A stretch of 64,000 bases of DNA, from NCBI RefSeq assembly GCF_024345835.1, contig NZ_JAGQBW010000002.1:62001-126000 (forward strand), given 5' to 3'. The position numbers and the translations under genes are program-made. Below are positions 1 to 64,000 of this stretch, piece by piece (the first letter of the stretch is position 1; the number at the start of each line of letters is the position of its first letter). Below the pieces are notes generated by a model. The model did not search any database and had not been told where the DNA came from. It saw only the letters and a list, made by a program, of their open reading frames with translations. Source of the stretch: Synechococcus sp. HJ21-Hayes. Lineage in GTDB: Bacteria; Cyanobacteriota; Cyanobacteriia; PCC-6307; Cyanobiaceae.

Positions 1-1000
1 TCATCCGCAGGTGGGCGGCCCGGGCAGCCCGCAGGATCACGCTGATGCGCTCCCCCAGTAGGCCCGGAGCGTCATCAACCGAACCGCCCGGCGGCAGACC
101 GCTCCAAATCTCGCCGGCCGGCAGGTGGAGCAGCGGCAGGCCCACCTCCGCTGCGGCCTTGATCACCTGGCGGGCGCGGCGCTGGCCCTGCTCATCGTGA
201 TCAGAGAGATAGACGATGCCGGCCACACCGGCCTGCCGGAGGGCGCGGTAGCGCTCAGCGATCTGGGGGCTGCTGTGGGCGTGGCCCGGTTGGGTGGAGG
301 CGAGGAAGCCACCGCTGATCAGCAGGTCAGCGCACTTCTCCCCTTCCAGTTCAAGCAGCCAGTGGCCGCGGGCCTGCAGCAGCGACGGCCACTGGTACAT
401 GGGCCAAGGAGCTGGCCCGGCGCCGCGCTGCCAGCCCTGGTCGGTGCGGTGGTTGGCGTAAAAAACCTTGCCGCCGGATCGATCAACGCGGCTGACGCGC
501 TGGTGGTCGGAGTAGGCGTAGGGGCTGCCGGTGGGCAGCGGCGCTGCCTGCTCATCGAGCAGCGCCAGGTGGAATGCCGGCACCGCTTCTGGCAAGGGGG
601 GCGGCGTGGGGTCTGCAGAAGCCAGCAGGCCATCCCAGGAGACAGGGGGCTCCGCTCGCTGCGCTGCGACAGGAGGGGGTAGCGCAGCCCGCAGCGGTTT
701 TGGTTGTTCCAATCTGAGGTGGGCCTCGAGGTGGCGGGCGGCGGTCGCAAAATCCCAGCCGGTCACGCGCAGCAGCAGGTCCATGCCGCTGCCGCCACCG
801 CCGCTGCGCTCGCGCCCACCGCACTGGTTGCAGTACCAGCCGCCGGGCCCGTCGTCGCGGTCCCAGCGGTAGCGATCGGTGCCGCCGCAGGCGGGGCAGG
901 GCTGGTGCCGGTCCTGCAGCTGCTCCGGGGTCAGGCCGGCCAGTTCCGCCAGGAGCCGGGGCCAGTGGCCATCAGCTGCGAGCAGCACATCGCTCGCCAT
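1..1000 (-). CDS. Zinc-finger/TOPRIM DNA primase of a mobile element, C-terminus beyond window
   Basis: The frame is open from the ATG at 1000 to the left edge, giving 333 codons without a stop, so the 3' end is missing. Residues 35-38 (CPAC) and 57-60 (CNQC) form a four-cysteine zinc-binding domain like that of phage T7 gp4-type primases. Residues about 215-275 form a TOPRIM domain, with an acidic ELEGEK stretch and then the DHDEQG metal-binding motif. Such enzymes make RNA primers for phage or plasmid replication; whether a helicase domain follows cannot be seen. The start shares one base with the stop of the small upstream gene (TGATG), so the two are probably translationally coupled. Confidence 0.85.
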   Translation of the reverse strand, partial: MASDVLLAADGHWPRLLAELAGLTPEQLQDRHQPCPACGGTDRYRWDRDDGPGGWYCNQCGGRERSGGGGSGMDLLLRVTGWDFATAARHLEAHLRLEQPKPLRAALPPPVAAQRAEPPVSWDGLLASADPTPPPLPEAVPAFHLALLDEQAAPLPTGSPYAYSDHQRVSRVDRSGGKVFYANHRTDQGWQRGAGPAPWPMYQWPSLLQARGHWLLELEGEKCADLLISGGFLASTQPGHAHSSPQIAERYRALRQAGVAGIVYLSDHDEQGQRRARQVIKAAAEVGLPLLHLPAGEIWSGLPPGGSVDDAPGLLGERISVILRAARAAHLRM

Positions 1001-1200
1001 CAGCGCAGGGAAGCCCCGTAGCTGGAGAGGGAGTCGCTGGATAGGGAATCGCTGGGAGCAGGGGGCAGCCTGCGCTCGTCGCCGCGCATCACCTGCACCA
1101 GGGTGCGCCTGACGAAGGAGGCGCGGCTTTCGATGCCGTCGGCGTTGCGGTCGATCCAGGCGACGACGGGCTCAGGGAGCTGCAGCTGTACGCGCTTCAT
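1000..1200 (-). CDS. Small ribbon-helix-helix (CopG/Arc-like) DNA-binding protein
   Basis: This is a 66-residue protein. Its first 45 residues have the beta strand (KRVQLQLPEPVVAWID) followed by two helices (SRASFVRRTLVQVM) expected of a ribbon-helix-helix dimer. The tail is Ser/Asp-rich. It lies directly upstream of the primase, overlaps it by one base and is divergent from the helicase gene, with 81 bases between the two starts. It is a good candidate regulator of that divergent promoter. The fold is read from pattern only; the target is inferred. Confidence 0.6.
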   Translation of the reverse strand: MKRVQLQLPEPVVAWIDRNADGIESRASFVRRTLVQVMRGDERRLPPAPSDSLSSDSLSSYGASLR

Positions 1201-1281
1201 GATGACGGTGGAGTGCTACCGCAAAAGCCTAGCAATAGTTTCAGGTAGCCCTAAAGTCTGGCGAAGTGCTGTCGGCGTGCC

Positions 1282-2676
1282 GTGGCCATCGCCCTGCGTC
1301 CTTACCAATTGGAGGCCGTGCAGCGGGTCCGGCTTGCCTTCCTGGAGGGGCACCGCGCCGTGCTGTTTGTGCTGCCCACCGGTGGTGGCAAGACGGTGGT
1401 GTTCAGCCACATCGCCCAGCAGGCGGCAGCGCGCGGTAACCGCATCGCCGTGCTGGTGCACCGGGCCGAGTTGCTGGAGCAGGCCTCCCGCGCCCTGGCG
1501 GACCTAGGAGTGGAGCACGGCCTGATCGCTGCCGGCCGCTCGATGAACCTGCGGGCACCGGTGCAGGTGGCCTCGGTGGGGTCCCTGGCCCGGCGCTTAT
1601 CGATGCTGCCGCGCGATTTCTTCCAGCTGCTGGTGGTTGATGAGAGTCACCACGCGAGCGCCTCCACCTGGGCGAAGGCACTGGAGCACTTCAACACCGC
1701 CAAGGTGCTCGGCGTCACGGCGACACCCTGCCGCAGCGACGGCCAGCCTCTCGGTGCCTGGTTCTCCTGCATGGTGCTCGGTCCCACTCCCGCCTGGCTG
1801 AGCGACAACGGCTACCTGGCGCCGGCCCGGGTCTATGCCCCACCGATCGGCTTTTCAGCCAAGGGGCTGCGGCGCCGGATGGGCGATTTCGATCTGCGCC
1901 AGGCCGCCGGTGCCCTCGGCGGCAGCCGCATCCTGGGCGATGCGGTCAGCCACTACCAGCGCCACCTGGAAGGCCGCACGGCGATTGCCTTCTGCTGCTC
2001 GATCGCCCATGCCCAGGCGGTGGCCGAGGCCTTCACCGAACGGGGGATCAGGGCGGCCAGCATCGACGGCAGCCAGGATGTAGGCACGCGCAGGCAGCTG
2101 CTGGAGCAGCTGGGGTCCGGTGAGCTGAAGGTGCTCACCAGCTGCAGCCTGATCGGTGAGGGGGTGGATGTGCCCTCGGTGGGCGGCTGCTTGCTGCTGC
2201 GGCCCACCCAGAGCCTGGCGCTGCACCTGCAGATGATCGGCCGCTGCCTGCGCCCGCAGCCAGGGAAGACCGCGGTGATCCTCGATCACGTCGGCAACAT
2301 CGAGCGGCTCGGGCACCACCTCGATGAGCAGGAGTGGAGCCTTGATGGAGTCAAGAAGCGTGAGCAGAGCAAGGCCCCGCCTGTGAAGACCTGCCCGCAG
2401 TGCTTCTGCGCCCTGGCCAGCACGCTCAGCGTTTGCCCGGAATGCGGACATGTGTTCCGGCCGGAGCGCCAGAAGCTGATCACGGTGGAAGGTGAGCTGC
2501 GGGAAATCAACCAGCAGGAGCTGCGCCGCCAACGGAAGCGGGAGCAGAGCCGAGCCCGAACCGCCACGGAGCTGGAGGCCCTGGGAACCCAGCGCGGCAT
2601 GAAGAACCCCAAGGGCTGGGCACGCCATGTGATCGCCAGCCGCCAGACGCGAGGACATTGGAGCCTGCTGGCGTGA
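1282..2676 (+). CDS. Superfamily 2 DEAD/DEAH-type helicase with C-terminal zinc ribbon
   Basis: The 464-residue protein starts at GTG 1282. Motif I (PTGGGKT) lies near residue 33 and motif II (DESH) near residue 118. The helicase C-terminal domain ends with a motif VI-like QMIGRCLRP. A CPQC...CPECG zinc ribbon follows near residues 373-393, then a charged helix. This architecture is typical of ATP-dependent helicases carried by phages and islands for replication or recombination. Its stop codon overlaps the GTG start of the VRR-NUC gene, so the pair looks like a two-gene unit. The alternative reading, a restriction-type helicase subunit, is less likely because no methylase is in view. Confidence 0.85.
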   Translation: MAIALRPYQLEAVQRVRLAFLEGHRAVLFVLPTGGGKTVVFSHIAQQAAARGNRIAVLVHRAELLEQASRALADLGVEHGLIAAGRSMNLRAPVQVASVGSLARRLSMLPRDFFQLLVVDESHHASASTWAKALEHFNTAKVLGVTATPCRSDGQPLGAWFSCMVLGPTPAWLSDNGYLAPARVYAPPIGFSAKGLRRRMGDFDLRQAAGALGGSRILGDAVSHYQRHLEGRTAIAFCCSIAHAQAVAEAFTERGIRAASIDGSQDVGTRRQLLEQLGSGELKVLTSCSLIGEGVDVPSVGGCLLLRPTQSLALHLQMIGRCLRPQPGKTAVILDHVGNIERLGHHLDEQEWSLDGVKKREQSKAPPVKTCPQCFCALASTLSVCPECGHVFRPERQKLITVEGELREINQQELRRQRKREQSRARTATELEALGTQRGMKNPKGWARHVIASRQTRGHWSLLA

Positions 2677-3017
2677 GCGAGCAGGAGCTACAGCAACGGA
2701 TTCGGCTGCAGCTGGGCTCAAGTCCAGTGCGGCTGTGGCGCAACAACGTCGGTGCGTTGCGGGATGAACGCGGCCGGCTGGTGACCTATGGGTTGTGCAA
2801 AGGCAGCAGCGACCTGATCGGCCTGCGCCAGGTGCTGATCGGCCCGGAGCACCTGGGCCAAACCTTGGCGGTGTTCAGCGCCATCGAGGTGAAGGCCCCG
2901 AAGGGAAGGCTGCGGGTGGAGCAGCGCTCGTTCCTTGAGCTGGTGGAACGCTTTGGTGGCTACAGCGGCGTTGCCACGAGTGTCGAAGAAGCCGCGCGGG
3001 TGCTGAGGCTCAGCTGA
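2673..3017 (+). CDS. VRR-NUC domain nuclease
   Basis: The 114-residue protein fits the small stand-alone VRR-NUC family of PD-(D/E)XK nucleases that act on branched DNA in phages. The visible pattern is a basic N-terminus, KGSSDLIGL containing the metal-binding Asp, and then SAIEVKAPKGRL supplying the E-x-K catalytic pair, followed by a Q-containing helix. The start was set at GTG 2673, which overlaps the helicase stop as GTGA. A TTG nine residues upstream keeps the same frame. Pairing with an SF2 helicase suggests joint work on replication or recombination intermediates. Confidence 0.8.
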   Translation: MSEQELQQRIRLQLGSSPVRLWRNNVGALRDERGRLVTYGLCKGSSDLIGLRQVLIGPEHLGQTLAVFSAIEVKAPKGRLRVEQRSFLELVERFGGYSGVATSVEEAARVLRLS

Positions 3018-3146
3018 TCAGGCCGGTGAGGCTTGGCTCAGGCCCCGTAACTGTCACCGCTGATCGAGCTCATGATGCCCGTAACAGCCTGTCACGAAGC
3101 CGACCATTGGGGGTTGGTGCTTAGCAAGAAGCACGGGATACTTTAA

Positions 3147-3166
3147 GGGTTCCCAAACGGTAACCC
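3147..3166. promoter_or_regulatory. Operator-like imperfect dyad directly before the repressor start
   Basis: The sequence GGGTTCCCAAACGGTAACCC has matching ends (GGGTT/AACCC) and ends one base before the ATG at 3168. A near-identical copy, differing at four positions, lies at 3942-3961 at the head of the rightward operon. With no room for a ribosome-binding site, the mRNA may be leaderless, as lambda cI mRNA is. The operator role is inferred from position and repetition. Confidence 0.6.
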
Positions 3167-3167
3167 T

Positions 3168-3851
3168 ATGCAAAGCCTGCAGGACAAGCTGGATGCGGCC
3201 CGAGTGCAGTTCGGCAAGTTCCTGCGGAACTGGCGCAAGAGCAACGACTGGTCCGTCACCACCGCCCAGGACTGGGCCAAGGCCTGCCCAGGGCTGATCC
3301 CCTGGCCGCTGCGGGTAGCCGGCGGCCAGTGGGGCAACCTGGAGAACAGCAAGGTGTTGCAGCCCCAGCCCAGCACCTTCATCCAGCTGGCGGTGCTCAA
3401 CGAGTGCCTGGTGCAAGAGGAGCGGGGCGCGATCAAGGACCGGTTGCTGCGCGATCGGGTGCAGCGAGCCAGGCCAGTGCTTCATGCCGACGGCCGCCCC
3501 TGGGGCGCTGAGGACTGGTTCGCCTGCTACATCGGCAAGCTGGAGGGGCCCGCCGAACTCTGGCCATGCCAGGAGGAGATCGACGCCGAGGCTGAGACCA
3601 AGCGGCTACGCAGCCTGTTCGATCAGGCCCTGGAACTAGTCGGGCTGCGGCCGGTGTCCGCCGCGATGCAGGTGTTGCGCAAGGCGGGAGATCTGCCGAT
3701 GGAGCAAGTAGTGGCGATCGAGAACGCCCTGTTTGCCGGGGAGCGGCTGGGCCCGGCCCTCGTCCCGATCGCCCGTGAGGCCTTGCATGCCTGGGTGAAG
3801 GAGGTGGCCCCGGAGCTGGAGCCCAGCGAGCCTCTCAGCAAGGCGGCTTAA
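3168..3851 (+). CDS. Probable XRE/CI-type repressor of the integrated element
   Basis: The 227-residue protein has at residues 14-60 a pattern resembling a divergent Cro/CI helix-turn-helix: FGKFLRNWRKSNDWS, then a second helix, then QWGNLEN where XRE proteins have the recognition helix and S.IE. A long region without recognised motifs follows; no Ser/Lys LexA-type autocleavage motif is obvious. An operator-like dyad abuts its start, and the same dyad heads the downstream operon. That is the layout expected of an autoregulated element repressor. The fold assignment is tentative and the role rests on context. Confidence 0.5.
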   Translation: MQSLQDKLDAARVQFGKFLRNWRKSNDWSVTTAQDWAKACPGLIPWPLRVAGGQWGNLENSKVLQPQPSTFIQLAVLNECLVQEERGAIKDRLLRDRVQRARPVLHADGRPWGAEDWFACYIGKLEGPAELWPCQEEIDAEAETKRLRSLFDQALELVGLRPVSAAMQVLRKAGDLPMEQVVAIENALFAGERLGPALVPIAREALHAWVKEVAPELEPSEPLSKAA

Positions 3852-3879
3852 CAGGCGCAGAGGATGCCAAAAAGCAGCA

Positions 3880-3903
3880 GGTAGCGCCGTCGCGTGCGCT
3901 ACC
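3880..3903. repeat. 8-bp inverted repeat after the repressor gene
   Basis: GGTAGCGC and GCGCTACC are separated by eight bases, 28 bases after the repressor stop. Plus-strand sequence after the stem is A-rich, not T-rich, so it is not a classic rightward terminator. It could be a weak terminator, an mRNA end-stabilising hairpin or a further protein site upstream of the second operator. Confidence 0.5.
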
Positions 3904-3941
3904 AAAAAAGCATTTATGCGGTACCGGAATACCTGACTTAA

Positions 3942-3961
3942 GGGTTCCCGAATGGATAACC
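3942..3961. promoter_or_regulatory. Second copy of the operator-like dyad, at head of the recombination operon
   Basis: The sequence GGGTTCCCGAATGGATAACC matches the copy at 3147-3166 at 16 of 20 positions. The match extends upstream through TTAA and a nearby ATAC. It overlaps the first possible start codon (3952) of the rightward operon. Binding by the adjacent repressor would block transcription or translation of the whole run 3952-8764. That function is inferred. Confidence 0.6.
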
Positions 3962-4332
3962 GCAGGGGTAGCGTTGGCATCCTTCTTTGCGGAAAGGTGA
4001 ATCAACGCGAACGAGTCTTTACGGCTTCCCACTCCTTGCCCCCTGCTTCCAAGGGGTTGCAACGCTCCGATCTGGAGCACTACATCCTGATCCAGGCCTC
4101 CTTCTCCGCCGCCCTGGCCCAATGGCAGCAGCGTTGGCGGGCGATCACAACCGACTCACTGGCGGCACTAGCCGGCCACGGCATCGCCATCAGCTTCCGG
4201 CAGAGCATTTGCGGGAGCTACGTGGCAACGCTGCTGCACTCCGGCGGCGGCGGGATTGATTCAGGTCTCTGCCCCTCGCTGCTAGAAGCGCGGCGCATCG
4301 TCCTGGGCTATGGCCTGGAGGATTCCCCATGA
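3952..4332 (+). CDS. Unknown protein, first gene of the element's recombination operon
   Basis: The frame encodes 126 residues from ATG 3952, but that ATG lies inside the operator. Translation may be leaderless, or may start later at GTG 3997 or TTG 4057. From about residue 36 onward the protein looks structured, with helices around LEHYILIQASFSAALAQWQQRWR and a C-terminal LLEARRIVLGYG. No known domain was recognised. Its stop overlaps the next start as ATGA, so it is probably coupled to the RecE-like gene. The 5' end is uncertain. Confidence 0.5.
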   Translation: MDNRRGSVGILLCGKVNQRERVFTASHSLPPASKGLQRSDLEHYILIQASFSAALAQWQQRWRAITTDSLAALAGHGIAISFRQSICGSYVATLLHSGGGGIDSGLCPSLLEARRIVLGYGLEDSP

Positions 4333-5177
4333 GCAATTTCTCTCTGGCGGAGTATCACCGCCATCCCGCCTGGTCCCCCACGGCGCTCAAGGCTGCAGTG
4401 ACAGGCACGATGCGGACCTGGAGCCATCGTTTCGGGCCAGGGGCCGCAAAATTCGTTCCCTCGGCAGACATGGTCAAAGGCGATCTGGTCGATGCCCTGC
4501 TGACGCCCCCCTTTCGGATTGATGACCGGTTCGCGGCGTATCGATCAATCGCCCGCAACACCAAGATCGGCGCCGCCAACTGCGCAGAAGCGGAAGCTGC
4601 CGGACTGACGCCAGTCAGCGTCGAGATGGTGGAGCAGGCCCAGCGCATCGCTGATGCCCTCCACGCCGACCCAGTGGTGGGAGAGGTGCTGGCGGCCCTG
4701 GACCCGTCGCTCAGCCAGCAGCCCCACTTCTGGCAAGACGAAGCGGGCCGGCACTGCCGCTGCCTCCCAGATGTGGTCACCAGCGACGGCCGGCTGTTTG
4801 ACCTCAAGAAGACCCGCAGCGCTGTGCCGCGGAAGTTCTACTGGCAGGCCAAGGACCTGGCCTACGACCTGCAGCTGGCCCACCTGGCCCTGGGCCATGA
4901 GGACCGCCATGGGCAGCCGCCGCTCGAGACCGGTGTGATCGCCTTTGAGTGGCCTAGCGATCTGGCCGCCCCGATCGACTGCAGCCTGCTCATCTTTGAT
5001 GGGCAAGACCTGGAAAAAGGTCTGCAGCGGCGGGAGGAGGCCTTCCGGCGGATCGCCGAATGCCAGGCCACTGGCAGCTGGCCGAGTCACGGGCGCCAGG
5101 CATTCCGTCCTGTCTTTCAAGATTTCAGCCTTCCCGAAACCATAGGCATTGATTTGGATTCCATTGACCTCTTCTAA
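4329..5177 (+). CDS. RecE-like PD-(D/E)XK exonuclease
   Basis: The 282-residue protein matches the phage exonuclease VIII / PDDEXK-like family often paired with RecT. Near residue 39 is a conserved AKFVPSADMVKGDLVDALL helix. The catalytic core follows, with CLPDVV supplying the Asp and LFDLKKTR supplying D-x-K near residues 157-160. Then comes a Q/Y-containing helix (DLAYDLQLAHL). The enzyme should resect double-stranded ends to leave single strands for the annealing protein encoded next. Neighbours overlap on both sides (ATGA before, TAATG after). Confidence 0.8.
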   Translation: MSNFSLAEYHRHPAWSPTALKAAVTGTMRTWSHRFGPGAAKFVPSADMVKGDLVDALLTPPFRIDDRFAAYRSIARNTKIGAANCAEAEAAGLTPVSVEMVEQAQRIADALHADPVVGEVLAALDPSLSQQPHFWQDEAGRHCRCLPDVVTSDGRLFDLKKTRSAVPRKFYWQAKDLAYDLQLAHLALGHEDRHGQPPLETGVIAFEWPSDLAAPIDCSLLIFDGQDLEKGLQRREEAFRRIAECQATGSWPSHGRQAFRPVFQDFSLPETIGIDLDSIDLF

Positions 5178-6520
5178 TGAACGACTCCACCCTCTCCACC
5201 AGTTCAGGTCCATCACCTTCCTCAGCCCTGGCCCCAGCGACAGACACCCTGCAGGTGTTCAGCGGCATCGCCGCCTTTGACGCCGCCCAGCGCATGGCCA
5301 AAGCCCTGTGCTCCTCAACTCTTGTTCCCAAGGAGTACCAGGGGCAGCAGGGGCTGGCCAACAGCTTGATCGCCCTGGAGATCGCCGGCCGCATGCGCCT
5401 CTCACCGCTAGTGGTGATGCAGAACATGACGCCGATCCACGGGCGACCGACCTGGAGCAGCAAGTTCCTGATCGCCACGGTTAATGCCAGCGGCCGCTTC
5501 TCGCCGCTGCGCTTTGTCTTTGACGCCAAGGAGCAGCCCAGCAGTTGCTACGCGGTAGCCACCGATAAGGCCACCGGTGAGGTGCTTGAGGGGGAAACCA
5601 TCACCCTGGAGCTGGCCCGCAAGGAGGGCTGGTGGAGCCGCAAGGACCGCCAGGGCAACGAGACCAGCAAGTGGCAGACGATGACCGGCCAGATGCTGCG
5701 CTACCGCGCCGCGGTCTGGTGGTCCAACGTCTACTGCCCGGAGATCGCCCTGGGCTTGATCACCCAGGAGGAGGCGCTCGACATCGAGGCGGTCACGGTC
5801 CGAGAAGCTGGCAGGGCCAGCATTACTGGAGCTGAAATCCAGGCGCCACTTCAGGCCGCTGCGACATTGGGCCAGGCCGCTGAGAAGCCCGCTGGGCCAG
5901 CCGCCACGGCGCCGGAAAAAACCACCGCCCGGCGTACTGCAGCCAGCCCCCGCGCTGCCGCTGTACCCAATCCCTTACGCCCTCGCGAAGACAAAATGAT
6001 TCCGCCGGAAACCCAAAACAGCGCCACTGGGCGTATCGAGCCGTCCCATGGGGGAAGCGCTGAGGCAGATCAAGAGGTCATCGACGCCGAAATTGTGAGC
6101 ACCAGCGGGGCTGCACCGGAGCCGGCCACCCCAGCTGAGCACCAAGGCGAGCAGCAAACCGGGCAGCAGGAGGCCCTATCGCTGCAGGCCAGCGAGAACC
6201 CTGCCGCAGCAAACCAGCCAGCACCGCGGAGAAGCAGGAGCCAGGCCGCTGCTGCCTCGGCTCCAAGCCAGGCTCCAGCTCAAGAGGCTGCCCCAGCTCC
6301 AGAACCTGAATTGAATCCGGTGGAGGTGGGCCTCCGCCAGATCCCACACATCGCCACCGTGCTGGAGCTCGAGCGCGCCTACGGACGCGTCAACCAGCTG
6401 CTCAGCGCGGGCCAGATCAACGACGAGAACGCCGAGCGGCTCTGGAGCGCGATCTCCAGGCGCCGCCGGCAGCTTGAAGACTCCGAGAGCACCCAACAAA
6501 GCGCGGGGGCGGGGACATGA
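5177..6520 (+). CDS. recT: RecT-family single-strand annealing protein
   Basis: The 447-residue protein has a RecT core at residues about 30-215: MAKALCSSTLVPKEYQG, GRMRLSPLVVMQNM, GRPTWSSKFLIATVN and WQTMTGQMLRYRAAVWW are typical family landmarks. The second half (220-375) is a long Ala/Pro/Gln-rich low-complexity linker. A short helical C-terminal domain follows (QIPHIATVLELERAYGRVNQLL). RecT proteins anneal homologous single strands in phage recombination. The position between RecE-like nuclease and SSB confirms the module. The long linker and extra C-terminal domain are unusual; most RecT proteins are about 270-330 residues. Confidence 0.88.
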   Translation: MNDSTLSTSSGPSPSSALAPATDTLQVFSGIAAFDAAQRMAKALCSSTLVPKEYQGQQGLANSLIALEIAGRMRLSPLVVMQNMTPIHGRPTWSSKFLIATVNASGRFSPLRFVFDAKEQPSSCYAVATDKATGEVLEGETITLELARKEGWWSRKDRQGNETSKWQTMTGQMLRYRAAVWWSNVYCPEIALGLITQEEALDIEAVTVREAGRASITGAEIQAPLQAAATLGQAAEKPAGPAATAPEKTTARRTAASPRAAAVPNPLRPREDKMIPPETQNSATGRIEPSHGGSAEADQEVIDAEIVSTSGAAPEPATPAEHQGEQQTGQQEALSLQASENPAAANQPAPRRSRSQAAAASAPSQAPAQEAAPAPEPELNPVEVGLRQIPHIATVLELERAYGRVNQLLSAGQINDENAERLWSAISRRRRQLEDSESTQQSAGAGT

Positions 6521-6762
6521 GCACCTCCCCCCAGAAGCCGCGGCCACTACGCCAGCGGATCGGCAACCACAAGAAGACCATCGCCATGAACAACGACACC
6601 TTTGAGCGGGTCGATGCCTTCGCCCGCAGGCACAACATCACCTGGAGCGGGGCGCTGCACGAACTGGTGCGCACCCATCCGCTCATCGGCCTGCCGTCAC
6701 TGCTGGCAGTTCAGGAGCGCATCAAGGCCCGCACCGGCTCGACGCTCGAGGTGGAGGCATGA
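6517..6762 (+). CDS. Small protein with helix-rich, RHH-like C-terminal half
   Basis: The 81-residue basic protein overlaps both neighbours by ATGA. Residues 23-50 (AMNNDTFERVDAFARRHNITWSGALHELV) resemble the strand-helix-helix of ribbon-helix-helix proteins. The match is not strong enough for a firm assignment. It lies between recT and ssb, so it could regulate or assist the recombination module. No specific function can be given. Confidence 0.6.
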   Translation: MSTSPQKPRPLRQRIGNHKKTIAMNNDTFERVDAFARRHNITWSGALHELVRTHPLIGLPSLLAVQERIKARTGSTLEVEA

Positions 6763-7295
6763 GCATCAATCTGATCGTGCTGGTCGGCAATGCCGGCCGG
6801 GATCCGGAGCTGCGCTTTTTTGAAACCGGCAGCTGCGTCTGCGAGTTCACCCTGGCGGTGAACCGCCCGCCACGCGACGGCCAGCCCCAGGAGCCGCTCT
6901 GGGTGAACTGCAAGGCGTGGGGCAAAACCGCCCAGGTGGCGGGGGACTACCTGCGCAAGGGCAGCAAGGTGGCGATCGTCGGCCGGCTCGATTTCGAGCA
7001 GTGGAGTGACCGCAGCAGCGGTGAGATGCGCAGCAAGACCCTGGTGGTGATCGACCGCCTGGAGTTCTGTGGGAGCAAGAACGGTGCGCAGCAGATGGAA
7101 GGAGCAGCCGACTTGGCTGCCTTCTCCGCTGGCCAGTCCGTCAGTGGCTCGGCGTCTCAGACAGGAACCGCCGCTCCAGCGGGCTCCCGCAGTTCGAGCG
7201 CGGCGACATGGGGCGCACCCGCTGGAGTGCCAGCGCCGGCGGCCCCGGCCTGGTCCACCAGCGGCCCCATCAGCGACGAGGAGGTGCCCTTCTGA
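6759..7295 (+). CDS. ssb: Single-stranded DNA-binding protein
   Basis: The 178-residue SSB has an OB fold at residues 1-108: SINLIVLVGNAGRDPELRF, then FTLAVNR, WVNCKAWGKTAQVAGDYLRKGSKVAIVGRL and the closing TLVVIDRLEF. A flexible Ala/Ser/Pro-rich linker ends in the acidic tip DEEVPF, the conserved peptide that recruits partner enzymes. In this operon it serves the element's RecE/RecT module. It is probably distinct from the host's housekeeping SSB, which is not in view. Confidence 0.93.
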   Translation: MSINLIVLVGNAGRDPELRFFETGSCVCEFTLAVNRPPRDGQPQEPLWVNCKAWGKTAQVAGDYLRKGSKVAIVGRLDFEQWSDRSSGEMRSKTLVVIDRLEFCGSKNGAQQMEGAADLAAFSAGQSVSGSASQTGTAAPAGSRSSSAATWGAPAGVPAPAAPAWSTSGPISDEEVPF

Positions 7296-7570
7296 TGAGC
7301 CAGCACACCAACGTCCGCTTCGGCGGCAGGGGAAAGAGTCCCCAACTGCCGGCCTTCTGCCGCACCCGCCAGAGAAGCACCACCACCGTGGGGCTCAGAG
7401 CGCTGCAGCAGCTGCAGTGGCTGCTGTGGCTGCTGCTGGCCATTCAGCTGAGCACCCTGCTGTTGGTGCTCGCCGGCCCGGTGCCAGCTCCCCGGAGACC
7501 GCAGGCAGGAGCACCCCTCGCCACCACTGGCGCAGCTGGCGCCACTGTCCTCTCGCCTTCTCAGCTATGA
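7295..7570 (+). CDS. Small single-pass membrane protein, unknown
   Basis: The 91-residue protein begins at ATG 7295, sharing one base with the ssb stop (TGATG). It has a basic N-terminus, one hydrophobic helix at about residues 40-64 (QWLLWLLLAIQLSTLLLVLA) and a Pro/Ala-rich tail. Its stop overlaps the BRO gene start as ATGA. A membrane protein inside a recombination operon is unexpected. Superinfection exclusion or a lysis-related role are possible, but nothing in the sequence decides. Confidence 0.6.
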   Translation: MSQHTNVRFGGRGKSPQLPAFCRTRQRSTTTVGLRALQQLQWLLWLLLAIQLSTLLLVLAGPVPAPRRPQAGAPLATTGAAGATVLSPSQL

Positions 7571-8376
7571 GCAGAACAACCGCTCTGGTGCCCTACCCGT
7601 TCGAAGGGCACCGCATTCGGGTCAGCACCGATGAGCACGGTGAGGCCTGGTTCGCCGGGGCCGATGTCGCTGGCGCCCTTGGCCAGCTCACGATCGCCCG
7701 GGCTCTGGCCAGCCTGCGGGAAGAGGAGCAGTGCCTCTATTCCCAGGAGGGACCCGGCAGCCAGGGCTGCACCCTGGCCCTGATCAGTGAAGGCGGCCTA
7801 CTGCGTCTGCTGCTGCTGGACGACAGCCAGACGGCCTGGCGAATGCGGCGCTGGCTCACCCAGGAGCTGCTGCCCGCCATCCAGCGCAACCAACAGGTCA
7901 AAGCAAGGGCCCACTTATCAGGCCCGGCTGGGGAAAAGATCCAGACCGCGGCTGCGGTGCTGCGGCTTGCCGAGGAGATCATCGAGCTCACCGGCGTCGG
8001 GTACTCCGATGCGCTCCTCGCTGCCATTGAAGACATCGAGACCAGCACCGGCCTCCACCTGGCCCCACTGCAACAGCTCCTGCGCGACAGGCACTCTGCG
8101 GACTCAGCTCATCGGCCCGCTCAGCCAGGTCGTGCGCCAGTCGAGGCACGCCTGGATGCAGAGCAACTGGCCGAGCGGCTGGGCCGCACGATCAGGGATA
8201 TCAACCGCCGGTTGGCGGCCTGCGGCCTGCAGGTGCGCAATGACCTCGATGACTGGCAGCTCACCGCAGTCGGCTGCGACTGGGGTATCGCCCTGCCGCG
8301 CTGCAGCCGCGGCGAGCACCGGCAGCAGCTCGTCTGGGATCCAGCGGTGGTTGCGTTGCTGCAGGGGGAAGGGTGA
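7567..8376 (+). CDS. BRO-N family antirepressor-like protein
   Basis: The 269-residue protein starts with a BRO-N domain (residues 8-100): a strand with F-E-G-H-R-I-R-V, then EAWFAGADVAGALG, CTLALISEGGLLRLLLL and a helix ending RRWLTQELLPAIQ. The C-terminal half is a separate domain with helix-turn-helix character (AEQLAERLGRTIRDINRRLAACGLQ). Proteins of this class act in phages as antirepressors or DNA-binding regulators. Antagonism of the element's own repressor (3168-3851) is the natural hypothesis. Confidence 0.78.
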   Translation: MSRTTALVPYPFEGHRIRVSTDEHGEAWFAGADVAGALGQLTIARALASLREEEQCLYSQEGPGSQGCTLALISEGGLLRLLLLDDSQTAWRMRRWLTQELLPAIQRNQQVKARAHLSGPAGEKIQTAAAVLRLAEEIIELTGVGYSDALLAAIEDIETSTGLHLAPLQQLLRDRHSADSAHRPAQPGRAPVEARLDAEQLAERLGRTIRDINRRLAACGLQVRNDLDDWQLTAVGCDWGIALPRCSRGEHRQQLVWDPAVVALLQGEG

Positions 8377-8480
8377 TGTCAAACAGCATTGCTCTGGTCG
8401 GACTACCTCCCGAGGGGCAGTGCGGCCTGGTGGCCCAGAAGTCGAATGTGAATCCCCGCTGTTGCAGGAGGGGCCGGTAA
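8376..8480 (+). CDS. Possible 34-residue micro-ORF linking BRO and excisionase genes
   Basis: An ATG at 8376 shares its A with the upstream stop (TGATG). The ORF runs 34 codons to a TAA whose last base is the A of the next ATG (TAATG). This double one-base linkage fits the pattern of every other junction in the operon. The peptide is basic and contains paired cysteines near its end. It may be a true peptide or simply a bridge for translational coupling; coding is not otherwise supported. Confidence 0.35.
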   Translation: MSNSIALVGLPPEGQCGLVAQKSNVNPRCCRRGR

Positions 8481-8764
8481 TGGTCTCTCCAAGAGTTCGT
8501 CACAGCCGTCCGCAGCCCCCTGCCAAGCCAATCGAACTAGCCCATACCCAGGAATGGGCTGATGCACGATCGACGGCTCCGCTTCTCGGTGTGAGCGAGA
8601 AAACCCTGGGTCGCTGGCGCAAGGCCGGCTTGTTCCGGGCTGGGGTGCATTGGCGCCGCAAATTCCCAAGCAGCAATTCACCAGTTCTGTATCACCTAGA
8701 GCGCTGTAACGAAGCGATGAATGAAGCGACCGCCCGCACGCCCCATCTCCTCGAAAAGAACTGA
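8480..8764 (+). CDS. Excisionase-like helix-turn-helix protein
   Basis: The 94-residue protein has a winged-helix/MerR-like segment at residues 32-62: ARSTAPLLGVSEKTLGRWRKAGLF, followed by a wing with GVHWRRK and then NSPVLYHLERCNEAMN. Small proteins of this kind next to integration sites act as recombination directionality factors (Xis). It is the last gene of the operon and the closest to the tRNA-Pro gene, with phased repeats between them. Control together with recT/ssb suggests that excision and replication switch on together. Confidence 0.65.
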   Translation: MVSPRVRHSRPQPPAKPIELAHTQEWADARSTAPLLGVSEKTLGRWRKAGLFRAGVHWRRKFPSSNSPVLYHLERCNEAMNEATARTPHLLEKN

Positions 8765-8787
8765 GCCTTTCAGGCACAGCAACGAAA

Positions 8788-8825
8788 GCCCTGGTTCAGT
8801 TCGTTACTGGACCAGGGCCTTTTGT
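8788..8825 (+). terminator. Strong Rho-independent terminator of the element operon
   Basis: A 13-bp stem, GCCCTGGTTCAGT (8788-8800) with ACTGGACCAGGGC (8806-8818), contains one G-T pair and closes a TCGTT loop. CTTTTGTT follows on the plus strand. It lies 23 bases after the excisionase stop and cleanly ends the operon. Confidence 0.85.
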
Positions 8826-8954
8826 TGGTGTGGGCCAGTGACGCCCTGAAAGGGGTCCAGCAGGGCTTGTAGGGAATCAAGCCGCCAGTCCTGCTGGTTT
8901 TGCTGTGTCCCGCTGCCGGGACTTGAATCTTGGGGAAGGCGGTGCCTGATGGCT

Positions 8955-8974
8955 TTGCCCACATCTTGCCCACA
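8955..8974. repeat. Helically phased TTGCCCACA direct repeats beside tRNA-Pro (candidate att arm sites)
   Basis: Two exact copies of TTGCCCACA (8955-8963 and 8966-8974) are offset by 11 bases, one helical turn. They lie 30 bases from the tRNA 3' end, inside the element. Spaced repeats in this position are typical of integrase arm or excisionase sites. That role is inferred. The rest of 8826-9003 shows no gene. Confidence 0.5.
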
Positions 8975-9003
8975 AAGCAGGGGGCCTATCGGTGAAAAGT
9001 CAA

Positions 9004-9077
9004 TCGGGGCGACAGGATTCGAACCTGCGACCTAGTGCTCCCAAAGCACCCGCGCTACCAAGCTGCGCCACGCCCCG
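9004..9077 (-). tRNA. tRNA-Pro (anticodon UGG)
   Basis: Read on the minus strand, the 74-base cloverleaf has a CGGGGCG/CGCCCCG acceptor stem, D-arm GCGCAGCTTGGTAGCGC, an anticodon loop CTTTGGGA giving UGG, and a T-arm with GGTTCGAATCC. The discriminator base is A and CCA is not encoded. The 3' end faces the mobile element, as expected when an integrase uses the 3' half of a tRNA gene as attachment site. Confidence 0.95.
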
Positions 9078-9142
9078 TTACCTGGGAACCATAGCGGGCC
9101 ATGGCGCAGATCCCTCGTCCCAACTGCGCTTACCACTGGCGT

Positions 9143-9180
9143 CTCCTGAAATGGTGCACCGCGGTGCACCATTTCAGGAG
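9143..9180. repeat. Perfect 38-bp palindrome without spacer
   Basis: The half-site CTCCTGAAATGGTGCACCG (9143-9161) is followed at once by its exact reverse complement up to 9180. It lies between the tRNA-Pro gene and the M23 peptidase gene, in a stretch (9078-9371) where no gene is supported. There is no T-run, so it is not a terminator. A dimeric protein site, the remnant of a small inverted-repeat element or a cruciform-forming site are possible. Confidence 0.9.
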
Positions 9181-9371
9181 CGTCTCTGTCTCTACCGAAA
9201 TGCCGCTGAGGCTATGCAGCGCTGGTGCCCCATTGCACTCTGCAGCGGTAACGGGCGGCACTGCGAGCTTGCCATTGGCTGCTCCCTGCTCGCCCTGAGT
9301 TAGCCAGCTCTGCCACGCCCCTGGCAGGTTTCCCCGAGATCGATACAACGGGTCGGCATCGGGCTGCGTGC

Positions 9372-10067
9372 ATGCCGATCTCGAGCCGAGGCCTCTGCCT
9401 TCCGTTATTGCTGGCCTGTGGTCTGGCGGCTGGGGGTGGTGAGGCCCAGGGGCTAGCCGATGGGGCACCAATCCAGTCGCCGCGGCCGGAGCAATTGCCC
9501 GTGGAAACACCGGTGGCTGATCTTGGCGGTGATGCGCCCCATGGGGATCGCCAAGCTCCGGGCGGACCGGCCGATGGGCTCCTGGCCTGGGTGCCTTTGC
9601 GGTCCGGAATGCCGCTGCAGTTGGTGTATCCGCTGGCAGAGCGGGCCAGTGACGTGGACCCCTACGGCTGGCGCTATTCGGAGGCTCGCCAGGCCTGGCG
9701 GGTGCATGCCGGCCAGGATTTGATCGCCCCAGAAGGCACGCCTGTGTTGGCGATGCTGCCGGGACGGGTTGTGCTGGCGAACCAGCGCGATGGCTATGGC
9801 CTCACCGTCGTGCTCGACCACGGCCGCGGTTGGCAGACCCTCTATGCCCACCTGCTCGAGGCCTCCGTGCAACCCGGCGACCTGCTGCAGGCGGGGGAAG
9901 TCTTGGGCCGGGTCGGCCAGACGGGCCGCGCCACCACGGCCCATCTCCATGTGGAGGTGCGGCGCCGCAGCGAGGCCGGCCTGCTGGCCCTCGATCCCAC
10001 TCCACTCCTGCAAGATGCGCTGCACCGGCTCGCTGATGGGCCTCTGGCGGAGGGGCGCCAACCGTGA
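9372..10067 (+). CDS. M23 (LytM/NlpD-like) peptidoglycan endopeptidase, exported
   Basis: The 231-residue protein has an N-terminal signal sequence (ISSRGLCLPLLLACGLAAGG). A LytM domain lies at residues about 110-215 with the zinc ligands in HAGQD and HLHVE, and the conserved glycine-rich strands GRVVLANQRDGYGLTVVLDHG. M23 enzymes cut peptide cross-links in the periplasmic wall during growth or division. All metal ligands are present, so it is likely active, not a degenerate NlpD. It overlaps the alkB start (TGATG). Confidence 0.9.
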   Translation: MPISSRGLCLPLLLACGLAAGGGEAQGLADGAPIQSPRPEQLPVETPVADLGGDAPHGDRQAPGGPADGLLAWVPLRSGMPLQLVYPLAERASDVDPYGWRYSEARQAWRVHAGQDLIAPEGTPVLAMLPGRVVLANQRDGYGLTVVLDHGRGWQTLYAHLLEASVQPGDLLQAGEVLGRVGQTGRATTAHLHVEVRRRSEAGLLALDPTPLLQDALHRLADGPLAEGRQP

Positions 10068-10774
10068 TGCGGATCCAGAAGCCAGGCCTGGAGCTGCGCC
10101 ATGCCAGCGCCTGGCTCCAGGATCGGGGTGTCGCCAGCCGAGTGCTGCAGAGCGAACTCACGGCGGGCCTTCCCTGGGAGCAACCCCTGGTGCGGGTGTA
10201 CGGGCGCCAGCACCCCACGCCACGGCTCACCTGTTGGGTGGCGGATCCGGGCTGCCGCTACCGCTACAGCGGCCTCGAGCAGGCCATCACGCCCTGGACT
10301 CCGGCCCTGGAGGTGTTGCGGCAGCTGTTGCAGGCCGAGCTGGGGGTGCGTTTCAACAGCCTGCTGCTCAACCGCTACCGCGATGGAGCTGATCGCATGG
10401 GTTGGCATGCCGACGACGAGCCTGAGCTCGACGCTGCCGCCCCGATCGCATCGTTGAGCCTGGGCGCGACCCGCAGCCTGCGGTTTCGGCCCAAGCCCCG
10501 CGCCCCCTGGCCTGAGCAGCCGCCACCCCCCTTTGCCGTGGAGCTGGCCGACGGCGACCTACTGGTGATGGCCCCTCCTACCCAGCAGCACTGGCAACAC
10601 GGCCTACCCGCCCGAGCCCGCGTGGGCACCGAGCGCCTCAACCTCACCTTTCGCTGCCTGCGTCAGCCCAGCACAGCAATGCAGTCGATCTCCACCCGAG
10701 CCGCCTTGGGCAGCGCCGCCACTTCCACGCAGGCCCGGGCCGGCGACACGCCGTCGCTAAACATCTCTGCATAG
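10067..10774 (+). CDS. alkB: AlkB-type 2-oxoglutarate/Fe(II) DNA/RNA demethylase
   Basis: The 235-residue protein resembles the ALKBH2/3-like bacterial AlkB proteins that oxidatively remove methyl groups from damaged bases. It shows NRYRDGADRMGWHADDEPEL (Fe ligands H and D), the distal QHGLP histidine and the closing RLNLTFR arginines that bind 2-oxoglutarate. The catalytic fold ends near residue 203. The last 35 residues are encoded by DNA that is also the 3' end of ridA on the other strand, and they look like a read-through tail. ATG 10067 was preferred to GTG 10064. Confidence 0.88.
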   Translation: MRIQKPGLELRHASAWLQDRGVASRVLQSELTAGLPWEQPLVRVYGRQHPTPRLTCWVADPGCRYRYSGLEQAITPWTPALEVLRQLLQAELGVRFNSLLLNRYRDGADRMGWHADDEPELDAAAPIASLSLGATRSLRFRPKPRAPWPEQPPPPFAVELADGDLLVMAPPTQQHWQHGLPARARVGTERLNLTFRCLRQPSTAMQSISTRAALGSAATSTQARAGDTPSLNISA

Positions 10775-11049
10775 ATGGCATTCACCTTGGCGAAGTCGTC
10801 GAGGTTGGCCAGGAACACCGTGGTGCGCACCACCTGCTGGGGGGAGCAGCCGGCTTCGCTGAGCACGGCCTGGAGGTTGGCCAGCACTTGGCGCGTTTCC
10901 GCCTCCACATCGCCATTGCCCACCATGGCGCCGGTGGCCGGGTCGAGGGCGATCTGGCCGGAGCAATACAGCACTCCGCCTGCCTTCACGGCCTGGTTGT
11001 AAGGCCCCACGGGCGCGGGTGCGGCGGCGGTGGAGACGGCCTCGATCAT
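10663..11049 (-). CDS. ridA: RidA-family enamine/imine deaminase
   Basis: The 128-residue protein matches the YjgF/YER057c/UK114 family in full: VGPYNQAVKAGGVLYCSGQIALDP at the start, a central VVRTTVFLANLDDFAKVN helix and ARACVEVAALPKAARVEIDCIA at the end, including the active-site Arg and Glu. RidA hydrolyses reactive enamines released by PLP enzymes. The longer frame to 11187 was rejected because homology starts at ATG 11049. It converges with alkB and overlaps it by 112 bases. Confidence 0.93.
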   Translation of the reverse strand: MIEAVSTAAAPAPVGPYNQAVKAGGVLYCSGQIALDPATGAMVGNGDVEAETRQVLANLQAVLSEAGCSPQQVVRTTVFLANLDDFAKVNAIYAEMFSDGVSPARACVEVAALPKAARVEIDCIAVLG

Positions 11050-11076
11050 GGCGGGGGAAGATGGGGCGCTGAGCTT

Positions 11077-12225
11077 ATGGCTCCTTCGGCCCTGATGCGC
11101 TCTGAACTGCCACCGCAAGATCTCCCGCCCCGGCTGCAGGTGGAGCTCTCTGGGCTCTGGCATCGTTACCGCGGTGCGGCCAGCCATGGCGAATGGACCC
11201 TGCGCGCCATCGACTTCCAGTTGCGCCAGGGTGAACTGGTGGGGTTGCTGGGGCCATCTGGTTGCGGCAAAACCACCCTGCTGCGCCTGATCGCTGGCTT
11301 TGAACGGCCCGAGCGGGGCTTGGTGCGGATCGGCGGCCAGGAGGTGGCCGGTTCACATCGCTGGTTGCCACCGGAGCGCCGGGGCGTGGGCATGGTGTTT
11401 CAGGACTACGCCCTGTTCCCCCACCTCGACGCCTGGCGCAACGCCTGCTTTGGCCTCAAACGCGGCCAGGACACCAGCCGTGCCGCCTGGTTGCTCGAAT
11501 TACTGGGCCTCAAGGGCCTGGAGAAGCGCTATCCCCACGAACTCTCCGGCGGCCAGCGCCAGCGCCTCGCCCTAGCCCGGGCCCTGGCACCGGGTTGCTC
11601 GCTGGTGCTGCTGGATGAGCCCTTCTCCAACCTGGATGTGGAGGTGCGGCTGCGGCTGCGGGCGGAGCTACCGGGGGTGCTGGCCCGCTGTGGTGCCAGC
11701 GGTTTGATCGTGACCCACGACCCGGAGGAGGCCCTCGCCATCTGCGATCGGGTGGCGGTGCTCGAGGCGGGCCACCTGCATCAGTGCGCCAGCCCCCAGG
11801 AGATGGTGGCTCGCCCGGCCACCGGATTTGTGGGCCGTTTTGTTTTGCAGGGCAACCTGCTGCCGGCCCAGTGGCAGGGGTCGCGGCTGGCCACCCCTCT
11901 TGGTTGGTTGGAGCCGCTCAGCCCCGGCCCGCTTCCCCCGCCCGATCCCAGCCAGCTCCTCGAGGTGCTGGTGAGCCCCCTGGGCTTGGAACTGCAAGCG
12001 GATGAGGGCGGTGCAGCCTGGGTGTTGGGGCGTGAATTCCTCGGCCGTGAGTGGCTCTATCAGGTGCAGTGCGGAGACTTGAAGCTGCGTTTGCGGCTGC
12101 CCTTGGAGGCGGATTTCCAGCGGGGGCAACGCTGTCGGCTGCGGCTCAGGGCCGGTGAGCCGGCCCGTCTGTTTCCGGGTGGGGTGGAGCTGGTGGCCGC
12201 CGCGGAGGTGTCCCAGGTTCTCTGA
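11077..12225 (+). CDS. ABC transporter ATPase with TOBE-like C-terminus (Fe3+/spermidine/sulfate class)
   Basis: The protein has 382 residues from ATG 11077 (ATG 11095 is also possible). Walker A is GPSGCGKTT, the signature LSGGQRQRLALARAL, Walker B LVLLDEPFSNLD, and the switch His lies in VTHDPEEA. Residues about 245-380 are a beta-rich TOBE-type regulatory domain. The closest class by pattern is FbpC/FutC (ferric iron) or PotA/CysA. No permease or binding protein lies nearby, so the substrate cannot be read from context. It may work with components encoded elsewhere. Confidence 0.8.
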   Translation: MAPSALMRSELPPQDLPPRLQVELSGLWHRYRGAASHGEWTLRAIDFQLRQGELVGLLGPSGCGKTTLLRLIAGFERPERGLVRIGGQEVAGSHRWLPPERRGVGMVFQDYALFPHLDAWRNACFGLKRGQDTSRAAWLLELLGLKGLEKRYPHELSGGQRQRLALARALAPGCSLVLLDEPFSNLDVEVRLRLRAELPGVLARCGASGLIVTHDPEEALAICDRVAVLEAGHLHQCASPQEMVARPATGFVGRFVLQGNLLPAQWQGSRLATPLGWLEPLSPGPLPPPDPSQLLEVLVSPLGLELQADEGGAAWVLGREFLGREWLYQVQCGDLKLRLRLPLEADFQRGQRCRLRLRAGEPARLFPGGVELVAAAEVSQVL

Positions 12226-12228
12226 ACT

Positions 12229-12990
12229 TCAGCCCCGCCAGAGATCTTTGCTGCCGCGGCGCTGGCGCAGTTGATCGGCGTTGGCGGCCTGCAGGAACAG
12301 GTTGGTGGCCTTCTCCAGGCCAATGCTGCTGGGGATGGTGGGCTGGCCTGCCGCCCTCTGCTGCTGCACCTGGGCTAGCCGTTCGACCACGGCCTTCAGG
12401 CCTGGCTCCACAGCTGCGGCCCAGCGCAGGTTGGCCTCGGTGTATTCGTGGGCACACCACACCCGGGTGGCCTCCGGCAGGGCCGCCAGCTGCTGCAGGG
12501 AGCGATGCATCTCCGTTGGAGTGCCTTCAAACAGGCGGCCGCAGCCGCCGGCAAACAGGGTGTCGCCGCAGAACAGCTCATCCCGCCCGGCCACGGCGGG
12601 CAGGTAGTAAGCGATGTGGTGTGCCGTGTGGCCCGGCACCGCCAACACCTGCACCTCACGACCCAACAGGGTGAAACGGTCGCCGCCGGCAACGCCCTGG
12701 GTCTGGAAGGGGATACGGGCCCGGTCGGCGGCACTGGCGATCACGGCCGCTGCGGGCCAGCGCTGCAGCAATGCGGGCGTGCCGCCGATGTGGTCGTGAT
12801 GGTGGTGGGTGTGCAGGATCGCCGCCAGGTGCAGGTCCCGTGCTTCCAGCCAGGCGATCACCGGGTCAGCCACGGCCGGATCCACCACGGCGGCCGCGCC
12901 ACCGGGATCGCCATGCAACACGAACACGTAGTTGTCGCTCAGCACCGGGATCAGCGACACCTGCTGCACCGCGCTGGTGTGGAGGGGCAT
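12229..12990 (-). CDS. gloB: Hydroxyacylglutathione hydrolase (glyoxalase II)
   Basis: The 253-residue metallo-beta-lactamase-fold enzyme hydrolyses S-lactoylglutathione in methylglyoxal detoxification. The binuclear metal motif [10 protein letters not shown] is at residues 60-69. [22 protein letters not shown] and the C-terminal HEYT all follow as in GloB. The C-terminal helical domain for glutathione binding is present, so the length is normal. It converges on the ABC ATPase with three bases between stops and is divergent from hisG with 29 bases between starts. Confidence 0.93.
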
Positions 12991-13019
12991 CGTTAAAGTC
13001 CCAGCTCAGGCTGAGCCCC

Positions 13020-13667
13020 ATGATCACCGTTGCGCTGGCCAAGGGCGCCCTTCTCAAGGATTCTGTGCGCCGGTTCGCGGCCGCCGGCCTCGATTTCGCG
13101 GCGGTGCTCGAGCCCGGCAACCGCCAGCTGATGGTGCCCAGCGCCTGCGGCACGGCCAGGGCATTGCTGGTGCGCAACGCCGATGTACCGGTGTATGTGG
13201 CCTATGGCCAGGCCCAGCTCGGCGTGGTGGGGTTTGACGTGTTGAAAGAGCACCAGCTGCCGGTGGCCCAGCTGGTGGACCTGGGTTTTGGTGGGTGCCG
13301 CATGAGCGTGGCGGTGAAGGCGAGCAGCGGCTACCGCCGCGCCGCTGATCTGCCGGCCCACTGCCGGGTGGCCAGCAAGTTCACCCGCTGCGCGGAGGAG
13401 TATTTCGAGGCCCTGGATCTGCCGGTGGAACTGATTCACTTGGCGGGGTCCGTGGAACTGGGCCCGATCACGGGCATGAGTGAGGCAATCGTGGACCTGG
13501 TGGCCACCGGTCGCACCCTCCAGGAGAACGGCCTCATCGCCATTGAGGATCTGTTCCAATCCACGGCGCGCCTGGTGGGACACCCCCTCTCCCTGCGCCT
13601 CGACGCCGGCCCACTGCAGACGATCGTGGACCGCATTGCGGCGGTGTCCACCGCTGCCGCCGCCTGA
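13020..13667 (+). CDS. hisG: ATP phosphoribosyltransferase, short (HisZ-dependent) form
   Basis: The 215-residue enzyme catalyses the first step of histidine synthesis from ATP and PRPP. Landmarks are [14 protein letters not shown], an Asp-containing GVVGFDVL strand, RVASKFTR and the PRPP loop [14 protein letters not shown]. It lacks the C-terminal regulatory domain of long HisG, so it belongs to the short form needing HisZ, which is not in this window. Start ATG 13020 was chosen over the longer open frame from 12771. Its stop overlaps the ABC exporter start (TGATG). Confidence 0.94.
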
Positions 13668-15466
13668 TGGCCCACCGCGATCGGCAACGGCTGCTGCGGC
13701 TGATCCCCTACCTGGGTCGCGACCGCCGACGGCTGCTGCTCACCCTGGTGCTGCTGATCCCCGTGGCGGGTGCAGCGGCGGTGCAGCCCTTGTTGGTAGG
13801 CCAGGCCATTTCGGCCCTGCGCCATGAGCCCGTGATGCCCTGGCTCACGGGCCAGCCGGTGGCTCAGCAGTTGCAGACCCTGGTGACCCTGCTGCTGGTG
13901 GCCGTGTTGGTGCGGCTCGGATTGCAGGGCGTGCAGAGCTTCAACGTGCAGGCGGTGGGGCAGCGGCTCACTGCACGCATCCGCAACGACCTGTTCGCCC
14001 ACGCGCTGGATCTCTCCCTGCGCTTCCACGACCGCACGCCCGTGGGCAAGTTGCTCACCCGCCTCACCAGTGATGTGGATGCCCTGGCGGAGGTGTTCGG
14101 CAGCGGCGCGGTGGGCATCCTGGCCGACCTGGTGACCCTGCTGGTGATCGCGATCACCATGATCTCGATCGAGCCACGGCTGGGCGTGATGCTCCTGGCC
14201 ACCCAGGTGCCGGTGACCCTGGCGATCCTGTGGTTGCAGAAGCGCTACCGCAAGGCCAACTACCGCGTTCGCGAGGAGCTCAGCCAGCTCAATGCCGACC
14301 TGCAGGAAAACCTGCAGGGGTTGGAGGTGGTGCAGATGTTCCGCCGTGAGGCGTTCAACAGTGCCCGTTTCGCCCGCACCACCGATGCTTATCGCAAGGC
14401 GGTGGACGGCACGATCCTCTACGACTCGGCCATCTCCGCCCTGATCGAATGGGTGGCCCTCACCGCCATTGCCGTGGTGCTGGCTCTGGGGGGCTGGATG
14501 GTGACGGCCGGTGTGATGGGGCTGGGCACCCTCACCACCTTCATCCTGTATTCCCAGCGCTTGTTTGATCCCCTGCGCCAGCTGGCGGAGCGATTCACCC
14601 AGATCCAGGGCGGCCTCACAGCAGTTGAGCGGATTGGTGAGCTGCTGGAAGAGCCCATCGAAATCATGGAGCTGCCCCTGGAGCAGCGCTCGGCTGGGGC
14701 CGTGGCCAGCGGGGGGGAGCGCAGCAGCGCCGGCGAGGTGATCTTCGAGAACGTGTCGTTCGCCTACCGCGACGACGACCCGATCCTCACGGATCTCTCT
14801 TTCCGCATCGCCCCCGGCGAGCATGTGGCCCTGGTGGGTCCCACCGGCTCCGGCAAGACCACGGTGATCCGGTTGCTCTGCCGCCTCTATGAGCCCCAGC
14901 GGGGCCGCATCCTGCTGGATGGCGTAGATATCCGGGAGCTGCCCATTCCAACGCTGCGCCAGCGCCTGGGGGTGGTGCTGCAGGACACCTTCCTGTTCAG
15001 CGGCAACGTGGCCGACAACCTGCGCCTGGATGCCCCCATCGGCAACGCCGAGCTGGAGCGCCTCTGCGCGGAACTGGGCCTGGAACCCCTGCTGAACCGT
15101 CTTCCCAAGGGCCTGGCCACCGAGCTGCGGGAGCGGGGCGGCAATCTCTCCTCCGGTGAGCGGCAACTGCTGTCGGTGGCGCGGGTGGCGATCCGCAATC
15201 CCTCGGTGCTGGTGATGGATGAGGCCACGGCCTTCATGGATCCCTCCACGGAGGCCACCCTCCAGCGTGACCTCGACCGGCTGTTGCGGCAGCGCACCGC
15301 CATCGTGATTGCCCATCGCCTGGCCACCGTGGAGGCGGCCGATCGCATCCTGGTGCTCAAGCGTGGGCGCCTGATCGAGCAGGGAAACCACCGTGAGTTG
15401 CGGGCTGCTGGGGGGTTGTATGCCCAACTCGCCACCCTTCAGGAACGGGGCCTAGCCAAGCTCTGA
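13667..15466 (+). CDS. ABC exporter half-transporter (MsbA/MDR type)
   Basis: The 599-residue protein has six membrane helices within residues 1-320 and a nucleotide-binding domain at about 345-590. Walker A is GPTGSGKTT, the Q-loop VVLQDTFLFSGN, the signature LSSGERQLLSVARV, Walker B VLVMDEATAFMD and the switch His IAHRL. It should act as a homodimer or heterodimer exporting lipids or small hydrophobic compounds; the substrate is unknown. It is coupled to hisG by a one-base overlap, which probably reflects compact packing, not shared function. The 3' end overlaps the opposing hydrolase by 15 bases. Confidence 0.88.
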   Translation: MAHRDRQRLLRLIPYLGRDRRRLLLTLVLLIPVAGAAAVQPLLVGQAISALRHEPVMPWLTGQPVAQQLQTLVTLLLVAVLVRLGLQGVQSFNVQAVGQRLTARIRNDLFAHALDLSLRFHDRTPVGKLLTRLTSDVDALAEVFGSGAVGILADLVTLLVIAITMISIEPRLGVMLLATQVPVTLAILWLQKRYRKANYRVREELSQLNADLQENLQGLEVVQMFRREAFNSARFARTTDAYRKAVDGTILYDSAISALIEWVALTAIAVVLALGGWMVTAGVMGLGTLTTFILYSQRLFDPLRQLAERFTQIQGGLTAVERIGELLEEPIEIMELPLEQRSAGAVASGGERSSAGEVIFENVSFAYRDDDPILTDLSFRIAPGEHVALVGPTGSGKTTVIRLLCRLYEPQRGRILLDGVDIRELPIPTLRQRLGVVLQDTFLFSGNVADNLRLDAPIGNAELERLCAELGLEPLLNRLPKGLATELRERGGNLSSGERQLLSVARVAIRNPSVLVMDEATAFMDPSTEATLQRDLDRLLRQRTAIVIAHRLATVEAADRILVLKRGRLIEQGNHRELRAAGGLYAQLATLQERGLAKL

Positions 15467-16255
15467 GACCCAGCTGCTGATCACCTGGGCCAGCTGTTTC
15501 GTGGCGCTGCGCATGGGCAGATGGCCCTGGCCTTCCAGCAGGGTGAACGTGTGCTCGCGGCTGTAGCCAGCCAGGTGGCGCACATAGCGGGGCTCCATCA
15601 CCGTGTCGCGGCTGCCGGCGATCCACAGGCTGGGCACCTGCAGCTGGGCCGTGAGGGCCGGCAGCTGCTGCACGGCCCCGCGCTGCATGCTGCAGGCGAG
15701 CAGGCTGCGGGCCGCCCGCCGCTCCGCCACCAGCGGGCTGCGGATGGCCTCGGTGCCTGGCCACTGGGCCAGCCAGCTGGGCCGCCACTGCAGGAAGGCA
15801 GCCCCGCCCCGACGCACCATGCGAAAGGGGCGGGGCTGAAACACGCCGCCCCCGGCAGCCACCTGCACCACGCCGGCCAGCTGTGGATCGAGCTGGCTGG
15901 CGGCATGGAGACAAAGGCTGCCCCCGAGGGAATGGCCGATCAGCACGATGGGCCGCCCCCCGGCCTGCTCCTGGGCCTCCCGCGCCAGCCAGCGGCCATA
16001 GCTGGCCAGGGTGGGCTGCAGGCCGCGGGGACGCGGGGTCGCGCCGAATCCCGGCAGATCCGGGGCCCAGCTCTCCCACTCGGGGCTCAGCTCGGCTTGC
16101 AGGGGCTCCCACAGCCGCCCAGACAGCAGCCAGCCATGCACACACACCAGCAGGGGGGAGCAGCTCAGGGGACCCGGTGGCCGAAGGGTCTCCAGCCTGC
16201 AACAGGGCGGCTCAGACTGGGGCAGGATCGTGCCAATGCTTAGTCCAGCCGCCAC
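15452..16255 (-). CDS. Alpha/beta hydrolase
   Basis: The 267-residue protein has the oxyanion-hole segment VCVHGWLLSG, the nucleophile elbow GHSLGG near residue 104, an acid in SRDTVMEPRY and a C-terminal catalytic His in EGQGHLPM. The fold and triad are complete, but the substrate cannot be told; esterase- or lipase-like roles are common. The true start may lie downstream of ATG 16255, because the first 30 residues look non-conserved and overlap the divergent GNAT gene by 20 bases. Confidence 0.82.
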   Translation of the reverse strand: MAAGLSIGTILPQSEPPCCRLETLRPPGPLSCSPLLVCVHGWLLSGRLWEPLQAELSPEWESWAPDLPGFGATPRPRGLQPTLASYGRWLAREAQEQAGGRPIVLIGHSLGGSLCLHAASQLDPQLAGVVQVAAGGGVFQPRPFRMVRRGGAAFLQWRPSWLAQWPGTEAIRSPLVAERRAARSLLACSMQRGAVQQLPALTAQLQVPSLWIAGSRDTVMEPRYVRHLAGYSREHTFTLLEGQGHLPMRSATKQLAQVISSWVSELG

Positions 16256-16730
16256 CGACCTCCAGCAGCTCTACGGGCAGGGCTATCGCCTGTGTCCCAC
16301 CCCCAATGGCCAGCTCAGCCTGGTGTTGAGCACCGAGCGGGAGATCGATCTCTATGAGCTGGAGCAGCTCTGCGATGCGGTGGGCTGGAGCCGCCGTCCG
16401 CTGCGGCGGGTGCGCAAGGCCCTGCAGCACAGCCTTCTGGTGGTGGGCCTCTGGCGGCACGACCCCCGCTTCCCCCGGCTGGTGGGCTTCGCCCGCTGCA
16501 CCGGCGATGGGGTGATTGAAGCCACCGTGTGGGACGTGGCGGTGCACCCCCTCTACCAGGGGGCTGGCCTGGGCAAACAGTTGATGGTTTACGTGCTCGA
16601 TCTGCTCAAGGCGATGCAGGTGGAACGCATCAGCCTGTTCGCCGACCCTGGGGTGGTGGGCTTCTACAGCGCCCAGGGCTGGGAGCTGGAACCTCAGCAG
16701 AAACGTTGTGCCTTCTGGTATTCCCCGTAG
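16236..16730 (+). CDS. GNAT-family N-acetyltransferase
   Basis: The protein has 164 residues from ATG 16236. The acetyl-CoA loop is VHPLYQGAGLGKQLM, preceded by the beta strand ATVWDVAV. The following strand and helix (VERISLFADPGVVGFYSAQGW) are typical of this family in cyanobacteria and plastids. It transfers an acetyl group to an amine or protein N-terminus; the target is not evident. It converges with the glycosyltransferase gene with 37 bases of overlap. Confidence 0.88.
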   Translation: MLSPAATDLQQLYGQGYRLCPTPNGQLSLVLSTEREIDLYELEQLCDAVGWSRRPLRRVRKALQHSLLVVGLWRHDPRFPRLVGFARCTGDGVIEATVWDVAVHPLYQGAGLGKQLMVYVLDLLKAMQVERISLFADPGVVGFYSAQGWELEPQQKRCAFWYSP

Positions 16731-17425
16731 TAGCGCTGCGCCAGCTCTGCAGGGCTGGCCCCCCGGCGCCAGGCGTGCCTGAGCTGCCAGTTGTGCCAGG
16801 CCACGGCCAGCACACCGCGCTCGCGCCAGCGGCGATCATCCACCCGCAGGGGCTGCTGCAGGCAGCGCAGGCGGGTGTGGGGCTGGAGCCGCTGCACCAG
16901 ATCAAGATCCTCCATCAGCGGGATCGGAGCAAAGCCCCCCGCTGCGGCGTAGAGGTAGCTCGGCAGCAGCAGGCCCTGGTCGCCGTAGGGGCATTGGCCC
17001 AGGCGGCTGCGCAGGGCCACCGCCAGCTCCAGCAGCCGCAAGGGCAGCCCCGGGGCATCGATGGCGAGGTTGAAGCTCCAGGCCGCAGCGGGTTGGGCCA
17101 TCGCCGCTGCGATCGCCGTGGCCCAGCCCTGGGGCAGCCGGGCATCGGCATGCAGCACCAACAGCCAAGGGGCAGCCGTGCGGGCGGCCGCAAGGGCCAA
17201 TTGGTGGCCCCGGCCCCGGGGGCTGTGCAGCAGCTGGGCTCCCGCCAGCCGGGCCAGGGCGGCGGTGCCATCGACGCTGCCCCCATCAACCACGAGCGTG
17301 TCCCGCAGCAAGCCCGGTGGCGCCTGCTGCAAGTCGGCGAGCAGGGCAGGCAGCCGCTGGGCCTCGTTCAGCGCTGGGATCAGCACCGCCAGGGGCGCTA
17401 ACGGCGGTGGCGCGATGGGATCCAT
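16694..17425 (-). CDS. Family 2 glycosyltransferase, TIGR04283 type
   Basis: The 243-residue GT-A enzyme has LIPALNEAQRLPALLADL, the nucleotide-binding VVDGGSVDGT, an HADARLP metal motif replacing classical DXD and a C-terminal PLMEDLDLVQRL. The family is often annotated as arsenosugar biosynthesis glycosyltransferase because of its neighbours in some genomes. Here it overlaps by 28 bases a gene of the matching TIGR04282 family, its usual partner, so the pair probably acts in one pathway. No arsenic methyltransferase gene is in view. Confidence 0.87.
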   Translation of the reverse strand: MDPIAPPPLAPLAVLIPALNEAQRLPALLADLQQAPPGLLRDTLVVDGGSVDGTAALARLAGAQLLHSPRGRGHQLALAAARTAAPWLLVLHADARLPQGWATAIAAAMAQPAAAWSFNLAIDAPGLPLRLLELAVALRSRLGQCPYGDQGLLLPSYLYAAAGGFAPIPLMEDLDLVQRLQPHTRLRCLQQPLRVDDRRWRERGVLAVAWHNWQLRHAWRRGASPAELAQRYYGEYQKAQRFC

Positions 17426-18039
17426 GGGGCCAGGTCGGGGTGGCGGTCGAGGTCGTGCTGCTGACGCAGTAGGGCGGGCTTGAGGGTGCGGGCCGCGGCG
17501 GCCTCGAGGGTGGCCTGGAGCACGCTTTGGCTACCCCAGGGCATGCCGGCCATCAGGGCGGCTCCCGCGCGTTCAAATCCGCTTCGCGTGAGGCCGATCA
17601 ACCAGTAGCCGCCATCGGCCGCTGGCCCGAGCACCAGCGGAGACTGCTGGAGGTGGTCGAAGGCCGCCGTGAGATCCGCAACCTCCAGACCCGGGAGATC
17701 GGTGCCGATGAGCACCACCTGCTGGGCCCCCCGCTGGAAACGGCGCTGCAGTTGGCCCTGCATGCGTCGGCCCAGGCTGCCGCGCCCCTGCAGCACGGCC
17801 GCATCGGCCCCCAGCGCGCGGCCCCAGCGGGCCATGGCCCGTGGTCCGAGCCCATCGACCGCCAGCAGCAGCTCGGCCTGGGCCTGATCGGCCGCCAGGC
17901 GGGCCGTGGCCAAGGTGTGGGCGGTGAGACGCTGCTGCACCCGGGCGGCGGCGGCGGCACCCGTGGTGATCGCCAGGCGCCGCTTGCAGCGCCCTGCTGC
18001 GGGCCAGCGGGCCATCACCACCACCTGTCGGGCTGCCAT
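17398..18039 (-). CDS. DUF2064 / TIGR04282 nucleotidyltransferase-like glycosyltransferase
   Basis: The 213-residue protein has the family landmarks VVVMARWPAAGRCKRRLA at the N-terminus, VLIGTDLPGLEVADL in the middle and LGPAADGGYWLIGL after it. This GT-A-like fold resembles nucleotidyltransferases such as CofC. Its role is unproven; context with the TIGR04283 gene suggests sugar transfer to a small molecule. The start is ATG 18039. Confidence 0.85.
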   Translation of the reverse strand: MAARQVVVMARWPAAGRCKRRLAITTGAAAAARVQQRLTAHTLATARLAADQAQAELLLAVDGLGPRAMARWGRALGADAAVLQGRGSLGRRMQGQLQRRFQRGAQQVVLIGTDLPGLEVADLTAAFDHLQQSPLVLGPAADGGYWLIGLTRSGFERAGAALMAGMPWGSQSVLQATLEAAAARTLKPALLRQQHDLDRHPDLAPWIPSRHRR

Positions 18040-18045
18040 GCCCCC

Positions 18046-19182
18046 TCAGCGCTGGCGAGGCAGCTCCGCCGGTTTCAGCTCGAGCCTCAGGTTGCGCTCG
18101 CCGCGGCGCACCTTCACGGGCAGGGCCTCACCCACCTGGCCCTGATCCACCGCCACCTGCACCTCGGAAGGGTTGTCCACACTCGTATCGCCCACGGTTT
18201 CGATCAGGTCGCAGGGGCGCATGCCACTGCGATCGGCAGGACTGCCAGGCATCACCTCCACCACCACAACGCCATTGATTTCAGGCAGCTTGCACTCGGC
18301 GTTGGTGGCATTCACCTCCCGGGCCAGCTGTGGGGTGAGGGCCTGCAGGCGCACGCCGATGTAGGGGTGGGAGGCACGGCCCCGCTCGAGGATCTGGGCA
18401 GCGATTTGGCGCCCCAGGTTGATCGGGATCGCGAAGCTCAGGCCAGCCCCTGGGGCCTGGCGGATGGCCGTGTTGATGCCGATCACCTGGCCGCGATCGT
18501 TGATCAATGGGCCGCCGCTGTTGCCGGGGTTCACCGCGGCGTCGGTCTGCAGATAGGGCACCCGCTGGCCTTCACCCACGGCATTGGTGCGCTGCACGGC
18601 GCTGATGATCCCGGCGGTCACGGTGTTGTCCAGGCCCAGGGGGTTGCCGATGGCGATGGCCCATTCACCGGGCCGCACCTTGGTGGAGTCCCCCAGGGGG
18701 GCCACAGGCAGGTTGCTGGCGGCCACCTTCACCACGGCCACGTCGGTGATGGGGTCGGCGCCGAGCACCTTGCCGCTGAAGCTGCGGCCGTCCGGCAGGG
18801 TCACCCCCACCTCATTGGCCCCCTCCACCACGTGGGCATTGGTGAGGATCACCCCGTCGGAACGGGTGATGAAGCCGGAGCCCTGGCCCTGCTGCTGCTG
18901 CACCGATGGACCGCCGCCGAACAGGCCGCCCAGAGGGTTCACCACCCTCCGCACCGTGTCGATCCGCACCACGGCCGGGCCCACCTTGTCCACGGCATTC
19001 ACGATGAAGCTGGTACCGGGCTGCAGGGGAGGCGCCGCCGGCGCATCGCTCACCCGGGTGGGATCGCCGCCGCGTCCCCCAGGCAGGCCAGGGAGATTGG
19101 TGTTGCAGGCTGCCAACAGGCTGGCCCCCAGCAGGGTGCTGATCAGAGCTACGCGGCGGCGCACACGCATCAATCGGGCCAT
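18046..19182 (-). CDS. htrA: HtrA/Deg-type serine protease, lipoprotein
   Basis: The 378-residue protein has a lipoprotein signal (LISTLLGASLLAAC, predicted lipidated Cys). A trypsin-like domain carries the triad His in TNAHVVEG, Asp in ITDVAVVKV and Ser in NPGNSGGP. One PDZ domain spans about 275-365 (YIGVRLQALTP...GVVVVEVMPGSPADRSG). It should degrade or refold damaged proteins at the outer face of the plasma or thylakoid membrane. ATG 19182 was chosen because it gives a clean signal peptide; ATG 19170 is an alternative. It is divergent from dnaA with 91 bases between. Confidence 0.92.
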   Translation of the reverse strand: MARLMRVRRRVALISTLLGASLLAACNTNLPGLPGGRGGDPTRVSDAPAAPPLQPGTSFIVNAVDKVGPAVVRIDTVRRVVNPLGGLFGGGPSVQQQQGQGSGFITRSDGVILTNAHVVEGANEVGVTLPDGRSFSGKVLGADPITDVAVVKVAASNLPVAPLGDSTKVRPGEWAIAIGNPLGLDNTVTAGIISAVQRTNAVGEGQRVPYLQTDAAVNPGNSGGPLINDRGQVIGINTAIRQAPGAGLSFAIPINLGRQIAAQILERGRASHPYIGVRLQALTPQLAREVNATNAECKLPEINGVVVVEVMPGSPADRSGMRPCDLIETVGDTSVDNPSEVQVAVDQGQVGEALPVKVRRGERNLRLELKPAELPRQR

Positions 19183-19273
19183 GCAGGCGGGCTTGGGGGC
19201 CAGGTCGTGATGCGCATTATTTAAGACCGACCCGCCAGGGGGACGACCGTATATTCGGCAGCTCGGGCGTGGC

Positions 19274-20689
19274 ATGACGGTGCAGCAGGGAGAACAGCTG
19301 TGGCACCAGGTTCAGGAGGCCCTCCAGGGCAACCTCTCCAAGCCCACCTTTGAAACCTGGATCCGGCCAGCCCGCTGCGCTGGGTTTGAGGGCGACCAGC
19401 TGCAGCTGCTGGCTCCCAATGCCTTCGCCTGCGGCTGGCTACGCAAGAACTACCTCACCACGATCGCTGCGGTGGCCTCGGAGCTGGCGGGGCGTCCGGT
19501 TGGTGTGGCTGTGGAGGCCACAGCCGATGCTGAGGGCGCGGCCACGATGCAGACCTTGGCCGGGGCCCTGGCCCCCGGGGAGGCCTCACCCACCGGCGAG
19601 TCCCGCGCTCCTGCGCTGCATGGCCCCACCGCCACCGGTGAGGCGCCGCGCAAGCTGGCTCCGGGCCTGAACCCCCGCTATGTGTTCAACCGCTTCGTGG
19701 TGGGTCCCAATAGCCGGATGGCCCATGCGGCGGCCCTGGCGGTGGCCGAGGCCCCCGGCCGTGAGTTCAACCCGCTGTTCATCTGCGGTGGTGTGGGGCT
19801 TGGCAAGACCCACCTGATGCAGGCCATCGGCCACTACCGCCTGGAGATCGACCCCGAGGCCCGTGTGGCCTACGTGAGTACCGAAACCTTCACCAATGAT
19901 CTGATCCAAGCCATCCGCAAGGACGGCATGCAGAAGTTCCGCGATCGCTACCGCGCCGCCGACCTGATCCTGGTGGACGACATCCAGTTCATCGAGGGCA
20001 AGGAGTACACCCAGGAGGAGTTCTTCCACACCTTCAACGCGCTGCATGAGGCGGGGCGCCAAATCGTGATCGCCAGTGATCGGCCACCCAGCCAGATCCC
20101 ACGGCTGCAGGAGCGGCTGATCTCCCGCTTCTCCATGGGCCTGATCGCCGATATCCAGGCACCCGATCTGGAAACCCGCATGGCGATCCTGCACAAGAAG
20201 GCGGAGCACGAGCGCATGAGCCTGCCCCGCGATCTCATTCAGTATTTAGCCGGGCGCTTCACCTCCAACATCCGGGAGCTGGAGGGTGCCCTCACCCGGG
20301 CCGTGGCCTTCGCCTCGATCACCGGCCTGCCGATGACGGTGGAATCGGTAGCGCCGATGCTCGATCCCTCCGGTGTGGAGGTGGAGGTGACCCCCGCCCA
20401 GGTGTTGAACAAGGTGGCCGAGGTGTTCGGCGTAGGGGTGGAGGAGATGAAAAGCCCCAGCCGCAAGCGGGCCGTCAGCCAGGCCCGCCAGGTGGGCATG
20501 TACCTGATGCGTCAGGGCACGAACTTGTCGCTGCCGCGCATCGGCGAGGCCTTCGGCGGCAAGGATCACTCCACGGTGATGTATGCCGTGGAGCAGATCG
20601 AGAAGAAGCTGGGTGCGGATCCACACCTGGGTCGTCAGGTGCAGCAGGTGCGGGATCTGCTGCAGATCGACTCGCGCAAGAAGAAATAG
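19274..20689 (+). CDS. dnaA: Chromosomal replication initiator DnaA
   Basis: The 471-residue protein has all four domains. The N-terminal helicase-recruiting domain (1-85) is followed by a variable Ala/Gly/Thr linker. The AAA+ core has Walker [10 protein letters not shown], Walker [10 protein letters not shown], an arginine finger region and [14 protein letters not shown]. The C-terminal DNA-binding domain has the signature [18 protein letters not shown]. It is flanked by htrA and cbbX, not by dnaN. I found no DnaA-box cluster in the 91-base upstream gap, so oriC is not evident here, consistent with scattered dnaA loci in cyanobacteria. Confidence 0.96.
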
Positions 20690-20693
20690 CGCC

Positions 20694-21626
20694 CTACTGG
20701 GTGATGGGCTCGCTGCGGTCAAGGCCTTCCACCTCACCGGCAAACACACGGCTGGCGGTGATGTCGTCGGCCTCCAGGGTCATCAGATCGAGCTTGGTGA
20801 TCCCCATGCCGGCCATGCGATTGAACAGGCGATTGGCCTGGCGCATGCGGGCCCGGTCGATGGCATTGCGGATCGAGCGGGCATTGGCGAAGAACGGCAG
20901 CTGCATGCGCCGCTGGATATACTCGGCGAACGCCACCGTGGCTTCTTCGCTAAAGCGGTAGTTTTCCGCCGCCAGGATCAACTTGGCAATCGCCAGCAGC
21001 TCAGAAGCGCTGTAATCGGGGAAGTCGATGTGGTTCGCCACCCGCGAGGAGAGCCCCGGGTTGGACTGGTAGAACACGTCCATCCGGTCTTTGTAGCCCG
21101 CAAAGATCACCACCAGATCGTCGCGGTTGGCCTCCATCACCTGCAGCAGGATCTCGATGGCTTCGGCGCCGTAATCGCGCTCGTTCTCCGGGCGGTAGAG
21201 GTAGTAGGCCTCATCGATGAACAGCACCCCGCCCATCGCCTTCTTGAGCATCTCCCGGGTTTTCGGGGCGGTGTGGCCGATGTACTGCCCCACCAGATCG
21301 TCGCGGGTGGCAGTCACCACGTGACCCTTGCGCACGTAGCCGAGGCGGTGCAGGATCTGCGACATCCGTGCTGCCACCGTGGTTTTGCCGGTGCCCGGCC
21401 GACCGGTGAACGACATGTGCAAGCTGGGGGCCGTGGTGGCCAGGCCCACCTGTTTGCGGGCCCGTTCCACCACCAGCAGGGCCGCAATCTCGCGGATCCG
21501 GGTTTTCACCGGCCGCAGGCCGATCAGCTCCTGGTCCAGCTGCTGCAGCACGTCCTGAACCTCGGCGCCCTCGAAGGCCGCCTGCAGGTTCACGGGGGTG
21601 TCGTCCGGAGACTCAGAGGAGGCCAT
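20694..21626 (-). CDS. cbbX: CbbX-type AAA+ Rubisco activase
   Basis: The protein has 310 residues from ATG 21626. Walker A is [11 protein letters not shown], Walker [13 protein letters not shown], and the pore-loop region is [12 protein letters not shown], all as in CbbX. It closes a gene set made for alpha-carboxysomal form IA Rubisco and would remodel inhibited Rubisco by releasing tight-binding sugar phosphates. It lies downstream of ndhF4-ndhD4-cupB-acRAF and overlaps acRAF by 14 bases. No CbbQ/CbbO pair was seen, so this is the only activase candidate in the window. Confidence 0.9.
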
Positions 21627-21867
21627 CGATGGCCGCGGCAAAGGCATGGTCCACCGCGCCAATAGGCTCGTTGTCCGCCTCAGACCGCAGGGTGATGTTC
21701 ACGTAGGTCCGGCCAAAGCTGATGTCCGGATAGCGCCCCTGCTGGTCGCAGAAGTCGTTCAGGCGATCCAGGAAGTCGCGGTTGGCGGCGTAGTCGGCGA
21801 AATCGATGCGCCGTTCCAGCCATTCCACCCGGTCGGGCTTGGGCCTGGGGTTCCACTGGTGATCCAT
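21613..21867 (-). CDS. acRAF: Pterin-carbinolamine-dehydratase-like Rubisco assembly factor (acRAF)
   Basis: The protein has 84 residues from ATG 21867. It has the compact PCD-like fold pattern: [50 protein letters not shown]. The catalytic histidine cluster of true dehydratases is not evident. PCD-like proteins linked to alpha-carboxysome genes assist assembly of form IA Rubisco. Position between cupB and cbbX in the carboxysome neighbourhood supports that role over pterin recycling. Confidence 0.85.
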
Positions 21868-21877
21868 GGCTGTGAAC

Positions 21878-22999
21878 TTACGTCGCCGCCAGGCAGTCGG
21901 TGCGGCCTGCTGCCAGGCGTGTGGCCCAGCTCTGGGCATAGGCCCGGTTGGCGGCCTGCTGCTGGGCATCCCCGCTATCCAGGGGGTGGGGCATGGTGCC
22001 GTTAATGGCCGCGTTGGTGACGCAGAACATCGACTTCTGGAAGCTCATGCAGATCTTCACGTGCACGTCGCCCTCACCCCTGGTGCGCTGGCGATACCAG
22101 TCGTGCAGGGCCTGGGGCAGGTGCCGGTACATGTCCTGCATCAGGAGGCTGGGGGGGATGCCGGCTCCCATGGTGGGCAGCGGATCGGCGTAGAGCGCCC
22201 CGTAGGCGAACTGGCTCTGGTCGTGGGAGATGGCCTGAGCCTGGGCGTTGAAGCTCACCGTGCCGAGGAAGGGCATGCCCCGCAGGAACACCGCCTCCAC
22301 GTAGGGCACGGCCACATCAGCCAGGAAGCTGAGACCAGCCTCCGGGGGCAGTACCCAGAACTGTTCAGCACCGATGGTCACCGCGTAGGTGATCGGGTTG
22401 GCGGCGGCGGCCACCAGCCCCTGCTTGATGAACTCCACCACGTCGGCGATGGTGCGAACGCGGCCATCGCGCTCGGCGGCGGCAAGATCGAGGAACAGAT
22501 CACTCATCACCCGCCAGAACTGGCCGAGGGCATGGGTGGTGGCAGCCGAGCGGATCAGTTCGGGAATGAAGTTTGGGAAGAGGGGATTGAGCACCGCCAG
22601 CAGCGGATCCCTGCCCTTGGCCCGCACGATGGCAGCGCAGTTGGCCTTGAAGGCCTCACTGTCGAAGTAGGCATCCATGCCGCCGGTGGCGTGCCACAGC
22701 ATGGCTTTCTGGCAGTACTCGGCGTACTCAAAGTTGATCCGGTCGTGGGTGACATGACGCCACCACTTGCCGAGATTCAGGTCGCCATCAAAGAAGCGGA
22801 ACACCGGAAAGGGATTGAGGAACTGGCGCTCTGCCTGAAAGATCAGGTTGATGCTGTAGGCATTCAGCACCACGCCGTAGCTCTCGAGCACCCCCACCAC
22901 TTCCAGCAGGTGGTCATCGCTCTGGTCGAGCAGGGTCTGGCCCTGCAGCAGCCGGTCGGCCAGCTGCTCGATTGTGGGCATCAGCACGGGGGTGGTCAT
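21878..22999 (-). CDS. cupB: CO2 hydration protein CupB (ChpX) of NDH-1MS'
   Basis: The 373-residue protein is a ChpX/ChpY family member. The shared signature HDRINFEYAEYCQKAMLWH occurs near residue 83, and PYVEAVFLRGMPFLGTVSFNAQAQ later. Cup proteins sit on specialised NDH-1 complexes and convert CO2 to bicarbonate during cyclic electron flow. It was called CupB because it follows ndhF-ndhD without a cupS gene and is shorter than the second paralogue (434 residues) at 42234, which does have cupS. Its start overlaps the ndhD stop (TGATG). Confidence 0.9.
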   Translation of the reverse strand: MTTPVLMPTIEQLADRLLQGQTLLDQSDDHLLEVVGVLESYGVVLNAYSINLIFQAERQFLNPFPVFRFFDGDLNLGKWWRHVTHDRINFEYAEYCQKAMLWHATGGMDAYFDSEAFKANCAAIVRAKGRDPLLAVLNPLFPNFIPELIRSAATTHALGQFWRVMSDLFLDLAAAERDGRVRTIADVVEFIKQGLVAAAANPITYAVTIGAEQFWVLPPEAGLSFLADVAVPYVEAVFLRGMPFLGTVSFNAQAQAISHDQSQFAYGALYADPLPTMGAGIPPSLLMQDMYRHLPQALHDWYRQRTRGEGDVHVKICMSFQKSMFCVTNAAINGTMPHPLDSGDAQQQAANRAYAQSWATRLAAGRTDCLAAT

Positions 23000-24546
23000 C
23001 AGCTGATCAGGCTCCCGGAGGCAATGGCCGCCACCAGTTCAGGCATCTGGGCCATGGCGGTGGTGGTGGCTTCCCCCAGCTGGGCCAGGCCGCCAGGCAC
23101 GAGCCCCACCAGAACGATCAAGGCTGTAAGCACCAACGAGGGCAGCTGCTCTAACAGGGGAACCGAGGGGAGCTGCACATCGATCGGAGCGATGCGCTGA
23201 CCGGTTGGGGTGGTGGCAGGCAGGGCCGATTGGATGGCCAGGCGTCCGAAAAAGGCCCTGTTCACCAGCAGCAGGAAGTACACGGCCGTGAGACCCGAGC
23301 CCACCATCGAGAGCAGGGTGGGGAGCGGGTAAGCCTCAAGACTGCCGCGGAACACCAGAAACTCGGAGATGAAGCCCGCCATCCCGGGCAGGCCAGCGCT
23401 GGCCATCACCCCCATGATCATCAGTGAGCCGGTGAGTGGCAGACCCCGTTGCGGGTTGAGCAGGCCGCGCAACACCTCCAGATCGCGGGTGCCGGTGGTG
23501 CGATACACCACGCCCACCAACAGGAACAGCAAGGCCGAGATCAGGCCGTGGGTCACCATCTGGAACACCGCTCCCAGCAAGCTCACCGGTGTGGCCGCAG
23601 CTGCGGCGAGCAGCACATAGCCCATGTGGCCAACGGAGCTGTAGGCCACCATCCGCTTCATGTCTCTCTGGGCAATGGCCGCCAAGGAGCCGTAGAGCAC
23701 CGAAATCGCAGCCCAGATGGCGAGGTACGGCCCCATCCGCGCCCAGGCATCAGGGAACAGCCCCAGGCAGAAGCGCAACAGGCCGTAGGTGCCCAGTTTG
23801 AGCAGCACACCCGCCAGCAGCACCGACACGGGGGTGGACGCCTCGGTGTGGGCATCCGGCAGCCAGGTGTGGAAGGGGAACAGGGGGATCTTGATGCCAA
23901 AACCGATCAGCAGAGCCCCCATCAGGATCAGCTGGGTGCCCATGCCCAGTTGCTGGCTCAACACCGGAGTGAGGCTGAAGTCCACCTGACCCGTCACCAG
24001 CGCCAGGCCCAGGAAGGCGCCCAGGATGAGCATGCCGCTCACGGCGGTGAAGATCAGGAACTTGGTGGCGGCGTAGGCACGGTTGGCGCCGCCCCACACG
24101 GAGATCAGCAGCCAGAGGGGGATCAGTTCGAGCTCATAAAAGAGGAAGAACAGCAGCAGGTTCTGGGCCAGAAAGGCCCCATTCACCGCACCGCTGATCA
24201 ACAACAGCAGCGCGAAGTAGAGCTTGGGCTTCTGGCTCACGCTGCCGGAGGCAAACGCGGACACAAAGGTGAGGCCGGCGTTCACCAGTAGCAACGGCAT
24301 CGACAAGCCATCGACACCGAGGCGGTAGCTGAGACCCAGGCTCTGCACCCAGTCGAGCGATTCGCCCATCTGCATGCCACTGAGGGCAGGATCAAAGCCA
24401 GCCAGCACCCAGAGGCTCCAGGCCAGCTGAAGGCCCAGCACCACCAGGGCGCCACGGCGCACCTGGTCGGGTCCGGGATTGCCGGGCCACAGGGATAGGC
24501 CCAGGGCGCCCAGGAAGGGAATCAGCAGGAGAGGGCTGAGCATCAT
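22999..24546 (-). CDS. ndhD4: NAD(P)H-quinone oxidoreductase chain 4 (NdhD4-type)
   Basis: The protein has 515 residues and about 14 membrane helices. Typical proton-channel motifs are FFLFYELELIPLWLLISVWGG, KIPLFPFHTWLPDAHTEA with the key Lys and His, and SVGHMGYVLLAAAAATP. It is a proton-pumping subunit of the CO2-uptake NDH-1 complex, in place of the respiratory NdhD1. The start is ATG 24546 or the adjacent ATG 24543. The longer open frame to 25026 was rejected because it enters ndhF in another frame. It lies two bases after ndhF4. Confidence 0.92.
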   Translation of the reverse strand: MMLSPLLLIPFLGALGLSLWPGNPGPDQVRRGALVVLGLQLAWSLWVLAGFDPALSGMQMGESLDWVQSLGLSYRLGVDGLSMPLLLVNAGLTFVSAFASGSVSQKPKLYFALLLLISGAVNGAFLAQNLLLFFLFYELELIPLWLLISVWGGANRAYAATKFLIFTAVSGMLILGAFLGLALVTGQVDFSLTPVLSQQLGMGTQLILMGALLIGFGIKIPLFPFHTWLPDAHTEASTPVSVLLAGVLLKLGTYGLLRFCLGLFPDAWARMGPYLAIWAAISVLYGSLAAIAQRDMKRMVAYSSVGHMGYVLLAAAAATPVSLLGAVFQMVTHGLISALLFLLVGVVYRTTGTRDLEVLRGLLNPQRGLPLTGSLMIMGVMASAGLPGMAGFISEFLVFRGSLEAYPLPTLLSMVGSGLTAVYFLLLVNRAFFGRLAIQSALPATTPTGQRIAPIDVQLPSVPLLEQLPSLVLTALIVLVGLVPGGLAQLGEATTTAMAQMPELVAAIASGSLIS

Positions 24547-24548
24547 GG

Positions 24549-26393
24549 TCAGCCGAACACCAAGTTGAGCGAAGCCAACAGCAGCACCACGGCGATCAAC
24601 GCCGTGAGCACGTAGGTCTGGGTTTGGCCGCTCACGCTGAGCTTGAGCCCATCGGCGGAGACCAGCGAGAAGCGGCCGAGGCGGTTCACAAAGCCATTCA
24701 CCACCACCTGGTCCACCCAATTGGTGAGGCGGGCCATGCCCGACACCAGATTCACGATGGTGAGGCGGTAAACGCGATCGGTATAGAAGTCGAAAGCCAG
24801 CAGGTCTTGCAGGAAGCGCACGGGTTTGAGCAGGGAGCGCGCATAGCTCTTGTGCACCGGCAGCAGGCAGGCCACCAGCCCGCCAGCGGCGCTGCTGCCG
24901 ATCACGGCCGCCGCCACGGCTGGCGAGAAAGAGTTGATGCCGGGCACCGGATTCAGCTTGGTGAGCAGGGCCGGGGTGAGCACCACTACCACCGAGAGGG
25001 CCACCATGGGCAGCGCCATCTGCCAATTCACCTCAGGGGCGCGTTTGGTTTTGGGTTGAGGGGCTCCCAGGAACACCTGGCGATACACCCGGGTGAGGTT
25101 CCAGGCCATCAGGGCGTTGGTGATCAGAAACACCGCGGCAAACAGCGGAGCCTGCTGGGCCAACACATCGGTGGCGAGGCCGAAACACCAGAAGCACCCC
25201 AGGGGCAGCAGGCCGGTGAGGCCCGCACCGGCCACCAGATACGCACCGGTGGTGGCAGGCATCCGACCACCCAGACCCCCCAGTTCGGTGATGTCCTGGC
25301 AGTTGGTGGTGGCGATCACGCTGCCCACACTCATCATCAGCAGGGCCTTGGCCACGGCATGGGCAAACAGCAGGAGCAGGGCCAGGGAGGGCAGCTGCAG
25401 GGCAATGGCGATGAACACCAGGCCCATGTAACTGGTGGTGGTGTACGAGAAGGCCCGCTTCATATCCACCTGGGCGATGGACACCAGCGATCCCCCCAGG
25501 GCGCTGATGCTCCCGATGGTGAGCAGCACCGAAGTGGCGACGGGGGATTGCTGCAGGATCGGCATCACCTTCAGCAGCACCAGGGCACCGCAGGTGACCA
25601 CCACCGAGTTGCGCAGGATCGAGGCCGGGTTGGGACCCTCCATCGCCTCATCCAGCCAGAGGTGCATGGGGAACTGGGCGCACTTGCCCGTTGGGCCCGC
25701 AATCAAGCCGAGGCCCAGCAAGGTGGCGGCCAAAGGAGAGAGGGAGCCACTGGCGGCCCACTCATACAGGTGGTTGAAATCCATGCCACCGGCCCAGGCG
25801 GAGAGGGCCACCACGGCCATCAGCAGCAGCACATCACCCACCCGCTTGGTGAGGAAGGCATCGCGGGCGGCCGTCACCACCAGGGGCTGGGCATACCAGA
25901 AGCCCACCAGCAGGTAGGTGGAGAGGGTGAGCATCTCCAGCAGGAAGTAGCTGATGAACAGCGACCCGCTGATCACCACACCGCTCATGGCTCCCTCGAA
26001 GAAACCCACTAGGGCGTAGAAGCGCGCTAGAGAGAGCTCCTTGTCCAGGTAGCCGAGGCCAAAAAACTGGCCCAGTAGGGACAGGGAGGTGACCAGCTCC
26101 AGGGCAATCAGGTTGGTGGGGGAGAGATCGAGGGAGATGGCCAGGTGCAGATCGGCCACCTGCAGCCACTCAAACGACAGAGCCTGAGGCCCGGTCAGGA
26201 ACACCTCTCGCATGGCGACGCTGCCATGCACAAAAGCCAACAAGGTGGCCAGCAGATTGAGGTAGGCCGCCGGTCGCGGCCCGTTGCGCTTGATCCAACC
26301 TGCGGCCCAGGGCAGGGACAGCACAACGCCGCTGAATCCGTAGAGGGGAATCAGCCAGGCGAACTGCAGCGGCAGGGGGAGGGCAGGGGTCAA
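24549..26393 (-). CDS. ndhF4: NAD(P)H-quinone oxidoreductase chain 5 (NdhF4-type)
   Basis: The protein has 614 residues. An antiporter-like membrane domain includes GPTGKCAQFPMHLWLDEAMEGPNPAS, which contains the conserved Lys/His channel residues of NdhF. The long C-terminal amphipathic helix region is followed by a last membrane span. It is the first gene of ndhF4-ndhD4-cupB-acRAF-cbbX on the minus strand, starting 62 bases after a terminator. Assignment to the low-affinity NDH-1MS' type follows from its partner cupB. Confidence 0.92.
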   Translation of the reverse strand: MTPALPLPLQFAWLIPLYGFSGVVLSLPWAAGWIKRNGPRPAAYLNLLATLLAFVHGSVAMREVFLTGPQALSFEWLQVADLHLAISLDLSPTNLIALELVTSLSLLGQFFGLGYLDKELSLARFYALVGFFEGAMSGVVISGSLFISYFLLEMLTLSTYLLVGFWYAQPLVVTAARDAFLTKRVGDVLLLMAVVALSAWAGGMDFNHLYEWAASGSLSPLAATLLGLGLIAGPTGKCAQFPMHLWLDEAMEGPNPASILRNSVVVTCGALVLLKVMPILQQSPVATSVLLTIGSISALGGSLVSIAQVDMKRAFSYTTTSYMGLVFIAIALQLPSLALLLLFAHAVAKALLMMSVGSVIATTNCQDITELGGLGGRMPATTGAYLVAGAGLTGLLPLGCFWCFGLATDVLAQQAPLFAAVFLITNALMAWNLTRVYRQVFLGAPQPKTKRAPEVNWQMALPMVALSVVVVLTPALLTKLNPVPGINSFSPAVAAAVIGSSAAGGLVACLLPVHKSYARSLLKPVRFLQDLLAFDFYTDRVYRLTIVNLVSGMARLTNWVDQVVVNGFVNRLGRFSLVSADGLKLSVSGQTQTYVLTALIAVVLLLASLNLVFG

Positions 26394-26454
26394 GCGGTGT
26401 GGATTGGGCGGCCCGCCAAAACGAGGCCTTGGCGGCGGAATCTAAGCAAGAAAA

Positions 26455-26482
26455 GCCCCGGAACGGATCAGCCGACCGGGGC
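26455..26482 (-). terminator. Terminator of the carboxysome operon
   Basis: GCCCCGG (26455-26461) pairs with CCGGGGC (26476-26482). On the minus strand the stem is followed by TTTTCTTGCTT. It lies 39 bases after the bacterioferritin stop and upstream of ndhF4, separating the two minus-strand units, although read-through is possible. Confidence 0.8.
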
Positions 26483-26521
26483 ACTGTTGCGCTGGCTTGC
26501 CTGGGGCAGACCCGCTTCGGT

Positions 26522-27037
26522 TCAGAAGGTGGCCCGCTGGTTTGGGTTCCGCCGTGCCAGGCGGTTGGCGCTGTAGGCGCCGTAGCCACGGCTGCGGCCA
26601 CCACCGAGTTCCCGCAACCAGGCATCCAGCTCCTCGCCATGGTGCTGTTCCTCGTCCCAGAGGCTCTGGAAGAACGCGGCGTTGGCCTCGTCCCGAATCA
26701 CGGCGCAGAAGCGGGTGGCTTCGGCGTAGTGGTTGATCAACTGGGTTTCCAGCACGGCGTTGTGCTCCAGCAGGCCCACCAGATCAGGGGCATGGGTCAC
26801 GGCCTGCAACTGGGAGGCGGCCGGAGCCACCCCCAGGGAGAGCATGTGCTGCACGATCCGCTCGGCGTGCTGCATCTCTTCCACCGTTTCCTCGCGAAAA
26901 CGATCGGCGGAGACCTTGTCGCCCCAGAGCTCCACGAGGGAGGCCTGGGTCATGTACTGCTGAACGGCAGTGAGCTCAAGGCTGAGGGCGCGTCCGAGGT
27001 AGCCCAGGACGCGCGGATGGACGGCGTCCATGGTCAT
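26522..27037 (-). CDS. Bacterioferritin-like diiron protein of the carboxysome operon
   Basis: The 171-residue four-helix protein has an N-terminal helix with ELTAVQQYM, EEMQHAERIVQHM (E-x-x-H), a central helix with ETQLINHYAEA and DEEQHHGEELDAW (E-x-x-H), together matching a ferroxidase diiron centre. Its start overlaps the csoS1E stop by one base (TGATG), tying it to the carboxysome operon. Bacterioferritin homologues do occur in other cso clusters, but their carboxysomal function is not established. Redox or iron handling near the shell is one idea. Confidence 0.85.
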   Translation of the reverse strand: MTMDAVHPRVLGYLGRALSLELTAVQQYMTQASLVELWGDKVSADRFREETVEEMQHAERIVQHMLSLGVAPAASQLQAVTHAPDLVGLLEHNAVLETQLINHYAEATRFCAVIRDEANAAFFQSLWDEEQHHGEELDAWLRELGGGRSRGYGAYSANRLARRNPNQRATF

Positions 27038-27645
27038 CAGAGACGACGGGCCAGATCGGTGCTGCCGGCCAGGGCAGGCTCCACTTCACCGTGGGGGCGG
27101 GCAATGATGTGGGCGGCCACCAGGCCATCACCCACGCGCTCGCAGGCGTCAGCGCCGGCGCGCACGGCGGCGTTCACAGCCCCGGTTTCGCCACGCACCA
27201 TCACGGTGACGTAGCCACCACCGACGAACTCACGGGCCACCAGGGTGACTTCGGCGGCCTTGGTCATGGCATCGGCCGCTTCGATGGCGGGCACCAGGCC
27301 GCGGGTTTCAATCATGCCGAGGGCGATGCCGTGCACGGTGGGGGCCATGGCGTTGGAGGAGGGGGAGGAGGGGGGACGGGTGGTGCCGCTGCCGCCGCTG
27401 GAACGTCCAGGGCCGGAGGCAGCGCTGGACTTGCGGGCGGTGGTGCTAGCGCTACTGGTGCTGCTGGCCTTGGCGGCCGCTGGCGCTGGGCTGGAGGCGA
27501 CGGTGGTCGCGGTCACGGTGACCGGGGGAGCCGGCAGGGCAGGAGTTGCCGGCGTCGGGGTGGGTGTCACCGGGGTTGCAGCTGCCGGGGTAGGGAGGGC
27601 GGTTTTGGCCGTCGTGGCGGTGGCTCGGGATTTGGGAGTGGCCAT
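27037..27645 (-). CDS. csoS1E: Carboxysome shell protein CsoS1E with long disordered N-terminus
   Basis: The 202-residue protein ends in a complete single BMC domain (about 107-195: HGIALGMIETRGLVPAIEAAD...ARPHGEVEPAL), nearly identical to CsoS1 at 34520-34834. The first 105 residues are an Ala/Pro/Thr/Ser-rich, basic, probably disordered extension absent from ordinary CsoS1. This architecture matches CsoS1E of some alpha-cyanobacteria. It should form hexamers in the shell facet, with the extension reaching to one face. It lies 81 bases after csoS4B. Confidence 0.88.
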   Translation of the reverse strand: MATPKSRATATTAKTALPTPAAATPVTPTPTPATPALPAPPVTVTATTVASSPAPAAAKASSTSSASTTARKSSAASGPGRSSGGSGTTRPPSSPSSNAMAPTVHGIALGMIETRGLVPAIEAADAMTKAAEVTLVAREFVGGGYVTVMVRGETGAVNAAVRAGADACERVGDGLVAAHIIARPHGEVEPALAGSTDLARRL

Positions 27646-27726
27646 GGCGGTGGTGGGCAGAGCCCGGTGAATGGTGCGCGGAGGTACGGAGGGGACTCAG
27701 CGGAGCTGAGAGGGGAAGAGATCCCC

Positions 27727-27978
27727 TTAACCGTCTGGCGACCAGTGGTCGATGATGCCGCCGATCGTGAGATCGGTGAACAGATCGGCGTTGCCGGTGG
27801 CGTGGCGGGCGGCCGAGCCACTGGCGGTGAACACCCAGTTGCCCGGTGATGCTCCCACGGGATCACAGGCAACGCTGAGTTTTCCCTTGGAGGTGCGCAG
27901 GATGCGCAGGTTTTGATGGGCAAAGCCCTGCACCCTGTTGGTGCATACAAGCGACCCCATCACCTGCATGATCTCCAT
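27727..27978 (-). CDS. csoS4B: Carboxysome vertex pentamer CsoS4B
   Basis: The 83-residue BMV/EutN-CcmL fold protein has MGSLVCTNRV, a central DPVGASPGNWVFTASGSAAR and a closing TIGGIIDHW. Pentamers of this family cap the vertices of the icosahedral shell. It overlaps csoS4A by one base (TAATG). Confidence 0.93.
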   Translation of the reverse strand: MEIMQVMGSLVCTNRVQGFAHQNLRILRTSKGKLSVACDPVGASPGNWVFTASGSAARHATGNADLFTDLTIGGIIDHWSPDG

Positions 27979-28268
27979 TACTTGGAGCCCCCCGAAGGGT
28001 TGCCTGCCGCCATGGCCTTGGCGGCATCGGGATCCCAGTGGTCGATGATCCCAACGATGGTGAGGTCGCTGGGGTACGACTTACTGCCGGCGGCCTCGCG
28101 AGCAGCGGAGCTGCCCACACAGATCACCCAGTCGCCGGGGATGCAACCCACGGCATCCACGGCCACTTTCTGGGTGCTGCCATCGAGCACCACCTGCAGG
28201 TGCTTGTGCTGAAAGTCCGCAATGCGGTTGGTCGACACCAGGGGCTTGACGACCTTGCAAATCAACAT
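27978..28268 (-). CDS. csoS4A: Carboxysome vertex pentamer CsoS4A
   Basis: The 96-residue BMV-domain protein has LICKVVKPLVSTNRI, DAVGCIPGDWVICVGSSAARE and TIVGIIDHWDPD. It is the major vertex pentamer paralogue of CsoS4B in alpha-carboxysomes. Only one base separates it from the csoSCA stop. The short C-terminal tail after the domain (AKAMAAGNPSGGSK) is unremarkable. Confidence 0.94.
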   Translation of the reverse strand: MLICKVVKPLVSTNRIADFQHKHLQVVLDGSTQKVAVDAVGCIPGDWVICVGSSAAREAAGSKSYPSDLTIVGIIDHWDPDAAKAMAAGNPSGGSK

Positions 28269-28269
28269 C

Positions 28270-30012
28270 TCAGTGACCCCCTCCGGTGTTGAACGTGATT
28301 GAGGAACTTACGGTTTCCGCAGGCACATGACGATCGCGGTCACGCACGGTGAGCAAGGTGTGCAGCAGGCCCTGTTGGCAGAGGTCGCTGTAGCGCGACT
28401 CAATGGCGCGCTGCACCCGCTCGCAGTGCTGAATAGCCCGTTCACGGGCACCGGGAACGGCACCGTGATAGTCAAACCGGAGCACCACGGGGATTGGCAA
28501 TCCACGCGATCCATTCAGACCCTTGAAGATCTTCACGCCCACATCCAGGTCAGGGGCGCCTTCCTCCACCGTGTCCATGTAGGCGAAGTAGGTGAGGTTG
28601 CGCAGGTGGATTTCCTTGAAACCGATGCCAACGCCGATGAAGCGCTCGGCATGGCCGAAATCGTCGTAGCTGCCTGCGTGGTACTGGCGGACGTAGTCGA
28701 TCTGGGAGAGGTTGTGCTCGATCAGACGCGCCACCAACTTCACCATGCCCGGATCGGGCGCTGAGGCTGCCGAGGCCTCCACCATGGCCTGGATCTGCCC
28801 GCGGGCATCTTCGGGGCGTAGGGCTTGGGTGGCGTCGTAGACGTCATGGGCATCGAGCCAGCTATCCAGATCGGTGCGGCCATCGCGGCCGGGCACATGA
28901 ACCCGAATCGCATCGGTGTCGGTGTCCATGCCGATGAGCAGCAGATCCACAGAGGCGCCACAGCAGAAGCTGTTCTCCACGGCCTGCTGAAAATCCTTCA
29001 GCCGCTGCAGGCCTTGGGCAGCGGCTGCCTTGTCGTCGCTGCCGTGGGCGGCACAGCCCTCGTGGCAGGGATCCTTAGAACTGAAGTGATACACAACCGC
29101 CTTGAGGTAGCGGGTGTCGCTGTGGGCTGGATTGGGGACGCCCTCGCGGTAGCGACGATGTTCCGTCTTCACCCAGCGGTCAACGGTGTTTTCCACGTCA
29201 AACATCGCCCCTGCGTGGGAGCGGCGCCGTACGGAGCTGAAGGGCAGCCGCAGGGCATAGGCGATGGCATGGGCTAGGCGGCCATCGGCGCAGGGGGTGA
29301 TGTCCAGCAGGTGGAAGCCACACTCCAGCAGGAAGGCGTCGAAGGCCTCAGCCGCGGCGCTGCCGTCCTGACCCGCCAGGGGATCGGCCTCAAAAAACTG
29401 GATACTGGTTTGCTCGTAGGCCTCAAACACACACCAGGCAAACAGGGTGCGCATGTCCAGCTGGCTGGTCCAGGCGTTCTCCAGCACCGGCAGAGGCAGC
29501 TCATACCCCAGCTCAGCCTTGGCCAGTTGTTGGGCCAAGGCTACGAAATTGTCCTCGTGCTGCAGGGCTGAGAGCCGCTTCAGCACCGGAACGATGCGAT
29601 CGAAACCGCCCAGAATGGCGTCCTCGTAAGCCCGCAGGGTGGCGTTGGCTTCGCCATTGCTGAGGGGGTGGAGGCGGCTACTGGGGGTGCGAATCACCTG
29701 GGCTGCCACAGGCCGCACCCGGCGGCCAGGCTTGCCGGTGCCGGGGGAGGTTTCCAGGGCTGGGGGGCTGCTAAGGGAGGCCGCTGCCTGCACGGGGTTG
29801 CGTTGCTGGCGCTGGCGTCCAGCCCGGTTGCCGTTGCCCTGGCGGGACGCCATGGCCAGTTCGCGCTGACGCAGCACCTTGCTGAGGGCTGTCACGGGCT
29901 CGAGGGGGCTGGGCGTAGGCACGGAGGCTTGCTCAGCGTTGCCGCCGGGGCGACGGCGAGGTGCCGTCGGGCCCATGGGCTTCGGGTTGGTGGTGGCTGA
30001 ACGCCGGGGCAT
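28270..30012 (-). CDS. csoSCA: Carboxysomal beta-type carbonic anhydrase CsoSCA
   Basis: The 580-residue protein dehydrates bicarbonate to CO2 inside the carboxysome. The first about 110 residues are basic and disordered (RRPGGN..., NRAGRQRQQRN), the region known in the family to bind Rubisco. A helical domain precedes the catalytic domain, where CADGRLAHAIAYAL, NPAHSDTRYLKAVVYH and FCCGASVDLLLIGMDTDTDAI supply the cysteine, Asp/Arg and histidine elements of this divergent beta-CA. The C-terminal third is the degenerate second half seen in this family. It lies 12 bases after csoS2. Confidence 0.93.
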   Translation of the reverse strand: MPRRSATTNPKPMGPTAPRRRPGGNAEQASVPTPSPLEPVTALSKVLRQRELAMASRQGNGNRAGRQRQQRNPVQAAASLSSPPALETSPGTGKPGRRVRPVAAQVIRTPSSRLHPLSNGEANATLRAYEDAILGGFDRIVPVLKRLSALQHEDNFVALAQQLAKAELGYELPLPVLENAWTSQLDMRTLFAWCVFEAYEQTSIQFFEADPLAGQDGSAAAEAFDAFLLECGFHLLDITPCADGRLAHAIAYALRLPFSSVRRRSHAGAMFDVENTVDRWVKTEHRRYREGVPNPAHSDTRYLKAVVYHFSSKDPCHEGCAAHGSDDKAAAAQGLQRLKDFQQAVENSFCCGASVDLLLIGMDTDTDAIRVHVPGRDGRTDLDSWLDAHDVYDATQALRPEDARGQIQAMVEASAASAPDPGMVKLVARLIEHNLSQIDYVRQYHAGSYDDFGHAERFIGVGIGFKEIHLRNLTYFAYMDTVEEGAPDLDVGVKIFKGLNGSRGLPIPVVLRFDYHGAVPGARERAIQHCERVQRAIESRYSDLCQQGLLHTLLTVRDRDRHVPAETVSSSITFNTGGGH

Positions 30013-30024
30013 TGGTTACGTCCC

Positions 30025-32421
30025 TCAGCCGCGGGCGCCGCCGGACACCGTGATCAGGGAGCCCTGATCAGTGCTGCCGCTGGATCCGGTGACACGGCTC
30101 ACCGGTACGGCCACTTCCACGTTGCGCTTGGGCTGGCTTCCGGGCATGGCGCTCATGCTGCCCACGCGAGTGGGGTTGCGGCGACGGGCTGAACGGCCTT
30201 CGGTACCGGTGACGCGGTCGCCACGATCCCAGTCGTCGCCGGTGATCTTGTTGCCAGAGCCCTCACCGGTGACCCGGGAGGTTTGGCGCTCATCGGCCTC
30301 CAGGCCCACGGGAGCTGCTACAGCCAAGCGCTGGGCAGCGGGACGATCGAAGCGGAACTGCTCGGTGCCGGTGACCTTGTCACCGGCCATGTCGAAAGGG
30401 CCGGTGATACGCCCCCCTTGCTCGTAGGTGCTGCCGGTCACGGAGCCGGTGGTTTCCCGCTCCACCTGGGCGGCCTGGGCAGGGGACTGGACACTGAAGC
30501 CCTGCCAGGCGGCGGGGTTCAGGGGCTGGGGAAAGTCCGCATCGCGGGCCACGGCAGTGCCGCAGGCGACAGCCTGTTGGTCGGCACCGATGTAGGGGGT
30601 GCCGCTCACGTTTTCGCAGGCTCCGCGCTCATCGCCGGTCATCACACCGCCCACACCGGGCTTAGTACCGGTCATGCGGCGGTTGGCCATGGCCATGGGC
30701 AGGCGCTGGCGCACGGCCTCCACCTGCTTGCTGGAGCACCACTGGCCCGTCTGTTCCAGACCGGCATAGGGGGTGCCGGTCACGACCTTGCAGGTACCGG
30801 GTTCATCCCCGGTGACCTTCTCGGAACGGCCGGTGCGGGTACCACTCACCACCAGGTTTTTGTTGGTGATGCTGAAACCCACCTTGGCGGCTTCGGGGGC
30901 GGGGCGGGTGCCACAGAAGGCGTCGAACTGCTGGCTGCCCACGTATTCATCGCCGGTGACCAGCCGGCAGCTGCCGGGCTCATCGCCGGTGACGTTCTGG
31001 CTGCGGCCCACATGGGTACCGGTGATGCCAGTGCCACGCAGGGTGTTGAGGCTGCTCACCTTGGTGGGAGCACGGCCGGCCGCCGGGGCTTCGGAGCCCA
31101 GGTACTGATCGCCGGTGAGTTGCAGGCCAGAGCCGCTCTCATCGCCGGTGACCCGCTCGGAGCGCCCCACCATCACGCCGGACACGGCCTGACCACCCAC
31201 GGTCTGGCTGCGACCCACCTTGCGCACGGAGGGGGTGGCGGTGCCGCAGTAGTCGGCGGATTGGTTGGCGGAGATGTATTCGGTACCGGTGACGGTTTTG
31301 CAGGTGCCGGGCTCATCGCCGGTGACCTTCTCGCTGCGGCCCACTTCGTTACCGGTGACGCGGTTTCCGTGGCTGGTGGCGGTGACGCGCACCTTGGCGG
31401 GCTGAACCGGGGCGGGCTGAGTGCCGCAGAAGGTCTGGAACACCTCAGCGCCCAGGTACTCCGTTCCAGTCACGGTGCGGCAGGTGGCCACGTCGTTGCC
31501 GGTCGTTTTCACGGAACGGTTCGCCTGGGTGCCGGTGACGACCTGGCCGCTGAGGGTTTCGCTCACGCCCACCTTGAGGCTTGCCTCAGCGGCTTGCTTG
31601 GCGCCCTTGCGGTTAGGGCCGCTGGGGCGAGTGGTGCCGCTGCCACTGCCGGTGCGGATGATGCCCGCAGACCCACTCTTGTTCTTCAGTTCCCGCAGCT
31701 TTTGGGCCAACTCACGGGTGCTCAGATCGGGATTGCCCTGGCGCACCACGGCCGCACCGCCGGTTTGGCCCGTGGTGCTGGCGGACTTGCCACGCTTGGC
31801 CAGGGCATCACGGCGGGCCAACACGAGCGCGCGGCTGGGGTTGTGCTGGGCTGTGCCCTTCTTCGTGGCCGCCCGGGCGGCGGCGCGATCGCCGTTGCCG
31901 CTGGCTGCTGGCCGGGTGGACTCGAGGGAAAGGGTGGCGGTGCGGGGGCTAGCTGTTGCAGCAGGCTTCTCGTGGCACTTGCACTTGTGCTCGCCAGCCG
32001 GGGCGCTGCTTGCCTGGGACACCTTGGCGGCCTTGGCCGCCTCGGCGCGGTTGCGATCCTTGGAGTTGTCGGCCCGCTTGCCGCTGCGGCTCAAGGCTTC
32101 GCGGCGAGCCAGCACGAGGTCGCGGCTGGGGTTCGCCACGGGCTTGGCGGCCCTGCGACGATCGCCGCTGCTGGGGGTCCCTCCCAGGGACAGGCCAGCG
32201 GAGCGGCGGGAGCGGTCGCTGGCGGCAGGGGCACTGGCAGCCACCACGGCAGCTTGGCTGGGGGCCTGGGCCACAGGCGTGTTGGTGCGGGTTGGGCGGG
32301 CATCCGCTGCGCTGCGCACACGGCTGGAGCCGGAGGTGTAGCGGCCCACGGCTTTCTTGCCGCCGTTGGTCAGCGCTTTACGGCGCTCCAGAGCTGCTTC
32401 GCGACTCGAATTGCTGGCCAT
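30025..32421 (-). CDS. csoS2: Carboxysome assembly scaffold CsoS2
   Basis: The 798-residue, largely disordered, basic protein links Rubisco to the shell. The N-terminal region has three clear Rubisco-binding repeats with the core RRxAL (ALERRKAL, LARREAL, LARRDAL). A middle region (about 270-620) has six repeats of about 50 residues built on VTGT..GRS.KVTGDE.G.C..VTG.EY with paired cysteines. The third repeat has lost its cysteines. The C-terminal region has further VTG motifs and ends in a conserved Gly/Ser tail that anchors to shell proteins. I did not identify a frameshift site for the short CsoS2A form. Confidence 0.95.
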   Translation of the reverse strand: MASNSSREAALERRKALTNGGKKAVGRYTSGSSRVRSAADARPTRTNTPVAQAPSQAAVVAASAPAASDRSRRSAGLSLGGTPSSGDRRRAAKPVANPSRDLVLARREALSRSGKRADNSKDRNRAEAAKAAKVSQASSAPAGEHKCKCHEKPAATASPRTATLSLESTRPAASGNGDRAAARAATKKGTAQHNPSRALVLARRDALAKRGKSASTTGQTGGAAVVRQGNPDLSTRELAQKLRELKNKSGSAGIIRTGSGSGTTRPSGPNRKGAKQAAEASLKVGVSETLSGQVVTGTQANRSVKTTGNDVATCRTVTGTEYLGAEVFQTFCGTQPAPVQPAKVRVTATSHGNRVTGNEVGRSEKVTGDEPGTCKTVTGTEYISANQSADYCGTATPSVRKVGRSQTVGGQAVSGVMVGRSERVTGDESGSGLQLTGDQYLGSEAPAAGRAPTKVSSLNTLRGTGITGTHVGRSQNVTGDEPGSCRLVTGDEYVGSQQFDAFCGTRPAPEAAKVGFSITNKNLVVSGTRTGRSEKVTGDEPGTCKVVTGTPYAGLEQTGQWCSSKQVEAVRQRLPMAMANRRMTGTKPGVGGVMTGDERGACENVSGTPYIGADQQAVACGTAVARDADFPQPLNPAAWQGFSVQSPAQAAQVERETTGSVTGSTYEQGGRITGPFDMAGDKVTGTEQFRFDRPAAQRLAVAAPVGLEADERQTSRVTGEGSGNKITGDDWDRGDRVTGTEGRSARRRNPTRVGSMSAMPGSQPKRNVEVAVPVSRVTGSSGSTDQGSLITVSGGARG

Positions 32422-32532
32422 GTCCGCCCGTTGAATGGAATGACTGATCGGTATGCAGCAGCTGAGGCGTCAACAGACCCACCGATCCTTCGGTGTGGCC
32501 GGCGCCGATCCAAGCTGCCGATGAAAAGAGAC

Positions 32533-32559
32533 GTGGTCCCGGAGATAGACCGGGACCAC
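32533..32559 (-). terminator. Strong hairpin between cbbS and csoS2 (attenuator or processing element)
   Basis: GTGGTCCCGG (32533-32542) and CCGGGACCAC (32550-32559) form a perfect 10-bp stem with a 7-base loop. It begins 19 bases after the cbbS stop, and on the minus strand the stem is followed by GTCTCTTTTC. Placed inside an operon, it could partly end transcription or protect the cbbLS mRNA 3' end, so that Rubisco is made in excess of shell proteins. Confidence 0.8.
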
Positions 32560-32578
32560 AGAATCGAAGTCCGCTGAA

Positions 32579-32920
32579 TCAGCGGCCTTCGAACACCACG
32601 AAGCAGGAACCCTGGCTCTGGGTGTAGGCGTCGTAGCCAACCAGACGCACGTGGTGGTCGGGGTAGGCGCGGTGGCAAGCCTCGAGCTCGTTCACGATCA
32701 CGCTGAGATCCTTCTCACCGAAGAAAGGCAGCTTCCAGTAAGACCAGTAGGTGGCCATGGAATTGCTGGGGTGGACGTGCTCAACGAGCGGGCTCCAACC
32801 CTGGGCAATGATGTAAGCGATCTGGTCGTAGATCTCGTCCTGGGTGAAGGGCGGCAGGAAGCCGAACGTCTCCAGGGTGGCGACTGTTTGGTAGTCACCC
32901 ACGGTGCTCTTGAAGGGCAT
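32579..32920 (-). CDS. cbbS: Rubisco small subunit, form IA
   Basis: The 113-residue protein has the small-subunit pattern TFGFLPPFTQDEIYDQIAYII, WSPLVEHVHPSN, YWKLPFFGE and VRLVGYDAYTQSQGSCFVVF. The length and short loop between strands A and B fit form I in alpha-cyanobacteria and proteobacteria. Eight copies assemble with eight CbbL in the carboxysome. It follows cbbL after 115 bases. Confidence 0.96.
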   Translation of the reverse strand: MPFKSTVGDYQTVATLETFGFLPPFTQDEIYDQIAYIIAQGWSPLVEHVHPSNSMATYWSYWKLPFFGEKDLSVIVNELEACHRAYPDHHVRLVGYDAYTQSQGSCFVVFEGR

Positions 32921-32987
32921 GGGGATCCTTGAGATGGATGGAATGAATGAACCGCTCAGGGGTTCGTTGTCCGTTCATGGATGGGGT

Positions 32988-33015
32988 GGGAGAGCGCCGT
33001 GATGACAACTCTCCC
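32988..33015 (-). repeat. 7-bp hairpin between cbbL and cbbS
   Basis: GGGAGAG (32988-32994) and CTCTCCC (33009-33015) can pair around a 14-base loop, 20 bases after the cbbL stop. No T-run follows on the minus strand, so it is more likely an mRNA structure than a terminator. Confidence 0.45.
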
Positions 33016-33035
33016 AATCCCTCACCACTGAATGA

Positions 33036-34448
33036 TCAGTTGACGTCGAGCTTGTCGACGGTGTCGAACTCGAACTTGATTTCCTTCCAGGTCTCGAGGG
33101 CGATGGCCAGCTCGGGGCTGTGCTTCGCGGCTTCCAGAAGGATGTCGCGACCTTCGCGCTCGATTTCGCGACCGGCGTTGCGGGCCTTGACGCAGGCTTC
33201 GAGAGCCACACGGTTGGCAGCAGCACCAGCAGCGGAACCCCAGGGGTGGCCGTGGGTACCACCACCGAACTGCAGCACGGAATCATCGCCGAAGATGCTG
33301 ACCAGTGCGGGCATGTGCCACACGTGGATACCGCCGGAGGCCACGGCGAACACGCCGCCCATGGAACCCCAATCTTGGTCGAAGAAGTTACCGCGGCTGC
33401 GATCTTCGGGAACGAAGGATTCACGCAGTTGGTCGATGTAGCCCAGGGTGGACTGACGATCGCCTTCCAGTTTGCCCACCACGGTACCGGTGTGCAGCTG
33501 GTCACCACCGGAGAGACGCAGGCACTTGGCCAGCACACGGAAGTGGATGCCGTGCTTGGGGTGACGGTCGATCACCGCGTGCATGGCGCGGTGAATGTGC
33601 AGGAGCATGCCGTTCTTACGACACCACTTGGCCAGACCGGTGTTAGCGGTGAAGCCGCCGGTGATGTAGTCGTGCATGATGATGGGCTGGCCCAGTTCTT
33701 TGGCGAACTCGGCGCGCTCATACATCTCCTCGGGGGTCGCTGCCGTGCAGTTGAGGTAGTGACCCTTCTTCTCGCCAGTTTCCTGTTCGGCCAGCTTCAC
33801 AGCTTCGGCAACGAACTCGAAACGGTTCTGCCAGCGCTGGAAGGGCTGCGAGTTGATGTTCTCGTCGTCCTTGGTGAAGTCGAGACCGCCACGCAGGCAC
33901 TCGTACACCACACGGCCGTAGTTCTTACCGCTCAGGCCGAGCTTCGGCTTGATGGTGCAACCCAGCAGGGGACGGCCGTACTTGTTCATGCGGTCGCGCT
34001 CGACCTGGATGCCGTTCGGGGGACCCATGCAGGTCTTGATGAAGGCAAGCGGGAAGCGGATGTCTTCCAGGCGCAGGTGGCGCAGGGCCTTGAAGCCGAA
34101 CACGTTGCCGACCAGGGAGGTCAGAACGTTGGTGATGGAGCCTTCCTCGAACAGGTCGAGGGGATAGGCGATGAAGGCATAGAAGGCTTCCTTGTCGCCA
34201 GGAACGTCTTCGATGCGGTAGCAACGGCCCTTGTAGAAGTCGAGGTCGGTGAGGAGCTCGGACCACACAGTGGACCAGGTACCGGTGGAGGATTCAGCAG
34301 CCACAGCAGCGGCTACTTCCTCGCGGGGCACACCTTCCTGGCCGGTGCACTTAAAGCACGCGAGCAGGTCGGAATCGAGGGGAACGTAATCAGGAGTCCA
34401 ATACGTGTCGCGGTACTCCTTGACCCCAGCGTCGTACTTCTTTGCCAT
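33036..34448 (-). CDS. cbbL: Rubisco large subunit, form IA
   Basis: The 470-residue enzyme carboxylates RuBP. The active-site pieces include [28 protein letters not shown] with the carbamylated Lys, [12 protein letters not shown] and the loop 6 region [11 protein letters not shown]. The sequence is the proteobacterial-type form IA found in alpha-cyanobacteria, not form IB. It is preceded by GGAG seven bases before the ATG. csoS1 lies 71 bases upstream and cbbS downstream. Confidence 0.98.
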
Positions 34449-34519
34449 GGAGAATCTCCGGGTGGGTTCGGGAAAAAGAATCAGAGAGTTGAGCGGCCGT
34501 CAGCGGCGTGACTCAGTGC

Positions 34520-34834
34520 TCAGTCCTTGGAACCCACGAAGCCGGCGCTGCTGTTCAGAGCAGGCTCCACTTCACGGTGGGGGCGGGCAATGATGTGAGC
34601 AGCCACCAGGCCATCACCCACACGCTCGCAGGCATCAGCGCCGGCGCGAACGGCAGCGTTCACAGCGCCGGTTTCGCCGCGGACCAGAACGGTCACGTAA
34701 CCGCCGCCCACGAATTCGCGACCGATCAGGCGCACTTCGGCGGCCTTGGTCATCGCGTCAGCGGCTTCGATCGCGGGCACGAGACCCCGGGTCTCGATCA
34801 TGCCGAGGGCGATGCCCATGGTTTCGTTAGCCAT
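34520..34834 (-). CDS. csoS1: Carboxysome shell hexamer CsoS1 (CsoS1A type)
   Basis: The protein has 104 residues from ATG 34834, which has AGGAG upstream. A single BMC domain, MGIALGMIETRGLVPAIEAADAM...VAAHIIARPHREVEPAL, forms hexamers that tile the shell facets, with a pore passing bicarbonate and RuBP. It is the first gene of the cso operon. The BMC core is almost the same as in CsoS1E at 27037. Confidence 0.96.
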   Translation of the reverse strand: MANETMGIALGMIETRGLVPAIEAADAMTKAAEVRLIGREFVGGGYVTVLVRGETGAVNAAVRAGADACERVGDGLVAAHIIARPHREVEPALNSSAGFVGSKD

Positions 34835-35038
34835 TACCTGCTCCTGGAGGAGGGGTGGAATGTTCGCCTGCAACCATGGTCGCCAGGCGATCCTCCCGTC
34901 AAGCCATTGGGGCCTGCCTGGCCATCACCGTCTGTGCACCCATTGATAAGCGGTGCTCATTGGTGCATTACAAAACTTTGGGGATGCTTGTTGTCGGCCC
35001 CAAAACCGTCGCTGGATCTGTCAACGGGGACACCGACA
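34835..35038 (-). promoter_or_regulatory. Leader and promoter region of the carboxysome operon
   Basis: These 204 bases lie between sbtB and csoS1. On the minus strand the strongest single element is the csoS1 ribosome-binding site (CCTCCTCCAGGAG). A TTGACA occurs near 35020, with no convincing -10 at the right distance. Similar TGCACC-type ends occur on both sides of a TTATCAAT near 34940-34970, which could be a weak LysR-type site. No specific regulator can be assigned. Confidence 0.4.
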
Positions 35039-35320
35039 TCAAAGGGGTTCAGCCTCAGACACGTACGCCACGCCACCGTAGTAATCCAGCAGGGGCTGGA
35101 TGCCCTCCCGCAGTTTCGCCAGGATCGAGGCCTCGCAGAAAATGATCACGTGGGCGTTGGCCCCGAGGCCGCTGAACTCCATCGCCTCCGACACGGAGCC
35201 ATGGGGACCCTTGCCGGTGACGTGCTTCATCACCGAGTAGCCCGGGGCGCCGGCGGCATCAATGGCCTTGATCACGGAATCCAGCTCCCGCTCACTGAGG
35301 ATCAGATCAACGCGTTTCAT
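35039..35320 (-). CDS. sbtB2: PII-like SbtB paralogue paired with the carboxysome-linked SbtA
   Basis: The 93-residue PII-fold protein has MKRVDLILSERELDSVIKAID, a T-loop-like segment KHVTGKGPHGSVSEAM and a C-terminal REGIQPLLDYYGGVAYVSEAE. SbtB proteins bind adenine nucleotides, including cAMP, and block their cognate SbtA. The stop of the adjacent sbtA is four bases away, so the pair is one transcription unit. It is clearly diverged from the second SbtB at 56374. Confidence 0.85.
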   Translation of the reverse strand: MKRVDLILSERELDSVIKAIDAAGAPGYSVMKHVTGKGPHGSVSEAMEFSGLGANAHVIIFCEASILAKLREGIQPLLDYYGGVAYVSEAEPL

Positions 35321-35324
35321 CAGC

Positions 35325-36326
35325 TCAGCCCGCAGCGGGGAGGAGTTTGTTCACCAGCGCCATGTAGAGGGGAATCCCCACAATGATGTTGAACGGGAAG
35401 GTGACCCCCAGCGCGGAGGAGATGTAGAGGCTGGGATTGGCCTCGGGCACAGTCATGCGCATGGCCGCAGGAACTGCGATGTAGGAGGCGCTGGCGCACA
35501 GCACCACAAACAGCAGGCCGTTGCCGGGGCTGAGCTGCAGGCCTCGGGCGATCAGAGCCCCCACCACGGCGTTGAACAGGGGCATCAACACCGAAAACGT
35601 AATCAGAAAAGTGCCAGCCCGCCGCAGGTCACTCAGTCTTTGGGCAGCCACGATGCCCATGTCCAACAGGAAAAAACTCAGGGCTCCATAGAAGAGCTTG
35701 TCGGTGAAGGGGAGCATCTTTTCGGCGCTTGCCGGGCTGTAAGCCGACACCAGCACCCCGATCACCAGGCTGCCCACCAGCAGAAACACGGAACTGTTGA
35801 GGAAGGCTTCGTTGAGCACGGATCCCCAACGCATCCCCTTGGCATCCGGTCGCTGCTGCTGCTGTGGGGCCGCGAGCTTCACCAGTAGCAAGCCCACAAT
35901 GATCGCCGGCGACTCCATCAGGGCCAGGGCCGCCACCATGAAGCCGTCATAGGTGATCTTCTGGGTTTCCAGGAAGCTCTGGGCGGTGATGAAGGTCACC
36001 GCGCTGATCGAGCCGTAGGTGGCGGCAATGGCGGCCGCATTGAAGCTGTCGAACTTCAGCTTCAAGGCCAGGAAGCTGTAGAGCGGCACCGCCAGGGACA
36101 TCGCCACAGCGGCCGCAATGGTGGGAAGCACTTGGCCCCCCAAGCCGCTGTGGGCGAGTTCCAGGCCCCCTTTGAAGCCGATGGCGAGCAAGAGATAGAG
36201 CGAAAACAGCTTCGGCAGGGGCGCCGGAATCTCCAGATCGGAGCCCACCAGCACGGCAATGACGCCGAGAAAAAAGAACAGCACCGGCGGTGTGAGCAGG
36301 TTCTGCAGAACCAGGCTGGTCTCCAT
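35325..36326 (-). CDS. sbtA2: SbtA-family bicarbonate transporter (divergent, DUF897 type)
   Basis: The 333-residue membrane protein has about ten helices in two inverted halves. Recognisable segments are ETSLVLQNLLTPPVLFFFLGVIAVLVGSDLEIP, AIAATYGSISAVTFITAQ and the C-terminal MRMTVPEANPSLYISSALGVTFPFNIIVGIPLY. It belongs to the SbtA superfamily of Na+-dependent bicarbonate carriers but differs widely from the canonical SbtA at 56724. The [10 protein letters not shown] segment of canonical SbtA is replaced. Placement just upstream of csoS1 suggests that it feeds the carboxysome; transport has not been shown from sequence. Confidence 0.82.
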   Translation of the reverse strand: METSLVLQNLLTPPVLFFFLGVIAVLVGSDLEIPAPLPKLFSLYLLLAIGFKGGLELAHSGLGGQVLPTIAAAVAMSLAVPLYSFLALKLKFDSFNAAAIAATYGSISAVTFITAQSFLETQKITYDGFMVAALALMESPAIIVGLLLVKLAAPQQQQRPDAKGMRWGSVLNEAFLNSSVFLLVGSLVIGVLVSAYSPASAEKMLPFTDKLFYGALSFFLLDMGIVAAQRLSDLRRAGTFLITFSVLMPLFNAVVGALIARGLQLSPGNGLLFVVLCASASYIAVPAAMRMTVPEANPSLYISSALGVTFPFNIIVGIPLYMALVNKLLPAAG

Positions 36327-36528
36327 GGTTCGCCCGGCACCTCAGGTCCCTTCACCCTACGTGTGCTGGCCTGTGATGTCTGTTGCTGCGCACATGCGGC
36401 ACCCCACCCGTTGCTCTCCCTGCCGGACCTGCCTACGGTTCGCCCGAGGCAGGCACCCCTGGAGCTTTTCGGGGGGTGGAATGTTCAACCCAGCCTGCCT
36501 CCCCCCTCCAGTCTCGCCATTGGCGACA

Positions 36529-37146
36529 ATGGCGGGGCAATTGAATCGCGACGTGCAAGGGCAGCTGCAGCCTCCCGTTCTGGTGATCGCCAGTGGCAAC
36601 GCCTACAAGGTGTCTGAGATCGGCGCCATGCTCGATGCTGTGGCTCTGCAGGTGCGGCAGCAGCCCGAAGGGCTCGAGATTGAGGAAACCGGCAGCACCT
36701 ATCTCGAAAACGCCCGCCTGAAAGCGGAAACGGTGGCCAAGCTCACTGGCCAGTGGGCCTTGGCGGACGACTCCGGCCTGGAAGTGGATGCATTGGCCGG
36801 CGCCCCGGGGTTGTATTCCGCCCGCTACGCCCCCACCGATCACGAGCGGATCCACCGGCTCCTGCAGGCACTGGGCTCCACCCCTTACCGAAGCGCCAGT
36901 TTCAACAGTGCCATGGCCCTGGCCGATCCCAGTGGCATCACCGTGCTGGAGGCGCAGGGCATCTGCCGCGGCGAGATCCTCACCGCACCGGATGGCCATG
37001 GCGGTGGGTATGACCCGATTTTCTGGGTGCGGGAAGCCGGGATGACCTATGCGCGCATGTCCCGACACCTCAAGGACAAACTTGGCAGCCGTGGCAAGGC
37101 GGCTCGCGCCCTAGCCCCAGGCCTGCGCCAGCTGCTGGGGGTCTAG
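36529..37146 (+). CDS. rdgB: XTP/dITP diphosphatase (RdgB/HAM1)
   Basis: The protein has 205 residues from ATG 36529. It shows LVIASGNAYKVSEI, ENARLKAETVAKLTG, ADDSGLEVDALAGAPGLYSARYA and GGYDPIFWV, all hallmarks of RdgB. It removes non-canonical purine nucleotides before they enter DNA or RNA. The longer open frame from 36259 was rejected because homology starts near 36570. Proximity to carboxysome genes is known in other alpha-cyanobacteria but has no obvious functional reason. Confidence 0.93.
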   Translation: MAGQLNRDVQGQLQPPVLVIASGNAYKVSEIGAMLDAVALQVRQQPEGLEIEETGSTYLENARLKAETVAKLTGQWALADDSGLEVDALAGAPGLYSARYAPTDHERIHRLLQALGSTPYRSASFNSAMALADPSGITVLEAQGICRGEILTAPDGHGGGYDPIFWVREAGMTYARMSRHLKDKLGSRGKAARALAPGLRQLLGV

Positions 37147-37150
37147 GCGC

Positions 37151-37948
37151 TCAGGCTTTGGCGCGTCGGTTCACCATGTCCACCGCGCGCATGGCGGCGG
37201 CGGCAGCCTCTTCCACATCACCCTCACGGCCCGCCAGGGTGAGACGACCAAAGGCGCCCACAGCCTTCACGTCCACGATGGTGATATTGGAGGCCTTTTC
37301 CGCTTCATTGGCGGCGATCAGCACGTAGCCGGCTGGCTCCGTTTCCAGGATGAACATGCTCATCCCCGACTGGATCATTGAGCCACGGCGGTTCTGGCGG
37401 TTGATCAGCACCGCGTGGTCGGGGGTGATGGCGCGGATGATCTCGGTCCAGCTCACCTCGCAGCGGCTCCGCTGCTCCACCCGGCTGCCGATGGCCTCGA
37501 GCACCACATCGCCCGAGTGGAGCACGTTGCTCTGGTCGCGGTGGTAGAGGGCCAGGGAACCAAAGGCCCGCTCCACGATCATCTGGCCCAGCCGCACCGT
37601 GCTGGCCTTGAGGGCAATGTCGGTCACCCGGTGCACCGCCATGCCGGGGGACACCTCCAGCCAGAGGCAGGCATCGCCGGGGATGGGCAGGAAGCCCTGG
37701 CTCACCGTGCCCATGTAGGCCGCCAGCTGGGGTTGCAGCGAATCGAGAAACACATAGGTGCGCAACTCGATGGACTGCACCTGGCTGGACTGGCGGGCCA
37801 GGCGTGAACCCTCGCTGTCCGTGGTGATCACGCAGCTGGCCGCCGATGGCTGTAGGACATCGAGGCTGGAGCCGCTGCCGCTGAAACCCAGGTCGGTTCC
37901 GGTGATCTGCACGGAACGCGCGCGTTGCCTGGGGGATCGATCAGCCAA
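37151..37948 (-). CDS. csoS1D: Tandem-BMC carboxysome shell protein CsoS1D
   Basis: The protein has 265 residues if it starts at TTG 37948, which has AGGGAG upstream. It has two fused BMC domains after about 45 variable residues: [30 protein letters not shown] in the first and [42 protein letters not shown] in the second. Double-layer trimers of CsoS1D have a gated large pore for RuBP and other metabolites. The open frame extends far upstream to 38533, but that part is not BMC-like and overlaps another gene. A GTG near 37914 is the other possible start. Confidence 0.9.
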
Positions 37949-38117
37949 GGAAAGGGTGCGCTCCCTGCGGACGTTGAGGTCGTTGTCCTCAGCGGTCCAG
38001 CTGAAGGAGCCCGGCGATCTTAACGCTCTGTCCCGGTAGGCCCCTCTGATCCCGCCCCTGCGCTTGCGAGGCCGGGGATGGACCGGTACCTTCCAGCCAT
38101 TCCTCGCCAACCTGCCC

Positions 38118-38558
38118 GTGGCCGCCAAGCGCTCTGCCTCCAACGCTTCCGCCAAGGCCAGCACCCCCCTGGAGCAGGAGAGCGGCCAGGATTTCGGCGG
38201 TGTTAAGCCGGAGCAGGCCCTGGCCCTGGTGGGCATGGGCCTGATGCAGAAGATGGCGGCCAACGGCGAGCTCCCCTGGGTGTGGAACGATTCCGAAGAT
38301 GGCGGCCCGTGCGACACGGCCGCCCTGCGCCACCGGTTGGAGCTCACCCAATTGGCCCTCCAGACCGGCGCTCCCCTCAGCACCGCTGAGGTGACGTACC
38401 TGATGGGGGCCCGACCCGGCGCCGCCCTGGTGGAGCGCGGGGGTCTCAAGGCGCGGCGGGTGAGCCGCAATGTCTGGAAGCTCAGCCAGGCCAGCGGCGG
38501 CAGCGGCGAGGTGGCGAGCTTCGCCAGCTTCAACGACGGTCGTCGCCGCTTTGCCTGA
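38118..38558 (+). CDS. Conserved hypothetical protein beside csoS1D
   Basis: The protein has 146 residues from GTG 38118; an ATG 18 codons upstream is an alternative. The first 40 residues are basic and Ser/Ala-rich, probably disordered. The rest has helical segments ([55 protein letters not shown]) that could form a small DNA-binding-like fold ending [11 protein letters not shown] do not recognise a family. It is divergent from csoS1D and 240 bases upstream of ndhF3. Confidence 0.6.
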
Positions 38559-38797
38559 GCTCAGGGCATCTCACCGCCAGTTGATCAGGGCCAGCAACCG
38601 CAGATCTGCCGCACCTTTGGGCTACACCCATAAGTGGGCCTTGCCGGGGGCATAGGTAAGACCTGTTGCTGGCGGCACCCAATGGGCTTCTGGGGTTTCT
38701 ACCGTTCGCGCCACGTCGGAGGTCCGGCGCCTTCCGATTCCCTCCGGTGGCGTTGGTTCCAACGGTTTCTCCGTTGCCCCTTTTGCTCTGATTGCCG

Positions 38798-40675
38798 ATG
38801 ACCGTTTCTCTGATTGAGACGGCCTGGTTGGTGCCTCTTTATCCCCTCGTGGGAGCCCTGGCGAGCCTGCTGTGGTCGCCAGGATTGATCGCCCGCACTG
38901 GCCCCCGGCCCTCCGGCTACATCAACCTGCTGATGGTGGCCATCGCCTTTGGCCACAGTTTTCTGGCGCTGCTGGGGCTGAATGGCAATTCCGCTGCCGG
39001 TGCCGCTGCCCTCTATGCCCCGCCCAGCTTCAGCTGGACCTGGCTGAACACCGCAGGCCTGCGCATCGGCTTCGATGGTCTGGTGACCGAGCCGGCTTTG
39101 ATCGCCATGACGGTGATCACCGGCCTGCACGTGCTTGTGCAGATCTATTCGATCGCCTATCTGGAGATGGACTGGGGTTGGCCCCGCTTCTTCGGTGGGC
39201 TGAGCTTTTTTGAGGCGGGCCTCTGCGGCCTGATGCTCACCGACTCGGTGTTCTTCAGCTACGTGCTGCTGGAGCTGCTCACGGTGGGCACCTACCTGAT
39301 CGTGGGCACCTGGTACAACCAGCCCCTGGTGGTGAAGGGGGCTCGCGATGCCTTCCTCACCAAGCGCATTGGCGACCTGATCCTGCTGGCTGGTGTGATT
39401 GCCCTGCTGCCGGTCACCGGCACCTGGAACTTCCACGGTCTGCAGGCCTGGGCCGCGGATCTCACTAACAACGGCCAGGCGCTCCCCCCAGGCTTCCAGT
39501 TCATCCTTCTGGCTTTGATTGCCGGTCCGATGGGCAAATGCGCCCAGATCCCCCTGCACCTGTGGCTGGATGAGGCCATGGAGAGCCCGCTGCCCTCCAC
39601 GGTGCTACGCAACTCGGTGGTGGTGCTAGGCGGCGCCTGGGTGCTGCTGCGACTGGAGCCGCTGATTGAGCTGAGCCCCCTGGTGCAAGGAGTTCTGGTG
39701 GTGGTGGGCGGCACCACGGCCCTGGTGGCGGCCTTGATCGCCCTGGGCCAGATCGATGTGAAGCGCGCCCTCAGCTTCCTGGTGAGCAGCTGGCTGGGTC
39801 TGCTGTTTGTGGCGGTGGGTCTGGGCGGCATCACCGTGGCCGACCACCTGCTGCTCGTCTACCCCCTGCCCATGGCGCTGCTGTTGATGGCGGTGGGCAC
39901 GGTGGTGATCAGCAATGTCACCCAGGACCTCACCCAGCTGGGTGGTTTGTGGAGTCGTCGGCCGCTCATGGGGTTGGCCTTCCTGGCCGGTGCTGCCGGG
40001 CTGATGGGGCTGCCTCCGTTTGGCGGCTTTGCGGCCCTGCGGGAGCTGCTGGCTCTGGTGGCGGCCAGCCCCCTACCCCTGGTGTTGGGCGGTCTGGTGC
40101 TGATCACCAATGCCCTGATCAGTGCCTCGCTGATGCGGGTGTTCGGCTTGATCTGGGGCGGTGTGCCCACCCCCTTCACGGCCCGCTCAGCCGAGGTGCT
40201 CTGGTTGATGGTGTTGCCCACCCTGGTGTTGATGGGGTTGGTGCTGCATATTCCCCAGCTGCTGGTGCATATCGGGGTGTACCAGCTCACCCCCCTGCCC
40301 GGCTGGGGCCCCTGGGGCGTGCCGCTGTTGCTCTCCACCCTGGTGGGGGCAGGCAGTTCGGCTTTCTTCTACCTGCGGCCCCACCCCCTGGCCGAGCTGC
40401 CCGCAGGCCTCGGCGGCCTGCAGCACTGGCTGGCGGAAGACATGCACACCGAGGCCTTCTATCACCGCACCGTGGTGGCCCTGGTGGTTGGCCTGGCCCG
40501 GCTCAGCTCCTGGAGTGATGCCCAGTTGGTGGATGGCTTCAGCAGCGGCACCGGTGGGGCGGCCCTAGCCGGGGCCCGGCGCCTCAGCTTCACCACCTCC
40601 GGCCGCTCCCAGGCCTATGCCCTCACCCTGGTGCTCGGCGTGCTCTTGATGGCCGCATGGCTGTTGGCCCACTGA
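38798..40675 (+). CDS. ndhF3: NAD(P)H-quinone oxidoreductase chain 5 (NdhF3-type)
   Basis: The 625-residue membrane subunit contains GPMGKCAQIPLHLWLDEAMESPLPST with the channel Lys/His residues and a long C-terminal amphipathic region. It is a paralogue of NdhF4 at 24549. It opens ndhF3-ndhD3-cupA-cupS, the gene set of the low-CO2-inducible high-affinity CO2-uptake complex NDH-1MS in other cyanobacteria. ATG 38798 was chosen over TTG 38792. The 239-base region upstream probably carries the low-CO2-responsive promoter, but I could not identify a CcmR site by eye. Confidence 0.93.
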   Translation: MTVSLIETAWLVPLYPLVGALASLLWSPGLIARTGPRPSGYINLLMVAIAFGHSFLALLGLNGNSAAGAAALYAPPSFSWTWLNTAGLRIGFDGLVTEPALIAMTVITGLHVLVQIYSIAYLEMDWGWPRFFGGLSFFEAGLCGLMLTDSVFFSYVLLELLTVGTYLIVGTWYNQPLVVKGARDAFLTKRIGDLILLAGVIALLPVTGTWNFHGLQAWAADLTNNGQALPPGFQFILLALIAGPMGKCAQIPLHLWLDEAMESPLPSTVLRNSVVVLGGAWVLLRLEPLIELSPLVQGVLVVVGGTTALVAALIALGQIDVKRALSFLVSSWLGLLFVAVGLGGITVADHLLLVYPLPMALLLMAVGTVVISNVTQDLTQLGGLWSRRPLMGLAFLAGAAGLMGLPPFGGFAALRELLALVAASPLPLVLGGLVLITNALISASLMRVFGLIWGGVPTPFTARSAEVLWLMVLPTLVLMGLVLHIPQLLVHIGVYQLTPLPGWGPWGVPLLLSTLVGAGSSAFFYLRPHPLAELPAGLGGLQHWLAEDMHTEAFYHRTVVALVVGLARLSSWSDAQLVDGFSSGTGGAALAGARRLSFTTSGRSQAYALTLVLGVLLMAAWLLAH

Positions 40676-40710
40676 TCTCAACGCTGGCCCACTGATTTCG
40701 CTGCTCGACC

Positions 40711-42237
40711 ATGGCTTTGCTGTTGCTGTTTCTCCTGCCCTTGCTGGCGGGAGTACTGATTCCCCTGCTGCCGGAGCGGCCTGGGTTGGCCCGCGGGGCT
40801 GCCCTGGTGGCGCCTGTGCTGCAGCTCATCACCGCCGCCTGGCTCTGGCGCCACCCCCCTGGTGAGCTTGTGGTGGATTGGCTGCCCCGCCTCGGCCTGG
40901 TGCTAGATCTGGGGCTCGATGGCCTGTCGCTGCCCCTGGTGCTGCTCACGGCCCTGCTCACGGCCTTGGCCGTGCTGGCCAGCCCCGAGCAGCAGAGCCG
41001 CCCGCGCCTGTTTTTCTCCTTGATGCTGGCCACCAACCTGGGGCTGGTGGGCTCCTTCTTGGCCCGCAACGCCCTCCTGTTCGTGCTGGCCTACGAGCTG
41101 ACCCTGATCCCCACCACCCTGTTGGTGGCCATCTGGGGTGGCAACCGGCGGGCCGGCGCGGCCATTCGCTTCCTCACCTATGGGGCTGTGTCGGGCTTCG
41201 CCCTGTTGGCGGCGGTGCTGGCCTTTGGCTTGCTCCAGCCTGGCGGCCTGGATTTCAGCTACAGCGCCCTGGCCCACCATCAGCTCACGGAGCCACAACA
41301 GCGTTGGTTGCTGGCCCTGGTGCTACTGGCCTTTGGCTTGAAACTGCCGATCGTGCCCCTGCACGGCTGGCAGCCCTACACCTACAGCCAGGCCCCAACA
41401 CCGGTGGCCATGCTGCTGAGCGGGGCCGTGTCGAAATTGGGGGCCTATGGCCTGCTGCGCTTCGGGGTGGAGTTCCTGCCCGACGCCTGGACCGCCTGGT
41501 CGCCCTGGATTGCCGCCGCCGGCGCCATCAGTGCCATCTACGGCGCCCTCAATGCCATTGCCCAGCTCGACATGCGCCGTTTGGTGGCCTACAGCTCCCT
41601 GGGCCACATGGGCATGTTGTTACTCGCCCTGGCCGCTGCCACACCCCTGAGCCTGCAGGGGGTGATTGCCCAGATGCTGGCCCACGGATTGATCATCGCC
41701 CTGCTCTTCTGCCTGGTGGGGATGATCGAGGCCAAAACCGGCACCACAGCCATTCCGGAACTCTCCGGGTTGCTCAATGCCCAGCGGGGCCTGCCCTTCA
41801 CCCTGGGCCTGATGCTGGTGGCCTTGATGGCGGCCGCCGGTGTGCCTGGCCTGGCGGGCTTTGTGGCGGAATTGCTGGTGTTTGAAGGCAGCTGGCTGGC
41901 GTTCCCGTGGCCCACGCTGGTTTGCCTGATGGCTTCCGGCCTCACTGCGGTGTACTCCGTGAGGCTGTTCAACCGGGTGGGCTTCGGCCGGCTGGATAAC
42001 AGCAAGGCCAACTGGGCCAGCACCACCTGGGCTGAGCGTGCCCCGGCCCTGGTGCTCACAGCCCTGGTGATCGGCGCTGGCCTCTGGCCTGGGGCTCTCA
42101 CCGGTTGGAGCGAAACCAGCACGGCCGCCATCGCCCTGCGCTACACCGATGCGCCGCCGCTGCTCGCCAAGGCCTCTGGTTCCGTCGGCCCCCTGTTCTC
42201 TGCCGTTGTGTTGCCCTCGCCGCTCCTGCCCTCATGA
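40711..42237 (+). CDS. ndhD3: NAD(P)H-quinone oxidoreductase chain 4 (NdhD3-type)
   Basis: The 508-residue membrane subunit has about 14 helices. The key proton-path segments are FVLAYELTLIPTTLLVAIWGG, KLPIVPLHGWQPYTYSQAPTP and YSSLGHMGMLLLALAAATP. The usual FHTWLPDAH of NdhD/NuoM is altered to LHGWQPYTY, a hallmark shift of the CO2-uptake paralogue. It overlaps cupA by four bases (ATGA). Confidence 0.92.
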   Translation: MALLLLFLLPLLAGVLIPLLPERPGLARGAALVAPVLQLITAAWLWRHPPGELVVDWLPRLGLVLDLGLDGLSLPLVLLTALLTALAVLASPEQQSRPRLFFSLMLATNLGLVGSFLARNALLFVLAYELTLIPTTLLVAIWGGNRRAGAAIRFLTYGAVSGFALLAAVLAFGLLQPGGLDFSYSALAHHQLTEPQQRWLLALVLLAFGLKLPIVPLHGWQPYTYSQAPTPVAMLLSGAVSKLGAYGLLRFGVEFLPDAWTAWSPWIAAAGAISAIYGALNAIAQLDMRRLVAYSSLGHMGMLLLALAAATPLSLQGVIAQMLAHGLIIALLFCLVGMIEAKTGTTAIPELSGLLNAQRGLPFTLGLMLVALMAAAGVPGLAGFVAELLVFEGSWLAFPWPTLVCLMASGLTAVYSVRLFNRVGFGRLDNSKANWASTTWAERAPALVLTALVIGAGLWPGALTGWSETSTAAIALRYTDAPPLLAKASGSVGPLFSAVVLPSPLLPS

Positions 42238-43538
42238 CTGCCACCGTTGCTCCCGAGCGCACCCAGGCTCCCCTGATTCCCCCTTCCACCCACCGCTTTG
42301 CGGAGGTGATTCATCGCCTCGAGGCCGGTGGCTCGATGCTGCCGGACACTCCTGAAAACCTGCAGCAGATCATCGGCATCTACAAGGCCTATGCCGTGCC
42401 GATGGATTTCTATTGGCGCGACCTGCTCTACATCGCTGAGCGGGTGTTTCTAAATCCGCTGCCGGCCTTCAAATACTTCATCTCCAAGCAGTATCTCGAT
42501 CTCCCCAACAGCTATGCGGGGGATCAGGCTTCGCTACGCATCTGGCGGGGCGGTGAGAAGGCCCATCCGGAGCTTCTCGCCTTCATGGAGCGGGGTGAAA
42601 CCCGCCGCATGCCCAAGCTGCTGCACCACCTCTGGCACGACCGGGTGAACATGGAGTTCGCCGAGGCCTGCATGCAGGCCATGCTCTGGCACCAGGGCAT
42701 GGGCGGCCGCTTCAACGACTACCTCGAAAGCGAGGCCTACCGGGCCAATGCGGATCGGGCCATCAAGGCCTATTTCAAGGGCAACCCGGTGATGCTGGGG
42801 CTCTATCGCCTGTTCCCGGAGATGTTCCTGGAGCAGGTGCGGCAGCTCTCCTACACGGCCAACCTCGGCCTGTTCTGGGAGGTGATGGCGCCGGTGTTCT
42901 TCGAGATGAGCGACATCTACGACGAAGGCGGCTTCAAAGGGGTGCCCGATGCGATGGATTTTCTGGTGAACGGCATTTTTGCCGTGGCGGGCCGGCCGAT
43001 CTATCACCATGTGTTCATCGGCGACGAATGCTTCGAGATCATTCCCAAGAGCGAGGGTTTCACCTGGCTCTATGAGGCGGCCTTGCCCTATGTGGAGGCG
43101 GTGTTCTACCGCACCTCGCCGTTCCGAGGCACCAAGAGCTACAACGCCCAGGCCCATCAAGTGCCGGCTGATCAGGCCGATTTCCACTACGGCATCCTCT
43201 ACGCCGATGTGTTTCCGGTGGGTTCAGCGGGCATTCCGCCCACCCTGCTCATGCAGGACATGCTGCATTTCCTACCTCCCTACCTGCAGGATCTCTACAA
43301 AGAGCATCGCCGCGGCGAGGAAGATCAACTGATTCAGTTGGGCATCACCTTCCAGCGCTCGATGTACAACGTGACCTCGGCGGTGATCCAGGCCCTGCGC
43401 TGTGCCTTGCTTTACCCCCTCGACGACACCGACCCCGAGCACCTGATGGCCAACCGGCGCTTCTTTGAAGCCCAGATGGATCGCTTCCTCAGGCCTGAGG
43501 CCCGCCTCGCCGACATCCAGACCCAGGACTACCGCTAG
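42234..43538 (+). CDS. cupA: CO2 hydration protein CupA (ChpY) of NDH-1MS
   Basis: The 434-residue protein shares with CupB the HDRVNMEFAEACMQAMLWH signature near residue 134 and PYVEAVFYRTSPFRGTKSYNAQAH. An extra N-terminal segment and a longer C-terminus account for the size difference. CupA binds the NdhF3/NdhD3 module and carries the zinc-dependent CO2-to-bicarbonate conversion site. The following cupS gene fixes it as CupA, not CupB. Confidence 0.93.
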   Translation: MTATVAPERTQAPLIPPSTHRFAEVIHRLEAGGSMLPDTPENLQQIIGIYKAYAVPMDFYWRDLLYIAERVFLNPLPAFKYFISKQYLDLPNSYAGDQASLRIWRGGEKAHPELLAFMERGETRRMPKLLHHLWHDRVNMEFAEACMQAMLWHQGMGGRFNDYLESEAYRANADRAIKAYFKGNPVMLGLYRLFPEMFLEQVRQLSYTANLGLFWEVMAPVFFEMSDIYDEGGFKGVPDAMDFLVNGIFAVAGRPIYHHVFIGDECFEIIPKSEGFTWLYEAALPYVEAVFYRTSPFRGTKSYNAQAHQVPADQADFHYGILYADVFPVGSAGIPPTLLMQDMLHFLPPYLQDLYKEHRRGEEDQLIQLGITFQRSMYNVTSAVIQALRCALLYPLDDTDPEHLMANRRFFEAQMDRFLRPEARLADIQTQDYR

Positions 43539-43548
43539 GAGATCCGCC

Positions 43549-43950
43549 ATGGCCACGATTCTTGAAACCGCCGCTGGCGCCGGGGTGTTCAACACCCTCC
43601 TGGCTGCCGTGGACGCCGCCGGTTTACGGGGTGCCCTGGAGAGCCCAGGACCGTTCACGGTGTTTGCCCCGGTGGATGAGGCCTTCGCCGCCTTGCCGCC
43701 GGGCACCGTTCAGACCCTGGTGGACAACCCTCCCCAGCTGGCACGGATCCTCAAATATCACGTGCTCAGTGGTGCCCACAGCCGCAGCGTGCTGGTGGCG
43801 CAAGCCGAATGGGAGAGCCTGGAGGGAGCACCGATTCCCATTCGCCGTGCCGAGCCGTTTGAGGTGAAAAACGCCACGGTGGTGACCGCCGATATCGTCT
43901 GTGACAACGGTGTGGTGCACGTGATCGATCGCGTGATCCTGCCGGGCTGA
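43549..43950 (+). CDS. cupS: CupS, fasciclin-domain subunit of NDH-1MS
   Basis: The 133-residue single fasciclin (FAS1) domain has FNTLLAAVDAAGLRGAL, GPFTVFAPVDEAFAALP, ARILKYHVLSG and a closing CDNGVVHVIDRVILP. There is no signal peptide, as in CupS, the cytoplasmic fasciclin-like subunit of the NDH-1MS complex, and unlike secreted FAS1 adhesins. It starts ten bases after the cupA stop. Confidence 0.92.
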   Translation: MATILETAAGAGVFNTLLAAVDAAGLRGALESPGPFTVFAPVDEAFAALPPGTVQTLVDNPPQLARILKYHVLSGAHSRSVLVAQAEWESLEGAPIPIRRAEPFEVKNATVVTADIVCDNGVVHVIDRVILPG

Positions 43951-43971
43951 TCGCCCCTTGCTGCCACCTGC

Positions 43972-45153
43972 GTGGGTTCCTCCCTGCTCAGCACCCTGCT
44001 GTTGCTTTTGGTGGGGGCCCTCGTGGCCCGGCTCACGGCCACACGCCTCGAGCGCTGGGCGGTTCCCGCGATCGTGCTCGAACTGCTAGTGGGGTTCCTG
44101 TTGGGCAATACCCTGGTGCCCTTCGGCCGGATTCAAGCCCTCTCCGGCATCACCGAGTTGGGTGTTCTCACCCTGTTCTTCCAGGTGGGCCTGGAGGTAC
44201 GCGGCGGTTTGTTGGGCTCACGCCCAGCGGCAGTGTTGCGCACGGTGTTGCTATCGGCGCTGACGCCTCTGCTGGCCTGGTGGCCGCTGCAGCAGGGCTT
44301 CGGGCTCTCCACCGCCACAACGCTGTTGTGCGTGGCGGTGCTCAGCGCCACGGGCACGGGTGTCACGCTGCGGGCCCTCGCGCAAGCCTCGGCCTTGAAA
44401 ACACCCTCGGGTCGCCTGCTGGTGGGGGTATCGGTGCTCGACGACCTGCCGGCCATTGCCCTGCTCACCCTCTCGGTGCAGCTGGGGGCCTCCGCCACGG
44501 CTGCTCCACCACAAACCCTGGGAGTGCTTCCTCCCGGCTTGGGTGCCGCTCTGGGGCTGAGCGTCGCCCTGGCGAGCTTCCCGGCCTCGCGCTGGTGGCT
44601 GCGGCGCCATGGCGCCTGGCGGCCGGGGATTCTGGGGGTGTTGCTACTGCTAATCGGCTGCAGCTGGTTTGGCGAGGTCACGGGGCTCACCAGCCTGCTC
44701 GGGGCTCTCTGGGGCGGTGTGCTGCTGAGCCGGCTGGCTCCGATGCCGGAAGGCAGCGCTGAGGCCGCTGAGCTGGGGGGCCGCCTGGCCCTGCTGTCGG
44801 ATGTATTCCTGCCCCTGTATTTCATCAGCGTGGGCATGCGCATCCAGGCCAACACCCTGGTGCAGCCGCAGGCCTGGGCCCTGGCCCTGCTTCTGTTGTT
44901 GCTGGCCATCAGTTGCAAACTGATTTGCGGCCTGGGCATCAGCCGTGCGGATCAGGCGGCCGGTATCGATCGCTGGGTGGTGGTGTTTGGCCTCATCCCG
45001 CGAGGACTGCCTGGGTTGGTGTTTGCCTCCACGGCTCTTGGGGCCGGGTTGATCACGCCGCTGCAGTTCTCCTCCCTGGTGCTGATGGTGAGCTGCACCA
45101 CCGTGGTGGGGCTGTTGCTGCTGGCGCGGCGGTTGCAGCGGAGCGGCTGCTAG
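43972..45153 (+). CDS. CPA2-type Na+(K+)/H+ antiporter
   Basis: The 393-residue integral membrane protein starts at GTG 43972, 21 bases after cupS. It has about 11-12 helices; VPAIVLELLVGFLLGN, LGVLTLFFQVGLEV and SVLDDLPAIALLTL with the paired Asp of the cation site mark the KefB/NapA-type exchanger family. No C-terminal TrkA-N domain is present. Following the CO2-uptake genes, it may restore Na+ or pH balance during bicarbonate uptake. The transported ion is not known. It overlaps bioA end-to-end by four bases. Confidence 0.85.
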   Translation: MGSSLLSTLLLLLVGALVARLTATRLERWAVPAIVLELLVGFLLGNTLVPFGRIQALSGITELGVLTLFFQVGLEVRGGLLGSRPAAVLRTVLLSALTPLLAWWPLQQGFGLSTATTLLCVAVLSATGTGVTLRALAQASALKTPSGRLLVGVSVLDDLPAIALLTLSVQLGASATAAPPQTLGVLPPGLGAALGLSVALASFPASRWWLRRHGAWRPGILGVLLLLIGCSWFGEVTGLTSLLGALWGGVLLSRLAPMPEGSAEAAELGGRLALLSDVFLPLYFISVGMRIQANTLVQPQAWALALLLLLLAISCKLICGLGISRADQAAGIDRWVVVFGLIPRGLPGLVFASTALGAGLITPLQFSSLVLMVSCTTVVGLLLLARRLQRSGC

Positions 45154-46442
45154 GCCCCGTTTCCCAGGGTTGCCGCGATGGCCGCCGCGATGGCCGCATA
45201 GCAGCAATCCAGTTGGGCATCGCTGATCGAGAGGGGTGGCAGCAGGTACACCACGTTGCCGAGGGGTCTGAGGTACACCCCTTGGGCGCGGCAGTGGCGT
45301 TGGATCTGTTTGCCGATCGGGTTGAGGTAGCTGGCTTCACCGGCCTCCAGATCGAAGGCAGCCATGGTTCCCAGACAGCGGGGGCGTTGCACCCGTGGGT
45401 GCTGGTTGAGCCGCTCGAGCCGCTGCTGATGGCGCTGTTCAAACTGCTGAAAGCGCTCGGGGTCGTGCTGTAGCAGATCAAGGCTGGCCAGGGCGGCGGC
45501 ACAGCCCAGGGGATTGGCCGTGAAGCTGTGGCCATGGAAGAAGGTGGCGGTGGGTGCCTCGCTGATGAAGCCCTGGTAGAGCCGTTCACTGGCCATGGTG
45601 ACCCCCATGGGCAGAAAGCCGCCCGTGAGCCCCTTGGACAGGGCCATCAGATCCGGCTGAATGTTGGCCTTCTGGCAGGCAAACAGGGCTCCGGTGCGTC
45701 CAAATCCCGTCATCACCTCATCGGCAATCAACAGGGCGCCCGCGGCCTTCACCCGTGCCGCCACAGCCCTGAGGAAGCCTGGCCGCACCACCCGCATGCC
45801 GGCGGCGCCCTGAATCAGGGGTTCCAGAATCACCGCTGCGGTGGGGATCGTGAGGGACTGCTCCAGTTGCTGCAGGGCCTGGGCTTCTTTCTCCTCCACG
45901 GTCGTATCGCCCCACCAGGTGTGGGGCCAGTCCACCCGGCTCACATCGAACAGCAAGGCGTCAAAGGGGGCCGTGAGCACGGATCGCTCCCCCAAGGCCA
46001 TGGCTCCGAAGGTGTCGCCGTGATACGAGCCGCTGAAGGCGATCAGTTGGCGCCGCCCACCGCTAGACCCGCTGTCCTGGTTGCGCCACCACTGCCAGGC
46101 GATCTTGAGGGCCACCTCCACAGCCGTGGAGCCGTTATCGGAAAAGAACAGGCGATCCAGGCCCGTGAGCCGGCTGAGGCGGGTGGCCAGCTGCTCGGCG
46201 GGCGTGTGGCTGAAGTTGGCGAAGATCACCTGCTCCAACACCTGGGCCTGGCGGGCAATGGCGGCGGCAATCGCCGGCTCGCCATGGCCGTGCAGGGTGA
46301 CCCACCAACTGCTGATGGCATCGATCAGATGGCCACCATCGGCCAGTTCGAGGTCACAACCACGGGCGGAGCGCACCAACAGCGGCGGGTCGCTGGTGGC
46401 CACCTGGGTGGTGGGGTGCCAGAGGTGGGGGTGCCAGCTCAT
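45150..46442 (-). CDS. bioA: Adenosylmethionine-8-amino-7-oxononanoate aminotransferase
   Basis: The 430-residue class III PLP aminotransferase of biotin synthesis uses S-adenosylmethionine to make 7,8-diaminopelargonate. Markers are HLWHPTTQVA at the N-terminus, ISSWWVTLHGHG, ADEVMTGFGRTG, the PLP lysine in ALSKGLTGG and FHGHSFTANPLGCAAA. No bioD or bioF is adjacent. The gene lies ten bases after the small secreted-protein gene that follows nrtD, so it may be transcribed with the nitrate transport genes. Confidence 0.92.
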   Translation of the reverse strand: MSWHPHLWHPTTQVATSDPPLLVRSARGCDLELADGGHLIDAISSWWVTLHGHGEPAIAAAIARQAQVLEQVIFANFSHTPAEQLATRLSRLTGLDRLFFSDNGSTAVEVALKIAWQWWRNQDSGSSGGRRQLIAFSGSYHGDTFGAMALGERSVLTAPFDALLFDVSRVDWPHTWWGDTTVEEKEAQALQQLEQSLTIPTAAVILEPLIQGAAGMRVVRPGFLRAVAARVKAAGALLIADEVMTGFGRTGALFACQKANIQPDLMALSKGLTGGFLPMGVTMASERLYQGFISEAPTATFFHGHSFTANPLGCAAALASLDLLQHDPERFQQFEQRHQQRLERLNQHPRVQRPRCLGTMAAFDLEAGEASYLNPIGKQIQRHCRAQGVYLRPLGNVVYLLPPLSISDAQLDCCYAAIAAAIAATLGNGA

Positions 46443-46452
46443 CGGCGATCTC

Positions 46453-46815
46453 CTAACGGCAGGTGGAGGTCCAGTAGCGCACCCGCTGGTTGGCGGGGAA
46501 GTAGCTCACCCGCTGCAGCTGGCACTGGCGCGGGGGTTGGGAGGCCTTGCGGATGGTCACGCGTCCCATCAGGCAGGTGAACACGGCCATGCGATAAGGC
46601 GAATGGGCGGCCGTTTGATCAGAGCACTGTGCCAGCTGATCAAAGCGGAGCTCTTCCCCATGGGGCCAATCGCGCTGGGCATTCAGCCAGCGCTGGAAGG
46701 CGGAGGGCAGGGGATCGAAGGGCAAGGCCAGTGCCGCGGGTGGCGCGGCCACCCCCGTGACCAACAGCATCCCCAGGCTCAAGGTGGCCCAGCGTTGGCT
46801 CAGGGGGATGGTCAT
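46453..46815 (-). CDS. Small exported protein coupled to nrtD, unknown
   Basis: The 120-residue protein has a signal peptide (RWATLSLGMLLVTGVAAPPAALA). The mature part of about 90 residues contains four cysteines (AQCSD, FTCLMG, RQCQLQ, STCR), suggesting two disulfides in the periplasm. Its start shares one base with the nrtD stop (TGATG), so translation is tied to the nitrate ABC transporter. I do not recognise a family; a periplasmic accessory of nitrate uptake is a context-based guess. Confidence 0.7.
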   Translation of the reverse strand: MTIPLSQRWATLSLGMLLVTGVAAPPAALALPFDPLPSAFQRWLNAQRDWPHGEELRFDQLAQCSDQTAAHSPYRMAVFTCLMGRVTIRKASQPPRQCQLQRVSYFPANQRVRYWTSTCR

Positions 46816-47651
46816 CAGGCGTCGTCGTCGTGGGCGAAACGGTTGTAGAGGAAATCGAGGGCTTGATTGCGAAGTTCGTAATAGCGCGGATCTTCCATGA
46901 TGTCCTCGCGGCTGCGGGGCCGAGGGAAGTCAATGGTGAGCACTTCGCCGATGCCTGCGGCGGGGCCGTTGGTCATCATCACCAGCCGATCGGCCAGGAA
47001 CAGGGCCTCGTCGATGTCGTGGGTGATCATCAACACGGTGCATTTCTGCGTGTTCCAGATCTTGAGCAACTCCTCCTGGAGCTCCTCTTTGGTGATGGCA
47101 TCCAGGGCCCCGAAGGGTTCATCAAGGATCAGCACCTCGGGCCGGATCGCCAGGGCACGGGCAATGGCCACCCGCTGTTTCATCCCTCCGGAGATCTGGG
47201 TGATGGTTTTCTCGGCGGCTGCCGTGAGGCCCACCAGCTCCAGATGCTCCATCACGATCTCCCGCTTCTGCCGTTCCGGCAGCTCGGGCTTGACCGCATC
47301 GATGCCGAGGTACACGTTGTCATAGGCCGTGAGCCAGGGCAGCAGGGCATAGCCCTGGAACACCACCATCCGATCGGGCCCCGGCCGCTGGATTGGGGCA
47401 CCGTTGAACAGCACCCGCCCGCTGCTGGGCTTGGCGAAGCCGGAGACGGTGTTCAACAACGTGCTCTTGCCACAGCCAGAGTGGCCGATCACGCAGATGA
47501 ATTCACCGGCCTGCACCTCGAGATTGACGCCTTCAAGGACTGGGTAGGGCCCCTGGGGCGTTGGGTAGGCCAGCCCCATCGCTTCAAAGCGGAGCAGAGG
47601 TGGCGCCAGCGCAGCAGAGCTGGGTTGATCAGCGGAGAGGGTGGCGGTCAT
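46815..47651 (-). CDS. nrtD: Nitrate ABC transporter ATPase NrtD
   Basis: The 278-residue ATPase has Walker A GHSGCGKSTLLN, signature ISGGMKQRVAIARAL, Walker B LILDEPFGALD and the switch MITHDIDEAL. These are typical of the NrtD/SsuB/TauB class. It lacks the solute-binding-like extension of NrtC, with which it forms the ATPase pair. NrtC-NrtD heterodimers energise the NrtB permease. It follows nrtC after 45 bases. Confidence 0.94.
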   Translation of the reverse strand: MTATLSADQPSSAALAPPLLRFEAMGLAYPTPQGPYPVLEGVNLEVQAGEFICVIGHSGCGKSTLLNTVSGFAKPSSGRVLFNGAPIQRPGPDRMVVFQGYALLPWLTAYDNVYLGIDAVKPELPERQKREIVMEHLELVGLTAAAEKTITQISGGMKQRVAIARALAIRPEVLILDEPFGALDAITKEELQEELLKIWNTQKCTVLMITHDIDEALFLADRLVMMTNGPAAGIGEVLTIDFPRPRSREDIMEDPRYYELRNQALDFLYNRFAHDDDA

Positions 47652-47696
47652 GGCGGTAGGGGTAACGATGGATGGGCTGCAGGAACAACGGCGACC

Positions 47697-49688
47697 TCAA
47701 GAGGCCAGGGCACGGGGAACGCCGATGGGAATTTCGGCCACGCTGAAGTCCTGGTGGATCGAGAGCTGGTTGAGGTAGCCAATGGGGTCCTCGGCGTTGA
47801 ACGGCACGCCGTCGAACAGCTCGATGCCGCCGCGCTGATACGACACGTCGTCGAGCCCCAGTTCGCGGGCAGCGGTGCTGTACACCCCCACGGCACACAC
47901 CCGCTCCAGGATTTCCACGTAGTTGCGCGGGAAGGGAATCTCGCTCCAGCGGGCCAGTTGGCTGATGATCCAGAGGTGCTCGCTGCGGCTGGGCCGATTC
48001 ACCCCGGCCCCAAAGAACAAGGTGTGGCCGGATGCCTCCCGAATCTCTTCAGTGGCCGACTCCATCCCGAAGCGAATCAGCTCGGCTTTCATGCCGAGAT
48101 AGCGGCGATCGCTGAGCAGTTCGCTGAGTTCATCGCGATGCTCGGGGTTGGCGCAGTAGCGGCAAGCCTCCAGCAGGGCCTTGGTGAGGGCGATGTGGGT
48201 GTTGGGGTAGGCCATGGCCCAGTCTTCTCGGGCGCCGAGCACCTTGCCGGGGTGGCCCGACCAGATCTCCAGATCGCCCGCGATCGGGAAGCCATGGCCC
48301 TCCCGATCGGCGCGCACATTCCACGGTTCACCAACGCAGTAACCATCGATCGAGCCATCTTTCAAATCCGCCAGCATCTGGGCCGGTGGCAGCGTCTGCA
48401 GATGCACATCGCGATCCGGGTTGATGGCGTTCGACGCCAACCAATAACGCAGCAGCAGGTTGTGCATCGAGGCCGGATGCACGATTCCCATCGTGTGGGG
48501 CTCCCGATTGGTGCGCAGCAAGTAATCCCGGTAGTCCGCCACGCTGCTCACACCCTTCTCCGCTAGGCGCCGGGCCAGGGTGATGCCATTGCCATTGCGG
48601 CTCAGGGTGAGGGCCGTCACGATCGGCGTGGGATCACCGCCATGGCCTCCGGCCGTGATCCAGGTGGGCATGCCCGAGGGCATCAGCGCTGCATCCAGGG
48701 TGCGATCGAGCAGGCCATCGGTGATGCCGCGCCAGCTGGTTTCACGCACCAGCTGCACGGCATCGAGGCCGTGCTTCGCGAAGAATCCCTTGGCCTCGGC
48801 AACGGCCAGAGGAGCGGAGGCCACCAGGGGGATGAAGCCCAGATCGAGATTCACCTTCTCCAGGCCATGGCGGGCCAGCACCTTGTGGGGCTTGGCCTGC
48901 CACTGCTTCACCCGCTTCTGGCGGTTGAGGAAGTAAATGATCTCCGAGCGCAGGCTGTAGTAGCTGGGGTGGTGAACCACCTCCAGGCGCTGGCGGGGCC
49001 TGGGGATATCCACCTCCAGGATTCCACCGATTTTGGATCCAGGTCCGTTGGTGAGCATCACGATGCGGTCTGAGAGGAGCACGGCCTCATCCACGTCGTG
49101 GGTCACCATCACGGCAGTGAGCTCATTCTCATTGCAGATCTGCATGAGTTTCTCCTGCAGATTGCCCCGCGTCAGCGCATCGAGGGCGCCAAAGGGTTCA
49201 TCCAGCAGTAGCAACTTGGGCTTGATCGCCAGGGCACGGGCGATGGCGACCCGCTGGCGCATGCCACCGGACAGCTGCAGGGGTGGTTTGTGTGCAGCGT
49301 GGGCCAAGCCCACCATCGTGATGTGGTCTTCCACCACGGCCTCGCGCTCGGCCTTGGAGAGGTCGGGCATCACCTCATCCACCGCCAGGGCGATGTTCTC
49401 GCGCACCGTGAGCCAGGGCAGCAACGAGTAGTTCTGGAACACCACCATCTTGTCCGGTCCAGGGCGCTTGATGGTTTCGCCCTCCAGCAGCACTGTGCCA
49501 CCGCTGGGAAGATCCAACCCGGCGATCATGTTCAGCAGGGTGCTCTTGCCGCAACCGGAGTGGCCGATCAGCGAGATGAATTCGCCCTTGCGAATGTCCA
49601 GGTCGATCCCTTTGAGGGCCAGGTAATGGCCGCCTCCATCGAGGCGAAAATCCTTGGCAACATCCTGAACGGTTACGAGTGTCGTCAT
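47697..49688 (-). CDS. nrtC: Nitrate ABC transporter ATPase NrtC with regulatory solute-binding domain
   Basis: The 663-residue protein has an ATPase domain (residues 1-255) with Walker A GHSGCGKST, signature LSGGMRQRVAIARA and Walker B LLLDEPFGALD. A C-terminal domain of about 380 residues resembles NrtA (LGFIPLVASAPLAVAEAKGFFAKHGL...). In cyanobacterial NrtC this domain senses cytosolic nitrogen and inhibits transport. The full fusion is intact here. Confidence 0.96.
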   Translation of the reverse strand: MTTLVTVQDVAKDFRLDGGGHYLALKGIDLDIRKGEFISLIGHSGCGKSTLLNMIAGLDLPSGGTVLLEGETIKRPGPDKMVVFQNYSLLPWLTVRENIALAVDEVMPDLSKAEREAVVEDHITMVGLAHAAHKPPLQLSGGMRQRVAIARALAIKPKLLLLDEPFGALDALTRGNLQEKLMQICNENELTAVMVTHDVDEAVLLSDRIVMLTNGPGSKIGGILEVDIPRPRQRLEVVHHPSYYSLRSEIIYFLNRQKRVKQWQAKPHKVLARHGLEKVNLDLGFIPLVASAPLAVAEAKGFFAKHGLDAVQLVRETSWRGITDGLLDRTLDAALMPSGMPTWITAGGHGGDPTPIVTALTLSRNGNGITLARRLAEKGVSSVADYRDYLLRTNREPHTMGIVHPASMHNLLLRYWLASNAINPDRDVHLQTLPPAQMLADLKDGSIDGYCVGEPWNVRADREGHGFPIAGDLEIWSGHPGKVLGAREDWAMAYPNTHIALTKALLEACRYCANPEHRDELSELLSDRRYLGMKAELIRFGMESATEEIREASGHTLFFGAGVNRPSRSEHLWIISQLARWSEIPFPRNYVEILERVCAVGVYSTAARELGLDDVSYQRGGIELFDGVPFNAEDPIGYLNQLSIHQDFSVAEIPIGVPRALAS

Positions 49689-49752
49689 GGCTTGCGGTGA
49701 CGGAGTTAGTGGGGATGACGGAGCCGGGTCACGTCTGCGATCAGCGTGTGTT

Positions 49753-50574
49753 TCAGCGCCCAGAAGCGATACGCGTTTGCAGCCAGGCCATCAGACGATC
49801 CAAAATCAGGCCGATGGCGCCAATCCAAATCACACCAAGCACGATTTCTGACACATAGCCATTCTGGTTGGCATCCCAGATGAAGTAGCCAATGCCGGGA
49901 GTGCCGGGCATCACGATCTCTGCCGCGATGATGGCCAGCCAGGCCAGGCCAATGGAGATGCGCAGACCTGTGAAGATGTAGGGAAGGGTGGAGGGAATCA
50001 GGATCTTCGTGAAGAAGCGTCGATTCGACATTTGCAGCACCAGGGCTACGTTGCGGTAGTCCTGCGGGATCTGGCGTACCCCCTCTGCCGTGTTGATCAA
50101 GATGGGCCAGATCGAGGTGATGAAAATCACAAAGATGGCCGCAGGCTGGTTCTGCTGGAACATCACCAGGGCGATGGGGACCCAGGCCAGCGGTGCCACC
50201 ATGCGCAGGAACTGGAACAGGGGATCAAAGGCACGGTTGAGGCCTTTGTTGAGCCCCACGGCGATCCCAATCCCGATGCCGATCACGGCAGCCAACGAAT
50301 AGCCAATGGCCACGCGTGAAAGGCTGCTCATGGTGTGCAGAAACAGGCCCTTATCCAAGCCACCGTTATCAAAGAACGGATAGAGCAGCAACTCACGGGT
50401 CCGTTCATCGGTCCAGAGGCTAAGGGGGCCCTCCAGCTTGGTGAGTCCCAGGCTGGAGCTGAGCTGCCAGAACAACAGGAAGCCACCAATGCCGAAGATG
50501 GGGGGAAGGATGGCCTTGCGGTTCTGCTTCCACCAGTTGGCCGGGTTGATCTTGGAGCTGGGAACTGGGGTCAT
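49753..50574 (-). CDS. nrtB: Nitrate ABC transporter permease NrtB
   Basis: The 273-residue membrane protein has about six helices and the permease EAA-type loop TAEGVRQIPQDYRNVALVL, then TLPYIFTGLRISIGLAWLAIIAAEI. It is typical of the NrtB/TauC/SsuC permeases that pass nitrate/nitrite across the plasma membrane. It lies between nrtA and nrtC, 58 and 64 bases from them. Confidence 0.95.
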   Translation of the reverse strand: MTPVPSSKINPANWWKQNRKAILPPIFGIGGFLLFWQLSSSLGLTKLEGPLSLWTDERTRELLLYPFFDNGGLDKGLFLHTMSSLSRVAIGYSLAAVIGIGIGIAVGLNKGLNRAFDPLFQFLRMVAPLAWVPIALVMFQQNQPAAIFVIFITSIWPILINTAEGVRQIPQDYRNVALVLQMSNRRFFTKILIPSTLPYIFTGLRISIGLAWLAIIAAEIVMPGTPGIGYFIWDANQNGYVSEIVLGVIWIGAIGLILDRLMAWLQTRIASGR

Positions 50575-50632
50575 GGCTGTGAATGATGGGGGGTTGAGAT
50601 TGAGATTGAGGAGCAGTCGTTCTGGTGGTGAA

Positions 50633-51973
50633 TCAGCGCTTGATTTTCAGGCTGTTCAGATAGGCCTGGGGGTTGCTGGGGTCGTACACGGTGCCGTCGA
50701 AGAACACCTCCTTGCCCCGGCTGGTGCTTGTGGGGATGTCCTTGGCCGGCAGCCCCAGTTCCCTGGCCGCTTTCAGCCAGAGACCGTCGCGGGTGACCCT
50801 GTTATTGATCGCTTCAGCCTGTTGGATCGTGTCCACGGTGCCTGGGTAGAACTGCCAACGCAGGGATTCCACCAGGAACCAGAGGGTGAGGCTCTTGTAG
50901 GGATACGAGATCACCCCACGATCACTGCTCCAGTAGAGCGGCCCCAAGGCGGGATTGTTCTCCGGTGTTGCCTTGGCACCGATGGTGTACTGGCCTTTCA
51001 GCGATTGCTCCAGCACAGGCTGCGGAACATTGAACCACTTGCGCGAGCTGAGCATCCTGGCCGCTTCCGCCTTGTTCTCCGGTTTGTCCAGCCATCTCTG
51101 GGCTTCGATCAAACCCTTGAGCAGGGCCACAGCAGCCTTGGGGTGCTTGTTCACCCAGTCGGCACGGATGGCCAGGTATTCCTCTGGATGCACTTTCCAG
51201 ATCTGGGCTGTGGTGGTGGCCAGGTAGCCCACGTCTGCCTTGCTGATGCGGGAAGGCCAGGGATCGCCGGTGGAGAAGGCTTCCATCGTGCCGTTCTTCA
51301 TGCCCTGCAGGGTCTCCGGAGCGGGAACGGTCAGCAGCTCCACGTCCTTGTCGGGATGCACACCACCGGCAGCCAGCCAATAGCGGATCCAGAAGTCCTG
51401 GTTGGCCTTTGGAAAAGTGTAGGTGGCCCGGAACTTGCGGCCCTCTTTCTGGCTGAACTTCTGGAAGAACCCCGGCGATGATTGGCGCAGATCAACGCTG
51501 AGATTGCCATCCTTCACGGAGTTGGCCGCTGCGATGCCGTTGCCCTGGCTCATCAGCATGGCCAGGACCACCATCGGCACCTTCTTGCCGTTGGTGAGCG
51601 CCCCCTCGCTGATCATCTGGGGCATGGGCAGTTGCCATTGCCCGCCATCGATGCCGCCACCGCTGGTGCCCAGCACCACATTGTCGCGCGCTGTCGACCA
51701 GCTGGATTGCTTGGCGAGTTTCACATCCAGGCCATGCTTGGCAAAGAAGCCTTTTTCCACACCCACAACCAAGGGTGCAGATTCCAGGATCGGAACAAAA
51801 CCCAGGGTGATGCTGCCTGTTTCCAACTTGGCCCGAGCCTGGGGATCCACTTGGATCGCAGCCCCACGGTTGAGGCCCCTTTGGCTGGGGGGGGCGCCCA
51901 GGCAGCCGGTGAGCAGGATGGAAGTGCTGATGGCTCCGCCCAGCAGAGCCAGCAGTCGACGTCTTTGGGCCAT
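50633..51973 (-). CDS. nrtA: Nitrate/nitrite-binding lipoprotein NrtA
   Basis: The protein has 446 residues from ATG 51973. The lipoprotein signal LLALLGGAISTSILLTGC is followed by a solute-binding domain: TLGFVPILESAPLVVGVEKGFFAKHGLDVKLAK and FPKANQDFWIRYWLAAGGVHPDKDVELL. It captures nitrate/nitrite in the periplasm for NrtBCD. It is the first gene of the operon. The longer frame to 52054 was rejected because it would precede the signal peptide. Confidence 0.95.
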   Translation of the reverse strand: MAQRRRLLALLGGAISTSILLTGCLGAPPSQRGLNRGAAIQVDPQARAKLETGSITLGFVPILESAPLVVGVEKGFFAKHGLDVKLAKQSSWSTARDNVVLGTSGGGIDGGQWQLPMPQMISEGALTNGKKVPMVVLAMLMSQGNGIAAANSVKDGNLSVDLRQSSPGFFQKFSQKEGRKFRATYTFPKANQDFWIRYWLAAGGVHPDKDVELLTVPAPETLQGMKNGTMEAFSTGDPWPSRISKADVGYLATTTAQIWKVHPEEYLAIRADWVNKHPKAAVALLKGLIEAQRWLDKPENKAEAARMLSSRKWFNVPQPVLEQSLKGQYTIGAKATPENNPALGPLYWSSDRGVISYPYKSLTLWFLVESLRWQFYPGTVDTIQQAEAINNRVTRDGLWLKAARELGLPAKDIPTSTSRGKEVFFDGTVYDPSNPQAYLNSLKIKR

Positions 51974-52401
51974 GGCGATGTTGGTTTGGTGGCAGGGTGG
52001 GGAGGGAGGGGTGCAGAAAATCAAGGCACAGTGATCACTGCAACCTGGAGACATTCATGCGTGTTGGATTGTCAGACTGGATCTACGGCCCTGTTGTTGA
52101 CGGAACAAGGCTGGCCGTGACTCGGATTAAGGACTCGCCGGGGGGTAGACCTCTGTTTTGTGATGAGCAAACGTTAGAGAGAGCTCAGCAGTCCCTGGGT
52201 TGACGCTGCTGGCAGTCTTCCCAATTGCGATGATCAGTCCTGCTGATCGTTTACCCCATTTGCGTGGGCGCGTCTCCGCAGGAGTTGGCATGGTCGGGAG
52301 TGTGCCCCAGTTTCAGCCTTGTTGGCTTCGGCTAATCATGCTTGAAAACTTAGTTATTCCGGGATCTCGTTCATGGTCTCCCAGCATTGTGCTGCTGCCA
52401 T
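51974..52401. promoter_or_regulatory. nrt promoter region with a 12-bp palindrome; doubtful 48-codon ORF
   Basis: This is a 428-base stretch without a firm gene. A perfect palindrome CAGTGATCACTG (52029-52040) lies 56 bases upstream of nrtA. I looked for an NtcA box (GTA-N8-TAC) on both strands and found none that fits. On the plus strand an ATG at 52057 opens 48 codons (to 52203) encoding a soluble basic peptide. It is unsupported by a ribosome-binding site or family resemblance and is not called as a gene. From 52204 to 52401 I see nothing definite. Confidence 0.4.
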
Positions 52402-52560
52402 TCAGATGGTGCGTTGGATGCCTAACCAGAATGCGATCACCATGGCCCCCATCAGCAGGAAACGAGCGATCAGAAAGCGAATCACATTCTCCCGTTTCAT
52501 CATCGTGGTTTCGATGGCTTGCAGGCGCTTCTGCAGGCTCGCCACCATCGGATTGTGCAT
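52402..52560 (-). CDS. Small single-pass membrane protein
   Basis: The 52-residue protein has an amphipathic N-terminal helix (VASLQKRLQAIETTMMKREN) and a hydrophobic helix (VIRFLIARFLLMGAMVIAFWLGI) ending in a basic tail. ATG 52560 was chosen because the upstream part of the open frame reads through the start region of the next gene on the other strand. The function is unknown. Small membrane proteins of this form sometimes modulate larger membrane complexes. Confidence 0.5.
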   Translation of the reverse strand: MHNPMVASLQKRLQAIETTMMKRENVIRFLIARFLLMGAMVIAFWLGIQRTI

Positions 52561-52644
52561 TGCTCCTGGCCTTATTGTGATGGTGGATGCTGACGCCTTA
52601 AACGCTAGGTATAGGGAGGCTAGATTTGGGTTGACGTGCAAGGC

Positions 52645-53511
52645 ATGGCTTTGTATCCCTCTCCCGTGGGTGTGATTGCACTGGCTACCCAGCACGGCAA
52701 GGAGCGTGTGATGGCCAAGCCCCTCTGGCATGGTCTTGGCCTCACCGTTCGGCGCGCGGAGCAGGTGGACACCGATCTCTTCGGCAGTTTCAGTGGTGAG
52801 CAGCAGCGCCCTGCTGATGCATTAACCACCTGCCGCCTGAAAGCGGAAGCGGGTATCGAGGCCCTCGGTGTGGATCTGGGTATCGCCAGTGAGGGTGCCT
52901 TTGGGCCCCACCCCGCCGTACCCCTGCTGCCTGTGGGTCGTGAGTGGATCACCTTTGTGGATCGTCGCCTCAACTTGGTGATCAGCGAACATGCAGTGAG
53001 CCGGTCCACCAACTTCAGCTCCTGCTTTGGGGTATCGCCTGCGGCAATCGCCGACTGGCTGCAGCAGGTGGGGTTTCCCTCCCATGCGCTGATGCTGAAA
53101 TCCCACGATGGGGAGGCTGGGAGAACGGGCCCCTGGCTTGCCAAAGGGGTGCGCTGTGAGCAGCAATTGACAGAGCTGATGGCTGTAGCCGTGCAGGACT
53201 CTCCCGTTGGCTTGGCCTGGGTAGAAACTGATATGCGTGCCCACTGCAATCCCACGCGGATGGCCTCAATCAGGCGCCTGACATTTCGGTTGATTCGGCG
53301 CCTAGCCAACCCCTGCCCATCCTGTGCAGCCCCGGGCTGGGGGCTGGTGAACACCATGGTGGGGTTGCCCTGCCGCTGGTGTGGCCTGGCTACGGAGTTG
53401 GTAAACATTGAGGTGTTCGGCTGTGTCGCGTGTGGGCACACCCGCCAACAGCCGCGCCGTGATGGGCTCACGAGCGCGGATCCCGCGCACTGCCCCTACT
53501 GCAACCCCTAA
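52645..53511 (+). CDS. DUF6671 family protein with C-terminal zinc ribbons
   Basis: The protein has 288 residues from ATG 52645 (GTG 52636 is possible). The N-terminal part (IALATQHGKERVMAKPLWHGLGLTV) and central domain (EGAFGPHPAVPLLPVGREWITFVDR) match an uncharacterised family that I know as DUF6671. The C-terminal 80 residues hold three Cys pairs, CPSC, CRWC, CVACGH and a final CPYC, implying two zinc-binding ribbons. The substrate is unknown; nothing in the neighbourhood indicates one. Confidence 0.75.
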   Translation: MALYPSPVGVIALATQHGKERVMAKPLWHGLGLTVRRAEQVDTDLFGSFSGEQQRPADALTTCRLKAEAGIEALGVDLGIASEGAFGPHPAVPLLPVGREWITFVDRRLNLVISEHAVSRSTNFSSCFGVSPAAIADWLQQVGFPSHALMLKSHDGEAGRTGPWLAKGVRCEQQLTELMAVAVQDSPVGLAWVETDMRAHCNPTRMASIRRLTFRLIRRLANPCPSCAAPGWGLVNTMVGLPCRWCGLATELVNIEVFGCVACGHTRQQPRRDGLTSADPAHCPYCNP

Positions 53512-53516
53512 TCCCT

Positions 53517-54488
53517 TCAAGCCCTGATGTAATCCACCACCTGCCGCGAACGCTCTTGCACTGCAGCCACGGCCCGTCGCTCCACGCCGCGGGCTGTATC
53601 ACGCGTGATCCCCATGGTTCTCGCGACTGCACTGAGGGTCATCGGTTCCGGTTGATTGATGCCATAGCGAAGGCGCAGCAATTGAGCCTCGTGGCCCGGC
53701 AATTCCGTGAGGAGTTTCTCGAGGTCTTGATGCAGCAGTGTGCGGATCAGTTGATCACCGGGCTGGGTGGCATTGCAGCTGAGTCGGTCCAGCAAGGTGC
53801 TGTCATCGTCCACGGGTAAGCCATCATCGAGGCTCACGGGTTGCTGCGCTCGGAAGAGCAATTCGCGGATGTCCAACGGTTTGAGCCCGGTTTCCTCGGA
53901 AAGTTCCTCCAAGCTGGGAGGTCGGCCAAAGCTCTGCCAGAGGGTTTGCTGGGCTCTGCGTAGCTTACTGAGGCTGTCTCCAATGTGAACAGGCAACCGA
54001 ATCGTGCGGCTTTTATCGGCAATCGCTCTGGTGATACCTTCACGAATCCACCAATAGGCATAGGTGGAGAACTTATATCCCCGTGTGGGATCAAAGCGAT
54101 CAACAGCTTTGATCAGGCCCATGTTGCCCTCTTGAACGAGATCGTCTAGTTCGAGTTGTTGGCCGAAATACTTACGCGCCACTGTTACCACAAGGCGCAG
54201 GTTGGCTGTCACCATCCGTTGCTTCGCCCGTGTGCCCATCCTGATGCGTCGCTTCAGCTGCTGAGGGCTCAAGCCTGCAGCTGTAGCCCAAGCCTCATCG
54301 GTGGGGGCAAGGCCACCTGATCGCATGGTGAGTTCTTCGGCGATCTCGTTGAGTTGCCGGAGGGCCTGCACGGCACGCCCGAGGGTGATTTCCTCTTCAT
54401 GGGTGAGCAGAGGAATCCTGCCGATGGAGTGGAGGTGCAGGCTGATTGCGTCGCAGCTGCCACTGGGGAGCTTCTGTGGCGCAGGCAT
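53517..54488 (-). CDS. Group 2 sigma-70 family factor (first of a tandem pair)
   Basis: The 323-residue factor has region 1.2 (HLHSIGRIPLLTHEEEITLGRAV), region 2 (DLVQEGNMGLIKAVDRFDPTRGYKFSTYAYWWIREGITRAI), region 3 and region 4 with the -35-binding helix-turn-helix (MTLSAVARTMGITRDTARGVERRA). The non-essential RpoD-like structure without region 1.1 makes it group 2. It would respond to stress, nutrient or light signals. A paralogue with the same N-terminal MPAPQK motif lies directly upstream on the same strand. Confidence 0.92.
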   Translation of the reverse strand: MPAPQKLPSGSCDAISLHLHSIGRIPLLTHEEEITLGRAVQALRQLNEIAEELTMRSGGLAPTDEAWATAAGLSPQQLKRRIRMGTRAKQRMVTANLRLVVTVARKYFGQQLELDDLVQEGNMGLIKAVDRFDPTRGYKFSTYAYWWIREGITRAIADKSRTIRLPVHIGDSLSKLRRAQQTLWQSFGRPPSLEELSEETGLKPLDIRELLFRAQQPVSLDDGLPVDDDSTLLDRLSCNATQPGDQLIRTLLHQDLEKLLTELPGHEAQLLRLRYGINQPEPMTLSAVARTMGITRDTARGVERRAVAAVQERSRQVVDYIRA

Positions 54489-54578
54489 CGAAGGATGTCT
54501 TTCTCAGGTCCAAAACTCTAAAGCCCATGACCATGCAATGGGGGCTGCGATGGAGGCTGAATAGCAAGCCCAATGCGC

Positions 54579-54599
54579 TTGATCAGACTCCCTGATCAA
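54579..54599. promoter_or_regulatory. TTGATCA-N7-TGATCAA inverted repeat upstream of the first sigma gene
   Basis: Perfect 7-bp arms (54579-54585 and 54593-54599) lie 91 bases before the ATG at 54488, inside the 152-base gap between the two sigma genes. The centre spacing of 14 bases suits a dimeric regulator. No T-run follows on either side, so a terminator is unlikely. Confidence 0.55.
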
Positions 54600-54640
54600 T
54601 ACTCCGGGCCTAGCAATCAGTCACACTGATGGTGGACACT

Positions 54641-55612
54641 TCAGGCCTCGAGGTGATCAATCATGTGCGAGGACAGCCGACGAATAGAGGCATTGGCCCG
54701 CCGCTCCAGCCCACGGGCCGTGTCCCTTGTGATGCCCATCTGTCGGGCGGTGGCACTCAGGCTCAAGGGTTCCCCTGCTGCGATTCCGTAGCGCAAGCGC
54801 AGCAGCTCGGCCTCCTGTTCGGGGAGTTCATCGAGCAGCTGTTGGATGTCTTCTTGCATGAGGCTGACGTCCACTTGCTCCTGGGGCTGGCTCACCTCGC
54901 AGGGCAGGCTATCGAGCAGGCTCAGTTCTGCATTGGCGGTTTGGCGGCCATCCAGGCTGAGGGGTTCCTGAGCCCTGAACAGCACTTCGCGGATGTCGAG
55001 GGGTTTGAGGCCGGTGGCAGCGGCCAGCTCGTCCAGGGTTGGGTCGCGCCGCAGCTGCTGACTGAGGGATTGCTGAATCTGGCGCAACCGATGCAATTGG
55101 TCCACCATCGTGGAGGGCAGCCGGATGGTGCGCCCTTTGGCCACAAGGGCACTGCCGATGCCATCCCGGATCCACCAGGTGGCGTAGGTGGAAAATCGGT
55201 AGCCGCGGCTGGGGTCAAAGCGCTCCAGGGCGCGGATCAGGCCAATCGTTCCCTCCTGGATCAGGTCTTCAAGGTCGCCACGGGAACGCTGGTAGCGGCG
55301 GGCCATGCTGATCACCAGGCGGATGTTGGCGAGCACCATTCGGCTTCGGGCCTGATCGGCCTGCCGCAGGCAGCGCTGCAACTGGCGCACTTCCATGCCA
55401 GCTTCCTGAGACCAGGCTTCAAGGCTGGGGGATACGCCACCGGCCCGCAACTTCATTTCCTGGGCCACGTCGGTGGCTCGGCAGCCACTTTGAACGAGTC
55501 GGGCAAGGCTGATTTCTTCCTCAGCGCTGAGCAGCGGGATGCGGCCGATCGCACGCATGTGCTGACTGAGTGCGTCGCAGTCGCCCTTGGGGCGCTTCTG
55601 TGGCGCAGGCAT
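54641..55612 (-). CDS. Group 2 sigma-70 family factor (second of a tandem pair)
   Basis: The protein has 323 residues from ATG 55612. It begins MPAPQKRPKGDCDALSQHM, closely parallel to its neighbour. Region 2 reads DLIQEGTIGLIRALERFDPSRGYRFSTYATWWIRDGIGSAL and region 4 LSLSATARQMGITRDTARGLERRA. Equal length and colinear similarity indicate a tandem duplication. Divergence in region 1.2 and the linker suggests different activation. The longer frame to 55705 was rejected because the family start is at 55612. Confidence 0.92.
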   Translation of the reverse strand: MPAPQKRPKGDCDALSQHMRAIGRIPLLSAEEEISLARLVQSGCRATDVAQEMKLRAGGVSPSLEAWSQEAGMEVRQLQRCLRQADQARSRMVLANIRLVISMARRYQRSRGDLEDLIQEGTIGLIRALERFDPSRGYRFSTYATWWIRDGIGSALVAKGRTIRLPSTMVDQLHRLRQIQQSLSQQLRRDPTLDELAAATGLKPLDIREVLFRAQEPLSLDGRQTANAELSLLDSLPCEVSQPQEQVDVSLMQEDIQQLLDELPEQEAELLRLRYGIAAGEPLSLSATARQMGITRDTARGLERRANASIRRLSSHMIDHLEA

Positions 55613-55759
55613 CGGTGGGGCGTCTGCAGGTGGGGTTGGCAAACGGTAGTGATTGTTGCGGGGGGTTGGGTATTGGGGGCACTGCCCATCCACCAGAATC
55701 TTCAATAGCCGTGATCAGGGAAGCTCATTGCTGCCTGGAGTCTTAGAGACCTAGCACAC

Positions 55760-56218
55760 TTATTGCTCCGGTTGCGGTAAGCCAGCCTGCTGATCCTGCC
55801 TGGCTTGCTTGACCAGCCAATAGGCCGCAGCGAGACCTATCACAATCACCCCGAATCCCGCCATCAGCTGGGGCTTGCTTTCCGTTCCCGGCGGAAGCAC
55901 GATCACTTTTCTGGCTACGGCAGTCATAGCCGTGAGCAACACCAGTTCGATCTGCACCACCTGGTCGCGAAGATAAGCCGTGACGTTCTGCAGAACTTCC
56001 AAGGCAATGAAGACAAGCAGAAGCCTATCGAGCAATTTGATTAAGCCACCGTCAAACCAATCGGTTTGAAACTGGGCAACCTTGATGACTGATTCAATCA
56101 CCAACTCAAAGACGGCAATGCCGACTACGGCCGCCAGAAGTAGAGCGAGAATCTTCGCGAGTTGCCGCTCATAGCTGTGAACTCCGTCAAGAAACCGATC
56201 ATCACCAAGGAGCTTCAT
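55760..56218 (-). CDS. PsiE-family membrane protein
   Basis: The protein has 152 residues from ATG 56218, with four predicted helices: ILALLLAAVVGIAVFELVIE, LLDRLLLVFIALEVLQNV, VLLTAMTAVARKVIVL and LMAGFGVIVIGLAAAYWLV. These match the phosphate-starvation-inducible PsiE family of unknown biochemical role. The conserved acid-rich YLRDQVVQIELV segment is present. It lies downstream of a terminator that ends sbtB. Confidence 0.85.
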   Translation of the reverse strand: MKLLGDDRFLDGVHSYERQLAKILALLLAAVVGIAVFELVIESVIKVAQFQTDWFDGGLIKLLDRLLLVFIALEVLQNVTAYLRDQVVQIELVLLTAMTAVARKVIVLPPGTESKPQLMAGFGVIVIGLAAAYWLVKQARQDQQAGLPQPEQ

Positions 56219-56255
56219 GACTGCGGACGGTGGAACTAGCAAGGAGAATCAGCGA

Positions 56256-56289
56256 AAGCCCGCCTGTGCATGGATGCACGTGCGGGCTT
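56256..56289 (-). terminator. Long hairpin terminator after sbtB
   Basis: AAGCCCGC (56256-56263) pairs with GCGGGCTT (56282-56289), and inner GTGCA/TGCAC pairs extend the stem around a 4-base loop. On the minus strand the stem ends in CTTTCG, a short T-run. It lies 85 bases after the sbtB stop and just before psiE. Confidence 0.7.
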
Positions 56290-56373
56290 GGCTAAACAGA
56301 AGAGCAAATAGTCGCGGCCAACTGCCTCGGGCTTTCTTGTCGGGATGCTTAAGGCAGTTGGATGGCGAACGAC

Positions 56374-56688
56374 TCAGAACTTGTGATCGCGCAGGGCTTC
56401 CACTGGGTAGATGTAGGTGATGATCGAGTAATCGGTGTAATACTTGGCCTCGATCTCGTGAGTGATCTTGTCGGCCAACTCGCGAGTTCCGGTGAGCACC
56501 TCGATCTTCACGTTGGAGAGGGTGTGGGACACACTCGGTTCGCCGGTGGATCGTACATTGCGACTGCCTTCCCCGCCAGCTGCATTCACAGTGTAACCGG
56601 TGGCACCGGCTTCCTTGATCAGTTTAGTGAGCTTCTTGGAGAGGATTTCCTCCGCAACGATCACCAGCTTCCAGACTTGTTGGCTCAT
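56374..56688 (-). CDS. sbtB: PII-like regulator SbtB (canonical pair)
   Basis: The 104-residue PII-fold protein has [28 protein letters not shown], a T-loop with [16 protein letters not shown] and a C-terminal [26 protein letters not shown]. It matches SbtB proteins that bind cAMP, AMP, ADP and ATP and inhibit SbtA. It does not carry a CGPxGC redox tail; the chain stops at RDHKF. It follows sbtA by 35 bases. Confidence 0.93.
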
Positions 56689-56723
56689 GGTTTTTGTTTC
56701 TTGATAACTGTTTTGAGAGATCT

Positions 56724-57722
56724 CTATCGGCCGAGCATCACTTCAGCAATCCCAATGAAGAGCGGGATGCAGATCGCGATGGCCACTGGGGTTCCGATGG
56801 CTGTGGAGGCGCCGATGTATGCCGAGGGATTCGCCGATGGAATGCCAGCGCGAAGGGTGGGTGGGCCAGAGATGTCGGAGCTCGATGCCGCAATCACTGC
56901 CAGCACCACAGAGCCGCCAATGCTGAAGCCGGTGAGCTTGTGCAGGATCAAGCCAACACCAAAACCCAGGAAGCCATGCACGATCGGCGCAATGAAGGCA
57001 TAGATGGCAAACCACTGGGCCACTTTGCGCAACTCATTCATGCGCTGGGCAGCCTCCATCCCCATGATGATCATGAGAACGGCGAGGAAGCCGCGGAACA
57101 GTGGGTTGAAGAAGCTCTCATACACAGGTTCCGGCTTGGTGAGGATGCCAAGGGCTACGCCCAGGAGCATCGCCGTCACGGCCGAGCTCTGCAGGCTTTC
57201 CTTGATGATCGGCCAGATCTCAACTTTTTCGGATGTGTTGCCGGTCTTCTTGCCGATGTACAGGCTGGCCATCACGATCGCAGCCACCAGGGCCGGGATG
57301 TCCATGAACGGATAGAGGGCAGCAGTCCAGGCTTCATAGGGAACCTTGGCGGAATCCAGCTGGGGCAGGACTGCCGCCAGAGTGGAGCCACTCACCGCAC
57401 CGAACAGACCCCCCGTAGCCACGGCATCGGGCACCTTGATGCCAGGTAGTTTCCCGAGGGTATAACGGCTGATCAACACAATCACGATGCCAATCCCCAC
57501 GGCTCCGAGAGCAGGGAGAATGATTTCGGAGAAGTTCGAATTGCGAATGGCGATGCCGCCAGTCAATCCAATCTTCATCAGCAGGAAAAAGCTGATGAAC
57601 TTGTAGATCGAGTCGGGAATAGCCAGTTGGCTACCAAGTGCGGCGACGACGATCCCGCCGATCAGAAAGCCCAAGGTAGGCGATTGAAGTTGCTCTATAA
57701 AGAGCGGCAAAAAATCCGTCAT
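56724..57722 (-). CDS. sbtA: Na+-dependent bicarbonate transporter SbtA (canonical)
   Basis: The 332-residue membrane protein has ten helices. The conserved segments [59 protein letters not shown] and [37 protein letters not shown] are those of SbtA. It is a low-CO2-induced, high-affinity Na+/HCO3- symporter of the plasma membrane. The cytosolic loop between the two halves is short compared with Synechocystis SbtA, which has a long insert. Confidence 0.95.
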
Positions 57723-58036
57723 GTTAGGTCCGCTTTTGGTGCCCGGAAATCAAGTCACTGAAGGCTAGGGATCCCGACGCGAAGTTGGGTTTGGTTCCGC
57801 GGTACGGGTGATTGGTCTGAGCCACCCAGGGGTGACTTGACGCGAAAGATAGGCATCGCCATCCCCGGTTGGGGCGTGTGCTCGGAATTCGTGCTGCTGG
57901 CGGGCGCTGATTTGTGCCACGCCTCGTCCAATAGCCGGAAGGCCTGTCGCAACAAGCGATGACCTGGATTTGTGGCCTGCTCCGCCCCAACAGCCAGTGC
58001 GCCGTCCCTATAACCCCCCCACTACGCCCGTTCCAT
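57723..58036. other. Divergent intergenic region between sbtA and a Na+/H+ antiporter gene
   Basis: These 314 bases separate divergent starts. Open frames here are short and lack support. Both promoters must lie in it, and shared control of bicarbonate uptake and sodium export is possible. I could not pick out a firm -35/-10 pair or a LysR-type (CmpR/CcmR) site by eye. Confidence 0.4.
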
Positions 58037-59392
58037 ATGTTTCCGATCTCTCCGGTGTTGCTGGAGATCAGCTCTCACCAGCTCGAGGTGGCGGAAACCC
58101 TCATTCAGGTGGGGCGTTTTGTGGTGATTTTTATCGCCGCCCGGGCCATTGCCGAAGTGATGGTGCGCCTGCAGCTGCCCACCATCCTTGGCGAGCTCGT
58201 TGCCGGGGTGCTGATCGGTATCTCAGGCCTGCACCTCATTGTGCCGCCAGACACCCAAGCCCAGATCAGCCAAACAGTTCTGTCCCTACTCGGTTCCTTA
58301 GCGGAGATCAGCCCTACTGCGGTGGGCGAGATCTACAACCACACCTTCCCCAGCCTGCAGGCGGTGTCCCAGTTGGGGCTCTTCGCCCTGTTGTTTCTCA
58401 CGGGTCTGGAGAGCGAGCTCGATGAGCTGGTGGCCGTGGGCGTTCAGGCCACCACGGTTGCCGTGGCTGGTGTGGTTCTGCCCTTTGCCCTGGGTACGGC
58501 AGGCCTCTACTTTCTCTTTCACGTGCCACTGATTCCGGCCGTGTTTGCTGGGGCCGCCATGACGGCCACCTCGATCGGCATCACCGCCAGCGTGTTTGGC
58601 GAGCTCAAGTGGCTCAAGCGCAAGGAAGGCCAGATCGTGATCGGCGCCGCCGTGCTTGACGACATCATTGGGATCGTGATCCTGGCGGTGGTGGTGGCCA
58701 TCGTGGGTGGTGGTGCCTTCAGCCTCGGCCCGGTATTGAAGTTGTGTCTGGCGGCGGTGGCGTTTGTGGCGGTGGCCCTAGTGCTCAGCCGCACTGCCGC
58801 ACCTGCCTTCGATTGGGTAGTGGATCAGCTCAAGGCCCCTGGCGATGTGGCCGTTGCCAGCTTTGTGGTGCTCACCCTCTGCTGCTTTGCCGCCCAGGCC
58901 ATCGGCCTGGAGGCGGCCCTGGGCGCTTTCGCCGCTGGGTTGATCCTCAGCGCCTCGAAGCACACCCACGACATCGATGCTGCGGTGAAGCCCTTGGTGG
59001 CTCTTTTTGCCACCGTGTTCTTCGTGCTGATCGGCACCAGCCTTGACCTTTCGGTGCTCAACCCCTTCGATCCCGCCAATCGGGAGGGCCTGATCGTGGC
59101 TGGCTTCCTGCTGGTGGTGGCCATGGCCGGCAAGGTGGCTGCCGGCTGGAGCTACCTCAGCAAAGAACCCACCAACCGCTTGGTGGTGGGGCTGGGCATG
59201 ATGCCCCGCGGCGAAGTGGGCCTGATTTTTCTGGGTCTCGGTAGCCAGGCAGGCATCCTCACGCCTGCTCTGGAGGCAGCCATTTTGCTGATGGTGATCG
59301 GCACCACCTTCCTGGCACCCATCCTGCTGCGGCTCGTGATTCCAGCTACGCCCGAGGGGGGCAATCCAACCCTGGTGGATGTGACGTCCTGA
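58037..59392 (+). CDS. CPA2-type Na+/H+ antiporter (NapA/NhaS3-like)
   Basis: The protein has 451 residues from ATG 58037. It has about 13 helices; LPTILGELVAGVLIGISGLHL, LGLFALLFLTGLESEL and AAVLDDIIGIVILAV with the paired Asp of the cation site are typical. LGMMPRGEVGLIFLGLGSQ marks the C-terminal half. It is divergent from sbtA, which needs a sodium gradient, so Na+ export is the sensible role. The longer frame from 57959 was rejected because homology begins after residue 27. Confidence 0.9.
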   Translation: MFPISPVLLEISSHQLEVAETLIQVGRFVVIFIAARAIAEVMVRLQLPTILGELVAGVLIGISGLHLIVPPDTQAQISQTVLSLLGSLAEISPTAVGEIYNHTFPSLQAVSQLGLFALLFLTGLESELDELVAVGVQATTVAVAGVVLPFALGTAGLYFLFHVPLIPAVFAGAAMTATSIGITASVFGELKWLKRKEGQIVIGAAVLDDIIGIVILAVVVAIVGGGAFSLGPVLKLCLAAVAFVAVALVLSRTAAPAFDWVVDQLKAPGDVAVASFVVLTLCCFAAQAIGLEAALGAFAAGLILSASKHTHDIDAAVKPLVALFATVFFVLIGTSLDLSVLNPFDPANREGLIVAGFLLVVAMAGKVAAGWSYLSKEPTNRLVVGLGMMPRGEVGLIFLGLGSQAGILTPALEAAILLMVIGTTFLAPILLRLVIPATPEGGNPTLVDVTS

Positions 59393-59440
59393 CTAAAGCC
59401 GCCAACAGCTCTGCATAATCAGCCCACTGCCGCCGCGCCG

Positions 59441-60532
59441 ATGAGCTTTTCGTTCAGTGCCCTCGAGATCCTGGTGGGGATCTTGCTGCTCTTTGGCGGG
59501 GGCGAGTTGTTTGTCGCCGGATCGGTGGCCCTGTCTCTGCTGCTGGGGATTCCCCAGATCGTGATTGGTCTCACCGTGGTGTCGATGGGCACCAGCGCCC
59601 CCGAGCTGTTCGTGAGCCTGCTCTCCACCATCCAAGGCGGCAGCGGCGATGCCATTGCCGTGAGCAACGTGGTGGGCTCCAACATCTTCAATGTGTTGGT
59701 GGTGCTCGGCGCCAGTGCGCTGGTGATGCCCCTGCGGGTCAAGAGCCGCCTGGTGAAGCGCGATGTGCCCCTGCTCCTGGGCGTGTCCATGGCCACCTGG
59801 GGCATGGCCTCCGGTGGCCGGCTCACCTGGGTGGCGGGCTTGGCCCTGATCACCGGCACGGTGATCAATCTCCTCTGGGAGGTGCGGAGCGCCAAGGAGG
59901 AGCCAGCCGAAGCCGCAGACGATCTCGATACCGAAGGGGCTGCACCACCACCCGTGGCTGCCGCCAAGCTCGCTGCAGGTTTGGGATTGCTGGTGCTCGG
60001 CTCCCAGTTGTTGGTGAAGGGTGCCACCGCCGCTGCCCTAGGCCTGGGCGTGAGCGAAACCGTGATTGGCCTCACCATCGTGGCCGCTGGCACCTCGATG
60101 CCGGAGCTCGTTACCTCCCTGGTGGCGGCCTACCGGGGTAAGGCCGATCTGGCCATTGGCAACGTGGTGGGCAGCAACCTGCTCAACCAGCTGGTGATCC
60201 TGGGCCTCTGCGGGTTGGTGTCCGGCGGCCGCGGACTTGGGGTGGACCCTGTGATGATCAGCCGCGATTTCCCGATCATGGTGGCCACCACCCTGGCCTG
60301 TTTGCCGATTTTCTGGAGCGGTGGCGTGATCACCCGCCTGGAGGGCGGCATCTTGGTGGCCCTCTACGGCCTCTATCTGGTGGAGCAGATCCTCAGCAAT
60401 TCGGTGCCGGCGGCGGCCGATGAATTCCGCCTGGTGGTGCTGGTGGCTGTGTTGCCGCTCCTGCTGGTGTTTCTCGCCTGGGGATCCCTGCGCTGGCGTC
60501 AGTTGCGCCGGGGGGCCACGGCTCAGTCATGA
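59441..60532 (+). CDS. Calcium/sodium:proton exchanger (CaCA family, YrbG-like)
   Basis: The 363-residue protein consists of two inverted five-helix repeats. Each repeat carries the family motif: VSMGTSAPELFVSLLS with VSNVVGSNIFNVL in the first, and VAAGTSMPELVTSLVA with IGNVVGSNLLNQL in the second. An acidic cytosolic loop separates them. It exchanges Ca2+ or another cation against Na+ or H+ at the membrane. Confidence 0.92.
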   Translation: MSFSFSALEILVGILLLFGGGELFVAGSVALSLLLGIPQIVIGLTVVSMGTSAPELFVSLLSTIQGGSGDAIAVSNVVGSNIFNVLVVLGASALVMPLRVKSRLVKRDVPLLLGVSMATWGMASGGRLTWVAGLALITGTVINLLWEVRSAKEEPAEAADDLDTEGAAPPPVAAAKLAAGLGLLVLGSQLLVKGATAAALGLGVSETVIGLTIVAAGTSMPELVTSLVAAYRGKADLAIGNVVGSNLLNQLVILGLCGLVSGGRGLGVDPVMISRDFPIMVATTLACLPIFWSGGVITRLEGGILVALYGLYLVEQILSNSVPAAADEFRLVVLVAVLPLLLVFLAWGSLRWRQLRRGATAQS

Positions 60533-60562
60533 TCCGCTCTGCGGCGCTCATGATCCCTCTCC

Positions 60563-61369
60563 TTGGCTGACCAGAGTCTTCTTGCCCTGGGGCTCACCTG
60601 TCTGGCTGGTCTGTCCACGGGGATTGGCAGCCTGATTGGTCTGAGCTCCCGCCGCTTCAGTTCCCAGTTCCTCACCTTGTCCCTCGGCTTTTCGGCCGGG
60701 GCCATGGTGTATGTGTCGCTGGTGGAGATTCTGCCCAAGGCGCGGCTCTCGCTTGAGCCCTTGCTGGGGCTACGCCTGGGCTACGCCTCCACGGTGCTGG
60801 CCTTTTTTGCGGGCATTGTGCTGATGGGCCTGGTGGATGCCCTGCTGCCAGCCCATGCACCAGCCGCTGCCTTGCACGATGAGCTGCGACCCAGCAGCGA
60901 CGATGCCCCCCGGCGCCGCAGGCTCCTGCGCATGGGTGTGTTTTCTGCCTTGGCCATCTGCATCCACAACTTTCCCGAGGGGTTGGCCACCTTCCTCGGC
61001 GCCCTATCCAACCCCAAGCTGGGGATGAGCATCGCGGTAGCCATTGCGATCCACAACATCCCGGAGGGCCTGGCCGTTTCGGCACCCGTGTTTTTTGCCA
61101 CCCGCAGCCGAGCCAAGGCCTTCTGGGTGTCGTTCCTGTCGGGCTTGGCTGAACCGGTGGGGGGGCTGGCCGGTTACTTCATGTTCCGCTCGTTCCCGAA
61201 TCCGCTGGCCTTCGGGTTGGTGTTCGCTGCTGTGGCGGGAGTGATGGTCTACGTGTCCTTGGATGAACTGCTGCCGGCCGCCAAGGATTACGGCGAGCAT
61301 CGCCTCGCTATTGGCAGCTTGATGGCGGGCATGGCCGTGATGGCGCTCAGCCTTGTGGCGCTGGCCTGA
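60563..61369 (+). CDS. zupT: ZIP-family divalent metal transporter (ZupT-like)
   Basis: The protein has 268 residues from TTG 60563. It has about eight helices; helix IV has HNFPEGLATF and helix V HNIPEGLAVS, the paired metal-binding motifs of ZupT-type zinc/iron/manganese importers. A cytosolic loop (LHDELRPSSDDAPRRRR) replaces the His-rich loop of many ZIPs. The start is uncertain because no good ATG is present in frame. Confidence 0.88.
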   Translation: MADQSLLALGLTCLAGLSTGIGSLIGLSSRRFSSQFLTLSLGFSAGAMVYVSLVEILPKARLSLEPLLGLRLGYASTVLAFFAGIVLMGLVDALLPAHAPAAALHDELRPSSDDAPRRRRLLRMGVFSALAICIHNFPEGLATFLGALSNPKLGMSIAVAIAIHNIPEGLAVSAPVFFATRSRAKAFWVSFLSGLAEPVGGLAGYFMFRSFPNPLAFGLVFAAVAGVMVYVSLDELLPAAKDYGEHRLAIGSLMAGMAVMALSLVALA

Positions 61370-61418
61370 ACCCTGCCAGGATCGCTTGATTGCCTGCAAC
61401 CCTGTCCGCCGCGGCTGC

Positions 61419-61811
61419 GTGAGTCAAGTTCTTCCCCCTGCCTCCGCCGCCTTCCTAGTGGCCCTGGGTGCCGTGCCCGGCGCCTGGCTGCGCTACCGCG
61501 TTGTGGATCACTTCGAGCCCATGTTGCCGCGCAAGCACTGGGGCACCTTTGGGGTGAATGTGATCGCCTGCTTTGCCCTGGGTTTGCTGGTGGGGCTGGA
61601 AGAGAGCTGTGGCGAGGCAGCCAAGCGCGTGCTGCTGATTCTTGGCACCGGTTTCCTCGGTAGTTTCAGCACCTTCTCCACCTTCATCGCCGAGTTGCAT
61701 GCCGTGCTCCGGCAACGGCTCTGGCGGGAGGCCCTGGTGTTGGTGCTGGGCTCTGTGGCGGGAGGTCTTCTGGCGATGAAGGCAGGGCTGACTCTGGGAG
61801 GTGGGGCATGA
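61419..61811 (+). CDS. crcB: Fluoride channel subunit CrcB/Fluc (first of pair)
   Basis: The protein has 130 residues from GTG 61419, with four membrane helices. TFGVNVIACFALGLLVG and GFLGSFSTFSTFIAEL carry the Asn and Phe/Ser/Thr residues that line the fluoride path. Two divergent adjacent CrcB genes usually encode a heterodimer. It overlaps the second gene by four bases (ATGA). Confidence 0.9.
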   Translation: MSQVLPPASAAFLVALGAVPGAWLRYRVVDHFEPMLPRKHWGTFGVNVIACFALGLLVGLEESCGEAAKRVLLILGTGFLGSFSTFSTFIAELHAVLRQRLWREALVLVLGSVAGGLLAMKAGLTLGGGA

Positions 61812-62239
61812 GCAGCAACAGGTCAGAGCAAGGTGCCCGAAGCTCCAAGCTGGAGGAGGAACTCAGCCAACTGGGGCTGGTGGCTGCCGGGGCAATCCCA
61901 GGGGCTCTGCTGCGCTGGCACTTGGAGCAGGCCGGCGAACAGGTGGTCGGTGGCCTGCCGGGCCTGGTGGGGGCCGACTTCCTGGCCAACATGATCGGCT
62001 GCCTGCTGATCGGCATGTTGGTGGCGCAGCCTCCCCGCCGAGCACGCCTCTATCTCTGGGCCGCCATCGGGTTTTGTGGTTCTCTCACCACGTTTTCCTC
62101 CTGGATGCTGGAGTTAGCCAGGGCTTTGGATGGCGGACACCCCAGCAAAGCCCTGGCCGTTCTGGTGCTGAGCCTTGTAGGGGGCCTTGTTCTGGTGGTG
62201 TTGGGCTATGGCCTGGCTCGCCGCTTCAGGCGTGAGTGA
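61808..62239 (+). CDS. crcB: Fluoride channel subunit CrcB/Fluc (second of pair)
   Basis: The 143-residue protein has four helices after an about 20-residue soluble N-terminus. ADFLANMIGCLLIGMLVA and GFCGSLTTFSSWMLEL match the family. It is diverged from its upstream neighbour, as in heterodimeric channels with opposed topology. Its role is export of toxic fluoride. No fluoride riboswitch was recognised upstream of the pair. Confidence 0.9.
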   Translation: MSSNRSEQGARSSKLEEELSQLGLVAAGAIPGALLRWHLEQAGEQVVGGLPGLVGADFLANMIGCLLIGMLVAQPPRRARLYLWAAIGFCGSLTTFSSWMLELARALDGGHPSKALAVLVLSLVGGLVLVVLGYGLARRFRRE

Positions 62240-62259
62240 GGCCCAAAAGAACCTCGTGC

Positions 62260-62493
62260 TCAGCTGCCGTGACTGGGAATAAGCTCCACTGCTGGAATCC
62301 GGAACACGGCCAGGCCCGCTTGGCTGGCATCGCGGCAGAGCTCCTCAACGCAGGCAGCTTGGAGGCGTACCGCGCCGGAACAGATCAGCTCCCAGGTGTT
62401 GATTTCGAAGTGGGTTTGAAGCCAAGCCAACCCCAGCACAGACGTGGGCACTAGGCGGTAAGAGCTGCCAACTCCTGCCATTGCCAGATCCAT
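62260..62493 (-). CDS. Hypothetical protein, 77 residues
   Basis: The start ATG 62493 lies directly after the T-run of the terminator at 62501-62535. Expression would therefore need read-through or a promoter inside the hairpin region. The protein has mixed strand/helix character (SSYRLVPTSVLGLAWLQTHFE, WELICSGAVRLQAACVEELCRDA). No family was recognised, and it may not be real. Confidence 0.4.
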   Translation of the reverse strand: MDLAMAGVGSSYRLVPTSVLGLAWLQTHFEINTWELICSGAVRLQAACVEELCRDASQAGLAVFRIPAVELIPSHGS

Positions 62494-62500
62494 GAAAAAC

Positions 62501-62535
62501 CCCCTTGCTGCACCCATTGACGACGCAGCAAGGGG
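62501..62535 (-). terminator. Terminator after the DUF4278 gene
   Basis: CCCCTTGCTGC (62501-62511) pairs with GCAGCAAGGGG (62525-62535), an 11-bp perfect stem with a 13-base loop. On the minus strand it is followed by GTTTTT. On the plus strand it is followed by TTTGTGT, so it could also stop rightward transcripts from crcB. Confidence 0.85.
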
Positions 62536-62581
62536 TTTGTGTCGTGGCCGTTGCTACGGAAGCGCCAGGTTCCGGTTGGGA

Positions 62582-62797
62582 TCAGCCCTGGTTCACCTGT
62601 TGGGCGGCTTCAGCGGCCCGGTGGTGGTAGGTGTGGCCGCGGTACTGGAGTTCCACTTCCGTGTCGGAGGCAGCGGCTTCGTGGCGCAGGGGCGCATTGA
62701 AGTGCTGGCCGCGGTAGGTGTGCTCCACCGGTTGGCTGGTGAGCTGTTCGTGCTGGGCGGTGTCGTAGGCGACGCCGCGGTATTGGAGTTTGGTCAT
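62582..62797 (-). CDS. DUF4278 family small protein
   Basis: The 71-residue protein has three copies of the family's short motif: LQYRGVAYD, HTYRGQHF and LQYRGHTYHH. The family is common in cyanobacteria and its function is unknown. The start ATG 62797 is clear, and a strong terminator follows 47 bases after the stop, so it is monocistronic. Confidence 0.85.
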   Translation of the reverse strand: MTKLQYRGVAYDTAQHEQLTSQPVEHTYRGQHFNAPLRHEAAASDTEVELQYRGHTYHHRAAEAAQQVNQG

Positions 62798-63164
62798 GGT
62801 CTTCGGGCCTCGAAGGATTGGATGGGATGTCCGCTTCGTGGGAAGGAGCGTTGCTTCGCCTTGCGGTGGGCTACTTCCGGTGAACCAGGGCCCGCAGGCG
62901 GCTCACCCAACGTTTTGTCCTTCAATGCATTTCTAACGCGTCAAGGATGTTCGTGCTGAACAGTTCGTCCATTTCTTCATCCCGTGCTCGTTGTTCTTGT
63001 GCGGGCATGAACGTTCTTGGCTCGAAAGCCTTTCTCTGTGATGGCGGCCCTGTGGTGCGGATTGCAGGTTTTGTATCCGATCGAACGGAACTGTGCACCG
63101 CTTTGGCGAATGATTCGCCTCCAATGGCGTTAGATCCGCCATCCCCCCACAGCCATTTCCCTTC
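62798..63164. other. Intergenic region between DUF4278 and the ammonium transporter
   Basis: This is a 367-base gap between divergent genes. An open frame on the plus strand from 62947 (73 codons) runs into the amt start and shows no family pattern. Nitrogen control by NtcA is expected for amt. The nearest match to GTA-N8-TAC is GTATCCGATCGAAC near 63070, which lacks the second half-site. Confidence 0.4.
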
Positions 63165-64000
63165 ATGACTGTTGCCTCGCCTGCCCCGCGGCGCCGCCAG
63201 CCGCGGAGTTTGCAGGAAGCGAGCCTGTTGGATGCCCCCGAACTGCTGCTTCGCAAGATTCGGGGGTTGTCCTCCAGCCGCACGCTCACCTGGCTGGCCT
63301 GCATTCCCATCGCCCTACTGGGCCTGGGTCTGTTCAACCTGTCGGCCCATGCCGCTGAGCTGCCCGAGCTCACACCGGCCTTCCTGGCCAACAACATGTT
63401 CCTGTTGATCTGCGCCGCTCTGGTGATCTTCATGAACGCCGGCTTCGCCATGGTGGAAGCCGGGATGTGCCGCCAGAAGAATGCCGTTAACATCCTTGCC
63501 AAAAACCTGATCGTCTTCGCCCTAGCGGTGACGGCCTACTGGTTCATTGGCTACAAGGTGATGTACAACGCCGATTGGATCATCCCCGGCTGGTTCAAGT
63601 TTGGTGGCCTGTTCTTCGATCCCACCGTCACTCCGGAGATGGTGACTGAGGGTAAGCTGGTACCCAGCGTTGATTTCCTCTTTCAGGCTGCCTTTGCTGG
63701 CACCGCCGCCACGATCGTTTCCGGCTTGGTGGCTGAGCGCATCAAGTTTGGCGAGTTCGTGATCTTCTCGCTGGTGCTGGTGGGCATTCTCTATCCCATC
63801 TCAGGATCCTGGCAGTGGAACGTGGGTGAGGGCTGGCTCAACAAGCTGGGCTTCATCGATTTCGCCGGCTCCACCGTGGTGCACTCCTTCGGTGCCTGGG
63901 CTGGCTTGATTGGGGCCATCCTGCTTGGACCTCGCATCGGCAAGTTCAGCGATGGCAAGCCCCAGGCCATCCCCGGCCACAACCTGGCGATCGCCACCCT
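63165..64000 (+). CDS. amt1: Ammonium transporter (Amt), C-terminus beyond window
   Basis: At least 278 residues are visible, running off the right edge. After an about 45-residue basic N-terminus come a hydrophobic segment and the Amt core: LICAALVIFMNAGFAMVEAGMCRQKNAVNILAKNL, FFQ-type helix residues (FLFQAAFAGTAATIVSGLVAERIKF) and DFAGSTVVHSFGAWAGLIGA with the first of the twin pore histidines. It is a trimeric plasma-membrane channel for ammonium uptake. It fits the nitrogen theme with nrtABCD, but the end of the gene is not visible. Confidence 0.93.
   Translation, partial: MTVASPAPRRRQPRSLQEASLLDAPELLLRKIRGLSSSRTLTWLACIPIALLGLGLFNLSAHAAELPELTPAFLANNMFLLICAALVIFMNAGFAMVEAGMCRQKNAVNILAKNLIVFALAVTAYWFIGYKVMYNADWIIPGWFKFGGLFFDPTVTPEMVTEGKLVPSVDFLFQAAFAGTAATIVSGLVAERIKFGEFVIFSLVLVGILYPISGSWQWNVGEGWLNKLGFIDFAGSTVVHSFGAWAGLIGAILLGPRIGKFSDGKPQAIPGHNLAIAT

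Follow-up and report, generated by a model that had tools for sequence, protein, structure and literature searches.

The locus described here raises two questions: what kind of unit is formed by nine frames that overlap by a few bases beside a tRNA gene, and why a small membrane protein is encoded directly behind an SSB within it. The window, which is the whole stretch of DNA that was analyzed, comprises 64,000 nt of Synechococcus sp. HJ21-Hayes (NZ_JAGQBW010000002.1, positions 62,001–126,000), and the coordinates given are those of the window.

Organization of the gene chain

The chain consists of the following features.

3997–4332, + strand: gene A, 111 aa, start corrected from 3952 (conserved start)
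4329–5177, + strand: RecE/ExoVIII-type exonuclease (Pfam DUF3799 PDDEXK, 6e-10; PHROG exonuclease VIII, 8e-35)
5177–6520, + strand: RecT single-strand annealing protein with a long variable linker (PHROG RecT, 2e-52; Pfam RecT, 23.9 bits at a cut-off of 24)
6517–6762, + strand: 81-aa ribbon-helix-helix (RHH)-like protein (predicted model; weak Pfam match in a relative)
6759–7295, + strand: OB-fold SSB with the tail DEEVPF (Pfam SSB, 1e-27; solved SSBs)
7295–7570, + strand: mem, predicted single-pass membrane protein of 91 aa (hydrophobic segment; TGATG joint)
7567–8376, + strand: Bro-N antirepressor-type protein, BRO (Pfam Bro-N, 4e-11; PHROG Ant families)
8376–8480, + strand: micro-ORF of 34 aa, holding a candidate xis Shine–Dalgarno sequence at 8466–8471 (window sequence)
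8480–8764, + strand: excisionase-like HTH protein, xis (HTH_17, 1e-3, and DUF1233 putative excisionase, 4e-3, both below the cut-off; PHROG excisionase, 8e-4)
4329, 6517, 6759 and 7567, + strand: 4-base junctions, ATGA (window sequence)
5175–5179 and 8478–8482, + strand: 1-base junctions, TAATG (window sequence)
7293–7297 and 8374–8378, + strand: 1-base junctions, TGATG (window sequence)
8788–8828, + strand: intrinsic terminator (13-pair stem at 8788–8818, then CTTTTG)

As the earlier note had described, all eight junctions among the nine frames are overlaps of 1 or 4 bases. The 13-bp terminator stem that it placed at the end of the chain agrees with the stem, the CTTTTG that follows and the predicted fold, since the region 8770–8830 folds at −36.1 kcal mol−1 with a z value of −6.5, and none of 200 shuffles was equally good. 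Overlaps of 1 or 4 bases, counted by hand from the annotation tables, occur in 7 of 27 neighboring gene pairs in the annotated early region of Pan5 and in 6 of 20 in that of P22, which indicates that eight consecutive tight junctions are unlikely to be accidental. Tight gene chains in themselves are usual for phage early operons.

Putative repressor gene and start of the first frame

The region in front of the chain contains four further features.

3143–3166, unstranded: operator-like site before the repressor gene, TTAAGGGTTCCC...GGTAACCC (12-mer common with 3938–3949; conserved in the alignment)
3168–3851, + strand: putative repressor of 227 aa, directly 5' of the operon (presence in relatives; HTH assigned by eye)
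3938–3961, unstranded: operator-like site before the operon, holding the non-conserved ATG 3952 (alignment and common 12-mer)
3969–3974, + strand: candidate −10 element TAGCGT (TANNNT), conserved in the alignment of the near group

The putative repressor gene lies 5' of the operon in those Cyanobiaceae relatives whose loci cover that stretch. The protein encoded at 3168 has itself no Pfam or PHROG match; a distant relative matches a PHROG transcriptional repressor at E 0.01. The 12-base word TTAAGGGTTCCC precedes the 3168 gene and again the 3952 frame (p = 0.005, 200 two-base-block shuffles), which supports, for the window, the proposal that an operator bounds the chain. By itself, the ten-base core AAGGGTTCCC is no rarity there, with 5 matches at up to one mismatch versus 3.8 expected. 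A common site reached p < 0.05 in just 5 of the 30 loci tested singly (the window with its near twin L054, and L048, L050 and L111), the remaining loci having been judged by eye and alignment. A search of 3000–9100 for a sigma-70 consensus promoter gave none. The 3168 protein would repress the operon through the site that is also present at its own promoter.

The first frame had been taken to be 3952–4332. In a 16-locus alignment, ATG 3952 occurs only in the window and the near twin, and it lies inside the operator-like site; in L042, L043 and L044, an upstream start is excluded by a stop together with absent start codons. A GTG or ATG aligned with window position 3997 is common to the near group. 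The start is therefore moved, and the first frame is most likely 3997–4332, beginning at GTG 3997.

Prophage context

The attachment region lies behind the terminator.

8955–8974, + strand: two TTGCCCACA repeats, candidate integrase arm sites
9003–9047, unstranded: att core of 45 bp, identical at C12:4164–4208 (sequence identity)
9004–9077, − strand: tRNA-Pro(TGG), integration target (tRNA call)

The 45-bp att repeat is found at both ends of the element (C12:4164 and 71003), one copy being within tRNA-Pro, and the TTGCCCACA pair recurs at C12:4302 and 4313. The element is a prophage of approximately 67 kb in tRNA-Pro, with the integrase at the far end and DISARM as cargo. Its genes match an integrase (6e-6), a major head protein (7e-54), TerL (1e-71) and a portal protein (4e-18), and scaffold and primase genes were likewise found. 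Frames that resemble transposases by eye occur elsewhere in the element. The reading in the earlier note is partly supported. It holds for a co-directional recombination/excision operon beside tRNA-Pro that contains a membrane protein and other unknowns and stops at a terminator, whereas the description as a self-contained cassette is not retained: it is one operon of a prophage whose int lies at the other end.

Four loci with the tRNA-Pro att core have the same type of xis; among these relatives, identity to the window's xis is 99% in L054, 74% in L048 and 64% in L042. The sequence itself shows the att repeats and the phage genes, the order and overlap of the genes, the terminator and the conserved synteny. 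In a single estimate that also covers the coupling of mem to SSB discussed below, we regard it as probable that the chain 3997–8764 serves a temperate phage, integrated in tRNA-Pro, as its early (lytic-side) operon.

Conservation among relatives

The order repressor–A–recE–recT–81-aa–ssb is held in the Cyanobiaceae relatives with full coverage. In Cyanobiaceae with this RecT, gene A, the 81-aa gene and mem are present in every locus that extends far enough, except L045, in which no mem frame was found after ssb. While these three genes stay, RecE/RecT and SSB are exchanged among relatives, and BRO (2 of the 10 near relatives extending past ssb) and the micro-ORF (three of the searched loci: the window, G195 and G082) come and go. 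Gene order is kept in the Cyanobiaceae relatives. Further away, an outcome that counts against the earlier reading does occur: the viral contigs L008–L012, locus L053 and genome G227 (L030) have relatives of RecE, RecT and SSB with gene A, the 81-aa gene and mem unmatched; L008, L009, L011 and L012 have other small genes between recT and ssb. RecE–RecT–SSB relatives outside Cyanobiaceae gave no mem match.

Conversely, 16 loci in which no RecE, RecT or OB-SSB match was seen keep the 81-aa gene, and 15 of them keep mem. This persistence disfavors the earlier suggestion of RecT partners for these two proteins, at least for a partnership with RecT in particular. A partnership of mem with SSB may still hold, and the fixed junction described below sharpens that suggestion. 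The four unknown small proteins that had been counted in the chain, a membrane protein among them, are unequally conserved, and the 81-aa protein looks RHH-like.

Gene A and the 81-aa protein

The gene A model has a helix-helix-beta-beta-beta-helix domain with a core pLDDT above 90, which is possibly annealing-protein-like or dsRBD-like. The gene occurs in 14 of 300 Cyanobiaceae genomes, 13 of which also have this RecT. One tentative explanation, to which we give rather less than even weight, is that it encodes a small annealing-type protein (Rad52/Erf/Gp77-like) working with RecT or backing it up. The top VIA structural match is Gp77 (9y6u, Z 7.1), followed by a next match at 4.9 and RAD52 at 3.6, although Z values below 8 may reflect a common arrangement alone, and dsRNA-binding domains (4–5) rank next; Foldseek gave no match at E 0.001 or better. 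Weak Erf entries appear among the viral matches (E 0.13–0.22), but P22 Erf was unmatched, and the compared part of SECphi27 gave no sequence match. Longer A-like proteins are found where RecE/RecT were undetected, and their C-terminal domain is shared with a recombinase-type protein of this prophage (probability 98.5); however, gene A resembles the long A-like proteins weakly (E 0.002, probability 14; no better than E 0.02 in profile searches).

Moderate evidence suggests that the 81-aa protein is a DNA-binding protein of the RHH type. Its model has a strand at 21–24 and helices at 26–38 and 43–53 in the RHH order, with moderate confidence (mean pLDDT 64). Pfam RHH_5 is matched by 1 of 11 relatives (8e-4, below the cut-off), and the weak Foldseek matches (E 0.9 and above) include MatP, Arc and CopG.

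The mem family and its joint with the preceding gene

In mem, the hydrophobic segment contains a near-invariant glutamine, accompanied by an LPAF motif and a basic N-terminus (LPAFxR); the segment is strong in all 45 distinct proteins tested. None of 16 members matches Pfam at E 1, the window's mem and one relative have no NCBIfam match, and the window's mem and three relatives have no PHROG match. The protein family is new and previously undescribed. It marks a widespread prophage group, being present in 55 of 300 Cyanobiaceae genomes at 97 profile sites. At 76 of the 97, a relative of the 81-aa gene precedes mem by 413–718 bases in the same orientation; conversely, mem follows 76 of the 87 81-aa sites.

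The gene preceding mem, here called the slot, was classified at 56 loci (47 distinct mem/slot pairs) as a family of unknown type (25), gp2.5-like (19; PHROG 2e-14 on one member) or OB SSB (12), and the three families have no blastp link at 1e-5. The window's ssb encodes a bacterial-type SSB with an OB fold and an acidic tail ending in Pro-Phe. The 56 tails have a mean of 4.2 acidic residues in the last ten (one in L007) and end in VPF (34), APF (11), AAF (6), ELF (4) or VPY (1). The largest family, of 217 aa, also has an acidic tail ending in Pro-Phe. No SSB or gp2.5 homology was found for it in Pfam, PHROG, NCBIfam or solved chains, with a profile that is shallow because the six aligned copies are near-identical, so that its SSB label comes from place and tail.

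The joint between slot and mem comprises the following stretch.

7275–7297, + strand: SSB tail, candidate Shine–Dalgarno sequence (AGGAGG, 7279–7284) and stop–start joint, GACGAGGAGGTGCCCTTCTGATG

Of the 96 loci holding the 97 mem sites, 92 have the 1-base TGATG joint between the mem start and the preceding stop, as do 10 of 10 viral contigs, three of which have a slot protein 100% identical to one already counted. The joint occurs with all three slot families. The overlap between the 81-aa gene and the slot varies by family, mostly being 11, 8 or 4 bases, whereas that between slot and mem is constant at 1.

It is highly improbable that decay has left the chain without any working function. 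Damage is seen in some related copies: the joint is missing from 4 of 50 further mem loci, L184, L201, L202 and L211 have a short upstream frame, and recE changes frame in L043 and L047, in addition to the transposase-like frames elsewhere in the element. Between the window and its twin, amino-acid changes in recT, ssb and bro are about as frequent as silent ones. However, changes in the repressor, recE, 81-aa and xis genes fall mainly at third positions, and all nine frames are open both in the window and in the G195 copy, whose proteins are 90–99% identical to the window's.

Exchange of the slot and possible roles of mem

On the mem tree, the slot family changes 5 times versus a minimum of 2 and a shuffled mean of 21.4, with none of 200 shuffles as low, which indicates strong clustering; most mem lineages on this tree keep one slot family, with few swaps. 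One supported clade (95/89) contains all three slot families. The window's mem, its twin aside, is closer to mem proteins beside unrelated slot genes than to those beside homologous SSBs, an argument against mem recognizing the body of SSB.

Our best guess for mem is a membrane protein whose production scales with that of SSB. On induction, one transcript would yield the RecE/RecT pair, SSB, the 81-aa RHH-type regulator, mem, the BRO antirepressor and lastly the excisionase, so that excision and recombination would start together. The mem gene is joined to the SSB gene through TTC-TGA-TG, and this joint, together with the candidate Shine–Dalgarno sequence in the codons of the SSB tail, suggests that a ribosome finishing SSB should re-start on mem. 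In the most likely mechanism, the output of mem would be proportional to SSB and mem would act at the membrane beside SSB-coated phage DNA, either holding the DNA through the SSB tip or shielding it. A more specific proposal, which we consider unlikely, is that mem founds a group of phage membrane proteins which ribosomes make by re-starting at the SSB end and which read the common SSB tip and tie or hide SSB-coated DNA at the membrane. If the partner were the tip alone, phages could replace one complete SSB by an unrelated one while retaining mem. Three uses would then fall to the SSB tail, as protein tip, Shine–Dalgarno sequence and stop–start joint, and it would follow that phage SSB has a role at the membrane or that recombination intermediates are shielded.

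The TGATG joint is also common gene packing and could persist as a recombination linker with no meaning for mem. A plausible alternative, though one we hold to be the less probable account, is that the joint is a recombination boundary only, a short conserved linker for the exchange of SSB modules, and that the early function of mem has no relation to SSB; host takeover, superinfection exclusion or protease control would be examples, as for the small proteins of the lambda/P22 PL operon. The clade with all three slot families and the short joint sequence, very similar across families, are in line with this, as are the small host-takeover genes (kil, c3) beside erf in P22. An exact one-base overlap in nearly all loci is, however, unneeded for a boundary, the 81-aa/slot joint differs between families, and SSB-like tails are kept across all three slot families.

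SSBs and annealing-type proteins can trigger some host defenses. Rather improbably, then, mem might be an anti-defense or exclusion factor at the membrane, co-made with SSB as the defense trigger, with SSB swaps as an escape from sensing. Unrelated slot families do adjoin closely related mem proteins, and a DISARM system is present in the same prophage, but the swapping of SSB modules may occur in phages anyway, and the comparisons of mem covered Pfam, PHROG and NCBIfam. In many loci, mem lies directly 5' of a Bro-N or KilA-N gene, which makes a link of mem to the switch possible. Apart from the role of mem, the operon provides a test case for module exchange, with unrelated SSB-slot genes between two kept neighbors.

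Comparison with known systems

No description of the present operon was found in the parts of the literature consulted. The prophages phiSynAce1 and phiSynAce2 of Synechococcus CS-601 (8.2 and 18.2 kb, reported to lack DNA-synthesis genes) are likewise integrated phage elements in a picocyanobacterium, but the part of their account consulted makes no mention of this operon (PMC6337551).

Pseudanabaena phage Pan5 and Pseudomonas phages phi297/AUS531phi have a homologous RecT (45–46% identity over the N-terminal part). Unlike the present operon, their RecT modules have no matched counterparts of gene A, the 81-aa gene, the repressor or mem, and a search of 50,697 phage records with these four (the L106 relative serving as the mem query) gave nothing at E up to 1.

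Arc is an RHH protein, and P22 immI, in which the Arc repressor lies beside the antirepressor Ant, resembles the present locus in that a small regulator and an Ant-type protein belong to a single unit of phage control. Here, however, the candidate regulator (81-aa) and BRO form part of the recombination operon and are separated by ssb and mem.

A further comparison is with the lambda/P22 PL operon (in P22, c3-kil-arf-erf-abc1-abc2 ... xis-int), likewise an early operon in which genes for recombination and for small accessory proteins overlap and xis lies near the attachment site. In contrast to PL, RecE/RecT take the place of Red or Erf, and no SSB–mem pair is annotated in the compared stretch of P22. 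Moreover, xis is the last gene, followed by the terminator, and int lies outside the operon beyond att, so that the distal xis–int pairing of the lambda type is absent. The genes for the exonuclease and the annealing protein lie together in one predicted early operon, as in PL operons of the lambda type. As the early operon of a prophage, this part of the picture is ordinary.

Structure of the operon

The nine frames and the eight overlaps that join them, running from gene A through recE, recT, the 81-aa gene, ssb, mem (a predicted single-pass membrane protein of 91 aa, 7295 to 7570), the BRO gene and the micro-ORF to xis, were all found in the window sequence as the earlier note claimed, and the terminator that follows the chain is strong. 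The start of the first frame, which the same note placed at the ATG at 3952, had to be revised, as an alignment of 16 loci makes the GTG at 3997 the more likely start. The ATG lies inside an operator-like site and is present, among the 16 aligned loci, only in the window and its near twin (L054, the copy in genome G195). An upstream start of the first gene was also excluded in three relatives by stops and absent start codons. In the window, one 12-base word is common to the 5' sides of the operon and of the putative repressor gene beginning at 3168.

Two annotated phage regions, Pan5 and P22, served as the yardstick for the overlaps; in these, overlaps of 1 or 4 bases occur at 7 of 27 and 6 of 20 pairs, respectively. 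Measured against them, the run of eight overlaps is unusual, yet of the usual kind. The operon as a whole is the early operon of a temperate phage.

Prophage and its copies

The window covers C12:62001-126000 of its genome (G000). The last 45 bases of tRNA-Pro, which form the att core, are repeated identically at C12:4164-4208, 66.8 kb away, and TTGCCCACA pairs flank each of the two att copies. The accompanying features are as follows.

C12:3947-5596, integrase, beside the far att copy (PHROG, 6e-6)
G000:C12:6823-8517, Gam-like gene and a gene of recombinase or DNA-repair type (Rad52-like by our reading), at the integrase end
G000:C12:19795-36827, DISARM genes drmD, drmMI, drmA, drmB and drmC, left of the window and inside the prophage
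Between the att copies, further genes for a UmuD-like protein, major head protein, scaffold, portal, TerL and primase

Given the Gam-like and recombinase-type genes at the integrase end, a second annealing protein may be encoded in this element. A small PDC-S09-type gene with a partner frame lies among the DISARM genes. The copy of the element in G195 has the same tRNA and an integrase that is 98% identical, and no match to DrmB was found in the G195 genome, which has a near-identical operon. Because this copy exists in a genome lacking a DrmB match, DISARM is probably cargo.

Further copies of the tRNA-Pro att core were found at G195:C5:114747-252812 and on contigs C13, C49, C60 and C69 of genome G280, which suggests tandem elements at one tRNA. 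In the related locus L042, xis, the att core and a related integrase stand in a row. On another contig of the window's genome (G000:C23:5979-6040), the att region recurs with its xis-side flank at 92%, perhaps as the end of another element. The same genome has three more mem sites with the same operon type (G000:C36:78615, C38:46279 and C9:3984), which may represent several related prophages or remnants per cell.

Relatives with the same RecT

A RecT of the window type was detected in 14 of the 300 Cyanobiaceae genomes, a number that includes the genome of the window, and named records contributed 15 loci. The gene order repressor, A, recE, recT, 81-aa gene and ssb is present in the Cyanobiaceae loci that are sufficiently long. 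In L043 and L047 the reading frame shifts within recE, and an extra frame of 70-137 aa lies between recT and the 81-aa gene in nine loci (L039-L041 and L043-L048). A 128-137-aa version of this frame, at L039:11329-11715 and at the same place in L040, L041, L043, L044 and L045, has no firm family match and is missing in the window as well as in L054 and L042. RecT contains a long linker of low complexity (window 5800-6330) that varies from one relative to the next, together with a separate C-terminal end that is similar.

On the 3' side of ssb, mem is present except in L045, where it was not found; it is followed by a BRO-type gene in the window, L054 and L042, and xis is present in several loci. 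A single xis type is shared by the four loci that carry the att core of tRNA-Pro. L040, L041 and L046 have another type (38-39%) together with tRNA-Lys, and L047 has no xis match and a tRNA-Ser nearby. The rule that the xis type follows the tRNA was given up, since these tRNA genes are 1.7-2.7 kb past the operon and are only candidate att sites. The micro-ORF is present in the window, its twin and genome G082, where it has 13 extra in-frame residues and the one-base joints at its two ends are preserved. Within the micro-ORF lies a candidate Shine-Dalgarno sequence for xis, and carrying this sequence may be its whole role.

Distant relatives and the proposed RecT partnership

The earlier note regarded the unknown small proteins of the operon as candidate partners of RecT/SSB or anti-defence factors. 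One result counts against this idea: the viral contigs L008-L012, locus L053 and genome G227 hold relatives of RecE, RecT and SSB with no match to gene A, the 81-aa gene or mem. Viral contig L007 has mem and a weak 81-aa relative (E 5e-5) in place, and no match to gene A was found in it.

The 81-aa profile matched 87 sites in 51 of the 300 genomes, and 16 distant loci were hand-picked from 73 such sites. A repressor relative lies upstream in all 16, where the 81-aa gene is also kept, and mem is nearby in 15; in the sixteenth, L115, a mem site is found about 4 kb further along. No match to RecE, RecT or OB-type SSB was found within 2.5 kb in any of the 16. The idea that the 81-aa and membrane proteins are present because they are partners of RecT was rejected on this ground. 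In place of the unmatched genes there is one protein of 239-270 aa, followed by the 81-aa relative, a protein of about 190-220 aa and, in 15 of the 16, mem; in many of the loci a Bro-N or KilA-N type gene comes next. The protein directly before mem is gp2.5-like in one distant group (PHROG, 2e-14 for one member) and gave no match in another. This gene content indicates exchange of the recombinase and SSB modules around a constant set made up of the repressor, the 81-aa gene and mem.

Gene A and the 81-aa protein

Of the 300 genomes, 14 carry gene A, and 13 of these also have the window-type RecT; in the fourteenth, G103, the contig ends some 700 bases away from gene A. The structural model of its product is confident across the core. 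Foldseek returned nothing at E 0.001 or better, and a second structural comparison gave Gp77 of the RAZR:Gp77 complex as the best match (Z 7.1), followed by dsRNA-binding domains (Z 4 to 5) and RAD52 (3.6). Z scores of this size may arise from a widespread arrangement of elements, which makes an annealing-type fold only a lead. Membership in the Erf family was rejected (probabilities of 0.6 and 1.5 for P22 Erf). The sequence of gene A gave one chance match among solved chains (E 0.39) and no link of note to positions 30000-51800 of the unannotated SECphi27 record, and our literature searches on RAZR with Gp77, and on RAZR with phage and portal, found nothing. Long A-like proteins have a C-terminal domain in common with the recombinase-type protein of the window's prophage; the one match to their profile, a designed protein (E 0.25), was discounted.

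In the 81-aa protein, the structural elements follow one another as in a ribbon-helix-helix protein; model confidence is moderate and family support weak, and its profile gave only chance matches to solved chains. Among solved chains, the repressor profile hit nothing but repeat and designed proteins (E values from 0.009 upwards), which were taken as chance.

The joint between SSB and the membrane protein

A mem profile built from 16 members matched 97 sites in 55 of 300 Cyanobiaceae genomes, and a draw across the phylum matched 2 of 292, both Cyanobiaceae. At 76 of the 97 sites, an 81-aa relative lies 413-718 bases upstream, and conversely mem lies downstream at 76 of the 87 81-aa sites. The mem protein has no match in Pfam, PHROG, NCBIfam or phage records. 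All 45 distinct sequences have a strong hydrophobic segment whose N-terminal side is more positively charged than its C-terminal side, and in 44 the segment contains a glutamine.

Exactly one base is shared by the stop codon of the preceding gene and the start codon of mem in 92 of 96 loci, and the same holds for all of the 10 viral contigs. The 97 sites comprise 30 (L122-L151), 16 assigned to known loci by place or identical match figures, and 51 that make up 50 loci, two pieces falling in one locus; the joint is present in all of the first two sets and in 46 of the 50. It is absent in L205, L216, L219 and L221, where L219 is a piece ended by the contig end and the other three look degenerate. 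Among the 92, the upstream frame of L201 breaks off at 23 residues without a match to any family of preceding genes, and in four others a contig end leaves only a short piece.

No blastp links connect the three groups into which the genes preceding mem divide (25, 19 and 12 loci); the 57- and 56-locus joint sets contain some places twice and hold 47 distinct pairs. Of the last ten residues in the 56 protein tails, 4.2 on average are acidic, with a minimum of 1 (L007), and the tails end in VPF (34), APF (11), AAF (6), ELF (4) or VPY (1). A 217-aa protein in this position (L116:2960-3613 and relatives), 93-98% identical among six aligned copies, has no firm family match and an SSB-like acidic tail ending in Pro-Phe. 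On the mem tree, the preceding families change five times, against the least possible two, and a supported clade around the window's mem includes all three; the families are nevertheless strongly clustered (5 changes versus a shuffled mean of 21.4).

In the window, the codons for DEEVPF include AGGAGG, ten bases 5' of the mem start. At 99 joints, pre-selected for the stop-ATG overlap and used for this count only, the candidate Shine-Dalgarno word is the full AGGAGG at 51, five bases long at 19 and four bases long at 24, and 5 have none; as a raw count, at least four bases are present in 94 of 99. Glutamate codons in a G+C-rich genome favour such words. The fixed joint could reflect partnership, dosage control or a mere recombination boundary, which would look alike in sequence.

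Taken overall, we consider it likely that the operon is a temperate-phage early operon in which mem is made in proportion to SSB, and the SSB-mem pair is the part of the operon that deserves a second look. No literature was found on SSB with a transmembrane protein and translational coupling in phage, and the operon is not described in the available portions of PMC9716671, PMC10696648 and PMC6337551. In its mode of action the window operon would resemble the lambda and P22 PL operon, with the difference that int lies outside the operon of this prophage.
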